The translations under genes and the position numbers were made by a program. Of a stretch of DNA of 61,742 nucleotides, positions 1 to 61,742 are shown in pieces (positions within the stretch are counted from its first letter, which is position 1; each line of letters starts with the position of its first letter). Source of the DNA: Methanobacteriota archaeon. GTDB lineage: Archaea > Thermoplasmatota > Poseidoniia > Poseidoniales > Poseidoniaceae. The notes below the pieces were generated by a model. That model was not told the origin of the DNA and did not search any database. It saw nothing but the letters and a program-made list of their open reading frames with translations. The DNA lies in the NCBI GenBank assembly GCA_018650165.1, contig JABIGM010000027.1:1-61742 (forward strand), written 5' to 3'.

Positions 1-906
1 CACTCCACTGAAGAATACCGCTTTACCGGCAGTTGCTACGGTCATGGCTGTTGAGGTCCGAATGTCATGACCGCGGTTCATTTCTTCACGGAATCGATTT
101 ACCATGAATAAGGAATAATCTATTGATACTCCTATTCCGATTAGAGAAATAATATTGACAGCATATTGAGTCACGTCTGTGACATTGGATAGCCAAATGG
201 TGATCCCCATTGCTGAAAGTACGGTCAATAATGCAATCCCTATTGGCAATAATGCCGCAATTATTGTTCCGAAAACTATGACCAAGATTATCAGAGATAA
301 TGGGAATGAAACAAGTTCTGCAGTAATCAGATCATCTTGGATTCTCTTATCGAATATGACATCGATAGCAACCCCGCCTGTTCGCCAGGTCTCAAAATCC
401 TCATCGTCTATTTCCACATCTTCCCAATTTTCAGCATACAATTCCTTTGCTTGAGTGCGGTCTAAATTGATGGTTACAACATTTAATGCCCAGAAACCAT
501 CTTCATCTTCATGAATAAATTGGTCTCTCTCGTCATCGGTCTTCTCCCATGAATATTCAATGCTAACATCATCTAGACTAGCAAATGCGCTCAATGCATC
601 GGTAACAGAATCCTGCCAATCTGTCGAAGTATCATTTAACGTAGGGTGATAGACGAGATAAGTGAAGGATTGCGAGCCTTCGTCTAAAGTGAAGGCATCA
701 TTATACGTCTTAGAGGCATTCATAGATTCAAGGTCTCCCTCTCCCCAAGATTCTGCCCAATTTGGGCCCATTGTCATCAATGAAGCCATAGCGAAACACG
801 CAAGTATTCCAGTTACCAAAACTTTCTTTCTATGGTCGAAAGTAAATTCTCCCAATTTGTAAAATAGGCGGCCTTCGAGCATCTTCGGCTCGGTCACACC
901 TTCCAT
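1..906 (-). CDS. RND/MMPL superfamily transporter, 3'-truncated by the window edge
   Basis: Reverse-strand ATG at 906 opens MEGVTEPKMLEGRLFYKLGEFTFDHRKKVLVTGILACFAMASLMTMGPNWAESWGEG...; large extracellular loop, then VSFPLSLIILVIVFGTIIAALLPIGIALLTVLSAMGITIWLSNVTDVTQYAVNIISLIGIGVSIDYSLFMVNRFREEMNRG, a classic MMPL motif. Not in the ORF track because it runs off the edge. Confidence 0.88.
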   Translation of the reverse strand, partial: MEGVTEPKMLEGRLFYKLGEFTFDHRKKVLVTGILACFAMASLMTMGPNWAESWGEGDLESMNASKTYNDAFTLDEGSQSFTYLVYHPTLNDTSTDWQDSVTDALSAFASLDDVSIEYSWEKTDDERDQFIHEDEDGFWALNVVTINLDRTQAKELYAENWEDVEIDDEDFETWRTGGVAIDVIFDKRIQDDLITAELVSFPLSLIILVIVFGTIIAALLPIGIALLTVLSAMGITIWLSNVTDVTQYAVNIISLIGIGVSIDYSLFMVNRFREEMNRGHDIRTSTAMTVATAGKAVFFSGV

Positions 907-993
907 GTCCGTCCCCCTGAAGCATACTATTTCATTTGGTGGTTATACCCGTATCACCATATTTACTAAATACAGAAAAATATATCCAGTAAT

Positions 994-2532
994 ATGCGAG
1001 AAGAAAGCGATACCTTGGAGGCCTATCCTCCTAACCGTTGGTTGATTCTAGCAGTAATGAGTTTGAGTCTAATCATTGTGATGTTGAACAATGTCACTCT
1101 CAACGTTGCACTACCAGAATTATCTCTTGATTTGAGTGCAGATAATTCGGAATTACAATGGATTATGGATTCCTATGCTCTTGTGTTTGGAGGTACTCTT
1201 CTTGTCATGGGAGCATTGGGAGATAGATTTGGACGCAAGGGTGCGCTGCAAATCGGTTTGGTAATTGTTGGGACTGCTTCGGCCTGGACTGCATTCTATG
1301 CTGATTCATCGACAGATGTCATCCTCGCACGTGCAACAATGGGCTTAGGTGCTGCACTCGTGATGCCTTCTACACTATCTGTAGTATTGGTTGTATTTCC
1401 TCCAAATGAAAGGGGAAAAGCCATTGGAATATGGGCTGCAATGGCCGGAATTGGAGCGCCTATTGGGTTACTAGTTGGCGGCTGGGCTGTTGAGAGTTAT
1501 AATTGGGAAATGGTATTCTTGATCAACGTGCCAATCATACTTCTAGCATTGATTGCTGGTGCCATTATTGTTCCCCGTTCCAAAGATGATAATCAAAGAC
1601 CACTTGACGTGATTGGAGCAATTCTCTCGGTCATTGCCCTTGCTTCATTATTGTACGGAATTATCGAAGGCCCAAGTCTTGGGTGGGCTGACAAACAAGT
1701 TCTGGTTTCGTTCGTTGTCGCCATCATTGCAGGAATGGCATTCGTAGTTAGGCAGAAGAAAACAGAGTATCCATTATTGCCTCTAGAGTTCTTCAAAAAC
1801 CAGAAATTTACCCTTGGGCTGATCGCAATTGCACTTGCGATGTTCGTGATGTTCTCGTTCATGTTCATGCAAATGCTTCACTTCCAACTGGTTAGAGGGC
1901 ATTCGGCATTCTCAGCGGCAATCAGATTCTTCCCCCTACCTATGGGATTGATGCCTGCTGCTGCAAATAGTGACAAATTAGTTGCAAAATTTGGAAGGCC
2001 AAATGTAATTGCAACTGGATTAATTCTGGTTGCTGCTGGCCTATTCTTATTCACCTTAGTCGAAATTGAGACGAATTACTGGCAGATTGCAGCAACATTT
2101 GTTCTACTTGGTTTGGGAATGGGGCTGACTATGGCCCCTTCAACAACAGCTATCATGGATGTGATTCCTGAATCTAAGGCTGGCGTAGGAAGCGCAACAA
2201 ATGATGCTAGTAGAGAGATTGGCGGTGCATTAGGAATTGCAATTGGCGGTAGTGTTCTCAATGAGATTTACCAAAATTCAATTTCTATTCCTAACTCGGC
2301 AATGGGCAACTCTGGTTTGATTGAAAGTTCATTCCCAGCTGCAATGAAAATCGGAGCAGAAATGTTAGCCAAAGGAAACGCGGAGGGTGGAGTGTTGATT
2401 GCAAATGCCAGAGATGCTTTCATTGAAGGAATGGTCGGTGCATGTATTGTTGCAGGCTGTGTAGCCCTAATTGCTGCGATTATTGTAAAATGGAAAATGC
2501 CCGAAGACGTTTCATCTACCGCGGAAGAATAA
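994..2532 (+). CDS. MFS transporter, DHA2/EmrB-QacA type (14 TM)
   Basis: 512 aa; LNNVTLNVALPELSLDLSADNSELQWIMDSYALVFGGTLLVMGALGDRFGRKGAL motif, multiple TM helices. Confidence 0.9.
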   Translation: MREESDTLEAYPPNRWLILAVMSLSLIIVMLNNVTLNVALPELSLDLSADNSELQWIMDSYALVFGGTLLVMGALGDRFGRKGALQIGLVIVGTASAWTAFYADSSTDVILARATMGLGAALVMPSTLSVVLVVFPPNERGKAIGIWAAMAGIGAPIGLLVGGWAVESYNWEMVFLINVPIILLALIAGAIIVPRSKDDNQRPLDVIGAILSVIALASLLYGIIEGPSLGWADKQVLVSFVVAIIAGMAFVVRQKKTEYPLLPLEFFKNQKFTLGLIAIALAMFVMFSFMFMQMLHFQLVRGHSAFSAAIRFFPLPMGLMPAAANSDKLVAKFGRPNVIATGLILVAAGLFLFTLVEIETNYWQIAATFVLLGLGMGLTMAPSTTAIMDVIPESKAGVGSATNDASREIGGALGIAIGGSVLNEIYQNSISIPNSAMGNSGLIESSFPAAMKIGAEMLAKGNAEGGVLIANARDAFIEGMVGACIVAGCVALIAAIIVKWKMPEDVSSTAEE

Positions 2533-2546
2533 CGCACTTCAGAACT

Positions 2547-3008
2547 TCATTCAACTAAAATATCGTTAATGTTGCCTATTATTTTTTGATCCTCTGTATG
2601 CTTGATTGTTACATCAATCGAACAACTATTGGAGCACAAATCAGTTGCCCCCTCGGATATGATAATTTCTTCTCCTACGCTCCATTCATTATCATTGTCC
2701 ACATCATAAGTGCAATCTGCAGAAGGATCGTTTTGTTGACAGTTAATGGGGGTACTGCCGTCTACTTGAATTGTAACTCCTACTGATGTCCAATTGATAT
2801 CGCTTCCTTGATTCATCATTACATAAAACAATTCATCGCTAGCATTTGTTGAAGTACTCTCGGAAGAATCCCCTCCATCGAAGCCGTATATCTGCAAACT
2901 CGGTGATTCGTCCGCCTGAGGAGGTTGTGCGGCATCATCAACCGTGCATCCTGCGAGTAGCAGTGTAATTGACAATAATAATGCTCCACATATTCTAGAC
3001 TTGTTCAT
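2547..3008 (-). CDS. Small secreted lipoprotein with archaellin/type IV pilin-like beta domain
   Basis: Signal peptide with lipobox LLLAGC; C-terminal 'MNQGSDINWTSVGVTIQVDGS...NDNEWSVGEEIIISEG' resembles the archaeal pilin/FlaG-type domain. Confidence 0.65.
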   Translation of the reverse strand: MNKSRICGALLLSITLLLAGCTVDDAAQPPQADESPSLQIYGFDGGDSSESTSTNASDELFYVMMNQGSDINWTSVGVTIQVDGSTPINCQQNDPSADCTYDVDNDNEWSVGEEIIISEGATDLCSNSCSIDVTIKHTEDQKIIGNINDILVE

Positions 3009-3048
3009 AATGAGTTCACAACAATTAGATGTATAACTATTCCGTAAA

Positions 3049-4038
3049 TTAACGAAACATCTTGCTACATCGGGTTTCCCACAACTTTAGCCACTGCTCA
3101 AGATTGTATTCTTTGTCTCCTTCTATCAATGACCGCTGAGAGGAATCAGATGGTTGGATTCTACAACCACAAGCATTTGCATGACCGCCCCCTGTTTCAT
3201 CTAGCAAGGTTGCAAGGAGTGAGAGGTCGTACGGGTTTTCTTCGTCACGGAATGAATTTGCATAGAATGATGCGCCTAGTGCTGGACGGTTTGGAGTCTC
3301 TATACTTCCATCGATAAATCCGTGAATAACACAACACGCTAGAGCATCTGGCCCTGCTAAGGCTGTGATTAGGTACCCATTACTGCGCATCCCAGTCTCA
3401 CTCAAATCACATACTGCAAGGCCATCAATGATGATTGTTTTTTCTTTTACAACTTTAGATTGTTTTTCTCGTTCAGAGCCCAGTTTTTCCAATCGCTCTT
3501 TATGGCTATCCAAAATATCTGATAGTGGCATTCCGCTAGCAAATTGGTTCAACACTTCCTGGAGATGTTCTGGGTCAGAAAGTCCCAATGACCTCGACAA
3601 ACGAATTACTGGCCCATCCTCCATAAATTCTTCAAGAGTTATCCCCCCCGAATCTAATGCATCGACAATAGGCATTACCTCTTCTAGATGAGATAAATCT
3701 AGTTTGTTTTTCATCAAATCATAAGCGGCACGGGCTGCAGAAGGAGTGTCTCTCCAATGACATATTCCGCCCCGTTCCTCGAAAATTTTCTGTTCAGAAG
3801 GAGATGGACGATTGGTCAGATGGTGATCCAAATATAATCCGCAATCCGGATGAAAGGGTAAGTCGCATATTGCGGTATTGCGGTCAATTAGATTGTTGAG
3901 ACTCCCGGCCCTAATTAGAGCGGGATGCGCAAAGTGGACCTCAATATCGGGTTTACTTGCCTTCAGAACTGCTGCTGCCATTAGACCGTCCAAATCAGAA
4001 TCGGCGACGACCCGTAAAATACCGTCCAAAGGCGACAC
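3049..4038 (-). CDS. DHH family phosphoesterase
   Basis: GTG start; VADSDLDGLMAAAVLK, DLPFHPDCGLYLDHHLTN motifs, glycine-rich GGGHANACGC C-terminal motif. Confidence 0.85.
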   Translation of the reverse strand: MSPLDGILRVVADSDLDGLMAAAVLKASKPDIEVHFAHPALIRAGSLNNLIDRNTAICDLPFHPDCGLYLDHHLTNRPSPSEQKIFEERGGICHWRDTPSAARAAYDLMKNKLDLSHLEEVMPIVDALDSGGITLEEFMEDGPVIRLSRSLGLSDPEHLQEVLNQFASGMPLSDILDSHKERLEKLGSEREKQSKVVKEKTIIIDGLAVCDLSETGMRSNGYLITALAGPDALACCVIHGFIDGSIETPNRPALGASFYANSFRDEENPYDLSLLATLLDETGGGHANACGCRIQPSDSSQRSLIEGDKEYNLEQWLKLWETRCSKMFR

Positions 4039-4125
4039 AGGATGACGCGTGAGTACTCAAGACATGAATGTATAGTGCGAAATAGAAGCGATGGGGCTAT
4101 CAACGAGTAGTCGGGCCGCACAATC

Positions 4126-4533
4126 ATGGAGACCTCGTGCGGTGTTGTACTGGTGAATTTTGGTTCTATCCTTCTCCTCCAATACCCGCAGGGGCATTGG
4201 GATTTCCCAAAAGGCCACATCGAGAACGAAGACTCGAACAGAATGGCTACCGCTGCTAGAGAGTTGGCCGAAGAAACTGGAATTACTGATATTGAATTCA
4301 TAGAGGGTTTCGAGCACCGTACTGCTTATGATTTCCGCCACAAAGGGAAGCGGATTGATAAGCAGGTGTTTTGGTATATTGCAGAAACAGAAACCTTAGC
4401 AGTGAAAATTAGTCATGAGCACCGTGAACACCTTTGGCTAGAGTGGGAAGGTGCAATGAGGCAACTAACTCATACTGAGAGTCAAGGTGTCCTTGCTGCA
4501 GCACACGACCATATGAAATCAATTGGCCGCTAA
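4126..4533 (+). CDS. NUDIX hydrolase (diadenosine tetraphosphatase-like)
   Basis: GHWDFPKGHIENEDSNRMATAARELAEETGI Nudix box. Confidence 0.92.
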   Translation: METSCGVVLVNFGSILLLQYPQGHWDFPKGHIENEDSNRMATAARELAEETGITDIEFIEGFEHRTAYDFRHKGKRIDKQVFWYIAETETLAVKISHEHREHLWLEWEGAMRQLTHTESQGVLAAAHDHMKSIGR

Positions 4534-4536
4534 TGA

Positions 4537-5196
4537 TTATTGGTTTGATTTTTGACGGCGAGTCATTTCCGAAGTACCTGTCTCACGCTTACCCTTTGGA
4601 ATCCACAGGGTTTCGTCTTCCCCTAATCTCAGGGTTATCCAGCGTGTTAGAATGAACAGCCAATCCGATAACCGATTTACATATTGCAAAGTGACAGGAC
4701 GGATTTCATCAACAATTCCAACCATTGAACGCTCCAATCTACGAGTTACCGTGCGGGCGAGATGTAATGTTGCAACAGAACCAGACCCGGTTGGCATAAT
4801 AAAACTCTCAAGAGGAGGTAATTCTTCATTCCAAGTATCCATTTCTTCACATAAACGGTCAGAATCTTTCTGGTCAATTAATTCCATGAATTCGGGTAGC
4901 TTATCCGGCGAGCAGGCCAGTTCAGCTCCAAGGTCAAATAATTCACTTTGTAGGCGACCTATTGCAGAAGAACACACGTCCTTTACTCGGCGAACGGTGA
5001 TTCGCTGGCCCCCATCTGCATGGGTATCTGAAATACGGTTTGATTCCATCAATACAAGGCCGAGTAATGCATTGACTTCGTCACATGTGCCAACTATCTC
5101 TATTCGGGTATTGCTCTTTGCAACACGGCTGCCATCTACTAGAGAAGTTTCACCAGAATCGCCGCTCCCGGTATGCACCTTTGTGATTCGGACCAT
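4537..5196 (-). CDS. pduO: ATP:cob(I)alamin adenosyltransferase, PduO type
   Basis: TKVHTGSGDSGETSLVDGSRVAKSNTRIEIVGTCDEVNALLGL and LHLARTVTRRLERS...YVNRLSDWLFILTRW motifs. Confidence 0.92.
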   Translation of the reverse strand: MVRITKVHTGSGDSGETSLVDGSRVAKSNTRIEIVGTCDEVNALLGLVLMESNRISDTHADGGQRITVRRVKDVCSSAIGRLQSELFDLGAELACSPDKLPEFMELIDQKDSDRLCEEMDTWNEELPPLESFIMPTGSGSVATLHLARTVTRRLERSMVGIVDEIRPVTLQYVNRLSDWLFILTRWITLRLGEDETLWIPKGKRETGTSEMTRRQKSNQ

Positions 5197-5208
5197 GTAT
5201 GCCGGAGG

Positions 5209-5691
5209 TTATGCTTCAACAAGAGGTCTGCGGCTGTTTATCCCAGTATCTAGCGGATACCACCACTCGATATCATCTTCGCCTTCACACCACGAATATA
5301 GAACAAGATAACCATCGACTACGCCGTGCCATTCTAAGTGTCCTGGGTCGAACCCAGCGATTCTCGCACCCATTGATTCAAGTGCATCTCCGATACCTTG
5401 CCATTCTTTTACTAAATTTCCAAGTTGGTCTGCCACTTCAACAACATGTTCGTGATGCGGAGGTAAATCGTCAACTAAGATTTCTAATTCTTCGGTCAAA
5501 TCGTGGGCTTGATCTTGAAGTGATTGTAAATTGAACAGATGTTTTTTGGCTAATTCTAACTCCGTTCTCGCTTCATCAATAGTTACAACTCTAGACCCAT
5601 CGGGTAATGCTAGAAGCGCCATTTCATCGAGAAGTTCGCTCAAATTCATTGGTTGGCCTGCTAGTGGCGGTGTATTCCATTCGTCCTGCAC
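5209..5691 (-). CDS. DUF2203-like protein
   Basis: TIDEARTELELAKKHLFNLQS...LESMGARIAGFDPGHLEWHGVVDGYLVLYSWCEGEDDIEWWYPLDTG resembles DUF2203 (W-x-x-WEGEx-xWHp). Confidence 0.65.
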   Translation of the reverse strand: MQDEWNTPPLAGQPMNLSELLDEMALLALPDGSRVVTIDEARTELELAKKHLFNLQSLQDQAHDLTEELEILVDDLPPHHEHVVEVADQLGNLVKEWQGIGDALESMGARIAGFDPGHLEWHGVVDGYLVLYSWCEGEDDIEWWYPLDTGINSRRPLVEA

Positions 5692-5718
5692 GGTTGTGCT
5701 ACTATAAGTGAGGCTTCT

Positions 5719-6015
5719 TCAAGCCTGTGGTGCAATTGTATCAGTAGATACGATTTCATGACCATCATTCGATATGCGATTTAGGAATTTACCAATTAAC
5801 AAACACGCAATAATTCCCCAGACAAGTAATTCAATTCCTATAATTATCCAAGCGAAGGACCCTGCTGCATCTAACATAATGTTTGTATCATAAGGAACTC
5901 CATTGATTGCAAGGTATGCAACTTGGGAAAACAAAGATGCTCCAAACCATACAAAAACCGCGTACCAACTAATAGTCGATAAAGCCCAATCTTCCCGGTA
6001 TTCTTCTCTTTCCAT
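5719..6015 (-). CDS. Small membrane protein, unknown function
   Basis: 98 aa with two predicted TM helices; ORF fills the gap between neighbours. Confidence 0.6.
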   Translation of the reverse strand: MEREEYREDWALSTISWYAVFVWFGASLFSQVAYLAINGVPYDTNIMLDAAGSFAWIIIGIELLVWGIIACLLIGKFLNRISNDGHEIVSTDTIAPQA

Positions 6016-6089
6016 ACTATTAATTTGACTTCAACCCTCTTAAATGATACCCTTTTATGTTTCATCTAGAGCGGAAATTTAGTGAAAAA

Positions 6090-6809
6090 TTATTCTTCTT
6101 CGCCATGTGGCTGCATATGAGATATTGCAAATTCTATGGTTTCAATCCATTCTTTTGCGACCGCTCCTTCGCCACCGATTTCAGTTAATCTTAGTGACCA
6201 ATGCTTTGATTCAGAGTGATTTCCCAAGAAAGTGTGAATTCTTTGCAAAGCAACCCATGCCATTGGGTTGATATGTTCTTCTTCCAGATCCCATGCTTTC
6301 TCAAAGCATTCCAACGCTCCATGCTCCCCTGATAGTTGTCCTCGTTGCAAAGCAACCAGTCCTGCTTTAGACCAAGCCAAAGGCAATCTTCCAATTAATA
6401 ATCCACGGAAAACTAACCATGTTTGGAAACCGCCGATTACAACAATGGTTGCGAATGCTGAATACTCTTCGAACTTGGAAAGTTCGGACCATTGTTCTGA
6501 CATTAATGCTGTTGCAGCTATTGAAAATAGAATCCCTGCAAAGGGTGCAACAATCACTTCATCACGAGATTTCAACATATTTTGAAGACCGCGTACTAGG
6601 CCTAAGGCACCGTAAATTAACAAGAAAAAGAGGTGGACTTGGACGCCGGTTGGGCGAGGTGCTGCCTCGCCTAACAACAACAATAATCCAATTATTAACA
6701 ACACTAGACCATACCTTTTAGATGGCCCTGGAAATGGTTGACGCTTACTCATCACGATAAGAGCGAGCGCTACTGCGAACTCTAATGTGAAGAACCACCA
6801 AGTCTCCAT
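6090..6809 (-). CDS. Membrane protein with C-terminal TPR-like region
   Basis: Several N-terminal TM helices followed by SKAGLVALQRGQLSGEHGALECFEKAWDLEEEHINPMAWVALQRIHTFLGN (TPR-like). Confidence 0.6.
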   Translation of the reverse strand: METWWFFTLEFAVALALIVMSKRQPFPGPSKRYGLVLLIIGLLLLLGEAAPRPTGVQVHLFFLLIYGALGLVRGLQNMLKSRDEVIVAPFAGILFSIAATALMSEQWSELSKFEEYSAFATIVVIGGFQTWLVFRGLLIGRLPLAWSKAGLVALQRGQLSGEHGALECFEKAWDLEEEHINPMAWVALQRIHTFLGNHSESKHWSLRLTEIGGEGAVAKEWIETIEFAISHMQPHGEEE

Positions 6810-6844
6810 GGCTTAAGGCGGTAGGGCATTCCACTTGATTGTTG

Positions 6845-7258
6845 TCAAACTCTATGATAGGAACTGCCGCGAGAAATCTCATTAGAACGGTATAATTGTT
6901 CCATCAGCAATACAGATGCCAATTCGTGTGGGAAAGTCATTGGCGATAGTGAAATCGATTCCCTACCGTGGCCCTTAGGAAAACCATCTGCTGGCCCTAT
7001 TGCAAGATGTGTGTCTTCTGTCGCGATTACCCAATTTGTAAAACGCTCAGAGAAGGCCACTGAATCCATCATTTCTCCAACTTCATCGAGTAATATGGCA
7101 TTATCTGGAATCCTTGAAAAATATTCTTCTGCCGATAATTTGACATTATGTATCTCAAGTCTAACTTTGGCTTTCAACCGCTGAGAATAATCTTCGATGA
7201 GGCTCGCCATTTTCTTGTCGGAAGGTTTGCCGTGTAGGTTAACTATGATTCGCCCCAT
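6845..7258 (-). CDS. rlmH: SPOUT methyltransferase, RlmH-like (23S rRNA pseudouridine N3-methyltransferase family)
   Basis: NAILLDEVGEMMDSVAFSERF...IATEDTHLAIGPADGFPKGHGRESISLSPMTFPHELASVLLMEQLYRSNEISRGSSYHR. Confidence 0.85.
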   Translation of the reverse strand: MGRIIVNLHGKPSDKKMASLIEDYSQRLKAKVRLEIHNVKLSAEEYFSRIPDNAILLDEVGEMMDSVAFSERFTNWVIATEDTHLAIGPADGFPKGHGRESISLSPMTFPHELASVLLMEQLYRSNEISRGSSYHRV

Positions 7259-7315
7259 AGCCAGCCCAAGCAGTTCAACCCCAAGACTCTTGATGGTGTA
7301 GCCCGAGGGCGTGTT

Positions 7316-7651
7316 ATGGGTTGGTGGCCATTCAAGAGAACTTCGAAAGGCCCCGCCATTCCTGATGTTATTCGCAGAGATACGAGAACTTGGCTAGTGG
7401 ATTTGCAAGAAACATGTGAACGGAATTTTGATTCTCCCGAAGAAGCCCGAAGAAGGATTAGACAGATGGTTGGGGAATGGAAAGATGCTAACGCTGAAGG
7501 TGTGATGGAAGATTCACTTTTTGAGGGCCTTAATATGCGCGCATTCAGACTTTTGAATTGCTCTGATGAAGAGTTTTCTCAGTGGCTAGATAACCTAAAT
7601 TTTTGGAAACCTGGATGGAGACCCGAAGGGTCCAGAGATACGGATGAATGA
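7316..7651 (+). CDS. Hypothetical protein
   Basis: 111 aa ORF divergent from the RlmH-like gene; no family recognised. Confidence 0.55.
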   Translation: MGWWPFKRTSKGPAIPDVIRRDTRTWLVDLQETCERNFDSPEEARRRIRQMVGEWKDANAEGVMEDSLFEGLNMRAFRLLNCSDEEFSQWLDNLNFWKPGWRPEGSRDTDE

Positions 7652-7678
7652 TGAAGTAGTGCCTACCCCCGAAGATTC

Positions 7679-8374
7679 ATGGGGAGTGCAGGCGAACTAC
7701 ACATGCTGTACACTTGTCCATTCTGTTGGAAAGTTAGAGGGCTTCTTGAGCACCTCGATTTAGAATACGAAAAGGTTCAAGTCAATCCAATGAAAGCAAA
7801 GAAGACTTTGCCAAGCGCCCCTGAATGGAAAAAGGTCCCTGTATGGGTTGATTCGGAAAAGAATGTGCATGTTGATTCTACGCCAATAATGAAGGAAATT
7901 GATGCCGTTCATAATGAGGGGAAACTTTGGGCCAGCAAAAATGAAGAACGTCGTGATGAATGGATGGAGTGGGTGGACCTACACATGTCAAAGGCGACGA
8001 TTCCGATCTTGTATGGGAGTTTGTTCTCAGCATTGAAAACCACAACTCGTGTTTCAAAACTCGAAAAGTTTGGATTTATTTCCAAGCGTTTGTACGCGTG
8101 GGCAGGGTTCCCGATAATGTGGGGCATTATTGCCCGTAGTAGAGTGAAGAAAGATGGCAGGAGTCCCAAGCAATTGTGGCATGATTTACTAAGTCAATTT
8201 ACTGCTTCATTCAACGGAGAGCAATTCTTTGGAGGAGATTCACCAGACCTAGTAGACCTCGCAGCATTTGGCTATGTGCGTTCGATTTCCCCTTACCCCC
8301 AGTTCTCCCAAATTACTGATCACGAAGTTGGAATGAAATGGTATAACGCCATTGAATCTTCTCTGAAGGTGTGA
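7679..8374 (+). CDS. Glutathione S-transferase/glutaredoxin-fold protein
   Basis: LHMLYTCPFCWKVRGLLEHLDLEYEKVQVNPMKAKKTLPSAPEWKKVPVWVD (CPFC redox motif plus GST N-terminal fold). Confidence 0.8.
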   Translation: MGSAGELHMLYTCPFCWKVRGLLEHLDLEYEKVQVNPMKAKKTLPSAPEWKKVPVWVDSEKNVHVDSTPIMKEIDAVHNEGKLWASKNEERRDEWMEWVDLHMSKATIPILYGSLFSALKTTTRVSKLEKFGFISKRLYAWAGFPIMWGIIARSRVKKDGRSPKQLWHDLLSQFTASFNGEQFFGGDSPDLVDLAAFGYVRSISPYPQFSQITDHEVGMKWYNAIESSLKV

Positions 8375-9198
8375 ATATGGAAATTATCGAGGGCCCTTTT
8401 GGTCTTCGTTTTTTTAAAGTTGAAGATTCTTCTGTTTTTTTGGGTACCGATAAAGGCGGTTGGGTTTATGCAAACGAAAGGCCCCGTCATCGTGTCTCTT
8501 TGCCATCCTTTCTAATTCTTGAAAAACCGATTACAAACTCTCAATTCGCAGAAATAATGGGTGATACGGCGGATTCCAATGAGCCAAAAGATATGGTGAC
8601 TAATGAAATAATTGCGGAACTTTGTGAAGAACTTTCAAAGCAATTCGAAGGAGATGTGCGAAGGCCTACCCAGTCTGAATGGGAGGTTGCTAAAGAGCAC
8701 CTTATCCTTCCTTGTGGTTGGACTGAACTACTTGCTGATGAGGCAACTGGTAACCATAGAGGGGCGCCGCTAGACGGTAGACCGCGGATTGGAGAAATGA
8801 TTGGGCCGCTTTCGGGACACCGTATTTCCCAATCAGCGCACCCCACTCGCGAAGGGATTTATTCCCGTATCGCATCGCCAGGAGATAGGCCACTACCCAA
8901 AGTTGGTTTCAGGCTAGTAGTATCTCCTAAACGCGAAGGCGAGGCTGCAAGAGTTCCCAACAATGCTAACCTTTCAGCAAATATCAGAAGTGAAATATTC
9001 TGGACTAGTGTGCTGGGAATTGTTCCAAGTTTCACTATTCCGATTCTCAGAGGATTCGGTTCTTATGCAACTGAAGGGTGGGTAAATCTTCTGTTTGGTG
9101 GCTTGTGTGCTGGTTTCTTAACCGGGGCGTTTTGGCGCCCAAGAAGGCCCACTTGGGACTTGGATTCCAATAATGAAGTCATTCGTTTGAAAGACTAG
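8371..9198 (+). CDS. Formylglycine-generating enzyme (SUMF1)-like domain with C-terminal TM helices
   Basis: FLGTDKGGWVYANERPRHRVSLPSFLILEKPITNSQFAEIMG...RRPTQSEWEVA...GFRLVVSP; C-terminal hydrophobic pair. Likely ATG start at 8377. Confidence 0.65.
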   Translation: MNMEIIEGPFGLRFFKVEDSSVFLGTDKGGWVYANERPRHRVSLPSFLILEKPITNSQFAEIMGDTADSNEPKDMVTNEIIAELCEELSKQFEGDVRRPTQSEWEVAKEHLILPCGWTELLADEATGNHRGAPLDGRPRIGEMIGPLSGHRISQSAHPTREGIYSRIASPGDRPLPKVGFRLVVSPKREGEAARVPNNANLSANIRSEIFWTSVLGIVPSFTIPILRGFGSYATEGWVNLLFGGLCAGFLTGAFWRPRRPTWDLDSNNEVIRLKD

Positions 9199-11488
9199 TC
9201 CAATATGATTCTTGACGAATTGCATCAAGTGCGCAAATTGCCGCCATATTGACAATGTGACGTACGCCATCAGCTCTCGCAAGAAGTTGAACTGGCTTGT
9301 CTAATCCGTCTAAAATCGGGCCTGTCATTTCAGCGTCACCTAATTGCTCTAGCAACTTGTAAGCAATATTAGCCGAGGCTAGATTTGGACAAATCAATAC
9401 ATTTGCTGGGCCGTCAAAGGTCATGAAGGGATACTCTGATTGGACCTCTGAGTCGAGTGCTGTGTCTGCCTGCATCGGCCCATCTATCTTCAGCGTAGGG
9501 TCCATGTCTCTAGCCAAATCCACAGCATCTTCTATTCTTTCAGAACGCTGTGCGCGGCTACTTCCGAAATTAGAAAAAGAGAGCATAGCTACTTTCGGTT
9601 CAATACCGAATCTTCGAGCAACTTTTGCTGTTTGGACCGCTATGTCTGCTAAGGTTTTACTGTCCGGGTAGACATTTACTGTTGCGTCGCCAAGGAAGAT
9701 TAGTCGCCCCTTAACGGCCATCATGTAACACCCAATTGCACAATGACTGTCTTCATCGCTGCCAATTATTTCAAGGCAGGGCCTCAACACATCGGCATAA
9801 TTTCTACTGACTCCTCCTAAGAATCCATCAGCATCTCCAACATCGACCATTTGTGCGGCGAAATATGGACGGCTCTTCAGCAAGCGTTGTGCATCGATCA
9901 TCGTCATTCCTTTTCGACTGCGTTTCTTCAATAATTTAACGTCATAGTTTCCGATTCTTCTTTCATCATATCGCGGATTGGTTATTTCACATTCGAATTC
10001 AATATTCAATTCTACCATCTTTTCTCGGATACTTTCTACATTCCCAAGAAGAATGGGTTTGCAAATTCCTTGCTCAATGCATTGGGCTGCTGCCCTGATG
10101 ACTTTCTCATGGTCTCCTTCGGGGAAAACTATTTTCTTCCCCCGGTTCTTTACTTGATTGAATACTCCCCTCATTACTGAATAAGACATTCCCAACCTTG
10201 CTTCGAGGGATTCTTTGTATGCTTGTTTATCAAAATCCTCGGGCTTGATTGCAGATATTCCTTCATTCACGGCGGCTTCTGCAACATCTGCTGCTTCCCA
10301 AATAAGTACACGACGGTCGAATGGTTTTGGAATAATATATTCTGGTCCATACTGCATTGATTCGCCGGAATAAGCATGCGAGATATAATCTGGAACTGGT
10401 TCCTTGGCTAGGGCTGCAAGTGCTTGTGTAGCGGCCATTTTCATTCCAGTAGTAATGTCTCTTGCTCTTACATCAAGGGCTCCACGGAATATATATGGGA
10501 ATCCCAATACGTTGTTGACCTGATTTGGGAAATCAGACCGCCCGGTTGCAATAATTGCATCTGAGCGAACCTCGAGCACTTCATGGGGCATGATTTCAGG
10601 CGTTGGATTTGCTAGAGCAAAAATGATCGGTTTTGGCGCCATCTTAGCAACCATCTCACCGTTGACTAAGCCGCCTCTAGAAAGCCCGAGTAATACGTCT
10701 GCTCCAACCAATGCGTCTGCTAAATTCCCTTCATCCCTATCTGCTGCGAATGCTGCTTTGAATTCATTTAATTCTCCATCAGCAAGACGCTTTTTTGTCA
10801 TGATTCCTTGAGAATCACACATCAAAATATTTTCTCGCTTAACTCCTAGGGCAATGTAGTGATTGGCACATGCAATTGCAGACGCACCTGCGCCCGCTAC
10901 TACAACTTTGATTTTAGCCAAGTCTTTTTCTTGTAATTCGGCAGCGTTTAGTAAAGCAGCGCCAGAAATAATTGCTGTACCGTGTTGGTCATCATGCATT
11001 ACGGGGATATTGGTGGCCTCGGCTATTCTTCTCTCAATTTCAAAGCATTCTGGTGCTTTAATATCTTCAAGATTAATCCCCCCAAAGGTGGGCGCAATAT
11101 TACAAACGGTTTTGATAAATTCTTCTGGATCTTCAGTATCTACCTGAATATCAAAAACATCGATATCTGCAAACGCTTTGAGTAACAAGCCCTTCCCTTC
11201 CATAACTGGTTTTGATGCGATTGCTCCGATATTACCCAGCCCTAAAACCGCTGTACCGTTAGAGATCACAGCAACTAAGTTGCCCTTTGATGTATATCGA
11301 TAAGCATCTTCTGGGTTTTCTGCGATTTCTAAACATGGATAGGCGACTCCAGGAGAATATGCAAGAGATAATTCGTGTGCAGTAGAATGAGGTTTTGTTG
11401 GCATTACCTTGATCTTTCCTCGCGGCGCTGCCTCGTGGTAATCTAGAGCCTCTTTTTTGATGGTGCGTTCTCGCCAGTCTTCATCCAT
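9179..11488 (-). CDS. maeB: NADP-dependent malic enzyme fused to phosphate acetyltransferase-like domain (MaeB type)
   Basis: N-terminal malic enzyme ([67 protein letters not shown]) and C-terminal PTA-like domain ([33 protein letters not shown]). Confidence 0.95.
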
Positions 11489-11637
11489 GGTATCGCCTCT
11501 AAAATGCTTCTCGGATGCATATCATGTTTGACCTTTGTGTGGAAAGAATTCAATTCAATAGCGGATGCAGACCTTTTCAAAAACACGGAAAACGCCAACT
11601 AAGTGTTGAATTACAACTCTAACAGGAGTGCATTCGC

Positions 11638-14600
11638 TTGATATACCATTGCAGACGGCTGTCCTCCATGAACAATCTAAACAGGGCCTTAGGCCCTGCG
11701 AAAGCAGCCCCTCGCGCATTCTTTCTCGTGGCTGTGATGATTTTGGCTTCAATGGGCCCGATTCTATCTTCACCACTAGTAAGTGCGCATGATTCTGCAA
11801 ACGGTACAATTTGGCCAAAAACAGGCTCTGAAGATACAGGCTGGGTATTGCTAAATGCCACAGGTGCTGATGCAATGAATGGAACTCAGGCTTATGCGGA
11901 TTGGTTACTCAACTTTGCACCAGGGGCAACTCTAGAAAATGTTTCACTGGAAATTAGAGCCGATGGTTCAAATGGAGTTTCCATTCAACAACCACTTCTT
12001 CTTTCACCCGATACTGGCCAAGTATTGTTTGATTGGAGAGGGAACGGCTGGTTGGGTCAAACTTTTGGATTCGATGCAAACAATCCTCACCAAGGAAGGC
12101 TCTCGACTAATGCTGATGTAGGGGCAACTGTGACTCTACCATCGGGTTCTGAGATTACTGATTTCATTCTCGAAGTTCTTGCGCCTGCCGATCCGTTTAC
12201 TTCTCTTGAGCCAGTTCAACTTTACATTAGAGATTATGAAATCCACCCAGTTGATGGAAGAATGTATATGGCAATTGGAAGTTACATCCTAATTCTAGAT
12301 GCGAACTCTTCACCGAATATTATTGATTTATTCCAAATTAAAAATTCTGAAAATGATAACTACGTTACTGATTTAGAAATGGATGTGGCCAATAATCAAA
12401 TGTTAGTCACTACTGCAACAGGGGTGCTTCTATCTGTTAATTTAGCAGATACAAGTTGGAATGCAGACTTACCAATGGAACCTTCCGGTGGCGCATGGAG
12501 TCAAGCACATGTTGCAAGTAACGGAGATATGTTTGCTTTCAGTCAAGCTGGTATTTTTACATTAAATTCAGCAGGAACGGGATGGACCCTTGAACAAGCA
12601 AGTGGAACTACAAATTGGCCTTCTGGTGACCCGTGGAATACGCTTGAACACAACGGAATAATCTATTCTTCATTACTTGGAGGAGGGGTTGGAAGATGGG
12701 ACGTTTCAACAATGACCCCGTTATCCCCTTGGAGTACTGCAAATAATTTACATTCAGATTACATTAGTGGTTTCTTAGTTGCCGGTAACCAGTTGCTAAT
12801 CTCTTCTTTTGATGCAGGAATTGCACGCAGGGACCTTTCGGGTAACTTTTGGCTTGCAACGTGGAATAGTGGTAATTGGCTATCTTCAGATGCAGTAAAG
12901 GGGATGACATTTGTCAACAACCAAATACAAATTTTAACGGCGGATACTGTCCATGTATACAATACCAATTCAGGTACATTCGCATCATCGACTTCACTAT
13001 CTTCAATCGGGCAGGTCAATGAAGGACAAAATATCCTGTATTGGCCATCTTCTGGCTCAAGAAGTCCGGTCAATGATACTGTATTGGTAACTGACGGGAG
13101 CGCCATTCTGGCAATGCTTGAACCAGGAAGTACTCCGCTATACACTGGAGATTTAGTAATTGGAAGCGGCCCTAATTCCGGCGATATGCATGATGCTATG
13201 CAATTTAACGGGATCATATATGTGGGCAGTGATTCATACCTTGATAGGTATTCAATCAGCCAAGCAAGGTGGCTTTCTCCAGTCGACATGGGGGGTGCTA
13301 TCTCTCAAATTGTAAATGATGGTGTCAACGTTTTGGTCGGAACTCTCGGTAGTGGAATTCACGTGGTTGATTCGCAAGGAAACGTGTTAGATACGTGGGA
13401 TACTGCAGATGGCCTACAATCAGATGATGTCTCTGGCTTGGACGCCGAAGGTGATTGGGTAGTTGCTATCCACCCGCAAGATGGTGCTTCTGCATTTAAT
13501 CAATCCTTGACCACTTCTATGGCTAATCTTAACGAAGGAAATAGTGACCTCGATAGTGATTCACCAACTGGCGTAGCCATCCACAATGGGGTTGCATATA
13601 TCGGAACTACTGATGATGGTCTCAACCGATATATTATCGCAAACGATACTTTCCTTGGTTCTTGGGTTTCAACTGGAATAAATGATGTTGACTTCGCCCC
13701 GGTTGCTGTATATGGGACAAATCCACAGATATTGCACATGGGATTGCCAGGGTATGGGGTTGCAAGAAAAGATCTCTCTACTGGAGAAATCCTGATTCCT
13801 CTTACTGTGACGCCTGACAGAGGCACACCTAGTGCTACGGAAATACTTCCTAGTAACCAAGTATACGCATTAGCAGAAAATACTGTTACGGGGGGATTAT
13901 TCATTGGAACTGGAAATGGCGCAGTGGTTTGGAACGGTAATTCGGCTACTGAACTAACCGAAGGAAGTACTTGGAATCTACAACCATCGCAGCATTTCGA
14001 CTTCGCATTCGATGGCTCAACAGCATATTCGGCCACAAATATTGGTGTTTGTAAATATACTCAAACCTCAATCCAAGATTGTCAAAATGCCCAAGATGGC
14101 ATGCCAAATTGGGGAGTATATGCTGTTGGTATTAACAGCACAACTATCTTTGGCGGTACAACAAGTGGTGTTGGCTTGATTGACAAATCCACATTCTCCG
14201 TAACTGGAACTTGGGAAGCCGGTGAAGAAACTGAAAATGCATTGGTCGTCGTAATCGACGATGTCGCATATATCGGACTAAATGGAATTGGAGTTGCTCG
14301 ATATGATATTCCGAACAATAACTGGCTTACCACATGGGACCAAACCAATTTACTCGACGCTGGAAATGAAGACGTTACTGGATTGGTTGCTGATTTCAGA
14401 CCAGACCATCTCTGGGTTGGCGGGGGCGACGGTTTCCAATTAATCAATGTCACAAGCGGTACAGAAACCTATGACATCGAGAAAAATGATGCATTGTATT
14501 CAGGCAATGGGGACCCTTACGATCTAGCGATTTATGGTGATACTTTGTACTATCACCAACAATATTCCTCCGACAGCGTATACAGAATAGATATCGCAAA

Positions 14601-17600
14601 TTTCACTGCTAAGTCTGAACTTGATGCAGGTGCACAAGTAGATGAAAATGGTGGCGACGTATATGGCTTGGAAATCATTGGAGATGTGTTACATGTATCT
14701 GTAGCAAGTGGACAATGGTGGAACACACAAGGCAGTGGCGGTATTGGATTATACAACCTAACTACTGATTCCTGGCAAGCTGAATTAATGCCTAGTGGGT
14801 CTGTTAACAGAGTTACTTCGTTCATCTCATCTACGGGCACAACATGGGTTTCTTGGGGAGAATCGAAACTAGAAGCATTTGCTGCAAACGGTAGCAAACT
14901 GGGAGAGTGGGATTCTTTGGAATTCCCAATTCGTGAAATTGTTGAATTTAATGGCGAGATTTTGTTCGCAACGGAGGATGGTGTTGCGCGCTATGATGAA
15001 AATACTTCTTCCTGGTTAACTACTTGGACACCCGGCTCTGGATTACCTAATTCTGCAGATGATGCTGTCTATGAATTGTGGACAAATGGAACCGACCTTG
15101 TTGTTGGAACTGCTAGAACACAAGGCTGGAATGGAGTTAATGGTGAAATCTTGCATCTTGATGCGGCTGGTGCCTGGACTTCATGGGATACTGGGTCCAA
15201 TGGAATCCCGAACGGATATCCGATTGGAATGGTAATGTGTGCAGGTATATTCCATGTTGCAATTACTGCAAATAATGGCGGTGTTGCACGATTCGATTTA
15301 GCAAATGGAACTATTGAGACCTCCTTCACATCGCAAAGACTCGATGATGGAGATGCGGCTGCAGTTGCGTGTGATGATTCTAGTGACATCCTCTATGTAG
15401 GATACTATGATGACCAAGAGCCAATTTCGCGATTCGATTACAATAATGACCAATGGTTGTCATCGTTGTCCACTGCTTCTCACAATATTCCAAGTGACCC
15501 TGTTTGGTGGGGAGCGATGGAATTCGCAGGCGGTAAATTGGCAATTGGATATGATATTGGAACTCAAGGTTCCAATGTAATTGGTGGAGGTTATGTTCTA
15601 CTCTCGGCCAATGGTGCGACTGTTGGAGCCGCTAGTATACTTTCAACTGGTTCAGCTGTTTCATCTATCGATTGGCTGGGAACCCAATGGCTAATTGGAC
15701 AGGCAGGAGGTACTTCCGGGTATTCTCATGTTGACACATTAGGTCAACTAGGTCAAAATACAATTCATGCTCTTCCGAACTTGGTTAGTGGACAAGTAAC
15801 TTCGATGGCTGGTAATCAAACCCATATCTGGGTTGCATCTGCTTCTTGGCAAAATACTGGCTCTGGGGTTCTACAAGGACTCAGGCTCTCCAATGGCTCA
15901 GTTGAGTGGCAGAAGGGATGGACAATCCCTGCGAACGCTGCAGTTACCGACATTCAGTTAGTTGGAACTGACCTTTACCTTGCAAGTAACAATCGTGGTT
16001 TGCGATTGCTTGATACACTAACTGGAACACTACAGCCGCTGCCTACGGGAATTCATAATTTCCAAGATGGTCTGGCATTAGTTGGCGATGATCTATTCAT
16101 CGGATTACAAGGCTCGGGGACTTCTTCGGCTGGAATTCAAGTTTTCAATACAACAACGAATTCCTACACTGCTGGAAGGCTACTTGCTGGTCTTCCTTCT
16201 AACAATATCAATGGATTCCTAACTGTTACCTCGAATACACCTGGTGGCCAAAATATGGTCTACATTGCTACGAATAATGGAGTTGGCCGTTGGAATGCTA
16301 CAGGAAGTACTTGGGAAACTGCTTGGACTGCACTAGATGGATTACCAATCTCGTATGTCGAGGACATCATAGATTATGATAATAAAATCTGGATGGCGAC
16401 TCCAAATGGCGTATCTATGTATGATTCATCTACTGCGTCTTTCACAACATTCACGCCTGCTAACGGTTTGATGGGTACTTCATCATGGAGTTTGGTTGGA
16501 AGTACTACTGTTTCGAATACTGGTGGCGTAACTCAAACACAACAAAGCTTGTTCATTGCTCATGACGGTAGGGGCACTGATAGACCAGGAATTACTCAAA
16601 TGAATACAGTAAACCAATCTGTAATTGCTCAACACCAATTTGACCAGTTGCCGTCTAATATGGTCACTGCTGTAACTGCTGACATGTGGGGAGTCCACAT
16701 TGCAACAGATATTGGGCCCCTAGTGCATTGGGTAAGAAGTACTGGTCAATTCAATTCAGGTTCTAATGTCTTCACGATGGAAGATTGGCCTGTATACAGT
16801 ATGCGCTCTGATGGCTCATACCTTATTGCAGTAGGAGAAAATGGAGCCACTGTCATTCAGGCTGGGCTCAATGGGAATTCAATTGTTGGGCGATATGCCG
16901 CTTCTGATTCAACTGGTGGTAGCGTGATTTCTAATTCATATGTTGTGGTTTCAACTGCAAATGGTTTGAAAATTTGGACACTTAACACCGGTGATGAATT
17001 AGAACCTACGACTCTGCGTAGAGCCGACCCGTTGTCACTTGGTTTCCAATTACAATTCCAAGATGTATCCAATTATACTCATCCTGGAATGCAGGTTGCA
17101 CTCGTCGATTCTAACAATAGCGTAACCTTGGGCGCAGATGGAACATCTGGAGCACATGGAATACTAATGCAAAATGCACCACTTACATTCTCTTCACCGA
17201 TAAGTGGGGCTGCAACTTGGGCTAAATTAGTAGACCTGAAATGGAATGCTACGGTCAATCTATCCGAGGACCCGACATTCATTACAAGCATGCAATATGT
17301 AATTGACAATGGCGTCTTGCTCAATGGAACTCGCCATGTAAATCTCCGTGTCAATTCTCCATCCAATGGTAGCATGTGGGTCAAACTGACCTATGACTGG
17401 TTTAGGACCGAAACTCCGATTCAGGGTCTTTCTCTTTGGGATAGGCCGGATGATGGCGGTTCCACATTAATGGCAAATTGGACACTGGTTCATGACGACG
17501 ATTTCTCAAGATATTTGGTATACCTCAATGAAGGGCCATGGGCTTCACAACCAACTGCTGCAGACCTTCAACCCCGTTCACCAGATGCATCTGTAAGCCT

Positions 17601-19983
17601 ACATTCAAGATTACAAACTGAAATTTCTAACATAGATGGACAACCTCTGCAAGACGGTATTGAATACTGGGCCGTAGTTGTTGTTGAATACAATGATGGA
17701 AGGTTTGGAATCCCTTCAATGCCATTTGGGCCAGCGACTCCTACCGATGAAGTACCCACTCCTCCGATTTGGGCAACTGCTGTATCTGGAGATCAGGTTG
17801 TTGCGGTTGATGGTGAAGTATTTGCTGAATGGGCACGTTGTGCTGCACTAGATTTGGCAAGTACTCGCGTTTACGCTTCTACTACTGAAATAAGCGATGC
17901 TCTCGGATTAAGCTTGAATACAGAAATTATGCCTCAAGTCGGGAATGTCAGTACTCTAACACTCGAAGCTGGTAAGCCTCATTGGCTAGCATTCACTTGT
18001 GTTGATGAATCTGGACAAGAGGATTTGATGAATGCTACAGTAATCGGACCAGTCGTGCCAACTGGAGGGGTTAATGACGGTGTACCACCGCCAAAACTCA
18101 CTGGTGTTTGGGCAGAAGATGTACCCGCTGATGATGGCGGTAGAGTGCAAATTGGCTGGGATAATTCCGTCGCCAGTGACTGTGCTTATGTTGTAGTATA
18201 CATGATGCCGGTAGACCCTGAGTGGACTATCGCACTCCCCCCGACCAATGTTGATGGTATGGAAGAAGCCGCAATTGTTCCTGATTGTGAAACTAATATG
18301 ACAATTGTCGACTCAATCGGTGAGGCATCATTGATTGATGGCCAAAACTATTGGATTGGCGCTGTAGCCTATGATAAATGGCTAAACGGAGATACTGGCG
18401 ATGTAACACTCCTCGAAGTTACACCATACGTCAATAATATCGATGGTGCTACAGAACCTGATAGAATCAGTGAATTGAATGCTTGGGACCACCCCGGCGA
18501 TGATGGAACTGCAATCGATATTTCATGGTCTCCTTCAGAAGTTGATGATTTCGATTATTATGTCATTTGGACCTCAGTACATCCTTTGGATGACTTGACC
18601 GAGTTCTGGCAATTTGCAGGTACTGAGCCAGGAATCTGCGGATGTATTGTGATGGATAAGCAATGGATTGATACTGCAAAGAGTCCACTCGAATTAACTT
18701 TGAACACTGCGTTGTATGGTGGAGATGGGCTTACGTCTTCGCTACCGGGACAAATCATGCCTGATGTTGAATTATATGTTGCAATTACCGTACATGATAT
18801 CAAAGGAAATGTCTACCTCGATAATCTCAATACTGTAATGGTCACACCTATCGATAATTTAGCAGACATCACGCCACCTGGCCGTCTAGAAGATCTCAGC
18901 CTCTACGATATGCCTAATGACGATGGTACTGCTGTTCAACTCGAATTTGCATTGTCGGATGCTAGTGATGTTGCATATTACGAAGTATATGCAGCCGCGT
19001 TCTCGTTCACATCAGTAGGCGTGGATGGAAACGGTCCTGAGACGCCGATTATTACATTAGACAGAACTCCTGAATTGCCACTAACCATTGAAATTTTAGC
19101 ATACGATGCATTGGTAATTCCAAACCTACCTGTTACAGTTGCAGTAGTTGCTGTTGACTCTTCTGGGAACGCATATCGTGACAATTTAGTCACATCAACT
19201 GCCATTGCTATTGATGATGGTGTTCGAGATAAGGGAGCATATCTTCCTGATATCGAGGGATTGAAATTACAATGGATTAGTGATTCGATAATGGTGACTT
19301 GGGACCACAGCACAAACCCAAGTGTGCGCTCATATATTGTATTCATTTCAGATAGTGAATTTAGTGAAGTTGCTGATGCTACTATGGTTGGGGAAATTAG
19401 TGCCTCGAATACACTTTTGATAACTCCAGATACTTTCATTACTCTCAGTAATGAGAGTGCTTGGTGGGTCGGTGTTGCTGCCAAAGATAGCGATTACAAT
19501 CGCGAAATTATCGACTCCAAAAAGATTGACGCTATTGGATCATCAGGTGATGGAGACGGTGGAAATTCCGATGATGGTGATGACTCATCTACCAATCTGG
19601 GAGAATTATTATCCACAGATAATCTAATCTTAATGGGGTTAGTTTTGATTACAGTGATTTTACTTGTTCTTGTCCTAAGAGGACGAGGAGGGAAATCCGG
19701 TGGTGGCAAAGATTGGGATTTACAAGAAGCCACATGGGGAATTCAAGCACGAGATGGCTGGGACGATGCTGGAGGCTTCGGCGGACAAGTTGCTCCACCA
19801 GTGTCTCCACCTCCTGCAATTCAACCTGCTCAGCAAAGTGACATCTATGCTGCTGCACAACGAATTCAAGAGCCAACGCAGCCTGTTCAACAACAGCAGC
19901 CACAACGTTGGACTCAACCAGTTCAGCAACAACAGCCAGCGCAAGGAGGAATAGACACCTCCTTCTTGGATGACTTGTTGTGA
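11638..19983 (+). CDS. Giant cell-surface protein: signal peptide, many beta-propeller (Reg_prop-like) blades, repeated FN3-like modules, TM helix, Pro/Gln-rich cytoplasmic tail
   Basis: 2781 aa; likely ATG at 11668 (MNNLNRALGP...). Repeated 'gVARYDi..n.WlttW' and 'IWMATPNGVSMYDSST' blades; four 'W/YD-P-DDG-' modules; C-terminal TM LILMGLVLITVILLVLVLRGRGG and QQQQP-rich tail. Confidence 0.9.
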   Translation: MIYHCRRLSSMNNLNRALGPAKAAPRAFFLVAVMILASMGPILSSPLVSAHDSANGTIWPKTGSEDTGWVLLNATGADAMNGTQAYADWLLNFAPGATLENVSLEIRADGSNGVSIQQPLLLSPDTGQVLFDWRGNGWLGQTFGFDANNPHQGRLSTNADVGATVTLPSGSEITDFILEVLAPADPFTSLEPVQLYIRDYEIHPVDGRMYMAIGSYILILDANSSPNIIDLFQIKNSENDNYVTDLEMDVANNQMLVTTATGVLLSVNLADTSWNADLPMEPSGGAWSQAHVASNGDMFAFSQAGIFTLNSAGTGWTLEQASGTTNWPSGDPWNTLEHNGIIYSSLLGGGVGRWDVSTMTPLSPWSTANNLHSDYISGFLVAGNQLLISSFDAGIARRDLSGNFWLATWNSGNWLSSDAVKGMTFVNNQIQILTADTVHVYNTNSGTFASSTSLSSIGQVNEGQNILYWPSSGSRSPVNDTVLVTDGSAILAMLEPGSTPLYTGDLVIGSGPNSGDMHDAMQFNGIIYVGSDSYLDRYSISQARWLSPVDMGGAISQIVNDGVNVLVGTLGSGIHVVDSQGNVLDTWDTADGLQSDDVSGLDAEGDWVVAIHPQDGASAFNQSLTTSMANLNEGNSDLDSDSPTGVAIHNGVAYIGTTDDGLNRYIIANDTFLGSWVSTGINDVDFAPVAVYGTNPQILHMGLPGYGVARKDLSTGEILIPLTVTPDRGTPSATEILPSNQVYALAENTVTGGLFIGTGNGAVVWNGNSATELTEGSTWNLQPSQHFDFAFDGSTAYSATNIGVCKYTQTSIQDCQNAQDGMPNWGVYAVGINSTTIFGGTTSGVGLIDKSTFSVTGTWEAGEETENALVVVIDDVAYIGLNGIGVARYDIPNNNWLTTWDQTNLLDAGNEDVTGLVADFRPDHLWVGGGDGFQLINVTSGTETYDIEKNDALYSGNGDPYDLAIYGDTLYYHQQYSSDSVYRIDIANFTAKSELDAGAQVDENGGDVYGLEIIGDVLHVSVASGQWWNTQGSGGIGLYNLTTDSWQAELMPSGSVNRVTSFISSTGTTWVSWGESKLEAFAANGSKLGEWDSLEFPIREIVEFNGEILFATEDGVARYDENTSSWLTTWTPGSGLPNSADDAVYELWTNGTDLVVGTARTQGWNGVNGEILHLDAAGAWTSWDTGSNGIPNGYPIGMVMCAGIFHVAITANNGGVARFDLANGTIETSFTSQRLDDGDAAAVACDDSSDILYVGYYDDQEPISRFDYNNDQWLSSLSTASHNIPSDPVWWGAMEFAGGKLAIGYDIGTQGSNVIGGGYVLLSANGATVGAASILSTGSAVSSIDWLGTQWLIGQAGGTSGYSHVDTLGQLGQNTIHALPNLVSGQVTSMAGNQTHIWVASASWQNTGSGVLQGLRLSNGSVEWQKGWTIPANAAVTDIQLVGTDLYLASNNRGLRLLDTLTGTLQPLPTGIHNFQDGLALVGDDLFIGLQGSGTSSAGIQVFNTTTNSYTAGRLLAGLPSNNINGFLTVTSNTPGGQNMVYIATNNGVGRWNATGSTWETAWTALDGLPISYVEDIIDYDNKIWMATPNGVSMYDSSTASFTTFTPANGLMGTSSWSLVGSTTVSNTGGVTQTQQSLFIAHDGRGTDRPGITQMNTVNQSVIAQHQFDQLPSNMVTAVTADMWGVHIATDIGPLVHWVRSTGQFNSGSNVFTMEDWPVYSMRSDGSYLIAVGENGATVIQAGLNGNSIVGRYAASDSTGGSVISNSYVVVSTANGLKIWTLNTGDELEPTTLRRADPLSLGFQLQFQDVSNYTHPGMQVALVDSNNSVTLGADGTSGAHGILMQNAPLTFSSPISGAATWAKLVDLKWNATVNLSEDPTFITSMQYVIDNGVLLNGTRHVNLRVNSPSNGSMWVKLTYDWFRTETPIQGLSLWDRPDDGGSTLMANWTLVHDDDFSRYLVYLNEGPWASQPTAADLQPRSPDASVSLHSRLQTEISNIDGQPLQDGIEYWAVVVVEYNDGRFGIPSMPFGPATPTDEVPTPPIWATAVSGDQVVAVDGEVFAEWARCAALDLASTRVYASTTEISDALGLSLNTEIMPQVGNVSTLTLEAGKPHWLAFTCVDESGQEDLMNATVIGPVVPTGGVNDGVPPPKLTGVWAEDVPADDGGRVQIGWDNSVASDCAYVVVYMMPVDPEWTIALPPTNVDGMEEAAIVPDCETNMTIVDSIGEASLIDGQNYWIGAVAYDKWLNGDTGDVTLLEVTPYVNNIDGATEPDRISELNAWDHPGDDGTAIDISWSPSEVDDFDYYVIWTSVHPLDDLTEFWQFAGTEPGICGCIVMDKQWIDTAKSPLELTLNTALYGGDGLTSSLPGQIMPDVELYVAITVHDIKGNVYLDNLNTVMVTPIDNLADITPPGRLEDLSLYDMPNDDGTAVQLEFALSDASDVAYYEVYAAAFSFTSVGVDGNGPETPIITLDRTPELPLTIEILAYDALVIPNLPVTVAVVAVDSSGNAYRDNLVTSTAIAIDDGVRDKGAYLPDIEGLKLQWISDSIMVTWDHSTNPSVRSYIVFISDSEFSEVADATMVGEISASNTLLITPDTFITLSNESAWWVGVAAKDSDYNREIIDSKKIDAIGSSGDGDGGNSDDGDDSSTNLGELLSTDNLILMGLVLITVILLVLVLRGRGGKSGGGKDWDLQEATWGIQARDGWDDAGGFGGQVAPPVSPPPAIQPAQQSDIYAAAQRIQEPTQPVQQQQPQRWTQPVQQQQPAQGGIDTSFLDDLL

Positions 19984-20674
19984 TGGTATGATGGAGGGTC
20001 CTAAGAGTGCGGTGTTCACCACCGTCAGAGCAAGAGAGGGACACCTGTTTCATCTCGATTTACATTTGAAAAGACTGACTAGACATGCTGCTGTTCTAGG
20101 CATTACAATCCCAGAAATTATAATTCCAGATGGGTTAACTGGGTTGGTCAAAATTAATATCACCTCCAATGGTTTTGAAATCAATACTAAACCATTCTAT
20201 CAAGACATTCATATGGACGCCGAGGGAATTACTGTACCTGCTCCAAGATGGAGTCGTAAGGTGATGGGAACAAAGCATGGCGATTGGTCACCTTACCATA
20301 ATATCACTTCTGACACTTTGAATAAGGGATTCGATGTTGCCCTTTTAGTACATGAATTCTGTATTATTGATGGTGACAGAGTAATGCCATTGGTCTTGGA
20401 CCATGATGGTATTGTTTGGATTAGCGAATCTGCATTAGGCGGGGTTGATTCCGTGACTTTTGAAGTTTGTAAATCGGCTATTGAAGAAGCCGGGTTTGTA
20501 ATTAGTCAGGGCCGATTAAATGAGAGGCTTGTGGCCCGTGCAAAAGAAGTCGTTCTACTTGGGACTGGAATGGGCGCTGCTAGACTAACGTTATTGGATG
20601 ATGTCGAAATCGGAGATGGGACTAATTCTTTGCAACGTGTTTGTATTTCTATCCTCGGAGAGGATTGGAAATGA
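19970..20674 (+). CDS. pabC: Aminotransferase class IV; candidate 4-amino-4-deoxychorismate lyase
   Basis: FTTVRAREGHLFHLDLHLKRLTRHAAVLG...GTGMGAARLTLLDD; directly upstream of pabB-pabA fusion with overlapping stop/start. Likely start 19988. Confidence 0.75.
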   Translation: MTCCDGMMEGPKSAVFTTVRAREGHLFHLDLHLKRLTRHAAVLGITIPEIIIPDGLTGLVKINITSNGFEINTKPFYQDIHMDAEGITVPAPRWSRKVMGTKHGDWSPYHNITSDTLNKGFDVALLVHEFCIIDGDRVMPLVLDHDGIVWISESALGGVDSVTFEVCKSAIEEAGFVISQGRLNERLVARAKEVVLLGTGMGAARLTLLDDVEIGDGTNSLQRVCISILGEDWK

Positions 20675-22623
20675 TCGATAAATTACTCGCTTCACAAGGC
20701 GAAGACAGGATTCTTCTTCTTTCTGGAGGTCCTGAATCTCATTTGGCAAAACGAAATATGTTTGCCAAGGATATGAAGATGCGCCTTGTAATTACTCAAC
20801 CGAAGATAGACCCTCAAGAAAATCACTCTCCCCTTAATGGTGAGACCATCGTCTCTACAGCCAAGACTCCGATGGAGGGGACAATTCAGATCAAAACTGA
20901 ACAGGGTTGGCAAATGACACAAATCGTCAATGCCATGACACTAGAATCTATGTTAAGGACTCTGAAACCCCATACTCCAAACGGAGCTGTGTGGGCTGGT
21001 GCATTATCTTATGATTTAGTTCAGTGGACACAGCCAATCAAATTGCAATACCCGCCGACTGAGGGAGAAATACTTGCAATACTATGGCTTGTTGAAGAAT
21101 GGGAAATGGAGGCTGTAATCATCCCTGAACTTTCTGAACCGATTAGAGTTGAAGGTGAAGTCTCATCTCATAGTGATGAAGAGCATGCAGAAATTGTTCA
21201 CAGAATAAAAAATTCGATTACTGCTGGTGAACTCTATCAACTGAATTTTGGAAGGGCCTGGCAAGGCCCGTTACAAGAAGATCCAGCAATGATTTTCCAT
21301 AGATTAGCCACCAACAATCCTGCACCTTTTAGTGGTTATATCGAAGCCGCAGATTTAGGTTTGGCCCTTGCCTCTTCTTCTCCCGAAATTTTAGTCGAGA
21401 CTGTGGGTGGAATGGCGATGACCGCTCCTATCAAAGGAACAAGACCTAGGGGTTCGGACTCAGACCAAGAGTCTCTGCTCAGACGAGATTTAGTTCATGA
21501 CCGGAAAGAGAGGGCAGAACACCGAATGTTGGTCGACCTCGAAAGAAATGATTTGGGCATTGTCACTAAACCCGGGAGTGTTAAACAATCTCGGTTCGAT
21601 GTAGAGGCGTATGCTAATGTTCAGCATTTGGTTTCTCAGGTTACTGGTGAATTAGTAGATGGCAAGGATGGACTTGATGCATTACAGGCACTGTTCCCGG
21701 GCGGTAGTATCACTGGATGCCCTAAAACCGTTGTTTGTGCCGCAATTGATGAGCTCGAACAGAACCCCAGGTCGTTTTGGACTGGTTCTATGGGATGGAT
21801 AGATGTCCACAGTGGAGATTCAACATGGAATATTATGATTAGAACACTTGAAGCAAGATACTCCACAGAAGGTTGGGAAGGAAGTGTTGTTGCAGGAGGA
21901 GGAATCACTATCGAAAGTAATCCTGAGGCTGAGGTGGCTGAAGCAATATGGAAAGCCGCTGCTTTACGTCGTGCGTGTGGGTGGCTAAATCCTGAATCTT
22001 TATCAATTCCAGAAGGTGAATTAGCAACTTATCCACTCTACCTAGAGCAACAACCTTTCACCGTAGAGAAGAGTTTTAATTTGAATATTGCATTCGTTGA
22101 TAATTTAGATTCTTTCTCACACAATATTATCCACGCTTTACAGAATTTTGGGTGCTCTGTTGAGGTTTTTGATGGGCGTGGAGCCATCACTGAATTTGAA
22201 CACGATGCGGTTGTAATTGGACCTGGCCCCGGTCGGCCAGAAATATCGCCACTATCTATTCATGCAGCCAATCTTGAAATTCCAGTTCTTGGTATTTGTC
22301 TTGGACATCAGGCCATTGGAATAACTAGGGGTATGGAACTTGTTGTGAGTCCCCTTGGGCCCGTACACGGGGTTCCCTCAGAAATAATGGCCAATGGAAA
22401 TGGATTATTGAATAAAGGAAATCACACAATGACACGATACAATTCTCTAGTTTTAACGGGGAGTGGTGAACTAGAGATTACCGCCACGGATGAAACCGGT
22501 TCGCTACCAATGGAAATCAGAGATGGAAATACGTACGGTGTTCAATTTCATCCCGAATCGATTGGCTCTCCAAATGGGATGCAAGTGTTGGCTGAATTTC
22601 TCAACCGGGTAGCGCATTGTTGA
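20641..22623 (+). CDS. pabBA: Aminodeoxychorismate synthase, PabB-PabA fusion
   Basis: Chorismate-binding domain with PIKGTRPRG (the Lys typical of PabB; TrpE normally has Ala), [13 protein letters not shown]-terminal glutamine amidotransferase [12 protein letters not shown]...GPGPGRPE...[12 protein letters not shown]...QFHPES. Real start ATG 20671 overlapping the pabC stop. Confidence 0.88.
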
Positions 22624-23036
22624 AGAGGAGGCTGTTCTTGGCGGTTACTATGCCGACCTGCCGACACTGCTACGGTACCTATGCACGTGGCCAATTTATC
22701 CACGGAAACGGGCCACGGGCGCAAGTTTGTGTTCGCTGTGGAGTCGAGAAGGGTTTAGTTACTGAAGATGAAGTTGCTTCGCTATATGATGCATCAACTG
22801 CAAATGCAAGATTTTCAGCTCTAGCCCGCCGCTGGTCTCCACTCATGTGGCTTTCAGTTCTGTGGACTGCATGGATTCTTTTCCTTTCTGATGTTGACCC
22901 ATGGCGACTTTATGCACTGGTTCTACTCGTTGTTTTCACCTTGCTATTGCCGGTTTACATGATCTTCTTTTCTTCGAAACACATGGCGGTAATGGCGAGA
23001 CTCACACCTGATTATGAACGCCCAAAGGGACATTGA
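22617..23036 (+). CDS. Zinc-ribbon membrane protein, unknown
   Basis: MPTCRHCYGTY...AQVCVRCGVEKG (two CxxC) followed by two TM helices; likely start 22650. Confidence 0.6.
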   Translation: MLKRRLFLAVTMPTCRHCYGTYARGQFIHGNGPRAQVCVRCGVEKGLVTEDEVASLYDASTANARFSALARRWSPLMWLSVLWTAWILFLSDVDPWRLYALVLLVVFTLLLPVYMIFFSSKHMAVMARLTPDYERPKGH

Positions 23037-23075
23037 ATTATTTTTGATAAAATAAATATTCTAGCAGGTGGTTTA

Positions 23076-24728
23076 GTGAAAGAAGAAATTCATGATGCTA
23101 TATTGGTTGAAGATGATTCAAACACAATACCGTTGTCTTCGTTCAATATTAATCTATCTTCGATGAATATTTTGGTGGCAACTGGTTTAATATTGCTATT
23201 ATTATCATCTACAATTCTATATTCAATCTTATCCGAGGAAGAAGGTTTTGTAACTGTAAACAATGAGACTCCTCCCGCAGATTCAAGAATCTTTGTGACC
23301 GATGGAAGCGGGAATGCTGTGTCTGACGACCCTCTCGAAATGGATTTCATATTCAGTGACGTAGGTGAGACCGGAAAGGAGCCGAGTATTGGAATTACAT
23401 CTAGTGGCTGTATGTTCTTCATAGCAATGGAGAAGCCGATGCGTTCATGTGATTATGGCGAGAGTTGGACAAATGTCGCCGACATTACCCAAGCCCCGTT
23501 TACTAGCGACCCTTACGGATGGGTTGACCCTGTGACCGACCGGATATTCAACATCCATATGATGGGCCTAGAGTCTACTTGGATTGGATGGTCGGACAAT
23601 GATGGCGAAACGTGGTTAGGAAACCCTCATGATTCTGGGACAACTCCTCTGAATGACCATATTAAATTGGCAACTGGGCCGTGGAGAGATAATGGTTTGT
23701 TCGGCCCCATTGGACAACTAAATCCAACCTATGATACTGCTGTATATTTCTGCTTTAACAAACTTGTAGGAATCTCTTGTTTCACTAGTTTTGACGGTGG
23801 TGCGACTTTTGAGGTTGGGGGGAATATAGTTGGTCTTGCATCGACAAATGGGGGATTGCACGGTGCAATTACAACCGCTCCTGATGGGACGGTGTACCTT
23901 ACACCTCGTGTACCGACTCCAACACTAATTTTCTCCAAGGATAACGGATTGAATTGGGAAGAAAGAGAAATGGGAACCGATGTTGGAACCCCTAACCCTC
24001 GGAAAAACTCTGAGGTTGCCACGGATAGTGATTCCAATGCGTACCATATTTGGACTGGTAATGACCAAGGAATTTACATGTCTAGAAGTATAGATTCTGG
24101 AGAATCGTGGGAACAGACTAGCATTCGTATTAGTCCAGCAGAAGTAATCTCTACTGCATTCCCTCAAACGGATGCTGGCGACCCAGGGAGAATTGCAATA
24201 ACTTACCTCGGTAGTGAAAATGGTTCGCTAATTGATACTACAGATATTGATGGTAACAATTGGACCGGGAATGGACACTTCGCACCTAATGGAGTTCACT
24301 ATCACCTGTATGTAACCTACAGTTTGAACGCTCTGGATGAAAATCCTGTATTCCATACACGAAGGGTAACTGATGACCCTGTGCAAATTGGTGCTATGTG
24401 CCTAAACAGTGGTGATTGTCGCAGTGACCAAGGTGGTTCAAATCGAAACCTTTTGGATTTCAATGATTTGACTATTGATTTAGAAGGGCGCGTTTACATT
24501 GCATTTGCAGATGGTTGCACTGATGCTTGTGCATCAAGTCCTGACCCACAACCTGCCGATTCTAGAACGGGGCGCGGCTCTGTGTACTTCATGGCAAATG
24601 GCCCTAGTCTGTATGTCGAAGTAGGAGAAATGGCATCTCCGGTTGAATCTCCTCCCCCTGAAATGAGTGAAGTTAAGAGATCATTATTTGATATCGAAGC
24701 TATAAGGCAAGAAAATAACGACGAATAA
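23076..24728 (+). CDS. Membrane-anchored sialidase/BNR-repeat beta-propeller protein
   Basis: N-terminal TM anchor; multiple Asp-boxes: RSCDYGESWTN, SDNDGETWLG, SFDGGATFEV, SKDNGLNWEE, SIDSGESWEQ. GTG start preceded by AGGTGGT. Confidence 0.8.
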   Translation: MKEEIHDAILVEDDSNTIPLSSFNINLSSMNILVATGLILLLLSSTILYSILSEEEGFVTVNNETPPADSRIFVTDGSGNAVSDDPLEMDFIFSDVGETGKEPSIGITSSGCMFFIAMEKPMRSCDYGESWTNVADITQAPFTSDPYGWVDPVTDRIFNIHMMGLESTWIGWSDNDGETWLGNPHDSGTTPLNDHIKLATGPWRDNGLFGPIGQLNPTYDTAVYFCFNKLVGISCFTSFDGGATFEVGGNIVGLASTNGGLHGAITTAPDGTVYLTPRVPTPTLIFSKDNGLNWEEREMGTDVGTPNPRKNSEVATDSDSNAYHIWTGNDQGIYMSRSIDSGESWEQTSIRISPAEVISTAFPQTDAGDPGRIAITYLGSENGSLIDTTDIDGNNWTGNGHFAPNGVHYHLYVTYSLNALDENPVFHTRRVTDDPVQIGAMCLNSGDCRSDQGGSNRNLLDFNDLTIDLEGRVYIAFADGCTDACASSPDPQPADSRTGRGSVYFMANGPSLYVEVGEMASPVESPPPEMSEVKRSLFDIEAIRQENNDE

Positions 24729-26012
24729 TCACGACTTAGCGTGAATCTTGATTACATCATTGTCTCCACATTCGTGGTCCGAACCTACGACTCTTCTAGT
24801 ACGCCCATCGACTGCTTTGATGAAACCATTTCCAAGGTCGGTATGTACTTTGAAAGCAAGTGTCTTGGCTTCAATTCCATTAGGAACTACAAAGGCGTCA
24901 GGAAGTATTCGTCCCTCACTATCTTTCCATGCAGTTTCATCAGCGACAGGATATACTACAACATGCCCTAGTGCACCGAATAGTACGTTAGATAGTAGTT
25001 CGGAAACACCGGTTCCTTTCGCCAAAGATAATTTTTCTTTCATTGAAGATAAAGCGTTTAATTGAGCCGGATTCAATTTTGATTCATCCAAAATTGAGAA
25101 AGTGTGCTCTCCCGGCACATACGAAATCATTCCACCAGAGTCTGCTCTTCGTAATGCCAATTCCATATCTGCCATAGTTGGCTGGATTAATCCAGTTGCT
25201 GTAATTGAATCCCAAGGTGTACCCTTTGCAGAATCTGCTTTGTTAGCAGCAATGTGAATTGGGAATAATTGCTTTCTCAAATATGACGCCAAAGAAAGCA
25301 CCCTCTCATCAGGCCACATCCAAGGCGTCTCGAGATTACCCCATTCGTTCCTAAAGCCGTCCAATGCTTGTAGTACATGAGATAATTTTGCACCCAGGCC
25401 AGTAAATCTCTCATGAAGGAAGGATGTCAAACCTTTCTCGCCTTCAGCCTGAACTCTGCGAGCACCTCGTGACCATCCATCGGTAAGAATACCATATATC
25501 CATGAATCTAATTCTGTAGTGAGGAATTCTGTTTCTTCTTTAAGAGAAAATTCAACATCATCAACTGCTGCGATTGGATTACCTTCAAGATCAGTTAATC
25601 CAGCCGCATCTACGACTTGTATTAGTGCATCGCAATTAGCTAAATCTGACAGGAAAGCATTGCCCCTTCCCCTTCCCTCTGAAGCACCAGGAACCAGTCC
25701 AGCAACATCTACCAAAAAGGTTGGAACTAATCTAATATGTCCAACACAAGTTCCGGTCCTTGGCTCACAAATACTGCCTCTTCGCGGGTCATCTTCGCTT
25801 GTCGCTTCTAGCCGCCCATCTGATTCGAGACGTTGTCGCAAATCTTTGCAAGGGCAGGGTTGTGGTGCGGCTAGAAAGGCAACTCCCACATTAGCATCTA
25901 TTGTACAAAATGGATAATTTGCAATGTCGACTTTGGCTAATGTTGCAGCACTGAAATAGGTGGATTTGCCTACGTTAGGCTTCCCAACCAAACCGATGCG
26001 CATTCCGTTCAC
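24729..26012 (-). CDS. ychF: Obg/YchF-like GTPase
   Basis: MRIGLVGKPNVGKSTYFSAATLAKVDIANYPFCTIDANVGV; FLVDVAGLVPGASEGRGRGNAFLSDLANCDALIQVVDA; C-terminal TGS-like domain. Confidence 0.9.
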   Translation of the reverse strand: MNGMRIGLVGKPNVGKSTYFSAATLAKVDIANYPFCTIDANVGVAFLAAPQPCPCKDLRQRLESDGRLEATSEDDPRRGSICEPRTGTCVGHIRLVPTFLVDVAGLVPGASEGRGRGNAFLSDLANCDALIQVVDAAGLTDLEGNPIAAVDDVEFSLKEETEFLTTELDSWIYGILTDGWSRGARRVQAEGEKGLTSFLHERFTGLGAKLSHVLQALDGFRNEWGNLETPWMWPDERVLSLASYLRKQLFPIHIAANKADSAKGTPWDSITATGLIQPTMADMELALRRADSGGMISYVPGEHTFSILDESKLNPAQLNALSSMKEKLSLAKGTGVSELLSNVLFGALGHVVVYPVADETAWKDSEGRILPDAFVVPNGIEAKTLAFKVHTDLGNGFIKAVDGRTRRVVGSDHECGDNDVIKIHAKS

Positions 26013-28165
26013 GCCTGAGTGATTCGCTCAATCAGGTCTGCCTTGGTCCCGCTAGAATCCAAATCCATGGATTTCGCTAAGTCTACCAGTTCAGCCTTCT
26101 TCATCTTCTTGAGGTTTGATTTTGAAGGTGCTTCTGTTGTATCTTCCGCCACTTCTTCTGCTTCATCCACTTCTTCTGCTTCAGCCTCTTCGACTACTTC
26201 ATCTTCGTAAGGAATGAATTCGATTCCGAGTTTATTACGAATGTTTAGTAGAGCGATGTCTAATTCTGGTAAGTTGATTTTTCCATCTGAGTTAATGTCC
26301 ATGACGCCTACTATCTTCTCGATGTCCCAAGGTGGTAAATCTGCGATGTCTGCCACGCTTAGTGCGTTGGAGAATTCGAACAAATCTATTTCTCCTGAAT
26401 CATCAACATCGGCCCAAGCAAAGAATTGTGCAGTAGTTGTTCCGCGACCGCATAGCCACTTTGTTAGAGTCACTAGATCTTCATCGAAATTCATTGGGAA
26501 CTCATCTACCTCATCATTGTGTAGTACTGAAGAAACGGTGATTACGGTTGAACCTCCAACTGCATCTTCCTCGGATTTTCCAATTACAAGAGTTGTATCA
26601 ACTCCGACCCCTCGGCCAAATAATTCACGTATTGAGGTAGTTCCCTCAACCATGTTGTAAACTGAAATATCGCTTGCATTACCAGTACTTGCTGCCTGAA
26701 CGTTTCCAAACAGTAAGGTCTTGACAACACAGTTTCCTGCAATAATAAATCCAATTACAACGCCATAGAAAGCGAATGCTCCTGTCAATGCGAATCCTGA
26801 AAGTCCAGTAGATGTATCTTCAACTCCTGCTTCGACCAGCGCATTTTCAGACCAATCGCTCATCAAGAATAGTACTGTAGAGAGAAGGCCTCCTGCGATG
26901 AGTAGCCATGATGCTGCACCAGCAGAACCGGTTAGTGATTTACCGGCCACTAATGGGTACGAGTGGAATAATGCAGCAAGGGCAAACAATCCTCCAATGA
27001 CATATAGGAAGGAACTGTTTACTGTTTCTGCCGCATTTGCCATACTTCCATCTCCAACCATTACATTGAGTCCAGTAAAGTATCCAAGAAGGGCAAATAA
27101 TGGCAGTAAGAGTGCTCCTGCTGCTGCCGCTGTTGCTCCAGGGCTGTCAATAACAGCTCCTGCATTTCCACGAATCGTGGCGACCATATTGGTCGCAGCT
27201 GCAAATACTGGAAATAGCCCGAGTGTAACTAAAATTGCACCAATCGATTGTGTAAAGGAATCTGCATGACTAGATTCTGCCAAAAAGAACGGTGGGATGG
27301 TGATGAACAGCAAGAACATTGAACCTTTGGTGAGGCTACCTGACCAGATTGGTTGGCCTGTCACATGTGATAGTACATGGTATCCTACTGCAAACATCAG
27401 TGCAAGTGGAACCCACCCGGAGGCCATTATATCTGCCACCCAAACGGTTCCTGTCCACCCAAGCAGTTCGCCAAACGCAGTACCGACTCTGCTGAATAGA
27501 AGTGCCAACAAACCGAGTAGCATGAACCACGAAGGTACTGAAACTGGTGATCTACCACGGTTACCGAGAGTGATGAGTGAATTAACGAGAAGGCTCATGA
27601 CAAGCAGGGCTGAGACTAATCCATACAGTGCCATTTGAGTTGCACCGTAGGTAATCCAATCCCAGTGGTCAAGAGTGCATAATACTAGACCAAGAAGTGC
27701 TTGCGCTGTCCATGCCATAGCAATCATTGACGCATTTGCTTCACTTGCTAGAGGAGAGCCTGTAGTTCGTGAATGTGCAACTAATGCTCCACCAAGAAGT
27801 ATGGCAAATATTGCTGTTGTCATTGCAACCTCATTGAAGTAAGCAAGTGCACTGCCATCGTCATAGCCCCATCCAATGTTTGAAAGCGAATCTAGGCCAC
27901 TTGGATCATAATTATGCCAAGCAGATAAAAATCCACCTATTCCTGCAAGAACGAGCCAAAAGACACCGGTTTGCATCCAAGTTTTTGCTCCGCTTCCTTC
28001 TTTTTCCTGGAACATATCGGTTGCAGGGCCTGCGGCTTTTGTTAGAAGGAACATGCCGAATTGACGAAGTGGTGCACTCATTCCTCCCAATCCCTTTTGG
28101 ATATAGTGAGTGAATAGTAGGAATGTAGTTAGTAAAATTATTGCAGTTGTGAATGCTTCTGACAT
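26009..28165 (-). CDS. ~13-TM protein resembling cbb3-type heme-copper oxidase subunit I (metal ligands lost) with C-terminal EF-hand pair and SAP domain
   Basis: 'AVGYHVLSHVTGQPIWSGSLTKGSMF' and 'TQSIGAILVTLGLFPVFAAATNMVATIRGN' match the CcoN pattern; EF-hands DVDDSGEIDLFE and DINSDGKINLPE; SAP LKKMKKAELVDLAKSMDLDSSGTKADLIERI. ATG 28165 preferred over the GTG at 28174, which lies in the Shine-Dalgarno. Confidence 0.75.
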   Translation of the reverse strand: MSEAFTTAIILLTTFLLFTHYIQKGLGGMSAPLRQFGMFLLTKAAGPATDMFQEKEGSGAKTWMQTGVFWLVLAGIGGFLSAWHNYDPSGLDSLSNIGWGYDDGSALAYFNEVAMTTAIFAILLGGALVAHSRTTGSPLASEANASMIAMAWTAQALLGLVLCTLDHWDWITYGATQMALYGLVSALLVMSLLVNSLITLGNRGRSPVSVPSWFMLLGLLALLFSRVGTAFGELLGWTGTVWVADIMASGWVPLALMFAVGYHVLSHVTGQPIWSGSLTKGSMFLLFITIPPFFLAESSHADSFTQSIGAILVTLGLFPVFAAATNMVATIRGNAGAVIDSPGATAAAAGALLLPLFALLGYFTGLNVMVGDGSMANAAETVNSSFLYVIGGLFALAALFHSYPLVAGKSLTGSAGAASWLLIAGGLLSTVLFLMSDWSENALVEAGVEDTSTGLSGFALTGAFAFYGVVIGFIIAGNCVVKTLLFGNVQAASTGNASDISVYNMVEGTTSIRELFGRGVGVDTTLVIGKSEEDAVGGSTVITVSSVLHNDEVDEFPMNFDEDLVTLTKWLCGRGTTTAQFFAWADVDDSGEIDLFEFSNALSVADIADLPPWDIEKIVGVMDINSDGKINLPELDIALLNIRNKLGIEFIPYEDEVVEEAEAEEVDEAEEVAEDTTEAPSKSNLKKMKKAELVDLAKSMDLDSSGTKADLIERITQA

Positions 28166-28178
28166 AATTGACACCTCC

Positions 28179-28451
28179 TTAGTCCGATAGGACTCCTCCG
28201 ATTAAATTGGCAACTATCATTCCGCAACCAACTGCGATTCCAATTAAGTAATACCAAATTCCTGAGCCACCAAGATTTTCCATCAAGGGAACAATCTCTC
28301 CGATTACAGGCATATTATCCCATCCAAAGATGTTGCTGAACATTGCGATTAGGCCGACTAAACCCACGGACATGATTACGATAATTACTCGAGAAGCAGG
28401 TGGTTCTGCGGTCCCTTCAGATACGTCTGGTAAGATGGTGTTGTTGGTCAT
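28179..28451 (-). CDS. Small 2-TM membrane protein, operon partner of the HCO-like protein
   Basis: 90 aa, SD AAGGTGAT upstream of ATG, TM segments VIIVIMSVGLVGLIAMFSNIFG and IWYYLIGIAVGCGMIVANLIGG. Confidence 0.7.
   Translation of the reverse strand: MTNNTILPDVSEGTAEPPASRVIIVIMSVGLVGLIAMFSNIFGWDNMPVIGEIVPLMENLGGSGIWYYLIGIAVGCGMIVANLIGGVLSD
28181..28194 (-). promoter_or_regulatory. Hairpin AGTCC-TATC-GGACT directly 5' of AAGGAGGTG SD of the HCO-like gene
   Basis: Plus strand agtccgataggact; overlaps the stop codon of the upstream 90-aa ORF. Confidence 0.5.
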
Positions 28452-28461
28452 GATATCACCT

Positions 28462-28478
28462 TGACCCCGTAGGGGTCA
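28462..28478 (-). promoter_or_regulatory. Perfect 7-bp hairpin (TGACCCC-TAC-GGGGTCA on the minus strand) directly 5' of the SD of the 90-aa gene
   Basis: Plus strand tgaccccgtaggggtca; minus strand continues AAGGTGATATCATG. Confidence 0.6.
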
Positions 28479-28524
28479 TTTACGCCACCTGTGGTTTGGC
28501 CATAAACATTGACCATAAAGAGTG

Positions 28525-29691
28525 TCATGGGGAGCGTAGATGCAACAGTGCATTGCCTCTACGATTTTTACCAGAACCGAGAGGTATCGGCATGCTCCTA
28601 TCGAGTTCGATTTCGTTCCGCCAGACGCTTTTACAAGCGCATTCCAAGCCATCTAATTCGTGAATATCCCCACTTACAGAATAACGTTCGATGGCAGCAA
28701 CAACTTCGCTATCACAAGAACCGCAATTGTGCGCACCTCTGACTTTTCCTCCTGCGGTTGGGTGAATGATTAGTCGACTAACTTGGTCGTCTGCTCCATT
28801 GCCTGAATTGGAGGGATGGATGTCATTGTGAACATCATGGATTAATTGTATGAGTGACCAAAGCCAAGGTGGGCGGTATTCATTGGCCCTGAACAGCCGA
28901 TCTATCACTGTACCTCTTTGGATATTCATTGGATTTACGCTAATTTCATCACTGCGTGTAGCAACATCTCGTATCCATTTTGCACCATGTGCTAAGGCGT
29001 CTCCCTCACTCATGAATGGCGGTTTGAACATCAAATACGTCTTGACTCTCAGGCCGAAATGTGAAAGATTCTCAACTGCTTTATCCCAACTTTTGATACT
29101 GAACCCTTTATTGACATGGAAACGTAAAACTTCATCGTCATAAGCTTCAAGCCCGATTGCAACTGAAAATTTAGGATTGATACCAGTAGCCCATTCCAAC
29201 TTTTCTTTAGTCAGTTGTTCTGTCCTACTTTCTACAACTAATTCCTTGCCCATCTCATGACAATCTCGTAATACCCTCTCTTGGAAATCAACAGGTATCT
29301 CTCTATCCTCTAACAGACTTCCGGAAGTGTAAACTTTGACCATTCCCATAGATTCAAAGTCATCAAATCTAGCAAGAGACTTTTCCCATTGTGAATGAAG
29401 GTCTTCGCTTGTAACATCATCCCTAGTGTCATTAAAATAGCCACAGAATGTACAACCACTCGACCACCACCAATGACAACCCTTTGTCCTTAGAATAACT
29501 GTAAGTGCCGTGGTTGGAGTTCCATCTGCAAGAGTTTCTGGCGTGTAATATACTGTTGCAGGATCTTTTGCATCCCATGAGTTCTTTCGCTCTTGAGCCC
29601 AAGACGTATTTGCAGGTGCTTTGACTAAATCATGAATACGAGCGGGGCGTTTGTCAGCCTCTCCTACCATGGTCAATTTTCCATTCGCCAT
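28525..29691 (-). CDS. Radical SAM protein, archaeosine biosynthesis RaSEA-like
   Basis: RTKGCHWWWSSGCTFCGYFNDT (CxxxxxxxxCxxC family pattern), VYTSGSLLEDREIP, VAIGLEAYDDEVLRFHVNKGFS. Confidence 0.8.
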   Translation of the reverse strand: MANGKLTMVGEADKRPARIHDLVKAPANTSWAQERKNSWDAKDPATVYYTPETLADGTPTTALTVILRTKGCHWWWSSGCTFCGYFNDTRDDVTSEDLHSQWEKSLARFDDFESMGMVKVYTSGSLLEDREIPVDFQERVLRDCHEMGKELVVESRTEQLTKEKLEWATGINPKFSVAIGLEAYDDEVLRFHVNKGFSIKSWDKAVENLSHFGLRVKTYLMFKPPFMSEGDALAHGAKWIRDVATRSDEISVNPMNIQRGTVIDRLFRANEYRPPWLWSLIQLIHDVHNDIHPSNSGNGADDQVSRLIIHPTAGGKVRGAHNCGSCDSEVVAAIERYSVSGDIHELDGLECACKSVWRNEIELDRSMPIPLGSGKNRRGNALLHLRSP

Positions 29692-29727
29692 AGCAATCCG
29701 TCCTGCTTCGCGTGTTTGAATGCTCGC

Positions 29728-30783
29728 TCACGTCAGAGATTCGGTAAAAAATCCTACAAGACGTGTTTCATATTCATCTGTATGAGTTAACATCAATGAA
29801 ACATGTTCATCACTACTCATTCCTTTTCCTACATCGTATCTTATGACTGAATCCTCAAACCAACATTCTACATTTCCTTCAAGTCCGTTCTCCATTGCTA
29901 CTTCACACATTTCTTCACCGTGATGTAATCGAACTCTTTTGTCCTGGTTACCATGAACTACATACATGTGCCTGTCACCGATTTCCGATGCTGCTTCAAG
30001 TGGATAATATTCGACTAAGTTTTGTCCAGCTGAAATTTTACCTGCAAATATTCCAGCAGATCCTAGGAAGGTTGGAAGGCCTTGGAATTCTAACTCTTCG
30101 ATCACAATATCCTCCATATCAGCATAACCAGAATCCAGCCAAACGGCTTGCATTCTATCATCTAAAGAAAAAGCGATAGCTGATGTGCCGGCCCCCATTG
30201 AAGTTCCAAATAATCCAATTTTATCCGCATCTGCTCCTTGTTCTTCAATCAACCAATCAAAAACTGCTACAACATCTTGCCATTCATCTTGACCACCGGA
30301 TACTCGATTATCATCTATCGAAGATTGGCCATGGTCTCTCAAATCATAGACTATTACATTGAATCCTGCATTGAGTAACATACCTGATGTAATCAATAAT
30401 TCTCCACCAGATTTACATCCCCTAATTCCATGAGTGAAAATTATCCATGGCATTGAATCGCTTTGATTGTAGTACCATGCTGATAAAAAGAGGTCTTCGC
30501 CAACAACCTCGATGGTTGCATTCTGATAGCCTGGCCACCAATATTGCGATAGCCCTTCCATTATGTTAGAAGTAATATTTTCGCTATTATTAGATTCATT
30601 GAGAGGGACTTCGCTCCTTAAGGGGGCAAATTGTATTGGCGTATTCTGGTCAAAATTACCCCAACAATCAGTATTGGTATGAGCAACTGTGTCATACACT
30701 TCCTTTCCAGCGAGATAGTATCCTGTTGGCATCAAGATTATCAGCATCAGAAGAATTGGAATTATTTCTTTCTTGAACCCCAT
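29728..30783 (-). CDS. Membrane-anchored alpha/beta hydrolase
   Basis: N-terminal TM; IIFTHGIRGCKSGGELLITSGMLLNAGFNVIVYDLRDHGQSS; GLFGTSMGAGTSAI nucleophile elbow. Confidence 0.85.
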   Translation of the reverse strand: MGFKKEIIPILLMLIILMPTGYYLAGKEVYDTVAHTNTDCWGNFDQNTPIQFAPLRSEVPLNESNNSENITSNIMEGLSQYWWPGYQNATIEVVGEDLFLSAWYYNQSDSMPWIIFTHGIRGCKSGGELLITSGMLLNAGFNVIVYDLRDHGQSSIDDNRVSGGQDEWQDVVAVFDWLIEEQGADADKIGLFGTSMGAGTSAIAFSLDDRMQAVWLDSGYADMEDIVIEELEFQGLPTFLGSAGIFAGKISAGQNLVEYYPLEAASEIGDRHMYVVHGNQDKRVRLHHGEEMCEVAMENGLEGNVECWFEDSVIRYDVGKGMSSDEHVSLMLTHTDEYETRLVGFFTESLT

Positions 30784-30785
30784 GA

Positions 30786-31622
30786 TTACAACTCCTTGTA
30801 AAGAATTGTCGAGCCGGCTTTGACAAACTCGCCCTTAGGGTGTGCTTTATCGCCGTCTTCCGCACTGATAACACAGGGTTTGAATCGATTAGCAGGAACT
30901 CTGACATCGACTCGGCTGCCAAGTCTAATCATTCCAAACCTCTCACCTCGGCGTAATGTGTCACCCTCGCTTGTCCATGGGATAATGGTCCTTGCTAGAG
31001 CACCTGAAATTTGCATAACTTCAACGATTAATCCGTCTTCTCTTTCGAATAGAGTCCTAACTCTTTCATTGTATTCGCTTTCTTTTTTGAATGCGGGTAA
31101 AAACGGCCCTCGGCGTTTTCCTTTTCCAGTTCGATGTTCCATTCTGGTTATTTTACCTGCAATTGGAGAACGGTTTACATGAACATCCAAGGGTGACATG
31201 AAGACCGCAATACGCCAGACGTCGGTATCGCTTTCCTCCCCCTTAGGGACTGCTTCGAATCTTTGTTCAGTTGAAAATGCAAGTATGTTTTCACAGGCTT
31301 CTGGGTGCCAAGAACCTGTCAGTTCATCTTCTTCGGCGTCTTTCATTTGTTCTTTGGAAGGTCTGCGGCCAGTTGCGCGTTCTCGCTTCGCAAACATAAC
31401 ATGACCATCTGCCGGTGATACGATAATTCCTTCATCACGAGGAATTGGACGGTCTGGGTCTCTCCAAAAATTGGCAAAGAACGCTGCCAACATTAACATG
31501 AAAATTCCCAATCCTGGCGCAATACCAAAGAGTGGGTCTACCCAGCCTACTAAAATAAATCCAATTCCCATTAAGGTTGGAGTAATTACAGGCAGAAATC
31601 CGCCTCTGGCCAAGAGAGCCAA
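30786..31622 (-). CDS. Phosphatidylserine/archaetidylserine decarboxylase proenzyme
   Basis: IIVSPADGHVM, AVFMSPLDVHVNRSPIAGKI, RFGMIRLGSRVDV (LGS pyruvoyl self-cleavage motif). Confidence 0.9.
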   Translation of the reverse strand: MALLARGGFLPVITPTLMGIGFILVGWVDPLFGIAPGLGIFMLMLAAFFANFWRDPDRPIPRDEGIIVSPADGHVMFAKRERATGRRPSKEQMKDAEEDELTGSWHPEACENILAFSTEQRFEAVPKGEESDTDVWRIAVFMSPLDVHVNRSPIAGKITRMEHRTGKGKRRGPFLPAFKKESEYNERVRTLFEREDGLIVEVMQISGALARTIIPWTSEGDTLRRGERFGMIRLGSRVDVRVPANRFKPCVISAEDGDKAHPKGEFVKAGSTILYKEL

Positions 31623-31633
31623 GATGGCTCACC

Positions 31634-32578
31634 TCACTGGTTTTCCTCAGAGCCTCCAGATGTTCTCCAGGTTACTTCTGGCCCATCTGTTGATTCCTCG
31701 GTTGCTGGTTCTTCTTCAGCAGGTGGTTCTTCTGCTGGTGAATCTTTTGCGGCGAAATCTGCTGCTGCTGCACCTAATTCAGAGCCCTTCAGATAGCGGT
31801 TGCCATCCATGTCATAGGACTTTGCAAATTCGATGAAGCCTTCACGGTCAGTAATTCCGTTCTTATCCATAACTCCAGTAAGTACGGATTCAGACCAATT
31901 CCAATCATCTTCATCATCAGTACTATCTTCAGAAGCGGCTGCTTCAAGAGCAGGAGTGCTGTCAGATGCGGTTGCATCAATATCTGTTGCTTCATCAAGT
32001 GTCATTTCCGCAGCACGTGCTTCGACCATTTCGTCCATTCTTTCAGTGATTGCACGGCCCATGTGTTGAGATTGGCGTTCTGCTTCAGCAGCTGCTTCAA
32101 TCATTTCATATCGGCGCTTGATAGCCTTGTTCAAGTCTTCGAATAGTGACATATGTGACATATACCACTCGTCACGTGTTTGTAGTTCGACAACTGCTAA
32201 GCGGAGGTCGTTATCCAATTCTTCTGCGATAGAGAATACCTTTCCTAGGCGATCCTTTTCACGAGCGAATTTCTCTTCCATCTTTTGTAATTCCGGCTCG
32301 AGGTGTTCGACTTGCTTACCGGTCTTGCTGGCCTTTAATTCAAGATCTCGAATTCGCGCATCCTTTTCGGTAAGTAGTGCCTCTAGGCTCTCTTTTTCGA
32401 TTTCACGCTCGACGATTTCTTTCTCGAGAACCTCAACTTCAGCTTTAGTATCTAGGAGTTCTTTTTCCTGGACCTCATACGCTGCATATAATTTGAGAAG
32501 ACGTTCGGTTTCTTCCGCTAGGTCTTCTGTGAGTTTCTTGATTTGGGTCTCTGGAGTGATGGTTCCGGTTTCGGACAT
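31634..32578 (-). CDS. Coiled-coil protein with C-terminal EF-hand-like motif
   Basis: Long heptad-rich region (LTEDLAEETERLLKLYAAYEVQEKELLDTKAEVEVLEKEIVEREIEKESLEALL...); EF-hand YDMDGNRYLKGSELG; acidic/Pro-rich tail. Confidence 0.75.
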   Translation of the reverse strand: MSETGTITPETQIKKLTEDLAEETERLLKLYAAYEVQEKELLDTKAEVEVLEKEIVEREIEKESLEALLTEKDARIRDLELKASKTGKQVEHLEPELQKMEEKFAREKDRLGKVFSIAEELDNDLRLAVVELQTRDEWYMSHMSLFEDLNKAIKRRYEMIEAAAEAERQSQHMGRAITERMDEMVEARAAEMTLDEATDIDATASDSTPALEAAASEDSTDDEDDWNWSESVLTGVMDKNGITDREGFIEFAKSYDMDGNRYLKGSELGAAAADFAAKDSPAEEPPAEEEPATEESTDGPEVTWRTSGGSEENQ

Positions 32579-32589
32579 TTATCTCACCT

Positions 32590-32602
32590 AAGGCTATGCC
32601 TT
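32590..32602 (-). promoter_or_regulatory. Hairpin AAGGC-ATA-GCCTT directly 5' of AGGTGAGATAA-ATG (coiled-coil protein gene)
   Basis: Plus strand aaggctatgcctt; minus strand continues AGGTGAGATAAATG. Confidence 0.55.
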
Positions 32603-32676
32603 CCTATCTACCGACATTGGCCCTACATATCAAGCCGACGCTTGAACAGGTCGAGACTGGTACTATCTTCTAGCAA

Positions 32677-33651
32677 TTAGATTGCATCGGTAGCAATAAC
32701 CAATTCTCTAGCAATACTGACTTCTCCCATGGAATGACCAGCATCTGGAACTATCACTAAATTGCTCTTTGGTAATGCTTTATGTAATTCCCAAGCGCTT
32801 TTTGCTGGACATACAACGTCATATCTTCCTTGAACGATTACCGTTGGGATATTTTCAACCTTAGATGAATTATTGAGAATATATGATTCCTCCACGAAAA
32901 TTGCATTGATGAAATAATGGCATTCTATCCTTGCAAAGGCTACAGCGAAATCTAAATCTTCGGCTTTATCAAGATACTCCGGGTCGGGAAATAGGCGACT
33001 AGTTGCCATTTCCCAACGAGTCCATTCTCTAGCTGCCGCTCTACGAATTTCTACATCATCATCTGTCAATCGAGAATAATATGCTTCTATCAAATCATGC
33101 TGTTCTGCCACAGGAATATGGTCGCGATATGAATCGAATGCATCGGGAAAAATATGGCTAGCGCCATCTTGGTAGAACCAATGAAGTTCACTCTTCCTGC
33201 ACATAAAAATTCCACGCAGAACCAAACTCTGAGCTCTTTCGGGATGGTTTTGAGCGTATATTAAAGCCAAAGTAGAACCCCATGAGCCACCGAATACATG
33301 CCACTTTTCAATTGCAAAATGTTGTCTTAGCATTTCCAAATCTGAGACCGAGGCATGTGTATTGTTATCCTCTAATTCGGCGTATGGTGTAGATTGCCCA
33401 CAACCACGCTGATCGAATTGTATAATGTCAAATTTACTTGGGTCAAAATATCGTCGATATGAGGGGTGGCTACCGCCGCCTGGTCCGCCGTGGATTACGA
33501 TAACAGGGATTCCATCAGGGTTGCCAGCCCGCTCCCATGCAATTGTATGTAATTCCGTGACTTTGAGAAAGCCAGTAGTATGTGCTTCGATTTCAGGGTA
33601 AAGTACCTCGTCGATGCTTTGTGAAGTTAGTTGCATAATTCGTGCACCCAT
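32677..33651 (-). CDS. pip: Proline iminopeptidase (alpha/beta hydrolase, S33)
   Basis: VIHGGPGGGSHPSYRRYFDPSKFDIIQFDQRGCGQSTPYAELEDNNT; VFGGSWGSTLALIYAQNHPERAQSLVLRGIF. Likely start 33636. Confidence 0.92.
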   Translation of the reverse strand: MGARIMQLTSQSIDEVLYPEIEAHTTGFLKVTELHTIAWERAGNPDGIPVIVIHGGPGGGSHPSYRRYFDPSKFDIIQFDQRGCGQSTPYAELEDNNTHASVSDLEMLRQHFAIEKWHVFGGSWGSTLALIYAQNHPERAQSLVLRGIFMCRKSELHWFYQDGASHIFPDAFDSYRDHIPVAEQHDLIEAYYSRLTDDDVEIRRAAAREWTRWEMATSRLFPDPEYLDKAEDLDFAVAFARIECHYFINAIFVEESYILNNSSKVENIPTVIVQGRYDVVCPAKSAWELHKALPKSNLVIVPDAGHSMGEVSIARELVIATDAI

Positions 33652-33660
33652 TCCTAGAAC

Positions 33661-34350
33661 ATGTTCCTTTCGATAGACACACGGTTTATTGACGGAGTTG
33701 GCTTCGACCGGTTTATGAATCTACAATCCGCAACTGATGTGTTCTCACAGTGGGCACTAATTGGAAAGGATGAGGGGATGGAGCGTGGCCATGCACCATC
33801 GGTAAAAGCAATGCTAGAACTGGCTTTGCCGCAAGTAAAAAACGATTTTTCTGCAATTGATTTAGGGTGTGGTAATGGATGGGTCACTCGAATGTTATCT
33901 GAACTTGGAGCTTCACACAGCGAAGGTGTAGATGGGGCTTTAGAGATGATAAGCAAAGCAAAGGACATTGATTCGGCTAATCTTTATTCACATGGATTAC
34001 TTCCTGAATGGAAGCCAAACAGAAGGTTCGATTTAGTTCATACAATGGAATTTCTTTACTACCTTGAAGACCCTGTGAAAATGATTTCAATAATTCATGA
34101 CCAATGGCTTGAATCGGGCGGAATACTGGTTGCTGGAGTTGACCATTATCTCGAGCATGAAGAGTCTCTAACTTGGCCAGAACATGTCGGTGTTCACATG
34201 ACAACTATGTCGATTGCTCAATGGACTGATGCTATGGAGAAAGCAGGATTTACCAATATCGAAATTCACCAAGTTGCCGCTAAGGATGATTTTCCTGGGA
34301 CGTTGGTCGTGCTGGGCCGGTCTTCTCGGGTTCAGGACCACACAGTTTGA
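33661..34350 (+). CDS. Class I SAM-dependent methyltransferase
   Basis: AIDLGCGNGWVTRMLSELGASHSEGVDGALEMISKAK motif I; FDLVHTMEFLYYLEDP. Confidence 0.85.
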   Translation: MFLSIDTRFIDGVGFDRFMNLQSATDVFSQWALIGKDEGMERGHAPSVKAMLELALPQVKNDFSAIDLGCGNGWVTRMLSELGASHSEGVDGALEMISKAKDIDSANLYSHGLLPEWKPNRRFDLVHTMEFLYYLEDPVKMISIIHDQWLESGGILVAGVDHYLEHEESLTWPEHVGVHMTTMSIAQWTDAMEKAGFTNIEIHQVAAKDDFPGTLVVLGRSSRVQDHTV

Positions 34351-37300
34351 TGTCGCCACTGTGGTAAGGACATTTGTAACATGTTTCTTTTTCGGCCATT
34401 GGTAATTTGCTTGGCGCTTCGGATTCTTCGCCCATAGCAGCAGTTTCTCCCATCCATTTGACCAGTGAATCAAGATCTTTTTTCGCCTTTTCGTAATCAT
34501 CATCGGTCATTCGAATCATACGGCCGGAAGCAGATACTTGTATTGCAGGTGGTAGAATCTTCCTACGTGCGTTTTCGGGTTTCAGAGACTCCCCCATTTC
34601 CAACGCACGGCTGTAAAGTGCTAGTTGTAAACGGTGGTCAGCAATAATGTCTTCTTCTGAAGAAGTTGTTGCAAATGGTGATTCAGGGTCCGTGACTTTC
34701 TGTAAAGGATGCCCTTTTTCTAAATCCTCTACATTGAATTTACTAAGGCAACCTGTTGTTTTTGCATCAACAACTTGTAGCCAACCTTGTCCTGATTCAT
34801 CTACGAGAGCCAATACTAGGTCTGCGCGGCCATCAAAAATAGCTGTTATCTTTTCAATAACAGCATTTGGATATGCGCCATTCGGTGTCCATTGATGCCG
34901 ATAACGATCTTTTGGATGATTTTCAATGGTAAAATAAAACGGTAATTCGGTTCGTAATCCTTCGACCTTGTAGCCATCAAATCTCTTGCCAGAAGCAAGT
35001 ATGCCAAGGGCGCCGTTACGAGCTAATTGCCCAAGATGTAACAATCTAGAACGTGTTTTTGCGAGTATTTTTGCATCTGTAATGCTAGACTGTGCCATAA
35101 CCTGTTCAACAGTATCTTCATCTGTTAACTTGTCTCCTTGTTTTTGAATCCATAATTGCTCTAGATTTCCGGCTTCTGAACCGGGGTTTGGTAAACCAAT
35201 TTCCAAAAGACGGTGGAAAAGAGAACCGAATTCTGTTGCAGATGGCCATTCTGTAATTTCTTCATTGACAGAAAGTAGTTCGAACCTTTCTGCTCGCCAA
35301 TTTAATTGTGAAGATAACCAATGACGACGCTTGCATGAATCTGCAACATCTAATCCATGCGAAGTCATAGAAACTGTGAAATTTGCAATTCGTGGCTCGA
35401 TTACAGGAGGCTTTGAGTGTGATTTTTTAGCATTCTCTAATCTTAATTCCCAAGATTGAAGAACGGATGAATTTGTCGAATCATCAAAGCAATCAGGGTG
35501 ATGGAAAATCGATATCGAATTTAACCCCATTATTTGAGAATCTTTGAACAAATCTGCAGGTTTGAGGTTTAGTGTTTTTCCTGTCTGGTCGATACCGCCC
35601 TTAGACCATACGCCATCTGTGTTGCCGGCTTCTATACTTGAATGAGCCAGACCGTCTAGGAACATTGTTCCATGTGTTGGAATGCTTCCACTTCGTTTGA
35701 CCTCGATTGATTTATTGTCCTTGGCCATTTTCACGCCTTTAGGGCCACCTACCAGAATTAATCTGTCTCTGGCCCTTGTTAGTGCAACATAAAATTGGCG
35801 TCTGCGCTCGGCTCCTGATTGTGCAATCTCGAATAATTTTGCAAGAGTGTATAACCCGCTTTCGGGGTTACCCTTGTGCCCTTTCCAAGGGTTGATTTTA
35901 CCTGCAATAATATCTGGAGTAACTAGGACGCTATCGACAGAGGTATCTTTAGTTCCTGTTTTGAAAATATCCCATGCGATTACAATAGGGGCTTCGAGGC
36001 CTTTTGAACCATGGATAGTCATAATCTGCACAGCGCCTGCTGCTCCATCTGATTGGCTTTGAAGCGCATCTTTTCCTAAATCCCCAATTTCACACATTCT
36101 TGAATATATGAGTGAAGGATCTGCCCCTAAACTGTCTGAAAGATTTTGATACAGAGTTAACCAATTCTCAACATCTTGTCGGTCTCCTTCTCGAGGGTAA
36201 GCGTACAGTAAATCAGAGTGGTCAATCATGGTCTTTATCGAGCTCATGAAATCACCGTTTTCAGAAAGGTGTTTTACCCTTACAAGCAATTGTTTTATTG
36301 CCTCATTTGGAGCCGAATTAATCAACAATTGAAGTTGATTACCGTATTTATCCGCTGAAACTTTTGGCGTAAGAGTGGCGATAAGTGACTTATCTTCTAG
36401 GCCAACAAATACTGAACGCCCAACAGCCAGAGCCGCTCCCCTGTCACGAGGTGAAATCAATAATCTGAGGAGGGCCATTAACGGCCTAACTACAGGCCGT
36501 TGCATTAGATATCCCTGCTTATCAGCGACTACCGGAATCCCATGGTCCTCTAACGCTTTCATGATTGTTGGGATTCTACTTCTTGCTGAAACTAATATCA
36601 AAATATCTTGGGGCAGAATCCCTTCTCGATTCTCTTTCACATCTAACCACTTATCGTCAGTAGTATCCTTAATTCTAACACGGCCGCCATTTAGCAATGA
36701 TGCTATCCTTTTTGCCATCAAATCTGCAGCTAACTCTCTATCTTCTGAATCCTCATCTGTAAAATGATTTATCGGTTTTTTCATATCTTGGGGCCGGTCT
36801 TTCAGACTCAACCTCGTGGGAAGAATCCATTCTAGTGCGGGCTTTTTATCAGATTCGCGACTTGGCGTCAAGTCTTGTGCAGCGGCGTGCCAAGGTCCTG
36901 GTAAACTATGATGCCGTTCAGAGAATGTATCATTGAAAATTGAATTCATTGCATTTAGGAGGCCGGGTAATGTTCTATGGTTGGAACGCATATCGATATG
37001 TCCTTCTTTACGCCTTTCAATCGATTGAGTGTCGACTGCATTATCATCATCTGCGAGACCAAATAGATTCCATTCTTCTAACTTTTTACCAGTAGATAAT
37101 ATGCTTGCGGTGGTGAATCCGGTTCCGGACATTGCACGTGGGTCTCTTGCTTTATTTGGTTTCAAAAACTCTTTGATTCGGGGGTCTGCTGCGGCAAACT
37201 CTTCGCGATTCATTCTTCGTATCGCTTCAACTGAAGTTCGCATTACTGTAACCTCTGCCTGGCGGAAACGATATATTGACTGTTTCATATCTCCCACGAT

Positions 37301-39115
37301 ACAGATAGTGGGGTCCCAATCTGAAGCAGGTGGTCTTGGGTCTTCCTTTGATATTTTTCTACGCCCCCATAGCCTTGATAGTAAACGGAAATGTTGAGGG
37401 TTTGTATCTTGATATTCGTCTATAATGAATGCACGGTATTGCCTCCTCAATTCTCTTACAATATCTATACGGCGCATCAAATCATCATGTACTTCTTGAT
37501 TGCTTTTGCTTGCAATAATTGCTTTAGACAAATGTTCATCCAACCAAGGTTCTTCCCCCAAAGAATCCAATGCTTCGATTACCGGAGTGGGATACCAAGT
37601 GCGACAAACCGATGGGCAGCGCGTCAATAGTAAGTCTTCAGCCAATCGAAGCGTATCGTCGTAGTCCTTAACCCCAGCTTGAGATTTCAGACGTGATTGT
37701 ATTTGTCGAACACCTTCATGAACTGTAAATAAATCTTGAATTACTTGTAACTCTAACTCGCTTGTTAACCTCATGTTTTTACTCGGCGGTATTTGGGGAA
37801 TGTCGATATCTAAGCGTATGCGTTGCATATCTGTATCGGGAATCGGGGTGGGATCTTCAAACAAAGGGTTCAGTAAAAACGATGCCTTGCCAAGTTGTCT
37901 GATTAATAACGCACCCGAATTCGCCATTAACTCTCTTACATTAGTTGCTTTTTCTTTTGCCTTTTCAATTATGATAGATTCTATTGCATCAGCAAGTACG
38001 GTATCTCCTGGCTTGAAAATACCTCCGGGCCAACCCCCAGAATTTGGAAGTCGTGCATGGGTAAGTGGTTTGCAATCAATATTACCGAGATTGCCTTCTG
38101 TTGCTATTGAAAGAGATGCAAGGTAAGCCCATTGTAATTTCTCCATCCGAGTAGTTGCTGGTTGGTCACATAAATATTGGACATAACGAAAGCGCGTCAT
38201 TCCTGATGGTGCATCATCGGCGAAAGCGGCTCCTCTCTCAAGCCATGCTTCCTTCCATGCATCAATTGCAGTTCTGAAACTGAGATACCAAGCGTCAATG
38301 ATATCCTCGACTGGCTCGATAAACAATCTATCAAATATGGATATATCAATCGAAGTTCCTTTGAATCCAATTTTTCTGCGTGCTTCTTCGACGAATAATG
38401 AACGCTTCATCATAACTTGGACTAATTCGGATGCTGAAAATTGGCCTCCCAACAGTATCGAGAGGCGATCTCTTGCTTGTAGGAATGATTCAATGTCGCC
38501 CTGCATTCCAACCTCTATTCCATGTATTCCGTGTTGTAGCCTCCACGCTATTCGAATAGATTCCTCTCGTAATAATGCTGAAGAATGTTCGTCAATTTGT
38601 TCCATTGCAGGGTCATCGCAAACCAAACCAATCCAAGGAGATACAACAGACGAGAGGAAGGAATCAATTGTCGAAATTGGAGCGTCGTCCACAAGAGAAA
38701 GGAGCATTGCTACGTCGCCTTGGCTACGCAAGCGAGGGTCATAGATACCTTCAGTGTCGCCTTTAGCAGGAGAGGTCGAACGAAGTTTAGCGATAAGTCG
38801 GCGAATTCGCCCTTTGAGTTCGGCTGCAGCTTTCCTAGTGAATGTGATGGCTACTGTTTCAGTAGGAAGTAGCCCCGGCCATTCAGGTAATGATGTACGA
38901 TCTTTGCTTGGGCATCTAATTTTCCCAATTCCGCTAATTGATGTGCGGGGTGGGGTTGGAAGCAAAAGGGTCGCTCTCTGCTGACTCGAAAGTAAATGTT
39001 GGACATACCTATGTGCCATAACAGTGGTTTTTCCAGTACCCGCCCCAGCGTCTAGAGCGATGTGCCTATCGATATCTAACCCCAAACGTTGTGAACGATT
39101 TAATTCCATTACCAT
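34280..39115 (-). CDS. UvrD/RecB-like helicase-nuclease, AddA-like, with C-terminal Cys-tetrad PD-(D/E)XK nuclease
   Basis: Walker A DAGAGTGKTTVMAHRY, AFIIDEYQDTNPQHF, VGDMKQSIYRFRQAE, MTIHGSKGLEAPIVI, YVALTRARDRLILVG; nuclease GRADLVLAL...QVVDAKTTG; Cys DSCKRRHW and CYKCPYHSGDIKLC. Confidence 0.9.
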   Translation of the reverse strand: MVMELNRSQRLGLDIDRHIALDAGAGTGKTTVMAHRYVQHLLSSQQRATLLLPTPPRTSISGIGKIRCPSKDRTSLPEWPGLLPTETVAITFTRKAAAELKGRIRRLIAKLRSTSPAKGDTEGIYDPRLRSQGDVAMLLSLVDDAPISTIDSFLSSVVSPWIGLVCDDPAMEQIDEHSSALLREESIRIAWRLQHGIHGIEVGMQGDIESFLQARDRLSILLGGQFSASELVQVMMKRSLFVEEARRKIGFKGTSIDISIFDRLFIEPVEDIIDAWYLSFRTAIDAWKEAWLERGAAFADDAPSGMTRFRYVQYLCDQPATTRMEKLQWAYLASLSIATEGNLGNIDCKPLTHARLPNSGGWPGGIFKPGDTVLADAIESIIIEKAKEKATNVRELMANSGALLIRQLGKASFLLNPLFEDPTPIPDTDMQRIRLDIDIPQIPPSKNMRLTSELELQVIQDLFTVHEGVRQIQSRLKSQAGVKDYDDTLRLAEDLLLTRCPSVCRTWYPTPVIEALDSLGEEPWLDEHLSKAIIASKSNQEVHDDLMRRIDIVRELRRQYRAFIIDEYQDTNPQHFRLLSRLWGRRKISKEDPRPPASDWDPTICIVGDMKQSIYRFRQAEVTVMRTSVEAIRRMNREEFAAADPRIKEFLKPNKARDPRAMSGTGFTTASILSTGKKLEEWNLFGLADDDNAVDTQSIERRKEGHIDMRSNHRTLPGLLNAMNSIFNDTFSERHHSLPGPWHAAAQDLTPSRESDKKPALEWILPTRLSLKDRPQDMKKPINHFTDEDSEDRELAADLMAKRIASLLNGGRVRIKDTTDDKWLDVKENREGILPQDILILVSARSRIPTIMKALEDHGIPVVADKQGYLMQRPVVRPLMALLRLLISPRDRGAALAVGRSVFVGLEDKSLIATLTPKVSADKYGNQLQLLINSAPNEAIKQLLVRVKHLSENGDFMSSIKTMIDHSDLLYAYPREGDRQDVENWLTLYQNLSDSLGADPSLIYSRMCEIGDLGKDALQSQSDGAAGAVQIMTIHGSKGLEAPIVIAWDIFKTGTKDTSVDSVLVTPDIIAGKINPWKGHKGNPESGLYTLAKLFEIAQSGAERRRQFYVALTRARDRLILVGGPKGVKMAKDNKSIEVKRSGSIPTHGTMFLDGLAHSSIEAGNTDGVWSKGGIDQTGKTLNLKPADLFKDSQIMGLNSISIFHHPDCFDDSTNSSVLQSWELRLENAKKSHSKPPVIEPRIANFTVSMTSHGLDVADSCKRRHWLSSQLNWRAERFELLSVNEEITEWPSATEFGSLFHRLLEIGLPNPGSEAGNLEQLWIQKQGDKLTDEDTVEQVMAQSSITDAKILAKTRSRLLHLGQLARNGALGILASGKRFDGYKVEGLRTELPFYFTIENHPKDRYRHQWTPNGAYPNAVIEKITAIFDGRADLVLALVDESGQGWLQVVDAKTTGCLSKFNVEDLEKGHPLQKVTDPESPFATTSSEEDIIADHRLQLALYSRALEMGESLKPENARRKILPPAIQVSASGRMIRMTDDDYEKAKKDLDSLVKWMGETAAMGEESEAPSKLPMAEKETCYKCPYHSGDIKLCGPEPEKTGPARPTSQENHP

Positions 39116-42100
39116 CCACTCTCCTGTTTGCTAGGGCAAGCATCACTAATTTTACAAAAAGAGCAACTTCCCGATGGTTGCGGGTCGATTCTTCCTAATT
39201 TTGCATTGCTAATGACACGAAGTGCCGTGGTTATTCTTTCTCGCATCCAAGCCCTGAAAGCATTCGATTTTATTTCACCCGGTTTTTCATCGGGCAAACG
39301 GTATTGGGTATGTGTAAACGTACTTATTTCTCCAATCTTTAGAGTAGAACAATGCTCTACAAATTCGGGGTCTAATTCAATGTGAGCTTGAGTTTCGAGC
39401 CCTACTTGAGTCGCCCCCACTCCAATCACTCTATCCCCGGGATTTGCTACTTCCCAAGCACGCGCATAGAGGGCGAGTTGTAACTCTTCAAAAATTGCTT
39501 TTTTGTGACGTTCGTCGTCGTTATTATCTTTTGAGCCATCTCGAGATTTGATATCTCTGATTACGACAAATCTCTTGGCAGATGGCGGATTTTTTAATTC
39601 GAAATCTAATGGAATTACTTCGGCTGCTTTAGGATTAAGTAATTCAGGCTTCACTAGAACTTGGTCTACTCTATCGGCAAGTCCCTTTATGCTGAATTTT
39701 TGTTTCTTACTATCGAGGCCGATTTCTACCGATAGTGTGGCGTTTGTGCCTAATTTCCATTCGCTAGCAATAGGGGCTGCATCGATTAAACCAAAATCAG
39801 AAATTATCATTCTTCCGATTCTTCCGCCAATAGGAATTTGTTCCTTGTGTTCTACCCATTTGAGCCATGTTTCTGGTTCGACTCCGATAAGATCACGGCA
39901 CCTATGAGCAGAAATTCCGTCTCGCCTTTTCATCCAAGGGGCCAATTGTTCAAGTTCACTGAGAGCGACTTGCCATGCTGTATCGCTATTGCTCAATTTG
40001 CCCTTATGCAATGGTTTGGCATCTGTCGAAATTTTATCCTCTACTAAGCCATGATGGCGAAGAAGGGCTTCTTCGATTAGATGAATTATATTTCCTCGAG
40101 TCACATTAGCAATATCTTCTTCCAGTTTTTCGGGCTGGCCCAGATACATATGACCATCATAGAATGCTTGACGGGGGCAATTCAACCATTTCTGAAGTTT
40201 TGATTGCGACCAAACCTCGGGCATATTTGTAAGTTTGATTTCACTTCGTCCTGTGAAAGAATCTAATTCCTTTAGTCCGGTTGAGATAGGAATAAGAGGG
40301 CGGAAATCGATTGGTAGGGTGAATTTTGGAGGCTTATCCTTAGCACTTGTTCGCTTTCCAAGATGGGGCCATTCTTTTTCTTCGCGCCCAGATAAGCCAT
40401 TCTTGATCATTGTTTTAGTTGGTATTAATGAGATGTTTTCCGGACGAATTACTTTGCTACGGTTCTTGAATTGGCGAATCTCATCTTTTGCTAGTGTTTG
40501 GCCTAAGTCGGCGCGTAAAGATTGGTCGTGCAATAATTCCCTTTCAGCAGTCGTAATGATTCCGTTAATATTCAATGGAGAAATTTCTGGCTGACGGTTT
40601 TCAATGGTTGCAAGTCCCGCTCGTTGCTTGGCATCTCTGGCTAGAACTCCATTACGATGGGTACGAACTTTACTACCGATTATTTCCATACTACTAACTT
40701 GATGAAGTAGGCGATTGTTGCCTTTTACGGTTGCATATGCCCAATTGCGATTCGGTGTTTTTGGGTCCCATGACGAATGTGGTATAAATGAGGGGAGATG
40801 GTCGAGAATTTTATTACCACTTTGAGACAAATCACTGTACCATTCATCTAAGGGCCCCGCCAACTCAGTACCCTCTTCTATGCTAGAATTGATTATTATG
40901 ACGGTTTTTGCAGAATTAAGAATGTGGCGCAAGTGATGTCTTCCCATTCTTAGTGGTTCGTCTGGTTTATGAAGTCCTAATTGTAATCGGCTTGAATCAT
41001 CTAGCCAGGGTATTTGGGGGGTTTTCATTGACCAAGATTGTGCATCAATTCCACAGAGGATTATAGTTTCGGCTTCAACTCCGTAGGCTTGCGACGGAGA
41101 TAGAATAGTGAGCCCTTTATCGCTTCCTCTGATTGGAGGTATCTCTGTGTTTTGTGCTAAATTCTTTAGAATATCGCTGAACTCTTCAACTTTAATTTCA
41201 ATATTTTCCTTCAATAGAATACCAAGAGCTGACGTTAGATTTTGGATACCGGGGAGTGTATTGGATTGTACTGAATCTTGAGATTTTAGTTTGTTCCAAT
41301 CTATCTGCTCCAAGCATGAATTATACCAAGAAATGACATCGCCGGGGGTTTCTGGTAAGGGGAGGGTTTCGTGAGATGTACATCCAATAAGTGGTTCTGC
41401 TAGGGCCTTTTTATCCAATTCCGGAAGCAGCGGTGTTTGCCATTTTGCCAAACATGAAATCCACCACAATGTTTCTTCTAATTCTTGCCCGCCGCGTTTT
41501 AGGTCTGTACCTGGGCGTGGTGTTGCTTGCGATAGAATCGCAAGCCATCTCGAGAGTGCCCCTTGGCCCCCAAGAAGGTGAAAACTTCGGGCTATTTCTT
41601 CTAGCACTTTTGGGTGGAGGCGGGGGTGCCATTTTTGTTCAGTCGGGTGCTTTAGATTCCAAAATAGTGGCCATTTCATAGGCAAACTTGTTTGGTTCCA
41701 TAAATCTTTCAATCTGTTTAGTGACCAAGCATCTTCGCCCCTTGAAAGATTGACTAATGCGAGTATTCGGCTAACTGCACCACTCTTTATCGCAAGCGAT
41801 GACGGCTTCGCGAATTTATGTCCAATGGATTCAGAATAGTCTAAGAGTTTGTCTTGTAGATTATCGGGGTCTCCACAAATAACTAGGGTTTCGGTTTCTA
41901 CATCATCAAGTAAACTAATCAAAGCGAGATGTACTCTAGAATTTACTTCACAGAACACTTCATGGACACTAGTGCCCCTTTCATCTCCAATAAGTGAACT
42001 CCAATGTGTTTCGTCTTTGGATTGCCATACATCATGGATAGGAACCCAATTTGGCAAATCATCATTCTTCCTGCATGGCGGTATGTCTAGGATATATTCT

Positions 42101-42822
42101 CCGTGATATCCAAGTCGGTGCGACCCAGGGTTAACCAGTTGGTGCACTCCAGTAAATCGTGATATTTCTTCAAGTATTTTCAATTGAATTTCGTTGAGGC
42201 AGGGTGGATGATCTAGCATTATTATTCCTTCAACATCAGAAATAGTGAATGGGGGTTCTGTCGATGTTTTCAGCCGGTTAAACACAACTCTCTCTAAGCG
42301 GGCTGGGTGAGTTGCATTATCCTCTACCTCTAATTGTTGAATGATTTCATCACAGGTCTTTGCACCGGGATCTTGGTCCCAATTCCATGGATTTTCTAAA
42401 GTTGCCAATTCTTTGTGCAGATTCAGAAGGCGTTTGGTACGAGAGCGGGACCAACGGTGCGTAGGGTGTGGTTGTAGTAAGGGGAATCCGAAATCAGTGG
42501 CAACTGCGGCTAAGGCTCGATGAGTTTTTTCAAATAATATTCCGTCATCATTCAAAACTCGAGGAAGCCTGAGGTCTAAGTGGAGAATTCCATTAAGTCT
42601 CTTTAGAGTTAAATGATGGGTAGTATCAACAGCGGCCCCTTTGCTGTGAGAATGTATTTCCTCTATCACTTGGCTTCGAGCAGCTTCACTTGGGTGAATT
42701 ATCATCAGGCGGCGTCCTTCTAGCAATGCCGCCATTAGCCAATCGGGAAGTGATTTACCGGACGGTGTTGCTTCCATTGAGATGCCAGAGGTTACTTTCA
42801 ATTCACTAATTACCATCGGCAA
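39109..42822 (-). CDS. AddB-like inactivated-helicase/PD-(D/E)XK nuclease with predicted 4Fe-4S staple
   Basis: 1237 aa directly upstream of the AddA-like gene with 7-nt overlap; LNCPRQAFYDGHMYLG, GLADRVDQV, FVVIRDIKSRDG, QLALYARAWE, CSFCKISDACPS; degenerate Walker A (ATPSGKSLPDW). Confidence 0.82.
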   Translation of the reverse strand: MPMVISELKVTSGISMEATPSGKSLPDWLMAALLEGRRLMIIHPSEAARSQVIEEIHSHSKGAAVDTTHHLTLKRLNGILHLDLRLPRVLNDDGILFEKTHRALAAVATDFGFPLLQPHPTHRWSRSRTKRLLNLHKELATLENPWNWDQDPGAKTCDEIIQQLEVEDNATHPARLERVVFNRLKTSTEPPFTISDVEGIIMLDHPPCLNEIQLKILEEISRFTGVHQLVNPGSHRLGYHGEYILDIPPCRKNDDLPNWVPIHDVWQSKDETHWSSLIGDERGTSVHEVFCEVNSRVHLALISLLDDVETETLVICGDPDNLQDKLLDYSESIGHKFAKPSSLAIKSGAVSRILALVNLSRGEDAWSLNRLKDLWNQTSLPMKWPLFWNLKHPTEQKWHPRLHPKVLEEIARSFHLLGGQGALSRWLAILSQATPRPGTDLKRGGQELEETLWWISCLAKWQTPLLPELDKKALAEPLIGCTSHETLPLPETPGDVISWYNSCLEQIDWNKLKSQDSVQSNTLPGIQNLTSALGILLKENIEIKVEEFSDILKNLAQNTEIPPIRGSDKGLTILSPSQAYGVEAETIILCGIDAQSWSMKTPQIPWLDDSSRLQLGLHKPDEPLRMGRHHLRHILNSAKTVIIINSSIEEGTELAGPLDEWYSDLSQSGNKILDHLPSFIPHSSWDPKTPNRNWAYATVKGNNRLLHQVSSMEIIGSKVRTHRNGVLARDAKQRAGLATIENRQPEISPLNINGIITTAERELLHDQSLRADLGQTLAKDEIRQFKNRSKVIRPENISLIPTKTMIKNGLSGREEKEWPHLGKRTSAKDKPPKFTLPIDFRPLIPISTGLKELDSFTGRSEIKLTNMPEVWSQSKLQKWLNCPRQAFYDGHMYLGQPEKLEEDIANVTRGNIIHLIEEALLRHHGLVEDKISTDAKPLHKGKLSNSDTAWQVALSELEQLAPWMKRRDGISAHRCRDLIGVEPETWLKWVEHKEQIPIGGRIGRMIISDFGLIDAAPIASEWKLGTNATLSVEIGLDSKKQKFSIKGLADRVDQVLVKPELLNPKAAEVIPLDFELKNPPSAKRFVVIRDIKSRDGSKDNNDDERHKKAIFEELQLALYARAWEVANPGDRVIGVGATQVGLETQAHIELDPEFVEHCSTLKIGEISTFTHTQYRLPDEKPGEIKSNAFRAWMRERITTALRVISNAKLGRIDPQPSGSCSFCKISDACPSKQESGW

Positions 42823-42858
42823 ACCTCCTCAGTCATCTATCCTCGGCGGCGGTAGTTC

Positions 42859-43827
42859 TTGAACCCACGCCTTACACTATTATCGGAACTATTGAAAACA
42901 AGAGTAAATTTACCATTAGTCATGCGAAGCCGAGTTATACTGATTGCATTAGTCCTTGGACTCGCATCAATTCCATCGGCGCAGGGCGGTACTGCGGAAA
43001 AGCTGGAAGATGTGGGTTTTACATTTGGCGGCCTAACTCTAGATGCAAATACAACTGGTAACGCGACTTCTAGTCTCGCAGATTTACCTGCCGTTGTAGA
43101 GTACTATACTGCCACTTGGTGTGCTAATTGCGTCTATGTTGAACATGCTTTAGACGATGTGGAAAATAATAGTGTAAATATCCAACAGTTCCATTTTCAC
43201 CGTGACCAAGATAGTGAAGACCCGTGGGGAACAGCTGAAGGAGAGGCTCGCTGGGACGATAGATACGATGGAGGAGTTGCCCCAACTGTGGTATTCAATG
43301 GTAGCATGAAGCAAATTGGAAGCGTCGCTGAAGGCGATTCACTTGAAGAGGATTACACTGCTTTAGCCGCTATGGATTTAGAACTAGGTGCCGGTGTTTC
43401 TTCCATGGGTTGGAATAATGATTCAGGAGTATTTACCTGGAATCTGCAATTTGATGAAAGCATCATTCCCGAAGATGGTGAATTGGTACACATGCTTTGG
43501 ATTACTGAGAGGTTCGCAAACTTCCCCGATGGTAGTAACGGAGTAGAGAATTATCCTCATGTCGTTAAAGCACTATTTTCACTTGGAAATAATTCTTCTG
43601 GGGCAATGGTAATCGATTTACCTGCAGCACATGATGGCGATGATTTACAGTTGCATCTTATTCATCAAATCGTACTACCTGATTCGGTTGAAGAAAACAA
43701 TAGCCAGCCACCAATTCCAGTTAAATCCGATAACCAAAATGATGGCGGCCTTCCTAGTCTCAGTTTGATTGCAGTACTATCTGTGGTGATGGTTGCAGCA
43801 TTCACTGTGCAGCGAAAGCAGCAATGA
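42859..43827 (+). CDS. Secreted thioredoxin-fold protein with C-terminal membrane anchor
   Basis: Signal peptide (likely start 42922 MRSRVILIALVLGLASIPSAQG); YYTATWCANCVYVEHALDDV; C-term GGLPSLSLIAVLSVVMVAAFTVQRKQQ (sorting-signal-like tripartite end). Confidence 0.78.
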   Translation: MNPRLTLLSELLKTRVNLPLVMRSRVILIALVLGLASIPSAQGGTAEKLEDVGFTFGGLTLDANTTGNATSSLADLPAVVEYYTATWCANCVYVEHALDDVENNSVNIQQFHFHRDQDSEDPWGTAEGEARWDDRYDGGVAPTVVFNGSMKQIGSVAEGDSLEEDYTALAAMDLELGAGVSSMGWNNDSGVFTWNLQFDESIIPEDGELVHMLWITERFANFPDGSNGVENYPHVVKALFSLGNNSSGAMVIDLPAAHDGDDLQLHLIHQIVLPDSVEENNSQPPIPVKSDNQNDGGLPSLSLIAVLSVVMVAAFTVQRKQQ

Positions 43828-44842
43828 TTCGCTCGACATCTTCATCGGTAATATGCAGATGAATTGCTACTCTAACTCTGTTGTAAGGTAGGTCAAACAT
43901 ATCGATTCCATGTTCGGCCAGTGATGCCACTACATCTGCTGCTGGAATGTTACAATTGACATAAACTAAGTTTGATTGGACAGCATCCATATCGACGCTG
44001 AAATTATCCATGGCGTTAATCGCTTCTGCTACCTTTCTTGCCCGAATATGGTCTTCTGCTAGCCTGTCGATGTGATGGTCTAGGGTATAGATTCCTGCTG
44101 CTGCAAGAATCCCTGCTTGCCTCCATCCACCACCAAACATCTTGCGCCAGCGGTGTGCTTTGTTGATGAATTCTCGAGAGCCGACGAGGACAGATCCAAC
44201 TGGGGCGCCAAGACCTTTGGAAAGGCAGATTGAGACCGAATCATAATCACGGCACATTCGTGCCACATCTACACCTGTTGTGATTGCTGCGTTGAAGATT
44301 CTAGCACCGTCAATGTGAGTTGCACAGCCGTTTGCTTTTGCTACTGCTGCAATCTCATCAAGTGCTTCTTGAGTATAACAAGCGCCACCTCCGAGATTAG
44401 ATGTGTTCTCTACACAAACGAGGGTACCATTTGGATAATGTGACCCTGACCCCTCTGCCTTACGAATTGCAGATTTTACCTGGGCTGCGGTCATCAAGCC
44501 GCCTTCGCCTTGAACAAGAGAAATTGATGCTCCGCAAAGTGCAGCATAACCGCCACCTTCGTATTTGTAAATATGAGCGGTTTTGTCACATACGATTTCA
44601 TCGCCAGGAACGGTGTGGGTCCTCAAAGCGATTGCATTAGACATTGTACCGCTTGCAACGAATAGGGCTGCTTCTTTGCCAAACATCTTGGCCAAGCGGT
44701 TTTGAAGTTCGTTAACCGTAGGGTCATCTCCAAGAACATCGTCCCCTACCTCTGCCTTTTCCATGATTGCACGCATTGCCGCAGTAGGCTGTGTGACTGT
44801 GTCACTGCGCACATCAACACGGTCGGAAGGGTACTCGCGCAT
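43802..44842 (-). CDS. Low-specificity L-threonine aldolase
   Basis: VDVRSDTVTQPTAAMRAIMEKAEVGDDVLGDDPTVNELQ; ATHIDGARIFNAAI; ICLSKGLGAPVGSVLVG. Confidence 0.94.
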   Translation of the reverse strand: MREYPSDRVDVRSDTVTQPTAAMRAIMEKAEVGDDVLGDDPTVNELQNRLAKMFGKEAALFVASGTMSNAIALRTHTVPGDEIVCDKTAHIYKYEGGGYAALCGASISLVQGEGGLMTAAQVKSAIRKAEGSGSHYPNGTLVCVENTSNLGGGACYTQEALDEIAAVAKANGCATHIDGARIFNAAITTGVDVARMCRDYDSVSICLSKGLGAPVGSVLVGSREFINKAHRWRKMFGGGWRQAGILAAAGIYTLDHHIDRLAEDHIRARKVAEAINAMDNFSVDMDAVQSNLVYVNCNIPAADVVASLAEHGIDMFDLPYNRVRVAIHLHITDEDVERIIAAFAAQ

Positions 44843-44864
44843 GGTTGGTCCACACCGCTTTCAC

Positions 44865-45245
44865 TCAAAGCAGTTTCAGGTCGCCAGTGATTGCATCAAC
44901 TGCTAAACGCGGAGAAGGGCCAATTCCTAGAACGGTCACTGTCCCCGGGGGGATTTCAGTATGCCCTGCGTCCTTGATTAGTGAGCAGATTAAACTCCCT
45001 TCGAGAGCCTTGGCATACAATTGGCGTAGATGTGATTCATCATCAGCCCGTAGAACAATCTTACGTGCTCCGACCAAGTTCCAGCGTTCATACAAACGCG
45101 CTGCTTTCTTCTTAGCCTTCATAGCACAATCAACCGCTGCATGTGCACACTGTGCGGCTAACTTACCTTTGGATAGTTTGAGATCGTCCCGGGTCACTAG
45201 GACCATTGTGACCTCATCAAGCGGAGATGACATCAGTCTCACCAA
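44865..45245 (-). CDS. pth2: Peptidyl-tRNA hydrolase, archaeal/eukaryal Pth2
   Basis: VLVTRDDLKLSKGKLAAQCAHAAVDCAMKA...KIVLRADDESHLRQLYAKA...TVTVLGIGPSP. Confidence 0.94.
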   Translation of the reverse strand: MVRLMSSPLDEVTMVLVTRDDLKLSKGKLAAQCAHAAVDCAMKAKKKAARLYERWNLVGARKIVLRADDESHLRQLYAKALEGSLICSLIKDAGHTEIPPGTVTVLGIGPSPRLAVDAITGDLKLL

Positions 45246-45876
45246 GTGGTTGTATCTCGTCGATATGAGAAGTCTCTTCGAAGACTAAGTTCGCAAGCCA
45301 AGGAGCTATCCAAACTGCACTAACCACGCTAGCAATAACGTGCATTGCATCAAATGGTAATCCGTTCAGAAGATATATGCCGAATTCAGAAATGGTCATC
45401 CCACTTGTAAAGATAGATAGTGAGACCCACCAGTCAAACATTACAGAAGCGAATATTGCTGAGATTACAAGGCGCTTCATCACGATTTCATTCTGGAATG
45501 CCAAACCAAGACGCGACCCTGCAAATGCGATTGCTGCCCATCCGCTAGCCTGGAATAATGTCCACCAGCCATGAGATAATACTAGATTTGAAATCATAGT
45601 TGCCATCACTGCAAATGCCATTCCACGACGGGCGCCAAGGGTCGCTCCCATTACCAAACACATCACGGTTAGTGGTTGAACATTTGGAAATGGTTCTAGT
45701 AGAATTCGACTTGCTGCTGCTGCTGTCGTGATGCTCGTTAGAACTAAGATTTCTCTCTTTGCAGAGTGTGCTGGTCTACACAAAAGGAAGAATGAAATGG
45801 TTATCAAAACCATGTTGACTACAAGGGATTCGACAGGAGAGAGGGTTGGACCGTGGACTCCGTCTGTTAGTGCCAT
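45217..45876 (-). CDS. ECF-type transporter S component (substrate-binding membrane subunit)
   Basis: 219 aa, ~6 TM; 'LLEPFPNVQPLTVMCLVMGATLGARRGMAFAVMATMISNLVLSHGWWTLFQASGWAAIAFAG' matches the pattern PNVxPxT...G..lG...G......SN...G.G.WT..Q...W...G..AG of vitamin/cobalamin-type S components. Confidence 0.72.
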   Translation of the reverse strand: MALTDGVHGPTLSPVESLVVNMVLITISFFLLCRPAHSAKREILVLTSITTAAAASRILLEPFPNVQPLTVMCLVMGATLGARRGMAFAVMATMISNLVLSHGWWTLFQASGWAAIAFAGSRLGLAFQNEIVMKRLVISAIFASVMFDWWVSLSIFTSGMTISEFGIYLLNGLPFDAMHVIASVVSAVWIAPWLANLVFEETSHIDEIQPLGETDVISA

Positions 45877-45907
45877 GAACAGCGGTAGAGGACTCGAGAC
45901 TTGAACT

Positions 45908-47530
45908 TCACGCTAATGACCAACGTACAACGCTGTCTTCTCCTAGTTCTGCTTGAGAAATTCCTACCGAGGATCTTTTACCATCAATTGTAAACTCCCA
46001 ACCCTCTTCATCATGACCATCAAAAGCAGTCACCCATGTGCCAAAATCATATGACTCCTTAGATATCGAAATGTCCAATTCAGCTGCGGCTATATCGGTG
46101 AATTCCTCGACATTTTCATAGCCACTAAATCCACCAAGGGCTAATTCGCCATCTGGTAATTCGAATACAATAACCTGTGTACCCTGCCATTCATCTGGCC
46201 AAGAAGCATCCCAGTCCTCTTTTGAGTCATTTAGTGTATCAACTTCTTTTGACCATGTGTTGGATACATCTGGCAATATAAAAATCATAATTGCAAGGAG
46301 AAGTAGTAAGCCGACCTTAGTTGCCATTTTGTTATTCTTCTTTATTTGAAAGAAGAACATGGTTAAACATAGAAATATAATCAAGGATTCTTGAAAATAC
46401 GATTTTGATTTTTCAGAATCCGAGTCCTTTGTGATGAGGTCGGGCAAAAATACCATCAGCACTCCATTGTCGTTTCCAAGTGCTAATTCACCACTAGTTC
46501 CAAAGCCTGGGCCTGCCGTTGTATATGTGTCATGAAGGGTATGGAATGTAGTAACTTCAGAACCGGGATAGCCTATTCCCCAGCCGCCGCTAGGAGTGTT
46601 ATTTGGAAACCATATTTGTCCATCTAACTGCATTGTTATCTCGCCGTTAGTATGATAATTAGTTCGCCCCTCTATCGAACAATTTGTTTCACAATTTATA
46701 GAAATGAGATGAGAACTAGTTGCAAAAAATACCTTCTGTCCAACTTTCAACGGGATTGCTGAGGAATATCCTTCTCCAGATAATAATGTATTACCTACAT
46801 AGATTTCTGAGCCATTTGGTGTTTGAAGGTGGGTTATTACTCCGTGATTAGTTTCAATTGGGGCGTGTCTGATTTTTCCTTCCCCAATAGTAATATTGCT
46901 TACCGTGCCTTGTTTGGAAATTATATTGAGAATGCCTTCTTCATTCCCAAGAAGATAGTGTTCTTCGCTGACAGAAACTCCATTCCTCCAACCTAGTTGA
47001 GGTAGGTCTACTCTCAATTCAAGTTCGCCATCATCAAGACAGAAGGTGGACAGCCCTTTGCGAGTAGGAACTACAACTAAATCAGAATCCAATGACATAG
47101 CACCAGTAATACCCCAGGTAATTACTTCTGTTTGTGCAATCCAAATCAACGAACCATCTGTAATGTCCAAAGCTGTGACTCTACCATCGGTCCATCCAAC
47201 TAAAATCATTTCACTCCAATTCCCACAATCCCCTGCGCCTGCTTTGACATGAAGTAGTGGGCTCAAGTCGTGTTGAGTAGAAGTATTGCTGCGATACTTC
47301 CAATTCAACGTTCCTTCGTGTAAATTGTATGAATAAACATGCGGCCTATCTTCCTCTGTCCAAAATCCGGATGTTCTAACAATTACTTGATCTTCAACAA
47401 TAATCGGCTTAGTAGAGATGAAGCCGTTTTCTAAATCTACTTCCCAAGAAGAATCATTTTCTACAGAACCTGAAGAAGGTGGGATGAGCAGACAGAATAG
47501 TAGTCCGACCAAAACGATACAACGTTTCAT
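45908..47530 (-). CDS. Secreted PQQ-type beta-propeller with two TM helices and C-terminal transcobalamin-like (DUF4430-like) domain
   Basis: Signal peptide; propeller repeats (LNWKYRSN, VTALDITDGSLIWIAQTEV, LSTFCLDDGELELRV); TMs SLIIFLCLTMFFFQI and VGLLLLLAIMIFILP; C-term FGTWVTAFDGHDEEGWEFTIDGKRSSVGISQAELGEDSVVRWSLA. Confidence 0.72.
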   Translation of the reverse strand: MKRCIVLVGLLFCLLIPPSSGSVENDSSWEVDLENGFISTKPIIVEDQVIVRTSGFWTEEDRPHVYSYNLHEGTLNWKYRSNTSTQHDLSPLLHVKAGAGDCGNWSEMILVGWTDGRVTALDITDGSLIWIAQTEVITWGITGAMSLDSDLVVVPTRKGLSTFCLDDGELELRVDLPQLGWRNGVSVSEEHYLLGNEEGILNIISKQGTVSNITIGEGKIRHAPIETNHGVITHLQTPNGSEIYVGNTLLSGEGYSSAIPLKVGQKVFFATSSHLISINCETNCSIEGRTNYHTNGEITMQLDGQIWFPNNTPSGGWGIGYPGSEVTTFHTLHDTYTTAGPGFGTSGELALGNDNGVLMVFLPDLITKDSDSEKSKSYFQESLIIFLCLTMFFFQIKKNNKMATKVGLLLLLAIMIFILPDVSNTWSKEVDTLNDSKEDWDASWPDEWQGTQVIVFELPDGELALGGFSGYENVEEFTDIAAAELDISISKESYDFGTWVTAFDGHDEEGWEFTIDGKRSSVGISQAELGEDSVVRWSLA

Positions 47531-49521
47531 CAGGAATGCCTCTGAATAACTTCGCGTAATAGTGCACTTACCTGTTTACCATCAGCGACACCGCCGCATT
47601 CTTTCATTACCAAACCCATCAATGGTCCCAAAGCACCCATGCCTCGCTCCTTTACAAAATCAATTCTGCTTTCTACAACCTTCTCAACAATAGCGAGTAG
47701 GTCTCCTGAATCAGCAGGCTTTATTCCCAGTTCTTCTGCTTTGTTAGCGAGTTGGTCCATGCTTGGATTTTCGCCTGCAAATTCTTCCATCAGAGTAGAC
47801 ATTCCTTCTCTTGTAACGTGTCCTGCTTCTTTTGCAGCGAGTACTAAGGCCATCAGTCCGATTTCTCCGTTGTTCTCCAAAAGCATGGTAGCCCAAGCTT
47901 TTGCCGGAAGGCCGCTATTATGGGCGACGAAATAATCGTCCAATTCTCTGGATAGAAGCTGTTTCATTTGGTCTTCACTAATTGAAAAGGTTCCAAGTCT
48001 TTCCAATCTTTCAGATTGTGTCATCGGAAGGTTGTTGATGACTTTCTCCCAATGCTGAGAAGTAATTGAGTAGGGAGGGATATCCGTTTCAGGGTACATC
48101 CTAGCACCGCCCGGTAGTGGGCGCATTGGAGTTGTAGTCCCGTCCTCTGGAGATCCTTTTTTGATTACTACATTTCGAACTTCTTGTGAGATTCTCTCAA
48201 ACGCCATTCTTGCCCTATTGAGGACGCTTTCTAGAGCGAGTTCGGCTTGCCACCTAGGCGCTAGGCACAGTACAAAGGCATCTACCCCATTGAGGCACTC
48301 TCTTGCAGCATCGACAAATTCTTGCTCGATTCCATATGCCGGGAGTTCATCAGAATGGAATACTCCTGCAACACCTGCAAGTTTTGCTGCACCTGCAAGT
48401 TCTCTTCCTAAACGAGGCAACTGGGCTCCGTCTTCATCAAATTCTTTGACTCCTATCAAACCATTAAACCCTGGTAAAGGTAAAGCCAGCATTATTGATT
48501 TGGATTCTAAACCTGATTTTACCATTTTTGAATCACAACTTGTGAAAGCATCACTAACATCGATTAACTCTAACCCTAGTATCTGTGAAACTTCATCTGT
48601 AACATTTGGAGATTCTACTCGCCTATCTGGCGATAAAACGGGAAGTCCGTGTGCTGCTCTCAATTGATTAGCAAGACGGTAAAAATGAAGTTGCCTAGCC
48701 ATTTCACAACGGATGATTTTGGGAATCCAATCTAGATCTTGGCACCCTTTGATTTCAACTCTATCGCCACACATTATTGAGACGTTGAGGTCCTGTCGAA
48801 TACTTCCCAGTCCCCTTCTTACTCGGCGTGTGTCTCGAAGTGTTCTACCCAATGCAATCGAAGTTTGTTTTGCGTGGTCTGGAGTTTTTACATCTGGCGC
48901 AGTTGCGATTTCAATTAATGGAATGCCGAGCCTATCCAAATTCCAAGTTACTATTTCACCATCCGGAGTTAGTTCGTTATCCAACTTGCGAGCACTGTCT
49001 TCTTCTAAACAAAGTACATCGATTCCAACAGGGCCTCCCTCCGTCTCCAATACCCCATCTGTGGCTACTAGTGTAGTGCGCTGAAAACCACTTGTATTTG
49101 AGCCGTCTACTACGGTCTTACGCATGGTTTGTAGAAGTGGTACAGGATGCGCCCCAATCATTCCAGAAACCGTTAGCGAGATATCTAATGCATCCTTATC
49201 ATGGATTAATGGTGGTTGTTCATCAAGTTCAATTAAACCAGCATTAGGTGATTGACAATATACGAATGAGCGATTTCGACGCGCTTCAAATCTAGCTGCA
49301 ACATCTATTGCTCCGCCTTCGCCGCTAGCTGAGCGGAGGCGGCGGTTGTATTTGGGCCAGTTTTTTGGAAGGGTGTCTATTGTTACATCATGAAGTTCGC
49401 CTGGTTGGCGCGAGTGTAGTTTGCCAGTCGCCAATTGCTGATGAACCTCGATTCCGCACATGAAACCAAGATTTTCAGGATCCAGTGATGCAGGGGTTGC
49501 CACATTACCTTCCGGTTCCAT
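47530..49521 (-). CDS. gatE: Glu-tRNA(Gln) amidotransferase subunit E
   Basis: GFMCGIEVHQQLATGKLHSRQPGEL; CQSPNAGLIELDEQPPL; GLGSIRQDLNVSIMCGDRVEIKGCQDLDWIPKIIRCEM; GAD and YqeY-like C-terminal domains. Confidence 0.95.
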   Translation of the reverse strand: MEPEGNVATPASLDPENLGFMCGIEVHQQLATGKLHSRQPGELHDVTIDTLPKNWPKYNRRLRSASGEGGAIDVAARFEARRNRSFVYCQSPNAGLIELDEQPPLIHDKDALDISLTVSGMIGAHPVPLLQTMRKTVVDGSNTSGFQRTTLVATDGVLETEGGPVGIDVLCLEEDSARKLDNELTPDGEIVTWNLDRLGIPLIEIATAPDVKTPDHAKQTSIALGRTLRDTRRVRRGLGSIRQDLNVSIMCGDRVEIKGCQDLDWIPKIIRCEMARQLHFYRLANQLRAAHGLPVLSPDRRVESPNVTDEVSQILGLELIDVSDAFTSCDSKMVKSGLESKSIMLALPLPGFNGLIGVKEFDEDGAQLPRLGRELAGAAKLAGVAGVFHSDELPAYGIEQEFVDAARECLNGVDAFVLCLAPRWQAELALESVLNRARMAFERISQEVRNVVIKKGSPEDGTTTPMRPLPGGARMYPETDIPPYSITSQHWEKVINNLPMTQSERLERLGTFSISEDQMKQLLSRELDDYFVAHNSGLPAKAWATMLLENNGEIGLMALVLAAKEAGHVTREGMSTLMEEFAGENPSMDQLANKAEELGIKPADSGDLLAIVEKVVESRIDFVKERGMGALGPLMGLVMKECGGVADGKQVSALLREVIQRHS

Positions 49522-49561
49522 GTTACCACCTGTGTTGACTCCTCAATATGAGCGCATCGTT

Positions 49562-51676
49562 TCAGACTGGCTGTAGAGTCTCATATCCGCCGGGCCGCAT
49601 GAGTCTTCCATCTCTGCACAGCGCGTCGATTAGGTCCTCTGCAACATCTCTACTGATGTCACTACGGCCTGCTTCGGTCAAAACATCGTTCAGAGACACT
49701 ATTTCTCCAGTTTCAACATGTAATCTTCGAACGATTTCAAGAATTGCTCGCTCACGATTTCGGGCTGTCGCTTTCTTTCCGGATTGAAGAGTTGTTTCGT
49801 CAAAATTTTCACCCATCAATTCATGCCGCCATAATTTTGTAAGACGGATTGAACGTTCTGCATCCTCAATAGTTGCTTCTTCTGATAAACGCACCCTTGC
49901 TGAAGCTTGAGCTAATCGGTAAAGACCTTCAATTGCTCTTGCAGAAATTGCAATCGAATCGAATGACTCTCCACCTTTTCTTCTAGTTTCAACATAGTAT
50001 TCTCTAAGTGCATTTTGCGCATCTGATGTTAGTTGTGGGTGGATTGTGCGTTTGGCTAATGCAATGTACTTTCTAATTAAATCACGATTTACAATTCCTT
50101 CTTTTTTATTGAACCCTTCAAATGCCGCTGTTTTTGTAGGGTCGACTGCGCTGCCTTGGTCGATTAATATCTCAGGAGTTGAATCCGCTCGATTATTCAT
50201 GATGTGGTTTGCAATTCTTGTATCATGGTCTTCAGCAGGTTGATCGGTTAGTAACCAAATTACATCAAATCGTGAAATCAATGCCGGCTTGAGATTGATT
50301 TGTTGGGTAAATGGCACCTCGGAAACAGATTGGAATCTCCCTGCTTTGGGGTTTGCTGCGGCTAGAATTGCGCAGCGGGTAGAGAGTGTTGCATTGATTC
50401 CTGCTTTCGATATTGAGATTCTCTGTTGCTCCATGGCCTCGTGCATTGAAGAGCGATCGTTTTCATTCATCTTATCGAATTCGTCAATAGCAGCTAATCC
50501 AAGGTCGGCTAAAGCAAGTGCACCTGCCTCTAAGGTCCAACGGCCATCTGCGGCTGCATCCTGAACGGCAGCTGCAGTTAATCCAGCGGCAGAGGCTGAC
50601 ATTCCAGATGTGAAACGGCCACGGGGTGAAATTTGTGACATGTAAGACAACAATTGAGATTTAGCGACACCGGGGTCTCCCATGAGCAAGATGTGGATAT
50701 CCCCGCGCAGTCTAGTCCCATCTTTTGCCTTAGATGCAACTCCTCCGAAAAGTTGTAACATCAGCGATTCTTTCTGGCGACTCATTCCAAAAATGGATGG
50801 TGCTATTGAATTTGTTAACAATTCATGAATGTCGTCGCGGCGTGCGAGTTCTTTGATTTCGTGTTCATCTTCTTCAGAAATTTGGATTTCTTCCAAAGGA
50901 ATATTTTCTCTCTGAATACTATGGATTCTCAAAAATATATCAAAAATTGGAGTTTCTTTTCCTGATTTGCGTTGTGACCGTACAAATAACATCCCATTGA
51001 CTGTAACTCGGTCACCAGGATTTAGTTGGCCTGCTAAATCATGCTCTGTAATACAGAGAATCCTTTCAGGTTGTACGCCTCCTCGCAAATTTTCTGGTGG
51101 CTCTTGTAATTCAATGAATTGTGTGTTGATTAAAATTGAGTCTTCGACCCTCTGAACGAATCTAGTTTGTCCTTTACGCCTACCGCACCCACCTTCAATT
51201 TCAAAACATTCAATCGGTTCAATCAATTCTTGCTCGTTAGGTTGGCTAACTCTAGTTGAATGTCCACACGCCACACAAACAAATGAGCCTTCATAAGTTC
51301 TCGGAAGTACACTACCGATTTTGGTTGCAATGGCATCCACTGAAATCATCGAACCCAAATCTTCGCTTCGAAGTTGACGAACTGTTCGATGAGAATCTGA
51401 AGGTAGTTCAATTATTCGGACAAATGCGACTATACGCGGAGAACCCAATTCGGAAAGCAGTAAGCCTAGTGCCTGGTTTGCTGCCTGCGTGTTGTTTTCA
51501 GGCTCTTCGACTATCGAAAGAGCAAAATCCGGATCAAAAGATTCGATGTCTCGGTATGAGATTTCTAGTGATTGAACATCTGGCCATGATACTTCCAAAT
51601 TGTGAATAGATTCACTGTAATTGTCAAGAAGTAGTGAGCGCCATCTTGCAGGTAGGTCAAATTCTTGAATTGTCAT
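49562..51676 (-). CDS. mcm: Replicative minichromosome maintenance helicase
   Basis: Zinc site CVACGHS...ECFEIEGGCGRR; Walker A MGDPGVAKSQLL; FTSGMSASAAGLTAAA; AIDEFDKMNENDRSSMHEAMEQQRISISKAGI; ISRFDVIWLL. Confidence 0.97.
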   Translation of the reverse strand: MTIQEFDLPARWRSLLLDNYSESIHNLEVSWPDVQSLEISYRDIESFDPDFALSIVEEPENNTQAANQALGLLLSELGSPRIVAFVRIIELPSDSHRTVRQLRSEDLGSMISVDAIATKIGSVLPRTYEGSFVCVACGHSTRVSQPNEQELIEPIECFEIEGGCGRRKGQTRFVQRVEDSILINTQFIELQEPPENLRGGVQPERILCITEHDLAGQLNPGDRVTVNGMLFVRSQRKSGKETPIFDIFLRIHSIQRENIPLEEIQISEEDEHEIKELARRDDIHELLTNSIAPSIFGMSRQKESLMLQLFGGVASKAKDGTRLRGDIHILLMGDPGVAKSQLLSYMSQISPRGRFTSGMSASAAGLTAAAVQDAAADGRWTLEAGALALADLGLAAIDEFDKMNENDRSSMHEAMEQQRISISKAGINATLSTRCAILAAANPKAGRFQSVSEVPFTQQINLKPALISRFDVIWLLTDQPAEDHDTRIANHIMNNRADSTPEILIDQGSAVDPTKTAAFEGFNKKEGIVNRDLIRKYIALAKRTIHPQLTSDAQNALREYYVETRRKGGESFDSIAISARAIEGLYRLAQASARVRLSEEATIEDAERSIRLTKLWRHELMGENFDETTLQSGKKATARNRERAILEIVRRLHVETGEIVSLNDVLTEAGRSDISRDVAEDLIDALCRDGRLMRPGGYETLQPV

Positions 51677-51800
51677 AGTAATCTCCCCAACCAGACACCT
51701 TGAGCCGTTGTCGACCCTCTATAATGATTGAGTCTGTACTTTTCTTCCCCTTCATTTCCACTGGAATCTAATCGCATCACATAACCTCCACTGGCTTCCA

Positions 51801-52808
51801 TTGGAACACCGCCAAGCACATTTCTATGAAGCCCATCGCAGGTTCATGCCCGCCCACTCTTTTGAACCCATCAGAGGAAAAATCGAAAGATTCTCGTTTT
51901 CTTCTCTAAATCTAGAAAATCAAATCGGAGACCCCTTAGAACGGGAAGTCATGGTACATATTCCACCTAATGCAACTGGTAAATTACCTTGTATTATCTA
52001 CCTTGCACCATTTACTGGAACCGGTTTTGCTCGTGCTAATTGGAAGGCTTTTGGGGAAACGCTACCGCAGAGGCATGAACGACTGGTAAAAGACGGTTTA
52101 ATGGAACCATCGATACTCGTTATGCCAGATACCTTCACTTCGCTTGGAGGCAACCAATTTGTTGATTCTGCAATCGTTGGCGATTGGGGGACATGGTTGA
52201 ACACTGACCTACGGAATGAAATTAGTTCGCGATATGATGTCAGTGGGTTTGGACTGGTTGGAAAATCTAGTGGTGGCTATGGCGCCTTAGTTCGAGGTAT
52301 GTTGGACGATTGTTGGGCTGCAGTAGCATGTCATTCCGGAGATTGTGGTTTTGAAATCCTATATGGTATTGAATTGCCAAATACTCTTACACAAATTAAG
52401 CCTCATGGCGGGGTTGATGGTTTTCTCTCATATGTCAAAAATAGCAATTCGTTACGAAGTGCTGATTTTCACACATTGATGATTCTGGCTATGGCTGCTA
52501 CTTACAGCGATGGAACTCTTCCAACCGACGAAAATTGTATATTTGATGATGATAAATGGTCTGAGTGGAAATCATGGGACCCTCTAAACATGATCGAAGA
52601 TCACCAAAATCTTCCTTCTTGCTGGATTGACGTTGGCGATTCAGACCAATACAATATCCAATATGGTTTGCGACAACTTCACAACCGAATGATGGAATTA
52701 GATATTGGCCATGAGTGGGAAGAATTCCCGGGAACACATAGTGGAATTGACCACAGATTGGACCTTTCACTTCCCTGGATGGCTTCGAAGATTCAATCGA
52801 CATCATGA
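51801..52808 (+). CDS. Putative esterase (esterase D/antigen 85-like alpha/beta hydrolase)
   Basis: REVMVHIPPNATGKLPCIIYLAPFTG; GLVGKSSGGYGALVRGM; EEFPGTHSGIDHR. Confidence 0.82.
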   Translation: MEHRQAHFYEAHRRFMPAHSFEPIRGKIERFSFSSLNLENQIGDPLEREVMVHIPPNATGKLPCIIYLAPFTGTGFARANWKAFGETLPQRHERLVKDGLMEPSILVMPDTFTSLGGNQFVDSAIVGDWGTWLNTDLRNEISSRYDVSGFGLVGKSSGGYGALVRGMLDDCWAAVACHSGDCGFEILYGIELPNTLTQIKPHGGVDGFLSYVKNSNSLRSADFHTLMILAMAATYSDGTLPTDENCIFDDDKWSEWKSWDPLNMIEDHQNLPSCWIDVGDSDQYNIQYGLRQLHNRMMELDIGHEWEEFPGTHSGIDHRLDLSLPWMASKIQSTS

Positions 52809-53929
52809 TGAGAGTGGCGCGGGTGGCAAGTGGTATGGCAGAAGGCCTTGATTACGCCGGCAGTGGTGTCGACATCGATCTTGAAGGTAGTGCTGTTGGT
52901 GCCCTAGTAGGCGCATTATCACGGTCTGTAAGGAAACCTGGCAGCCCTGGAGCGCCAGTGGATTTGCCTGGTGGATTTGGCGGACTTGTTGAATTCGGGG
53001 ATAATTATCTGGCGTTAGCAACTGATGGAGTTGGTTCCAAATTATCGATTGCTACCAAACTTAACCAATGGGCAGGAGTCGGTATTGATTGTATGGCGAT
53101 GAATGTCAATGATTTGTTATGCGTTGGAGCTGAGCCAATCGCTTTCGTAGATTACATAGCAGTTCCAAAGCCCGACCCTGAGGTTCATGCCGCTCTAGGA
53201 GCGAGTCTAGCAGAAGCATGTAGGCGAGCAAGAGTTACGCTTGCTGGCGGTGAAACTGCAAGTTTACCTGGAATCGTCACAGAATTGGACTTATCCGGTA
53301 CCGCTCTTGGGTGGTTAGCAAAGGGTAGTGAAATTACTGGAGCTAATCTCAAAGAAGGGGATGTCCTAATCGGTATGCCTTCATCAGGAGTTCACTCTAA
53401 TGGGTACTCTCTGGTTCGCAATGTAGTGTCTCATTGTGGAGCGTCTTGGGAAGATGCGGCTCCGTTCGATTTAGATGAAGGGCGTATTGAGCGATTTAAT
53501 CAAGGCTCAATTACACTCGGAGAAGTTTTCCTTAATCCCACTAGAATTTACTGTGATCCTGTGGTTGACCTAATCCAAGAAGGGCCTTGTAATACTTCCA
53601 AAATCCATGGTATCTGCCATGTAACTGGAGGGGGACTTTCCAATCTTCTTCGCCTACATGATTCATTGGGGTGGCACATTGCAAACCCATTGCCAATATT
53701 ACCAGAATTCAAGTGGATTCAACAGCAAGGAAATGTTTCAGATAGAGAAATGCATCGTACATTCAATATGGGTTGTGGGATGATTATTGCTGTTGATTCT
53801 GAAGTAGCTGAATCTGTTTGCTCTTGGCTATCAGAGAGAATGAATGGATGCGCAATCATTGGAACTGTTGTAGATAATGGGCACAAAGTAACTCACGTTA
53901 ACCCAGAGATTCTGTTCGAACATTATTGA
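52805..53929 (+). CDS. purM: Phosphoribosylformylglycinamidine cyclo-ligase (AIR synthetase)
   Basis: YAGSGVDIDLEGSAVGAL; LALATDGVGSKLSIATKLNQWAGVGIDCMAMNVNDLLCVGAEPIAFVDYIAV; GMPSSGVHSNGYSLVR; CHVTGGGLSNLLRL. Confidence 0.95.
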   Translation: MMRVARVASGMAEGLDYAGSGVDIDLEGSAVGALVGALSRSVRKPGSPGAPVDLPGGFGGLVEFGDNYLALATDGVGSKLSIATKLNQWAGVGIDCMAMNVNDLLCVGAEPIAFVDYIAVPKPDPEVHAALGASLAEACRRARVTLAGGETASLPGIVTELDLSGTALGWLAKGSEITGANLKEGDVLIGMPSSGVHSNGYSLVRNVVSHCGASWEDAAPFDLDEGRIERFNQGSITLGEVFLNPTRIYCDPVVDLIQEGPCNTSKIHGICHVTGGGLSNLLRLHDSLGWHIANPLPILPEFKWIQQQGNVSDREMHRTFNMGCGMIIAVDSEVAESVCSWLSERMNGCAIIGTVVDNGHKVTHVNPEILFEHY

Positions 53930-53938
53930 GGATAAATT

Positions 53939-55225
53939 ATGCAACCTGAAGGGTGGCCAGGACATATTTGGCTAGAAGGTAGAACTTCGGTTCACCTTCG
54001 AAACCATCAGTTACGACCCTCACATATGCCAAGAGGTCCTGCTGCAAAAACCGGAGAAGGTTTTCTCAATCCCGCAATGGCGCCTGCGCGTACACGTTCA
54101 GTGATGCTTTTAGCAGATGCTTTGGAAAATGGTTGGTTAGTTCCCGAGGGCAAAATTATTCGTGCATTAGATGCACTATGTGCTACAGGAGTTAGGCCCC
54201 GTCGGTGGAGAAAGGAAATTCCGTCTCAAGACCGATTGAGAATTACTGCTAATGACTTAGATTCGGATGCGCTTGCCTGGGCAAGAGAGTCTCATCGTAG
54301 ACATCCGGTCGGAGATAATCTACAATGGGTTCCAGAACCAAGTAGGTTCTCTAGAGAACAAGAAGGGGTTGTTGAAGGTGGCATTCATTGGATTGAAGGT
54401 GATGCTACAAGGTTGATGGTTCAAGCACCATTCCAGTGGATAGATTTAGATCCATTCGGTTCACCTGTTGGATTTCTTGATTCTGCAATTCAAGCGATTT
54501 CAAGAGTCGGTGTTCTAGAAGTTACTGCCACAGATACTGCAGCATTATGCGGCTCTGCAAAAACTAGTGCTGCACGCAGATATGGCTCAGTAGGAATTAC
54601 TGATTCGTATATGCATGATGATGCTACGAGGATTTTACTCGGGACAATAGCAAGAGTTGCTGCAATGCATGACAAATCAATTCATCCAATTCTTTCGCTA
54701 TTTGATGGCCATCATGTTCGCGTGACTGTTCTTCTAAAGCGTTCGAAAGAAGAGGCTTCTAATTGGAATCAAAATATAGGTTATCGGATTCGCTCTGAAC
54801 CTTATCACTTCGCCCCTCAGTCTGAAGGTGAGTTTTCTGGGCCAATGTGGACTGGCCCAATATTTGATGCTGAAATCGCAGGCAGAATTACTGTGGAAAA
54901 GGCAATTGAATTATGTGCGGGTAGAGATGGTGATTTGCCTGAAGATTGGGGAGAGGTCGATATCGAACATTCCCAAAGAGAGATTCAGAGGAGTGTACGC
55001 CATATTTCAGAATCAGCTGAATTACTATCTCAGGAACATTTGCTCGTTGCTGTAGATGATTTGGGTATTGCTGCCGGGGTTGGCCAAATTCCATCAATGA
55101 AGAAAATTAAGACGGGTTTAGAAGATGCTGGATTCAGAATGGCAAGATGCCATATGCCTGAAGCAATGTTTGCAACAGATGCAGATTGGCAAACGGTTCT
55201 AGATGTTACTAAATCAGCCAAATGA
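53939..55225 (+). CDS. trm1: tRNA (guanine26-N2)-dimethyltransferase Trm1
   Basis: GEGFLNPAMAPARTRSVMLLADAL; RALDALCATGVRPRRWRKEIP; IDLDPFGSPVGFLDSAIQA; VTATDTAALCG. Confidence 0.94.
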   Translation: MQPEGWPGHIWLEGRTSVHLRNHQLRPSHMPRGPAAKTGEGFLNPAMAPARTRSVMLLADALENGWLVPEGKIIRALDALCATGVRPRRWRKEIPSQDRLRITANDLDSDALAWARESHRRHPVGDNLQWVPEPSRFSREQEGVVEGGIHWIEGDATRLMVQAPFQWIDLDPFGSPVGFLDSAIQAISRVGVLEVTATDTAALCGSAKTSAARRYGSVGITDSYMHDDATRILLGTIARVAAMHDKSIHPILSLFDGHHVRVTVLLKRSKEEASNWNQNIGYRIRSEPYHFAPQSEGEFSGPMWTGPIFDAEIAGRITVEKAIELCAGRDGDLPEDWGEVDIEHSQREIQRSVRHISESAELLSQEHLLVAVDDLGIAAGVGQIPSMKKIKTGLEDAGFRMARCHMPEAMFATDADWQTVLDVTKSAK

Positions 55226-55957
55226 TGGGTCTGATTCATCTTCCGGCGCTGGAAGCATTGTTTGAGAGTTCTCGAATACTTCCCTAACACTATCTTCTAT
55301 CTTTCTAGCATCCTCTAATAGGGATGAAAGTGGAATCTCGATTTCGGTCAGTTCACTAACCGCCTCTATTGCTAAGGCAGCTGCTCTTGCATCTGGATAC
55401 ATTGGATTACAATCAGCCATAATTGCTGTGATGTCTAGCCCCAGCCGGTCCCCTTCTGCAATTAAGTAGCCCGCAATACCTGCAACAATTCCTTGACGGA
55501 CTGGTTCTATGTCTGCGTTCTTTAATCGGCTACGACCCACTTTTGATGAGCTTACGCCATAAAGTGCCCCGTCTCTATCATCGATATTTTCACGAGCAAC
55601 TCCATCGATAACTATCAATTGATCGAATCCGCCTTTAGTGAACCAATCAAGTACTGTATTTGCAAAAAGAACATCCCTCTCCGGACCAAATCTTACCTCT
55701 GCGGTAAATACTCCAACATTGTCGCCTTGATAGACTCTAACTGGATGTTTTGGGACCTCGTGATGGATTAAAGCCATGGCTGGAAATTCTGAATTTAGGA
55801 CGGTTCCTTGCTGCTTTAAGTTCAATTGGCTAATCACATGTGATGCTGCTATCACACCAACCATGCCAACTGTTGAAAACCCACAAATTGCAACACCGCT
55901 AGTCCTTGGATCAGCATCCTTGTGCAATACAAGGTCGTAGGTTGCTTGGTCTGCCAT
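55214..55957 (-). CDS. PAC2 family (proteasome assembly chaperone-like) protein
   Basis: VAICGFSTVGMVGVIAASHVISQLNLKQQGTVLNSEFPAMALIHHEVPKHPVRVYQ; IVAGIAGYLIAEGDRLGLDITAIMADC. Confidence 0.85.
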   Translation of the reverse strand: MADQATYDLVLHKDADPRTSGVAICGFSTVGMVGVIAASHVISQLNLKQQGTVLNSEFPAMALIHHEVPKHPVRVYQGDNVGVFTAEVRFGPERDVLFANTVLDWFTKGGFDQLIVIDGVARENIDDRDGALYGVSSSKVGRSRLKNADIEPVRQGIVAGIAGYLIAEGDRLGLDITAIMADCNPMYPDARAAALAIEAVSELTEIEIPLSSLLEDARKIEDSVREVFENSQTMLPAPEDESDPSFG

Positions 55958-55998
55958 GTGACGGCCTCAGGTTGACTCATTCAAAGGTCTTGCGAAAA

Positions 55999-58900
55999 TC
56001 ATTCCACGAATTCAGACCAATCATCTTTACCAGCATCTCGATACCACCAGACTCCTAATTCGTCTTCGTACCATTCAGTTCCATGCTCATCAACTGTGAT
56101 TCCTGTGTCTTCGCCGGTGGCATTTTCAGATTCTCCTACATACTCTTCTTCATATTCTTCTTCGACGTAAGTATCCCCTTCCTCAAAGTCCGCAATAATA
56201 TCGGGCCTATCTGGAGTTTCATCGTCGATCGTTTTATCGTCGAATTCATCGAGTGCAAGTCCAATTGGAAGTGGTTTCGCGATTCTATCGGATTCTAATT
56301 CTGGCTCCATATCTAAATCGTCTTCTTCCCAGTCTTCAACATCGCTATTTTTAATTCTAATAATTATGAAGACTGCTAATCCCAGGAATGCTATTCCACC
56401 AACTCCTCCGATATACAGCATAGTATTACTCGAAGCATCGTCATCATTGGTCGTTGCTTGGTCGGTATTATCGGGGTTGGAGTCAGGAGTTACATCTGGC
56501 TCCTCGCCTTTCAATGTCCATGAAATTTCAAGCTTCAATTGCTTATCACCGGGTGATGTATAATCCAGAGGCCCTTGTATCAAATCGAGTTCCATTTTTC
56601 CATTCGTCAAACCAAGTTCTGAAAGGTTTTCCAATATATCAACTCGTATCTCTATTGTTGTACTTGCAGAACCTTCCAATGTAAATTCACTTTGACCTGG
56701 AGAAGGATTGAATTCGATATAATCTGGCCAATTAGACCAACCGTCTGGCTCTAATGAAATTTCGATGGAGAAATTATTGGGATTGGTAATTGTACAATCG
56801 ATTTCTTCATCCAAATCTGGATCCACTATTACTGCTCCACAATCAATCACCACATCATCCATTGTGCTTGGAATCCACGGTGTATCCGTCGTTTCGTTTC
56901 CGTCTGTTTCATTCTCTTCGATTACGGTGCCAAAAGTGACTAATATTATTTCCAAGGAATTATTTCCGGCATTGATCCAAGTAGGTTCAGTCAAATTGAC
57001 GAACAGTAAGCCACCGCCCGGGAAATTAACTAGGAATTGACTGAATCCACCATTTATTTGTGCGGTATCTGATAGTGTTACATTTGTACTACTATTGAAT
57101 ATGGTCCATTCAATAGTCGCCCCTTCAAGCATTGAAGCTTGTTCAGGATTTGTGGCCACAAGATTGACTCTCACGTCTGTTTCATTATCCCAATCTAACT
57201 CATAGACGGATTTTACTGGAGTGAATGCTGCATCTACAGTTACTACTCTGGTTACGGAAGTTGATGCTGAGGCGATTGGCCTATTTTGTTCATCACCAAT
57301 GTCTCCACTATAATTGACCCAAATCGTGACATCGCCTCTCAAGTCAGCTGCCCAAGAGCCCAATAATGAGAAGTCTGAAGAATGGACCCCCGACCAATTC
57401 TCTGCGAGTAGCCACGAATCAGTAGAATTGGCTAATGTAATTGTGACTGTCCCTACTGGAGTAATTTCAACTCCTCCACCCGTTGCGGTCAAATTGATAT
57501 CAAGAGGATGTCCAATACCAATAATCGGAGATGTTTCAATATCTATTTCAACAGGAAGATGGGTATCATTGCGTGAATAACTAGGCCCTACTGATGTTAC
57601 TTCTTTGGTATAATTTCCAAACGAATCTACTGCAACAACTGCGAACCAGTATCCTGTTCCATCAATTAAACCTGTGAATGTCATTTCATTCCAATACCAA
57701 TTCCCCCAGCCTATCTGAGTTGCCATATCCGTCGAATTGAATTCTGAGGTTGATGTGTATACGTCATAAGAATCGATTCCATATGGGTAAGCCAGGCTTG
57801 ACCCTGGTAGCAGGTCCCAAGTCACTATCAAAGAACCGCCGCCATCATCCTCGACATCAGTTACTGTTACTCCTGTTACTGCCTCGTGCGGGGCCGGGTA
57901 GGGTATGGTGACCTCTAGTAAATTTGAGAGATTGGAAGTTACACCGAATTGGTGTACACTCCTCACAGCATATGTGTATGTGTCTTCGACTGATACTACA
58001 TCATCTACAGTAATATTAGCCATTGAGATTGCATATGGTGAATCAATATCAATTACTTCAACCGACGCATCATAACGGAAAACTTCGAATCTAACTAAGT
58101 CGGTTCCAAAAGAAATCATATCGTTCCAAGCAAGAGTCACTTTCGATGGAGTTAACTCTTGTAGAACCAAAGTAGGGGTTGTGGGAAGAGAGAGGTCAGG
58201 GGCACCTGGTGTATGGATTGCCACTAAGTTGGTCAATGAGATTTTGCCTGCGTTTGTGGAGTTTACTGGTACATTAAGTAAATAATTTCCAACTCCTCCC
58301 GTCATACCTTGATTTAGGACATTCGTCAAATTAACTGTAACGTGAGGATTGTTTGCCACGAAGAATGTACAATCATAACCAATATCGAGATTTGTTAGAT
58401 TGAAATCGCCCGCACCTGAACTTTGTATTGTCATCGAATAATTTGCCATATAGATGCCGTATGAATCGATATATGATGGTTGAGCGATTAGTAGCGGATT
58501 CAAATCATCCCTGATACCATTGGTTTCATCACTCATTTCAAGTGGATCTAAATTATTGGATGAGTCTCCAGCATATCCTGCTCTGCTCATCTCTGCATTA
58601 CCGTCTCCATCAACATCTAATTCGATGCTGTGCCATCCTCCAATGAATACTCCAAGAGTGTTTTCACCTGCAGAAACTATCTGCTCTAACGTTCCGTCCC
58701 CATCCATATCCATAGTCATAATTGATGTTGGAATCGACCAAGGTTCTAACTCGAATAATCCAAGAGTCCCAATATTAGTGGAATTGATTGGACGGAATGT
58801 GATATAGCCTTCTATCGTTGAAGATTGCCCGTCTGAAATTCCGGAAACAGGGGTCAACAAATCAAGGTCGCCATCGCTATCAAAATCTCCCACTGTAGCG

Positions 58901-60147
58901 CCATTCAATTCGATTTGATTTTGTACTACTGTTGGATCCCATTGTGTTCCATTGTTTATTAAAAATGCATATCCTTGGTCGTTTGACCCAAGTAAATCGA
59001 GGTCGCCGTCACCATCTAAATCAGAAATTAAGTCGTTTTGTTTAATGTGGTCGAATGAAGTAATTGGCCCGCCCCATGCGCCTGCAAAGATTTGCCAATT
59101 GGTCCAATGGCCCATTTGGTCCATCACTAGAACAGAATTATTCCCATTATTGAAAAAATCCTCGACGTGTAATGAGATTAAATTAGCGGGCATTCCAGAA
59201 GAGCCGTTTGGATTGATGGTTTCTTCTGTTGCAGTTGTCAATCCAGATGATGAATTATCCCATACTTGAAAAGATAAAACTCCCATGTTATGGATTGTGA
59301 TAATATCGTCCATTCCATCTTGATTGATATCGCTAACCTCTCCTTCAATTAATCCGCTGGAAAGTGAAATATTCAATACTGGATCGAAGGATGATGTGTT
59401 ACCAAGATGTATACATGCTTGGCTTGTAACTGTTGAAAACACCACCACATCTTGATTTCCGTCGGCGTTAATATCGCCTACAGATAGGGATGTTGCATTG
59501 TCACAAGTTGCGATTGCTGTCGTGGTTGTGATGCCGTTGCTCGATGACCAATCGGCCCAAACGATTGATGCTGCGAATGAAGTTGTATTTAGTGCCGACA
59601 AAAATACAGGTTCGGGTAATCCATCGCCATCAATATCGGACTCTGTTACATCTTGATAATCACCAATTGGAAAGAAACCTCCTCCTGACTGTGGGGAGAA
59701 ACTAGCATTGAGTGTTGACGATTGGATGTTTGCTGAAGATGGGAGTAGAACTCCCGGTACTGCGGTTGATGACCCATTACTAGAAACGGTTGACCATTCG
59801 GCTCCATGATAGAATGTATTTTGATGTCCAATGTTTCCATATCCTGTATCTGTAAATTCCCATTCAAATATTCCATCTTCATCGATATCGATCCACACTT
59901 TTCCAGGACTAGCGTCGCTAGCATCAACTTCTATGTCAAGACTTACCGAGCTAAATGTGACATTACGAGGAACATCGATCGTTGTTGAATTATCAATTGC
60001 TCCACCTTGTAAAGTTACAGTTTCAGTAGCAAATCCGCCACTAAAAGTATCGATTGTTGTTGATTCCCCCGATGCTGAAGCAAAGCCAACTGGTAGAGAT
60101 GAACCAAGTAATAAAAGCATAATCAGGACAGGTGAGATGCGCTTCAT
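55999..60147 (-). CDS. Large cell-surface protein: signal peptide, FG-GAP/VCBS repeats, FN3 modules, TM helix, acidic aromatic-rich cytoplasmic tail
   Basis: 1382 aa; DIDGDGLPEPVF, DINADGNQDVVVF, DINQDGMDDIITI, DLDGDGDLDLLG, DFDSDGDLDLLTP, DMDGDGTLEQIV; FN3 segments; TM TMLYIGGVGGIAFLGLAVFIIIRI; tail EWYEDELGVWWYRDAGKDDWSEFVE. Confidence 0.9.
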   Translation of the reverse strand: MKRISPVLIMLLLLGSSLPVGFASASGESTTIDTFSGGFATETVTLQGGAIDNSTTIDVPRNVTFSSVSLDIEVDASDASPGKVWIDIDEDGIFEWEFTDTGYGNIGHQNTFYHGAEWSTVSSNGSSTAVPGVLLPSSANIQSSTLNASFSPQSGGGFFPIGDYQDVTESDIDGDGLPEPVFLSALNTTSFAASIVWADWSSSNGITTTTAIATCDNATSLSVGDINADGNQDVVVFSTVTSQACIHLGNTSSFDPVLNISLSSGLIEGEVSDINQDGMDDIITIHNMGVLSFQVWDNSSSGLTTATEETINPNGSSGMPANLISLHVEDFFNNGNNSVLVMDQMGHWTNWQIFAGAWGGPITSFDHIKQNDLISDLDGDGDLDLLGSNDQGYAFLINNGTQWDPTVVQNQIELNGATVGDFDSDGDLDLLTPVSGISDGQSSTIEGYITFRPINSTNIGTLGLFELEPWSIPTSIMTMDMDGDGTLEQIVSAGENTLGVFIGGWHSIELDVDGDGNAEMSRAGYAGDSSNNLDPLEMSDETNGIRDDLNPLLIAQPSYIDSYGIYMANYSMTIQSSGAGDFNLTNLDIGYDCTFFVANNPHVTVNLTNVLNQGMTGGVGNYLLNVPVNSTNAGKISLTNLVAIHTPGAPDLSLPTTPTLVLQELTPSKVTLAWNDMISFGTDLVRFEVFRYDASVEVIDIDSPYAISMANITVDDVVSVEDTYTYAVRSVHQFGVTSNLSNLLEVTIPYPAPHEAVTGVTVTDVEDDGGGSLIVTWDLLPGSSLAYPYGIDSYDVYTSTSEFNSTDMATQIGWGNWYWNEMTFTGLIDGTGYWFAVVAVDSFGNYTKEVTSVGPSYSRNDTHLPVEIDIETSPIIGIGHPLDINLTATGGGVEITPVGTVTITLANSTDSWLLAENWSGVHSSDFSLLGSWAADLRGDVTIWVNYSGDIGDEQNRPIASASTSVTRVVTVDAAFTPVKSVYELDWDNETDVRVNLVATNPEQASMLEGATIEWTIFNSSTNVTLSDTAQINGGFSQFLVNFPGGGLLFVNLTEPTWINAGNNSLEIILVTFGTVIEENETDGNETTDTPWIPSTMDDVVIDCGAVIVDPDLDEEIDCTITNPNNFSIEISLEPDGWSNWPDYIEFNPSPGQSEFTLEGSASTTIEIRVDILENLSELGLTNGKMELDLIQGPLDYTSPGDKQLKLEISWTLKGEEPDVTPDSNPDNTDQATTNDDDASSNTMLYIGGVGGIAFLGLAVFIIIRIKNSDVEDWEEDDLDMEPELESDRIAKPLPIGLALDEFDDKTIDDETPDRPDIIADFEEGDTYVEEEYEEEYVGESENATGEDTGITVDEHGTEWYEDELGVWWYRDAGKDDWSEFVE

Positions 60148-60246
60148 GTATATACCCGTGGAATTGAATGAATATGCCGCTCCTTCAAGTGCCTTATCCC
60201 TAAATGTAGAAAAATACCTCGTTTTTTCCGGTTATTGATTTAGCCG

Positions 60247-60278
60247 AATGTTATTTACTAATCAGGACTAATAACATT
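60247..60278. repeat. Inverted repeat AATGTTATT-N14-AATAACATT in a divergent intergenic region
   Basis: Perfect 9-bp arms read directly; also contains the direct repeat ACTAATCAGGACTAAT. Confidence 0.6.
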
Positions 60279-60364
60279 TTATTTGGTGATTTATGGCCCC
60301 GGGCAGGGCTTTTGGATGATTCAATATCATAATATTAGTCTGCAAGCAACCCGCTGAAATTGTT

Positions 60365-60904
60365 ATGAAGAAGAGCAAGGTCGGCGAAACAGAGGGTGGT
60401 TGTATGGAAGACGATGCAAGAATTATAATTCGGGCCGGTGATGTAGAAATAGACCTCTCAGGGGCACAATCTACAGTTGATGAACGCCTCACTAAATTAC
60501 GCGAGGATGATACTTGGTCAATTGCACTTTCAAGGATTCGTAATGCACGAGAGCGTGCGATAGAAGCCGCTGTAGATGCGGCCCGCGGAGCCGGTTTGCC
60601 AGAACGTGGTTCGGCATTCCGTGCATTAATCGAAAATTGTAGTCTAGTTCGAAAGCCAGACCAGGTATTAGGTGCAATTCAGTATCTTCGTGATGTTGAG
60701 GGTGTGAACGATAGCCCCCCTCGAGTTATCGATATGCTGTTCGAAGATGCTGGGCTAGAGCCGCCCGGCAATCTTTCTCTATACCTAAACCGGCTTCGTG
60801 AAAGAGGATTCCTAGTAACTCCTCCATCTGCGAAAGAGAAAAATCGCTATGCCATCGTTACTCCTGAAGGAAGAGCACATCTCGACAAATGTAGTCGAAT
60901 GTGA
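60365..60904 (+). CDS. Hypothetical, possible winged-helix DNA-binding C-terminal region
   Basis: PPRVIDMLFEDAGLEPPGNLSLYLNRLRERGFLVTPPSAKEKNRYAIVTPEGRAHL resembles a winged-helix; possible start 60404. Confidence 0.6.
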   Translation: MKKSKVGETEGGCMEDDARIIIRAGDVEIDLSGAQSTVDERLTKLREDDTWSIALSRIRNARERAIEAAVDAARGAGLPERGSAFRALIENCSLVRKPDQVLGAIQYLRDVEGVNDSPPRVIDMLFEDAGLEPPGNLSLYLNRLRERGFLVTPPSAKEKNRYAIVTPEGRAHLDKCSRM

Positions 60905-60917
60905 ATTGGGTGATTTC

Positions 60918-61340
60918 ATGGTAATGTCGGGCAGTAGCACCGACGAAGAAGAGGTTTCTCTCGATTGGTCATTTCAAAATCATGCAGATGAATTATTGCG
61001 AAGGGGTAATCATCCTCGGTCAAATTTTCGTAGGTCAATATTAGATCGTGCGGATTTAACTGAAGGTAATTTTGTCGATTCTGATTTTCGTAAAGCCTCG
61101 ATGGTCGAAGTCGATTTAATGAAATCCGCATTTGATAACTGTGATTTTAGAGGAGCGGATTTACGTAAAGCTCGTCTAAACCTATCCAATTTTAGGAATT
61201 GTTCGTTTGAAGGAGCGGATATCCGGGGTATACGTGGGCGATATGCGATTTGGCAAGGAACTGATTGGTGGAATGCAAAACTCGATGATGATCTTGCTAA
61301 AATTTTGGCTAAAAAATGGCCGCGTCCAGAAGATGCTTGA
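60918..61340 (+). CDS. Pentapeptide repeat protein
   Basis: SNFRRSILDRADLTEGNFVDSDFRKASMVEVDLMKSAFDNCDFRGADLRKARLNLSNFRNCSFEGADIRG (A(D/N)LXX repeats). Start moved from 60849 to ATG 60918, which lies after the stop of the upstream gene. Confidence 0.8.
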   Translation: MVMSGSSTDEEEVSLDWSFQNHADELLRRGNHPRSNFRRSILDRADLTEGNFVDSDFRKASMVEVDLMKSAFDNCDFRGADLRKARLNLSNFRNCSFEGADIRGIRGRYAIWQGTDWWNAKLDDDLAKILAKKWPRPEDA

Positions 61341-61365
61341 ATAAGTGAGTCCCGTACGGAACACT

Positions 61366-61742
61366 ATGGCAGTTCATTTGGAGCGGCGGGTTGATTTCCC
61401 CATGTTGGATATGGCGGGTATTGCCTTCTATCCTCGTATCTATGACCTTGCACATCGTTTCTTTGAAGAAGCGTGGGTTGAGATGTGCGGTGTCGGCTAT
61501 CCGTATATTATCAGTGAACTCGAAATTGGATTTCCTGTTGTTGACATCAAATCAGAATTTCATGCCCCGTTTAGATATGGGGATACCGTGACTGCCAAAA
61601 TTTGGATTTCAAAAGTCGGAAATAAATCCTGCACTTGGCAATACAGATTTCATAATCAAAATAAGGAACTTCTATGGTCTAGTGAGCAAGTTACTGTTTG
61701 TGTCAGTATGATAAATATGGATTCGCAAATTATTCCTGATGA
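61366..61742 (+). CDS. Acyl-CoA thioesterase (4HBT hot-dog fold), truncated by the window end
   Basis: ATG 61366: MAVHLERRVDFPMLDMAGIAFYPRIYDLAHRFFEEAWVEMCGVGYPYIISELEIGFPVVDIKSEFHAPFRYGDTVTAKIWISKVGNKSCTWQYRFHN. Different frame from the 61391..61591 ORF in the track. Confidence 0.82.
   Translation, partial: MAVHLERRVDFPMLDMAGIAFYPRIYDLAHRFFEEAWVEMCGVGYPYIISELEIGFPVVDIKSEFHAPFRYGDTVTAKIWISKVGNKSCTWQYRFHNQNKELLWSSEQVTVCVSMINMDSQIIPD

Follow-up and report, generated by a model that had tools for sequence, protein, structure and literature searches.

The stretch of DNA analysed here (the window, 61,742 nucleotides) belongs to the Marine Group II archaea (MGII; Poseidoniales), and the genome from which it comes is 80% complete. 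On its minus strand, gatE, a gene for a 540-aa protein, a gene for a 219-aa S component and pth2 form a tightly packed run. The open reading frames of the two middle genes are 31 nt apart, and the stop codon of gatE shares bases with the ATG of the 540-aa gene (TGATG). With regard to riboswitch control, no Rfam match was found within 43500..51800 at E<=0.5. The features discussed below are:

47530..49521, minus strand: gatE, the upstream housekeeping neighbour (Pfam GatB_N and GatB_Yqey), its stop overlapping the receptor start
45908..47530, minus strand: 540-aa putative surface receptor with signal peptide, propeller, transmembrane (TM) hairpin and DUF4430 domain (Pfam, AlphaFold2 (AF2) model, order-wide conservation)
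46448..47446, minus strand: propeller domain, residues 29-361 (PQQ_2, E=9.3e-15; nearest PDB folds are designed propellers and BamB)
46235..46423, minus strand: TM hairpin, residues 370-432, with a KKNNK turn (AF2 helices, hydropathy)
45911..46198, minus strand: DUF4430/transcobalamin-like domain, residues 445-540 (Pfam E=8.8e-5; profile match to 4kki at 3e-5; fold search)
45217..45876, minus strand: 219-aa CbrT-like ECF S component (DUF6580 at 2.6e-9; 6fnp_A at 8.2e-9 with the single sequence and 5.6e-30 with a profile)
44865..45245, minus strand: pth2, the downstream housekeeping neighbour (Pfam PTH2, E=2.8e-40)
4636..5175, minus strand: matched stretch of a PduO cobalamin adenosyltransferase (PF01923, E=2.3e-47), about 40 kb from the pair

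The architecture that the preliminary description proposed for the 540-aa protein (a signal peptide, a propeller and two TM helices, followed by DUF4430 at the C-terminus) was recovered by Pfam, AF2 modeling and hydropathy. The full-length AF2 model (pLDDT 86.8) comprises a signal helix at residues 2-14, the propeller at 29-361, helices at 370-396 and 400-432, and the C-terminal domain at 445-540. Hydrophobic segments at residues 378-396 and 402-420 flank the KKNNK sequence. Because of the signal peptide and this basic turn, both globular domains, the propeller and DUF4430, should face the outside of the cell. Pfam recognizes the propeller as PQQ_2, and the PDB structures closest to its model are designed propellers and BamB. 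We did not name it a PQQ enzyme, given that fold and the fact that the PQQ_2 model aligns only in part. Homology to BtuG was likewise set aside, as BtuG was not among the top 50 fold matches listed.

The DUF4430 model (PF14478) matches residues 492-539 with E=8.8e-5 and 23.3 bits, slightly below the cut-off of 23.8; three relatives (L069, L072, and L074) exceed this cut-off. A profile of the C-terminal domain matches haptocorrin (3e-5) and transcobalamin-2 (1e-3). We also modeled residues 426-540 separately with AlphaFold2 (pLDDT 87.8) and compared the model with the PDB using Foldseek. There were 19 matches at E<=0.001, 17 of them to transcobalamin, haptocorrin or intrinsic factor and the remaining two to two chains of 3u7z. 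The profile and fold searches, together with the Pfam match just short of its cut-off, bear out the earlier assignment of this domain to the DUF4430/transcobalamin group, with the beta-grasp fold of the transcobalamin C-terminus.

This fold is common to the MGII receptor and to transcobalamin, haptocorrin and intrinsic factor. Transcobalamin and intrinsic factor carry an N-terminal alpha/alpha barrel, whereas the MGII receptor is prokaryotic and has a propeller and a membrane anchor instead. Joining a propeller to DUF4430 is unusual for a receptor, as suggested previously, but it is not unique because a bacterial DUF4430-propeller fusion is known from Clostridium (PMC1796856). Another propeller protein that acts outside the cell and has a link to B12 import is BtuG of Bacteroides (PMC6143338). 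However, BtuG is a lipoprotein with seven blades and pairs with BtuB, whereas the propeller of MGII resembles BamB and is tethered by a TM hairpin.

The only Pfam match of the 219-aa protein is DUF6580 (PF20221; E=2.6e-9, 38 bits against a cut-off of 27). Searched against the PDB as a single sequence, it matches chain 6fnp_A (8.2e-9), and a profile built from 18 relatives matches the same chain at 5.6e-30 and no other. The ECF S component expected at this position is therefore a homologue of CbrT, a B12-specific S component. Hydropathy indicates several TM segments, and the homology to 6FNP covers the whole domain. An alignment of the S proteins has an invariant Arg57, with His179 kept in 98%; it contains no invariant cysteine, and a cobalt-ligating cysteine of the BtuM type was rejected on this basis. 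The structure 6FNP shows ECF-CbrT, which transports vitamin B12 in Lactobacillus delbrueckii; the S component of this transporter has a high affinity for both cobalamin and cobinamide (PMC5997447).

The pairing of the two genes is conserved across the Poseidoniales, as anticipated in the preliminary description. The S protein occurs in 102 of the 107 genomes and the DUF4430 domain in 104. DUF4430 lies directly upstream of the S gene on the same strand in 94/102 S-bearing genomes, with 34-161 nt between the matched stretches, and chance adjacency was rejected given the constancy of strand and order. Five of the eight exceptions belong to one genus (g12), with 2.1 kb between the genes; in one genome each, the domain is on another contig, no domain was found, or the gap is 9.8 kb. 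The propeller fusion is present in most loci examined in family f1. In f2, genera g12 and g14 have it, and three loci (L072, L073, and L076) encode a short DUF4430 protein without a propeller.

The genomic context is one of corrinoid demand. PduO is found in 102/107 Poseidoniales genomes and was confirmed within the window. B12-binding domains occur in 59 of 60 Poseidoniales genomes and CbiC in none of the 60. Because B12-binding mutases are present and this marker of de novo corrin synthesis is absent, we read the Poseidoniales, from their gene content, as corrinoid-dependent auxotrophs; MGII have been described as B12 auxotrophic (PMC9296465). The window's genome encodes an IcmF-like fused mutase, as well as a B12-binding mutase subunit next to MeaB. 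The IcmF-like protein (L194:1713-5186, minus strand, 1157 aa) has B12-binding, MeaB and methylmalonyl-CoA mutase domains. The supposition that a canonical BtuFCD is lacking also held, in that no FecCD/BtuC permease match was found in the window's genome; FecCD scores above the cut-off in just 15 of 107 Poseidoniales genomes. The pair is the sole candidate for corrinoid import found in most of the genomes examined. As a separate observation, many genomes in both families have PduO on one contig with the S gene (for example, G061:C32, G268:C44, and G150:C18), and the distance between the two is conserved over a long range, at about 40-45 kb.

We conclude that the two genes probably encode a pair of proteins with which Marine Group II archaea capture and import cobalamin/corrinoids. 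A CbrT-type S component and a transcobalamin-like domain are unrelated, and both point to B12, so that a corrinoid is well supported as the predicted ligand. In the scheme we propose, the TM hairpin would anchor the 540-aa protein and display its BamB-like propeller and transcobalamin-like DUF4430 domain outside the cell. DUF4430, perhaps together with the propeller, would capture and concentrate corrinoid at the surface, and the receptor would hand the corrinoid on to its neighbor, the CbrT-like S component, for movement across the membrane. Once imported, the corrinoid could be adenosylated by PduO and supplied to AdoCbl-dependent mutases.

CbrT of L. delbrueckii resembles this system in its homologous S component, PduO, B12 auxotrophy and a neighboring second gene (PMC5997447). 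However, CbrT works with EcfT/EcfAA', whereas the window's genome and most of the order have no recognizable module. The Pfam EcfT model has no match in the listed genomes of f1, f2 and f3, and it also misses the T domain of genus g12. In all five g12 genomes, a fused EcfT-EcfA-EcfA' gene lies between the receptor and S genes (L074:3222-5183, plus strand; also L185, L186, L187, and L188). Its 653-aa product has two ABC ATPase domains preceded by an N-terminal domain. This domain is recognized by an EcfT profile (8e-9 to 2e-10), and it has two Arg-Gly motifs that align with those of EcfT. The X-Arg-X motifs of EcfT anchor its coupling helices (PMC10368641). Judged from these domains, we read the protein as a fusion of EcfT, EcfA and EcfA', and it links the receptor to the module and the S component within the order itself.

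When the EcfT profile was extended to include g12, the g12 proteins scored 6e-71 to 2e-75, and no credible EcfT was found at E<=1 in the other 102 Poseidoniales genomes. The one weak match (0.003) among them is an 81-aa frame with stops, and the single-contig genome G015 (96% completeness) also lacks an EcfT by this profile. A complete ECF transporter (EcfT plus EcfA/EcfA') was found neither in the window's genome nor in 101 other Poseidoniales genomes. Of the module genes for which the preliminary description proposed a genome search, EcfT was recognized within the Poseidoniales in g12 only, where it lies inside the operon, and no EcfT was recognized in the window's genome.

The AxxxA motif of TM1 has a role in docking. 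In its strict form it occurs in 9 of 12 module-bearing S proteins versus 16 of 136 others. Its loss is suggestive and was not taken as proof of module loss, as 13 of 85 Poseidoniaceae S proteins retain it and the rows are not independent. In the S gene tree, f1 forms one clade and g12 another. Since the tree does not resolve how f1, f2, g12 and the full-operon clade branch from one another, it does not settle whether the module was lost or gained.

Elsewhere in the phylum, relatives of the pair are found in complete operons. Those of L081 and L082 encode a propeller, DUF4430, EcfT, EcfAA' and S; in L086, propeller genes precede DUF4430, EcfT, EcfAA' and S; and L090, L091 and L092 encode a DUF4430 protein, EcfT, EcfAA' and S. 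The EcfT and ABC domains were identified by Pfam in L081 and by profile and gene order in the others. The Poseidoniales pair is closely related to these complete EcfT/EcfAA' operons, and the S tree groups the f3, f5 and f16 proteins apart from those of Poseidoniales and the full operons. Family f16 combines S with DUF4430 in a single ORF of ~340-380 aa (L087:5381-6415, L094:4796-5893, and others), and such a fusion argues directly that the two function jointly. The 344-aa fusion of L087 matches DUF6580 at 2.8e-20 and DUF4430 at 2.1e-17 (Pfam), and genomes with the fusion are mostly without an EcfT match. In the phylum as a whole, only 11 of 134 genomes with DUF6580 have an EcfT match (Pfam model), all 11 outside f1-f3, and module-less pairs thus look widespread.

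How the pair would be energized is less clear-cut than its predicted ligand. Since no ECF module is recognizable in the window's lineage, the S component may function by itself, an ability that BtuM and some BioY possess (PMC6072759; PMC11109136). Both share the S-component fold and occur in organisms without an ECF module, but by sequence they belong to another family than the MGII S proteins. BtuM also uses a cysteine as cobalt ligand, whereas the MGII S proteins have no invariant cysteine, and the BtuM literature consulted describes no accessory receptor, whereas the MGII S component has a putative one next to it. We tentatively suggest, at rather less than an even chance, an order-wide two-protein corrinoid importer without an ATP motor, which would have arisen by loss of the EcfTAA' genes, with the gene surviving in one genus. 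Net import would then be driven by high-affinity capture outside and by adenosylation or enzyme binding inside. We advance this reading only tentatively because BtuM and some BioY work alone but solitary CbrT does not: cells with the CbrT of L. delbrueckii failed to grow when its module was missing (PMC5997447). The same dependence speaks for an importer with this pair and ligand that is energized in trans, either by an unrecognized, highly divergent module of the ECF type or by a different ABC ATPase encoded elsewhere in the genome. ECF systems commonly share modules (PMC5997447), and the failure of the Pfam EcfT model on the g12 domain illustrates how divergence can hide one. However, the g12-inclusive profile also came up empty in 102 genomes, the single-contig one among them, and we consider a module acting in trans rather unlikely.

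It is improbable that the pair handles some other ligand, such as a different cofactor or a complex of cobalt. Burroughs et al. pointed out that archaea having such proteins are often B12 producers and may be scavenging a different compound (PMC1796856), and the S component of L081 matches a riboflavin-type S family slightly better than DUF6580. Riboflavin S family matches in some full operons, such as this one, indicate that specificity may vary across the wider group. In contrast, PduO and B12-dependent enzymes are present in the Poseidoniales but CbiC is not, the nearest solved S component is the B12-specific CbrT, and the B12 signal comes from two unrelated domains. We give very little credence to the idea that the S component acts purely as a sensor or a binding partner and has no part in import. 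The S-component fold is also known from sensor proteins (PMC11109136) and no motor was found, but Pfam detects no cytoplasmic signaling domain in the 219-aa protein, and this role would leave most of the order without an identified corrinoid importer.

The capture-and-import pair has a precedent. Extracellular DUF4430-type (SLBB) proteins in CbiO/CbiQ operons were proposed in 2007 to scavenge B12 (Burroughs et al., PMC1796856). They share with the MGII receptor a secreted domain, ECF-type partners in relatives, a propeller fusion (in their case reported from Clostridium) and the predicted B12 scavenging. The linkage of DUF4430 to ECF systems was thus already predicted, and the MGII pair is a variant of it. 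It differs in the TM hairpin between propeller and DUF4430 and in the lack of ATPase/EcfT genes in most of the Poseidoniales. In the literature searched, which was largely open-access, we found no description of the MGII pair or its lack of a module, nor of the intermediate in g12 or the fusion of S with DUF4430. If the proposed function is correct, the B12 uptake proteins of these ocean-surface archaea can be named, and the pair could serve as a marker of B12 demand in ocean data. The complete operon, the fused module, the absence of a module and the fused S-DUF4430 protein would also provide a natural series in which to test motor-less S function.

Several additional features were observed near such loci. 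Separate propeller proteins of related operons (L081:9018-10907, L082:8937-10622, and L088:2415-4229) have a weak N-terminal DUF4430-like stretch, which suggests that propeller and DUF4430 may have been joined repeatedly and in both orders. In family f3, two large secreted proteins follow the S-DUF4430 pair (L079:3-4732; L080 has the same layout), and those of L079 belong to the clostripain and subtilase families (Pfam). In the window, a gene near the operon but on the opposite strand (42859..43827, plus strand) may encode a secreted protein of thioredoxin type with a TM segment at its C-terminus; it has a CANC motif and a weak Pfam Thioredoxin match (E=0.21).
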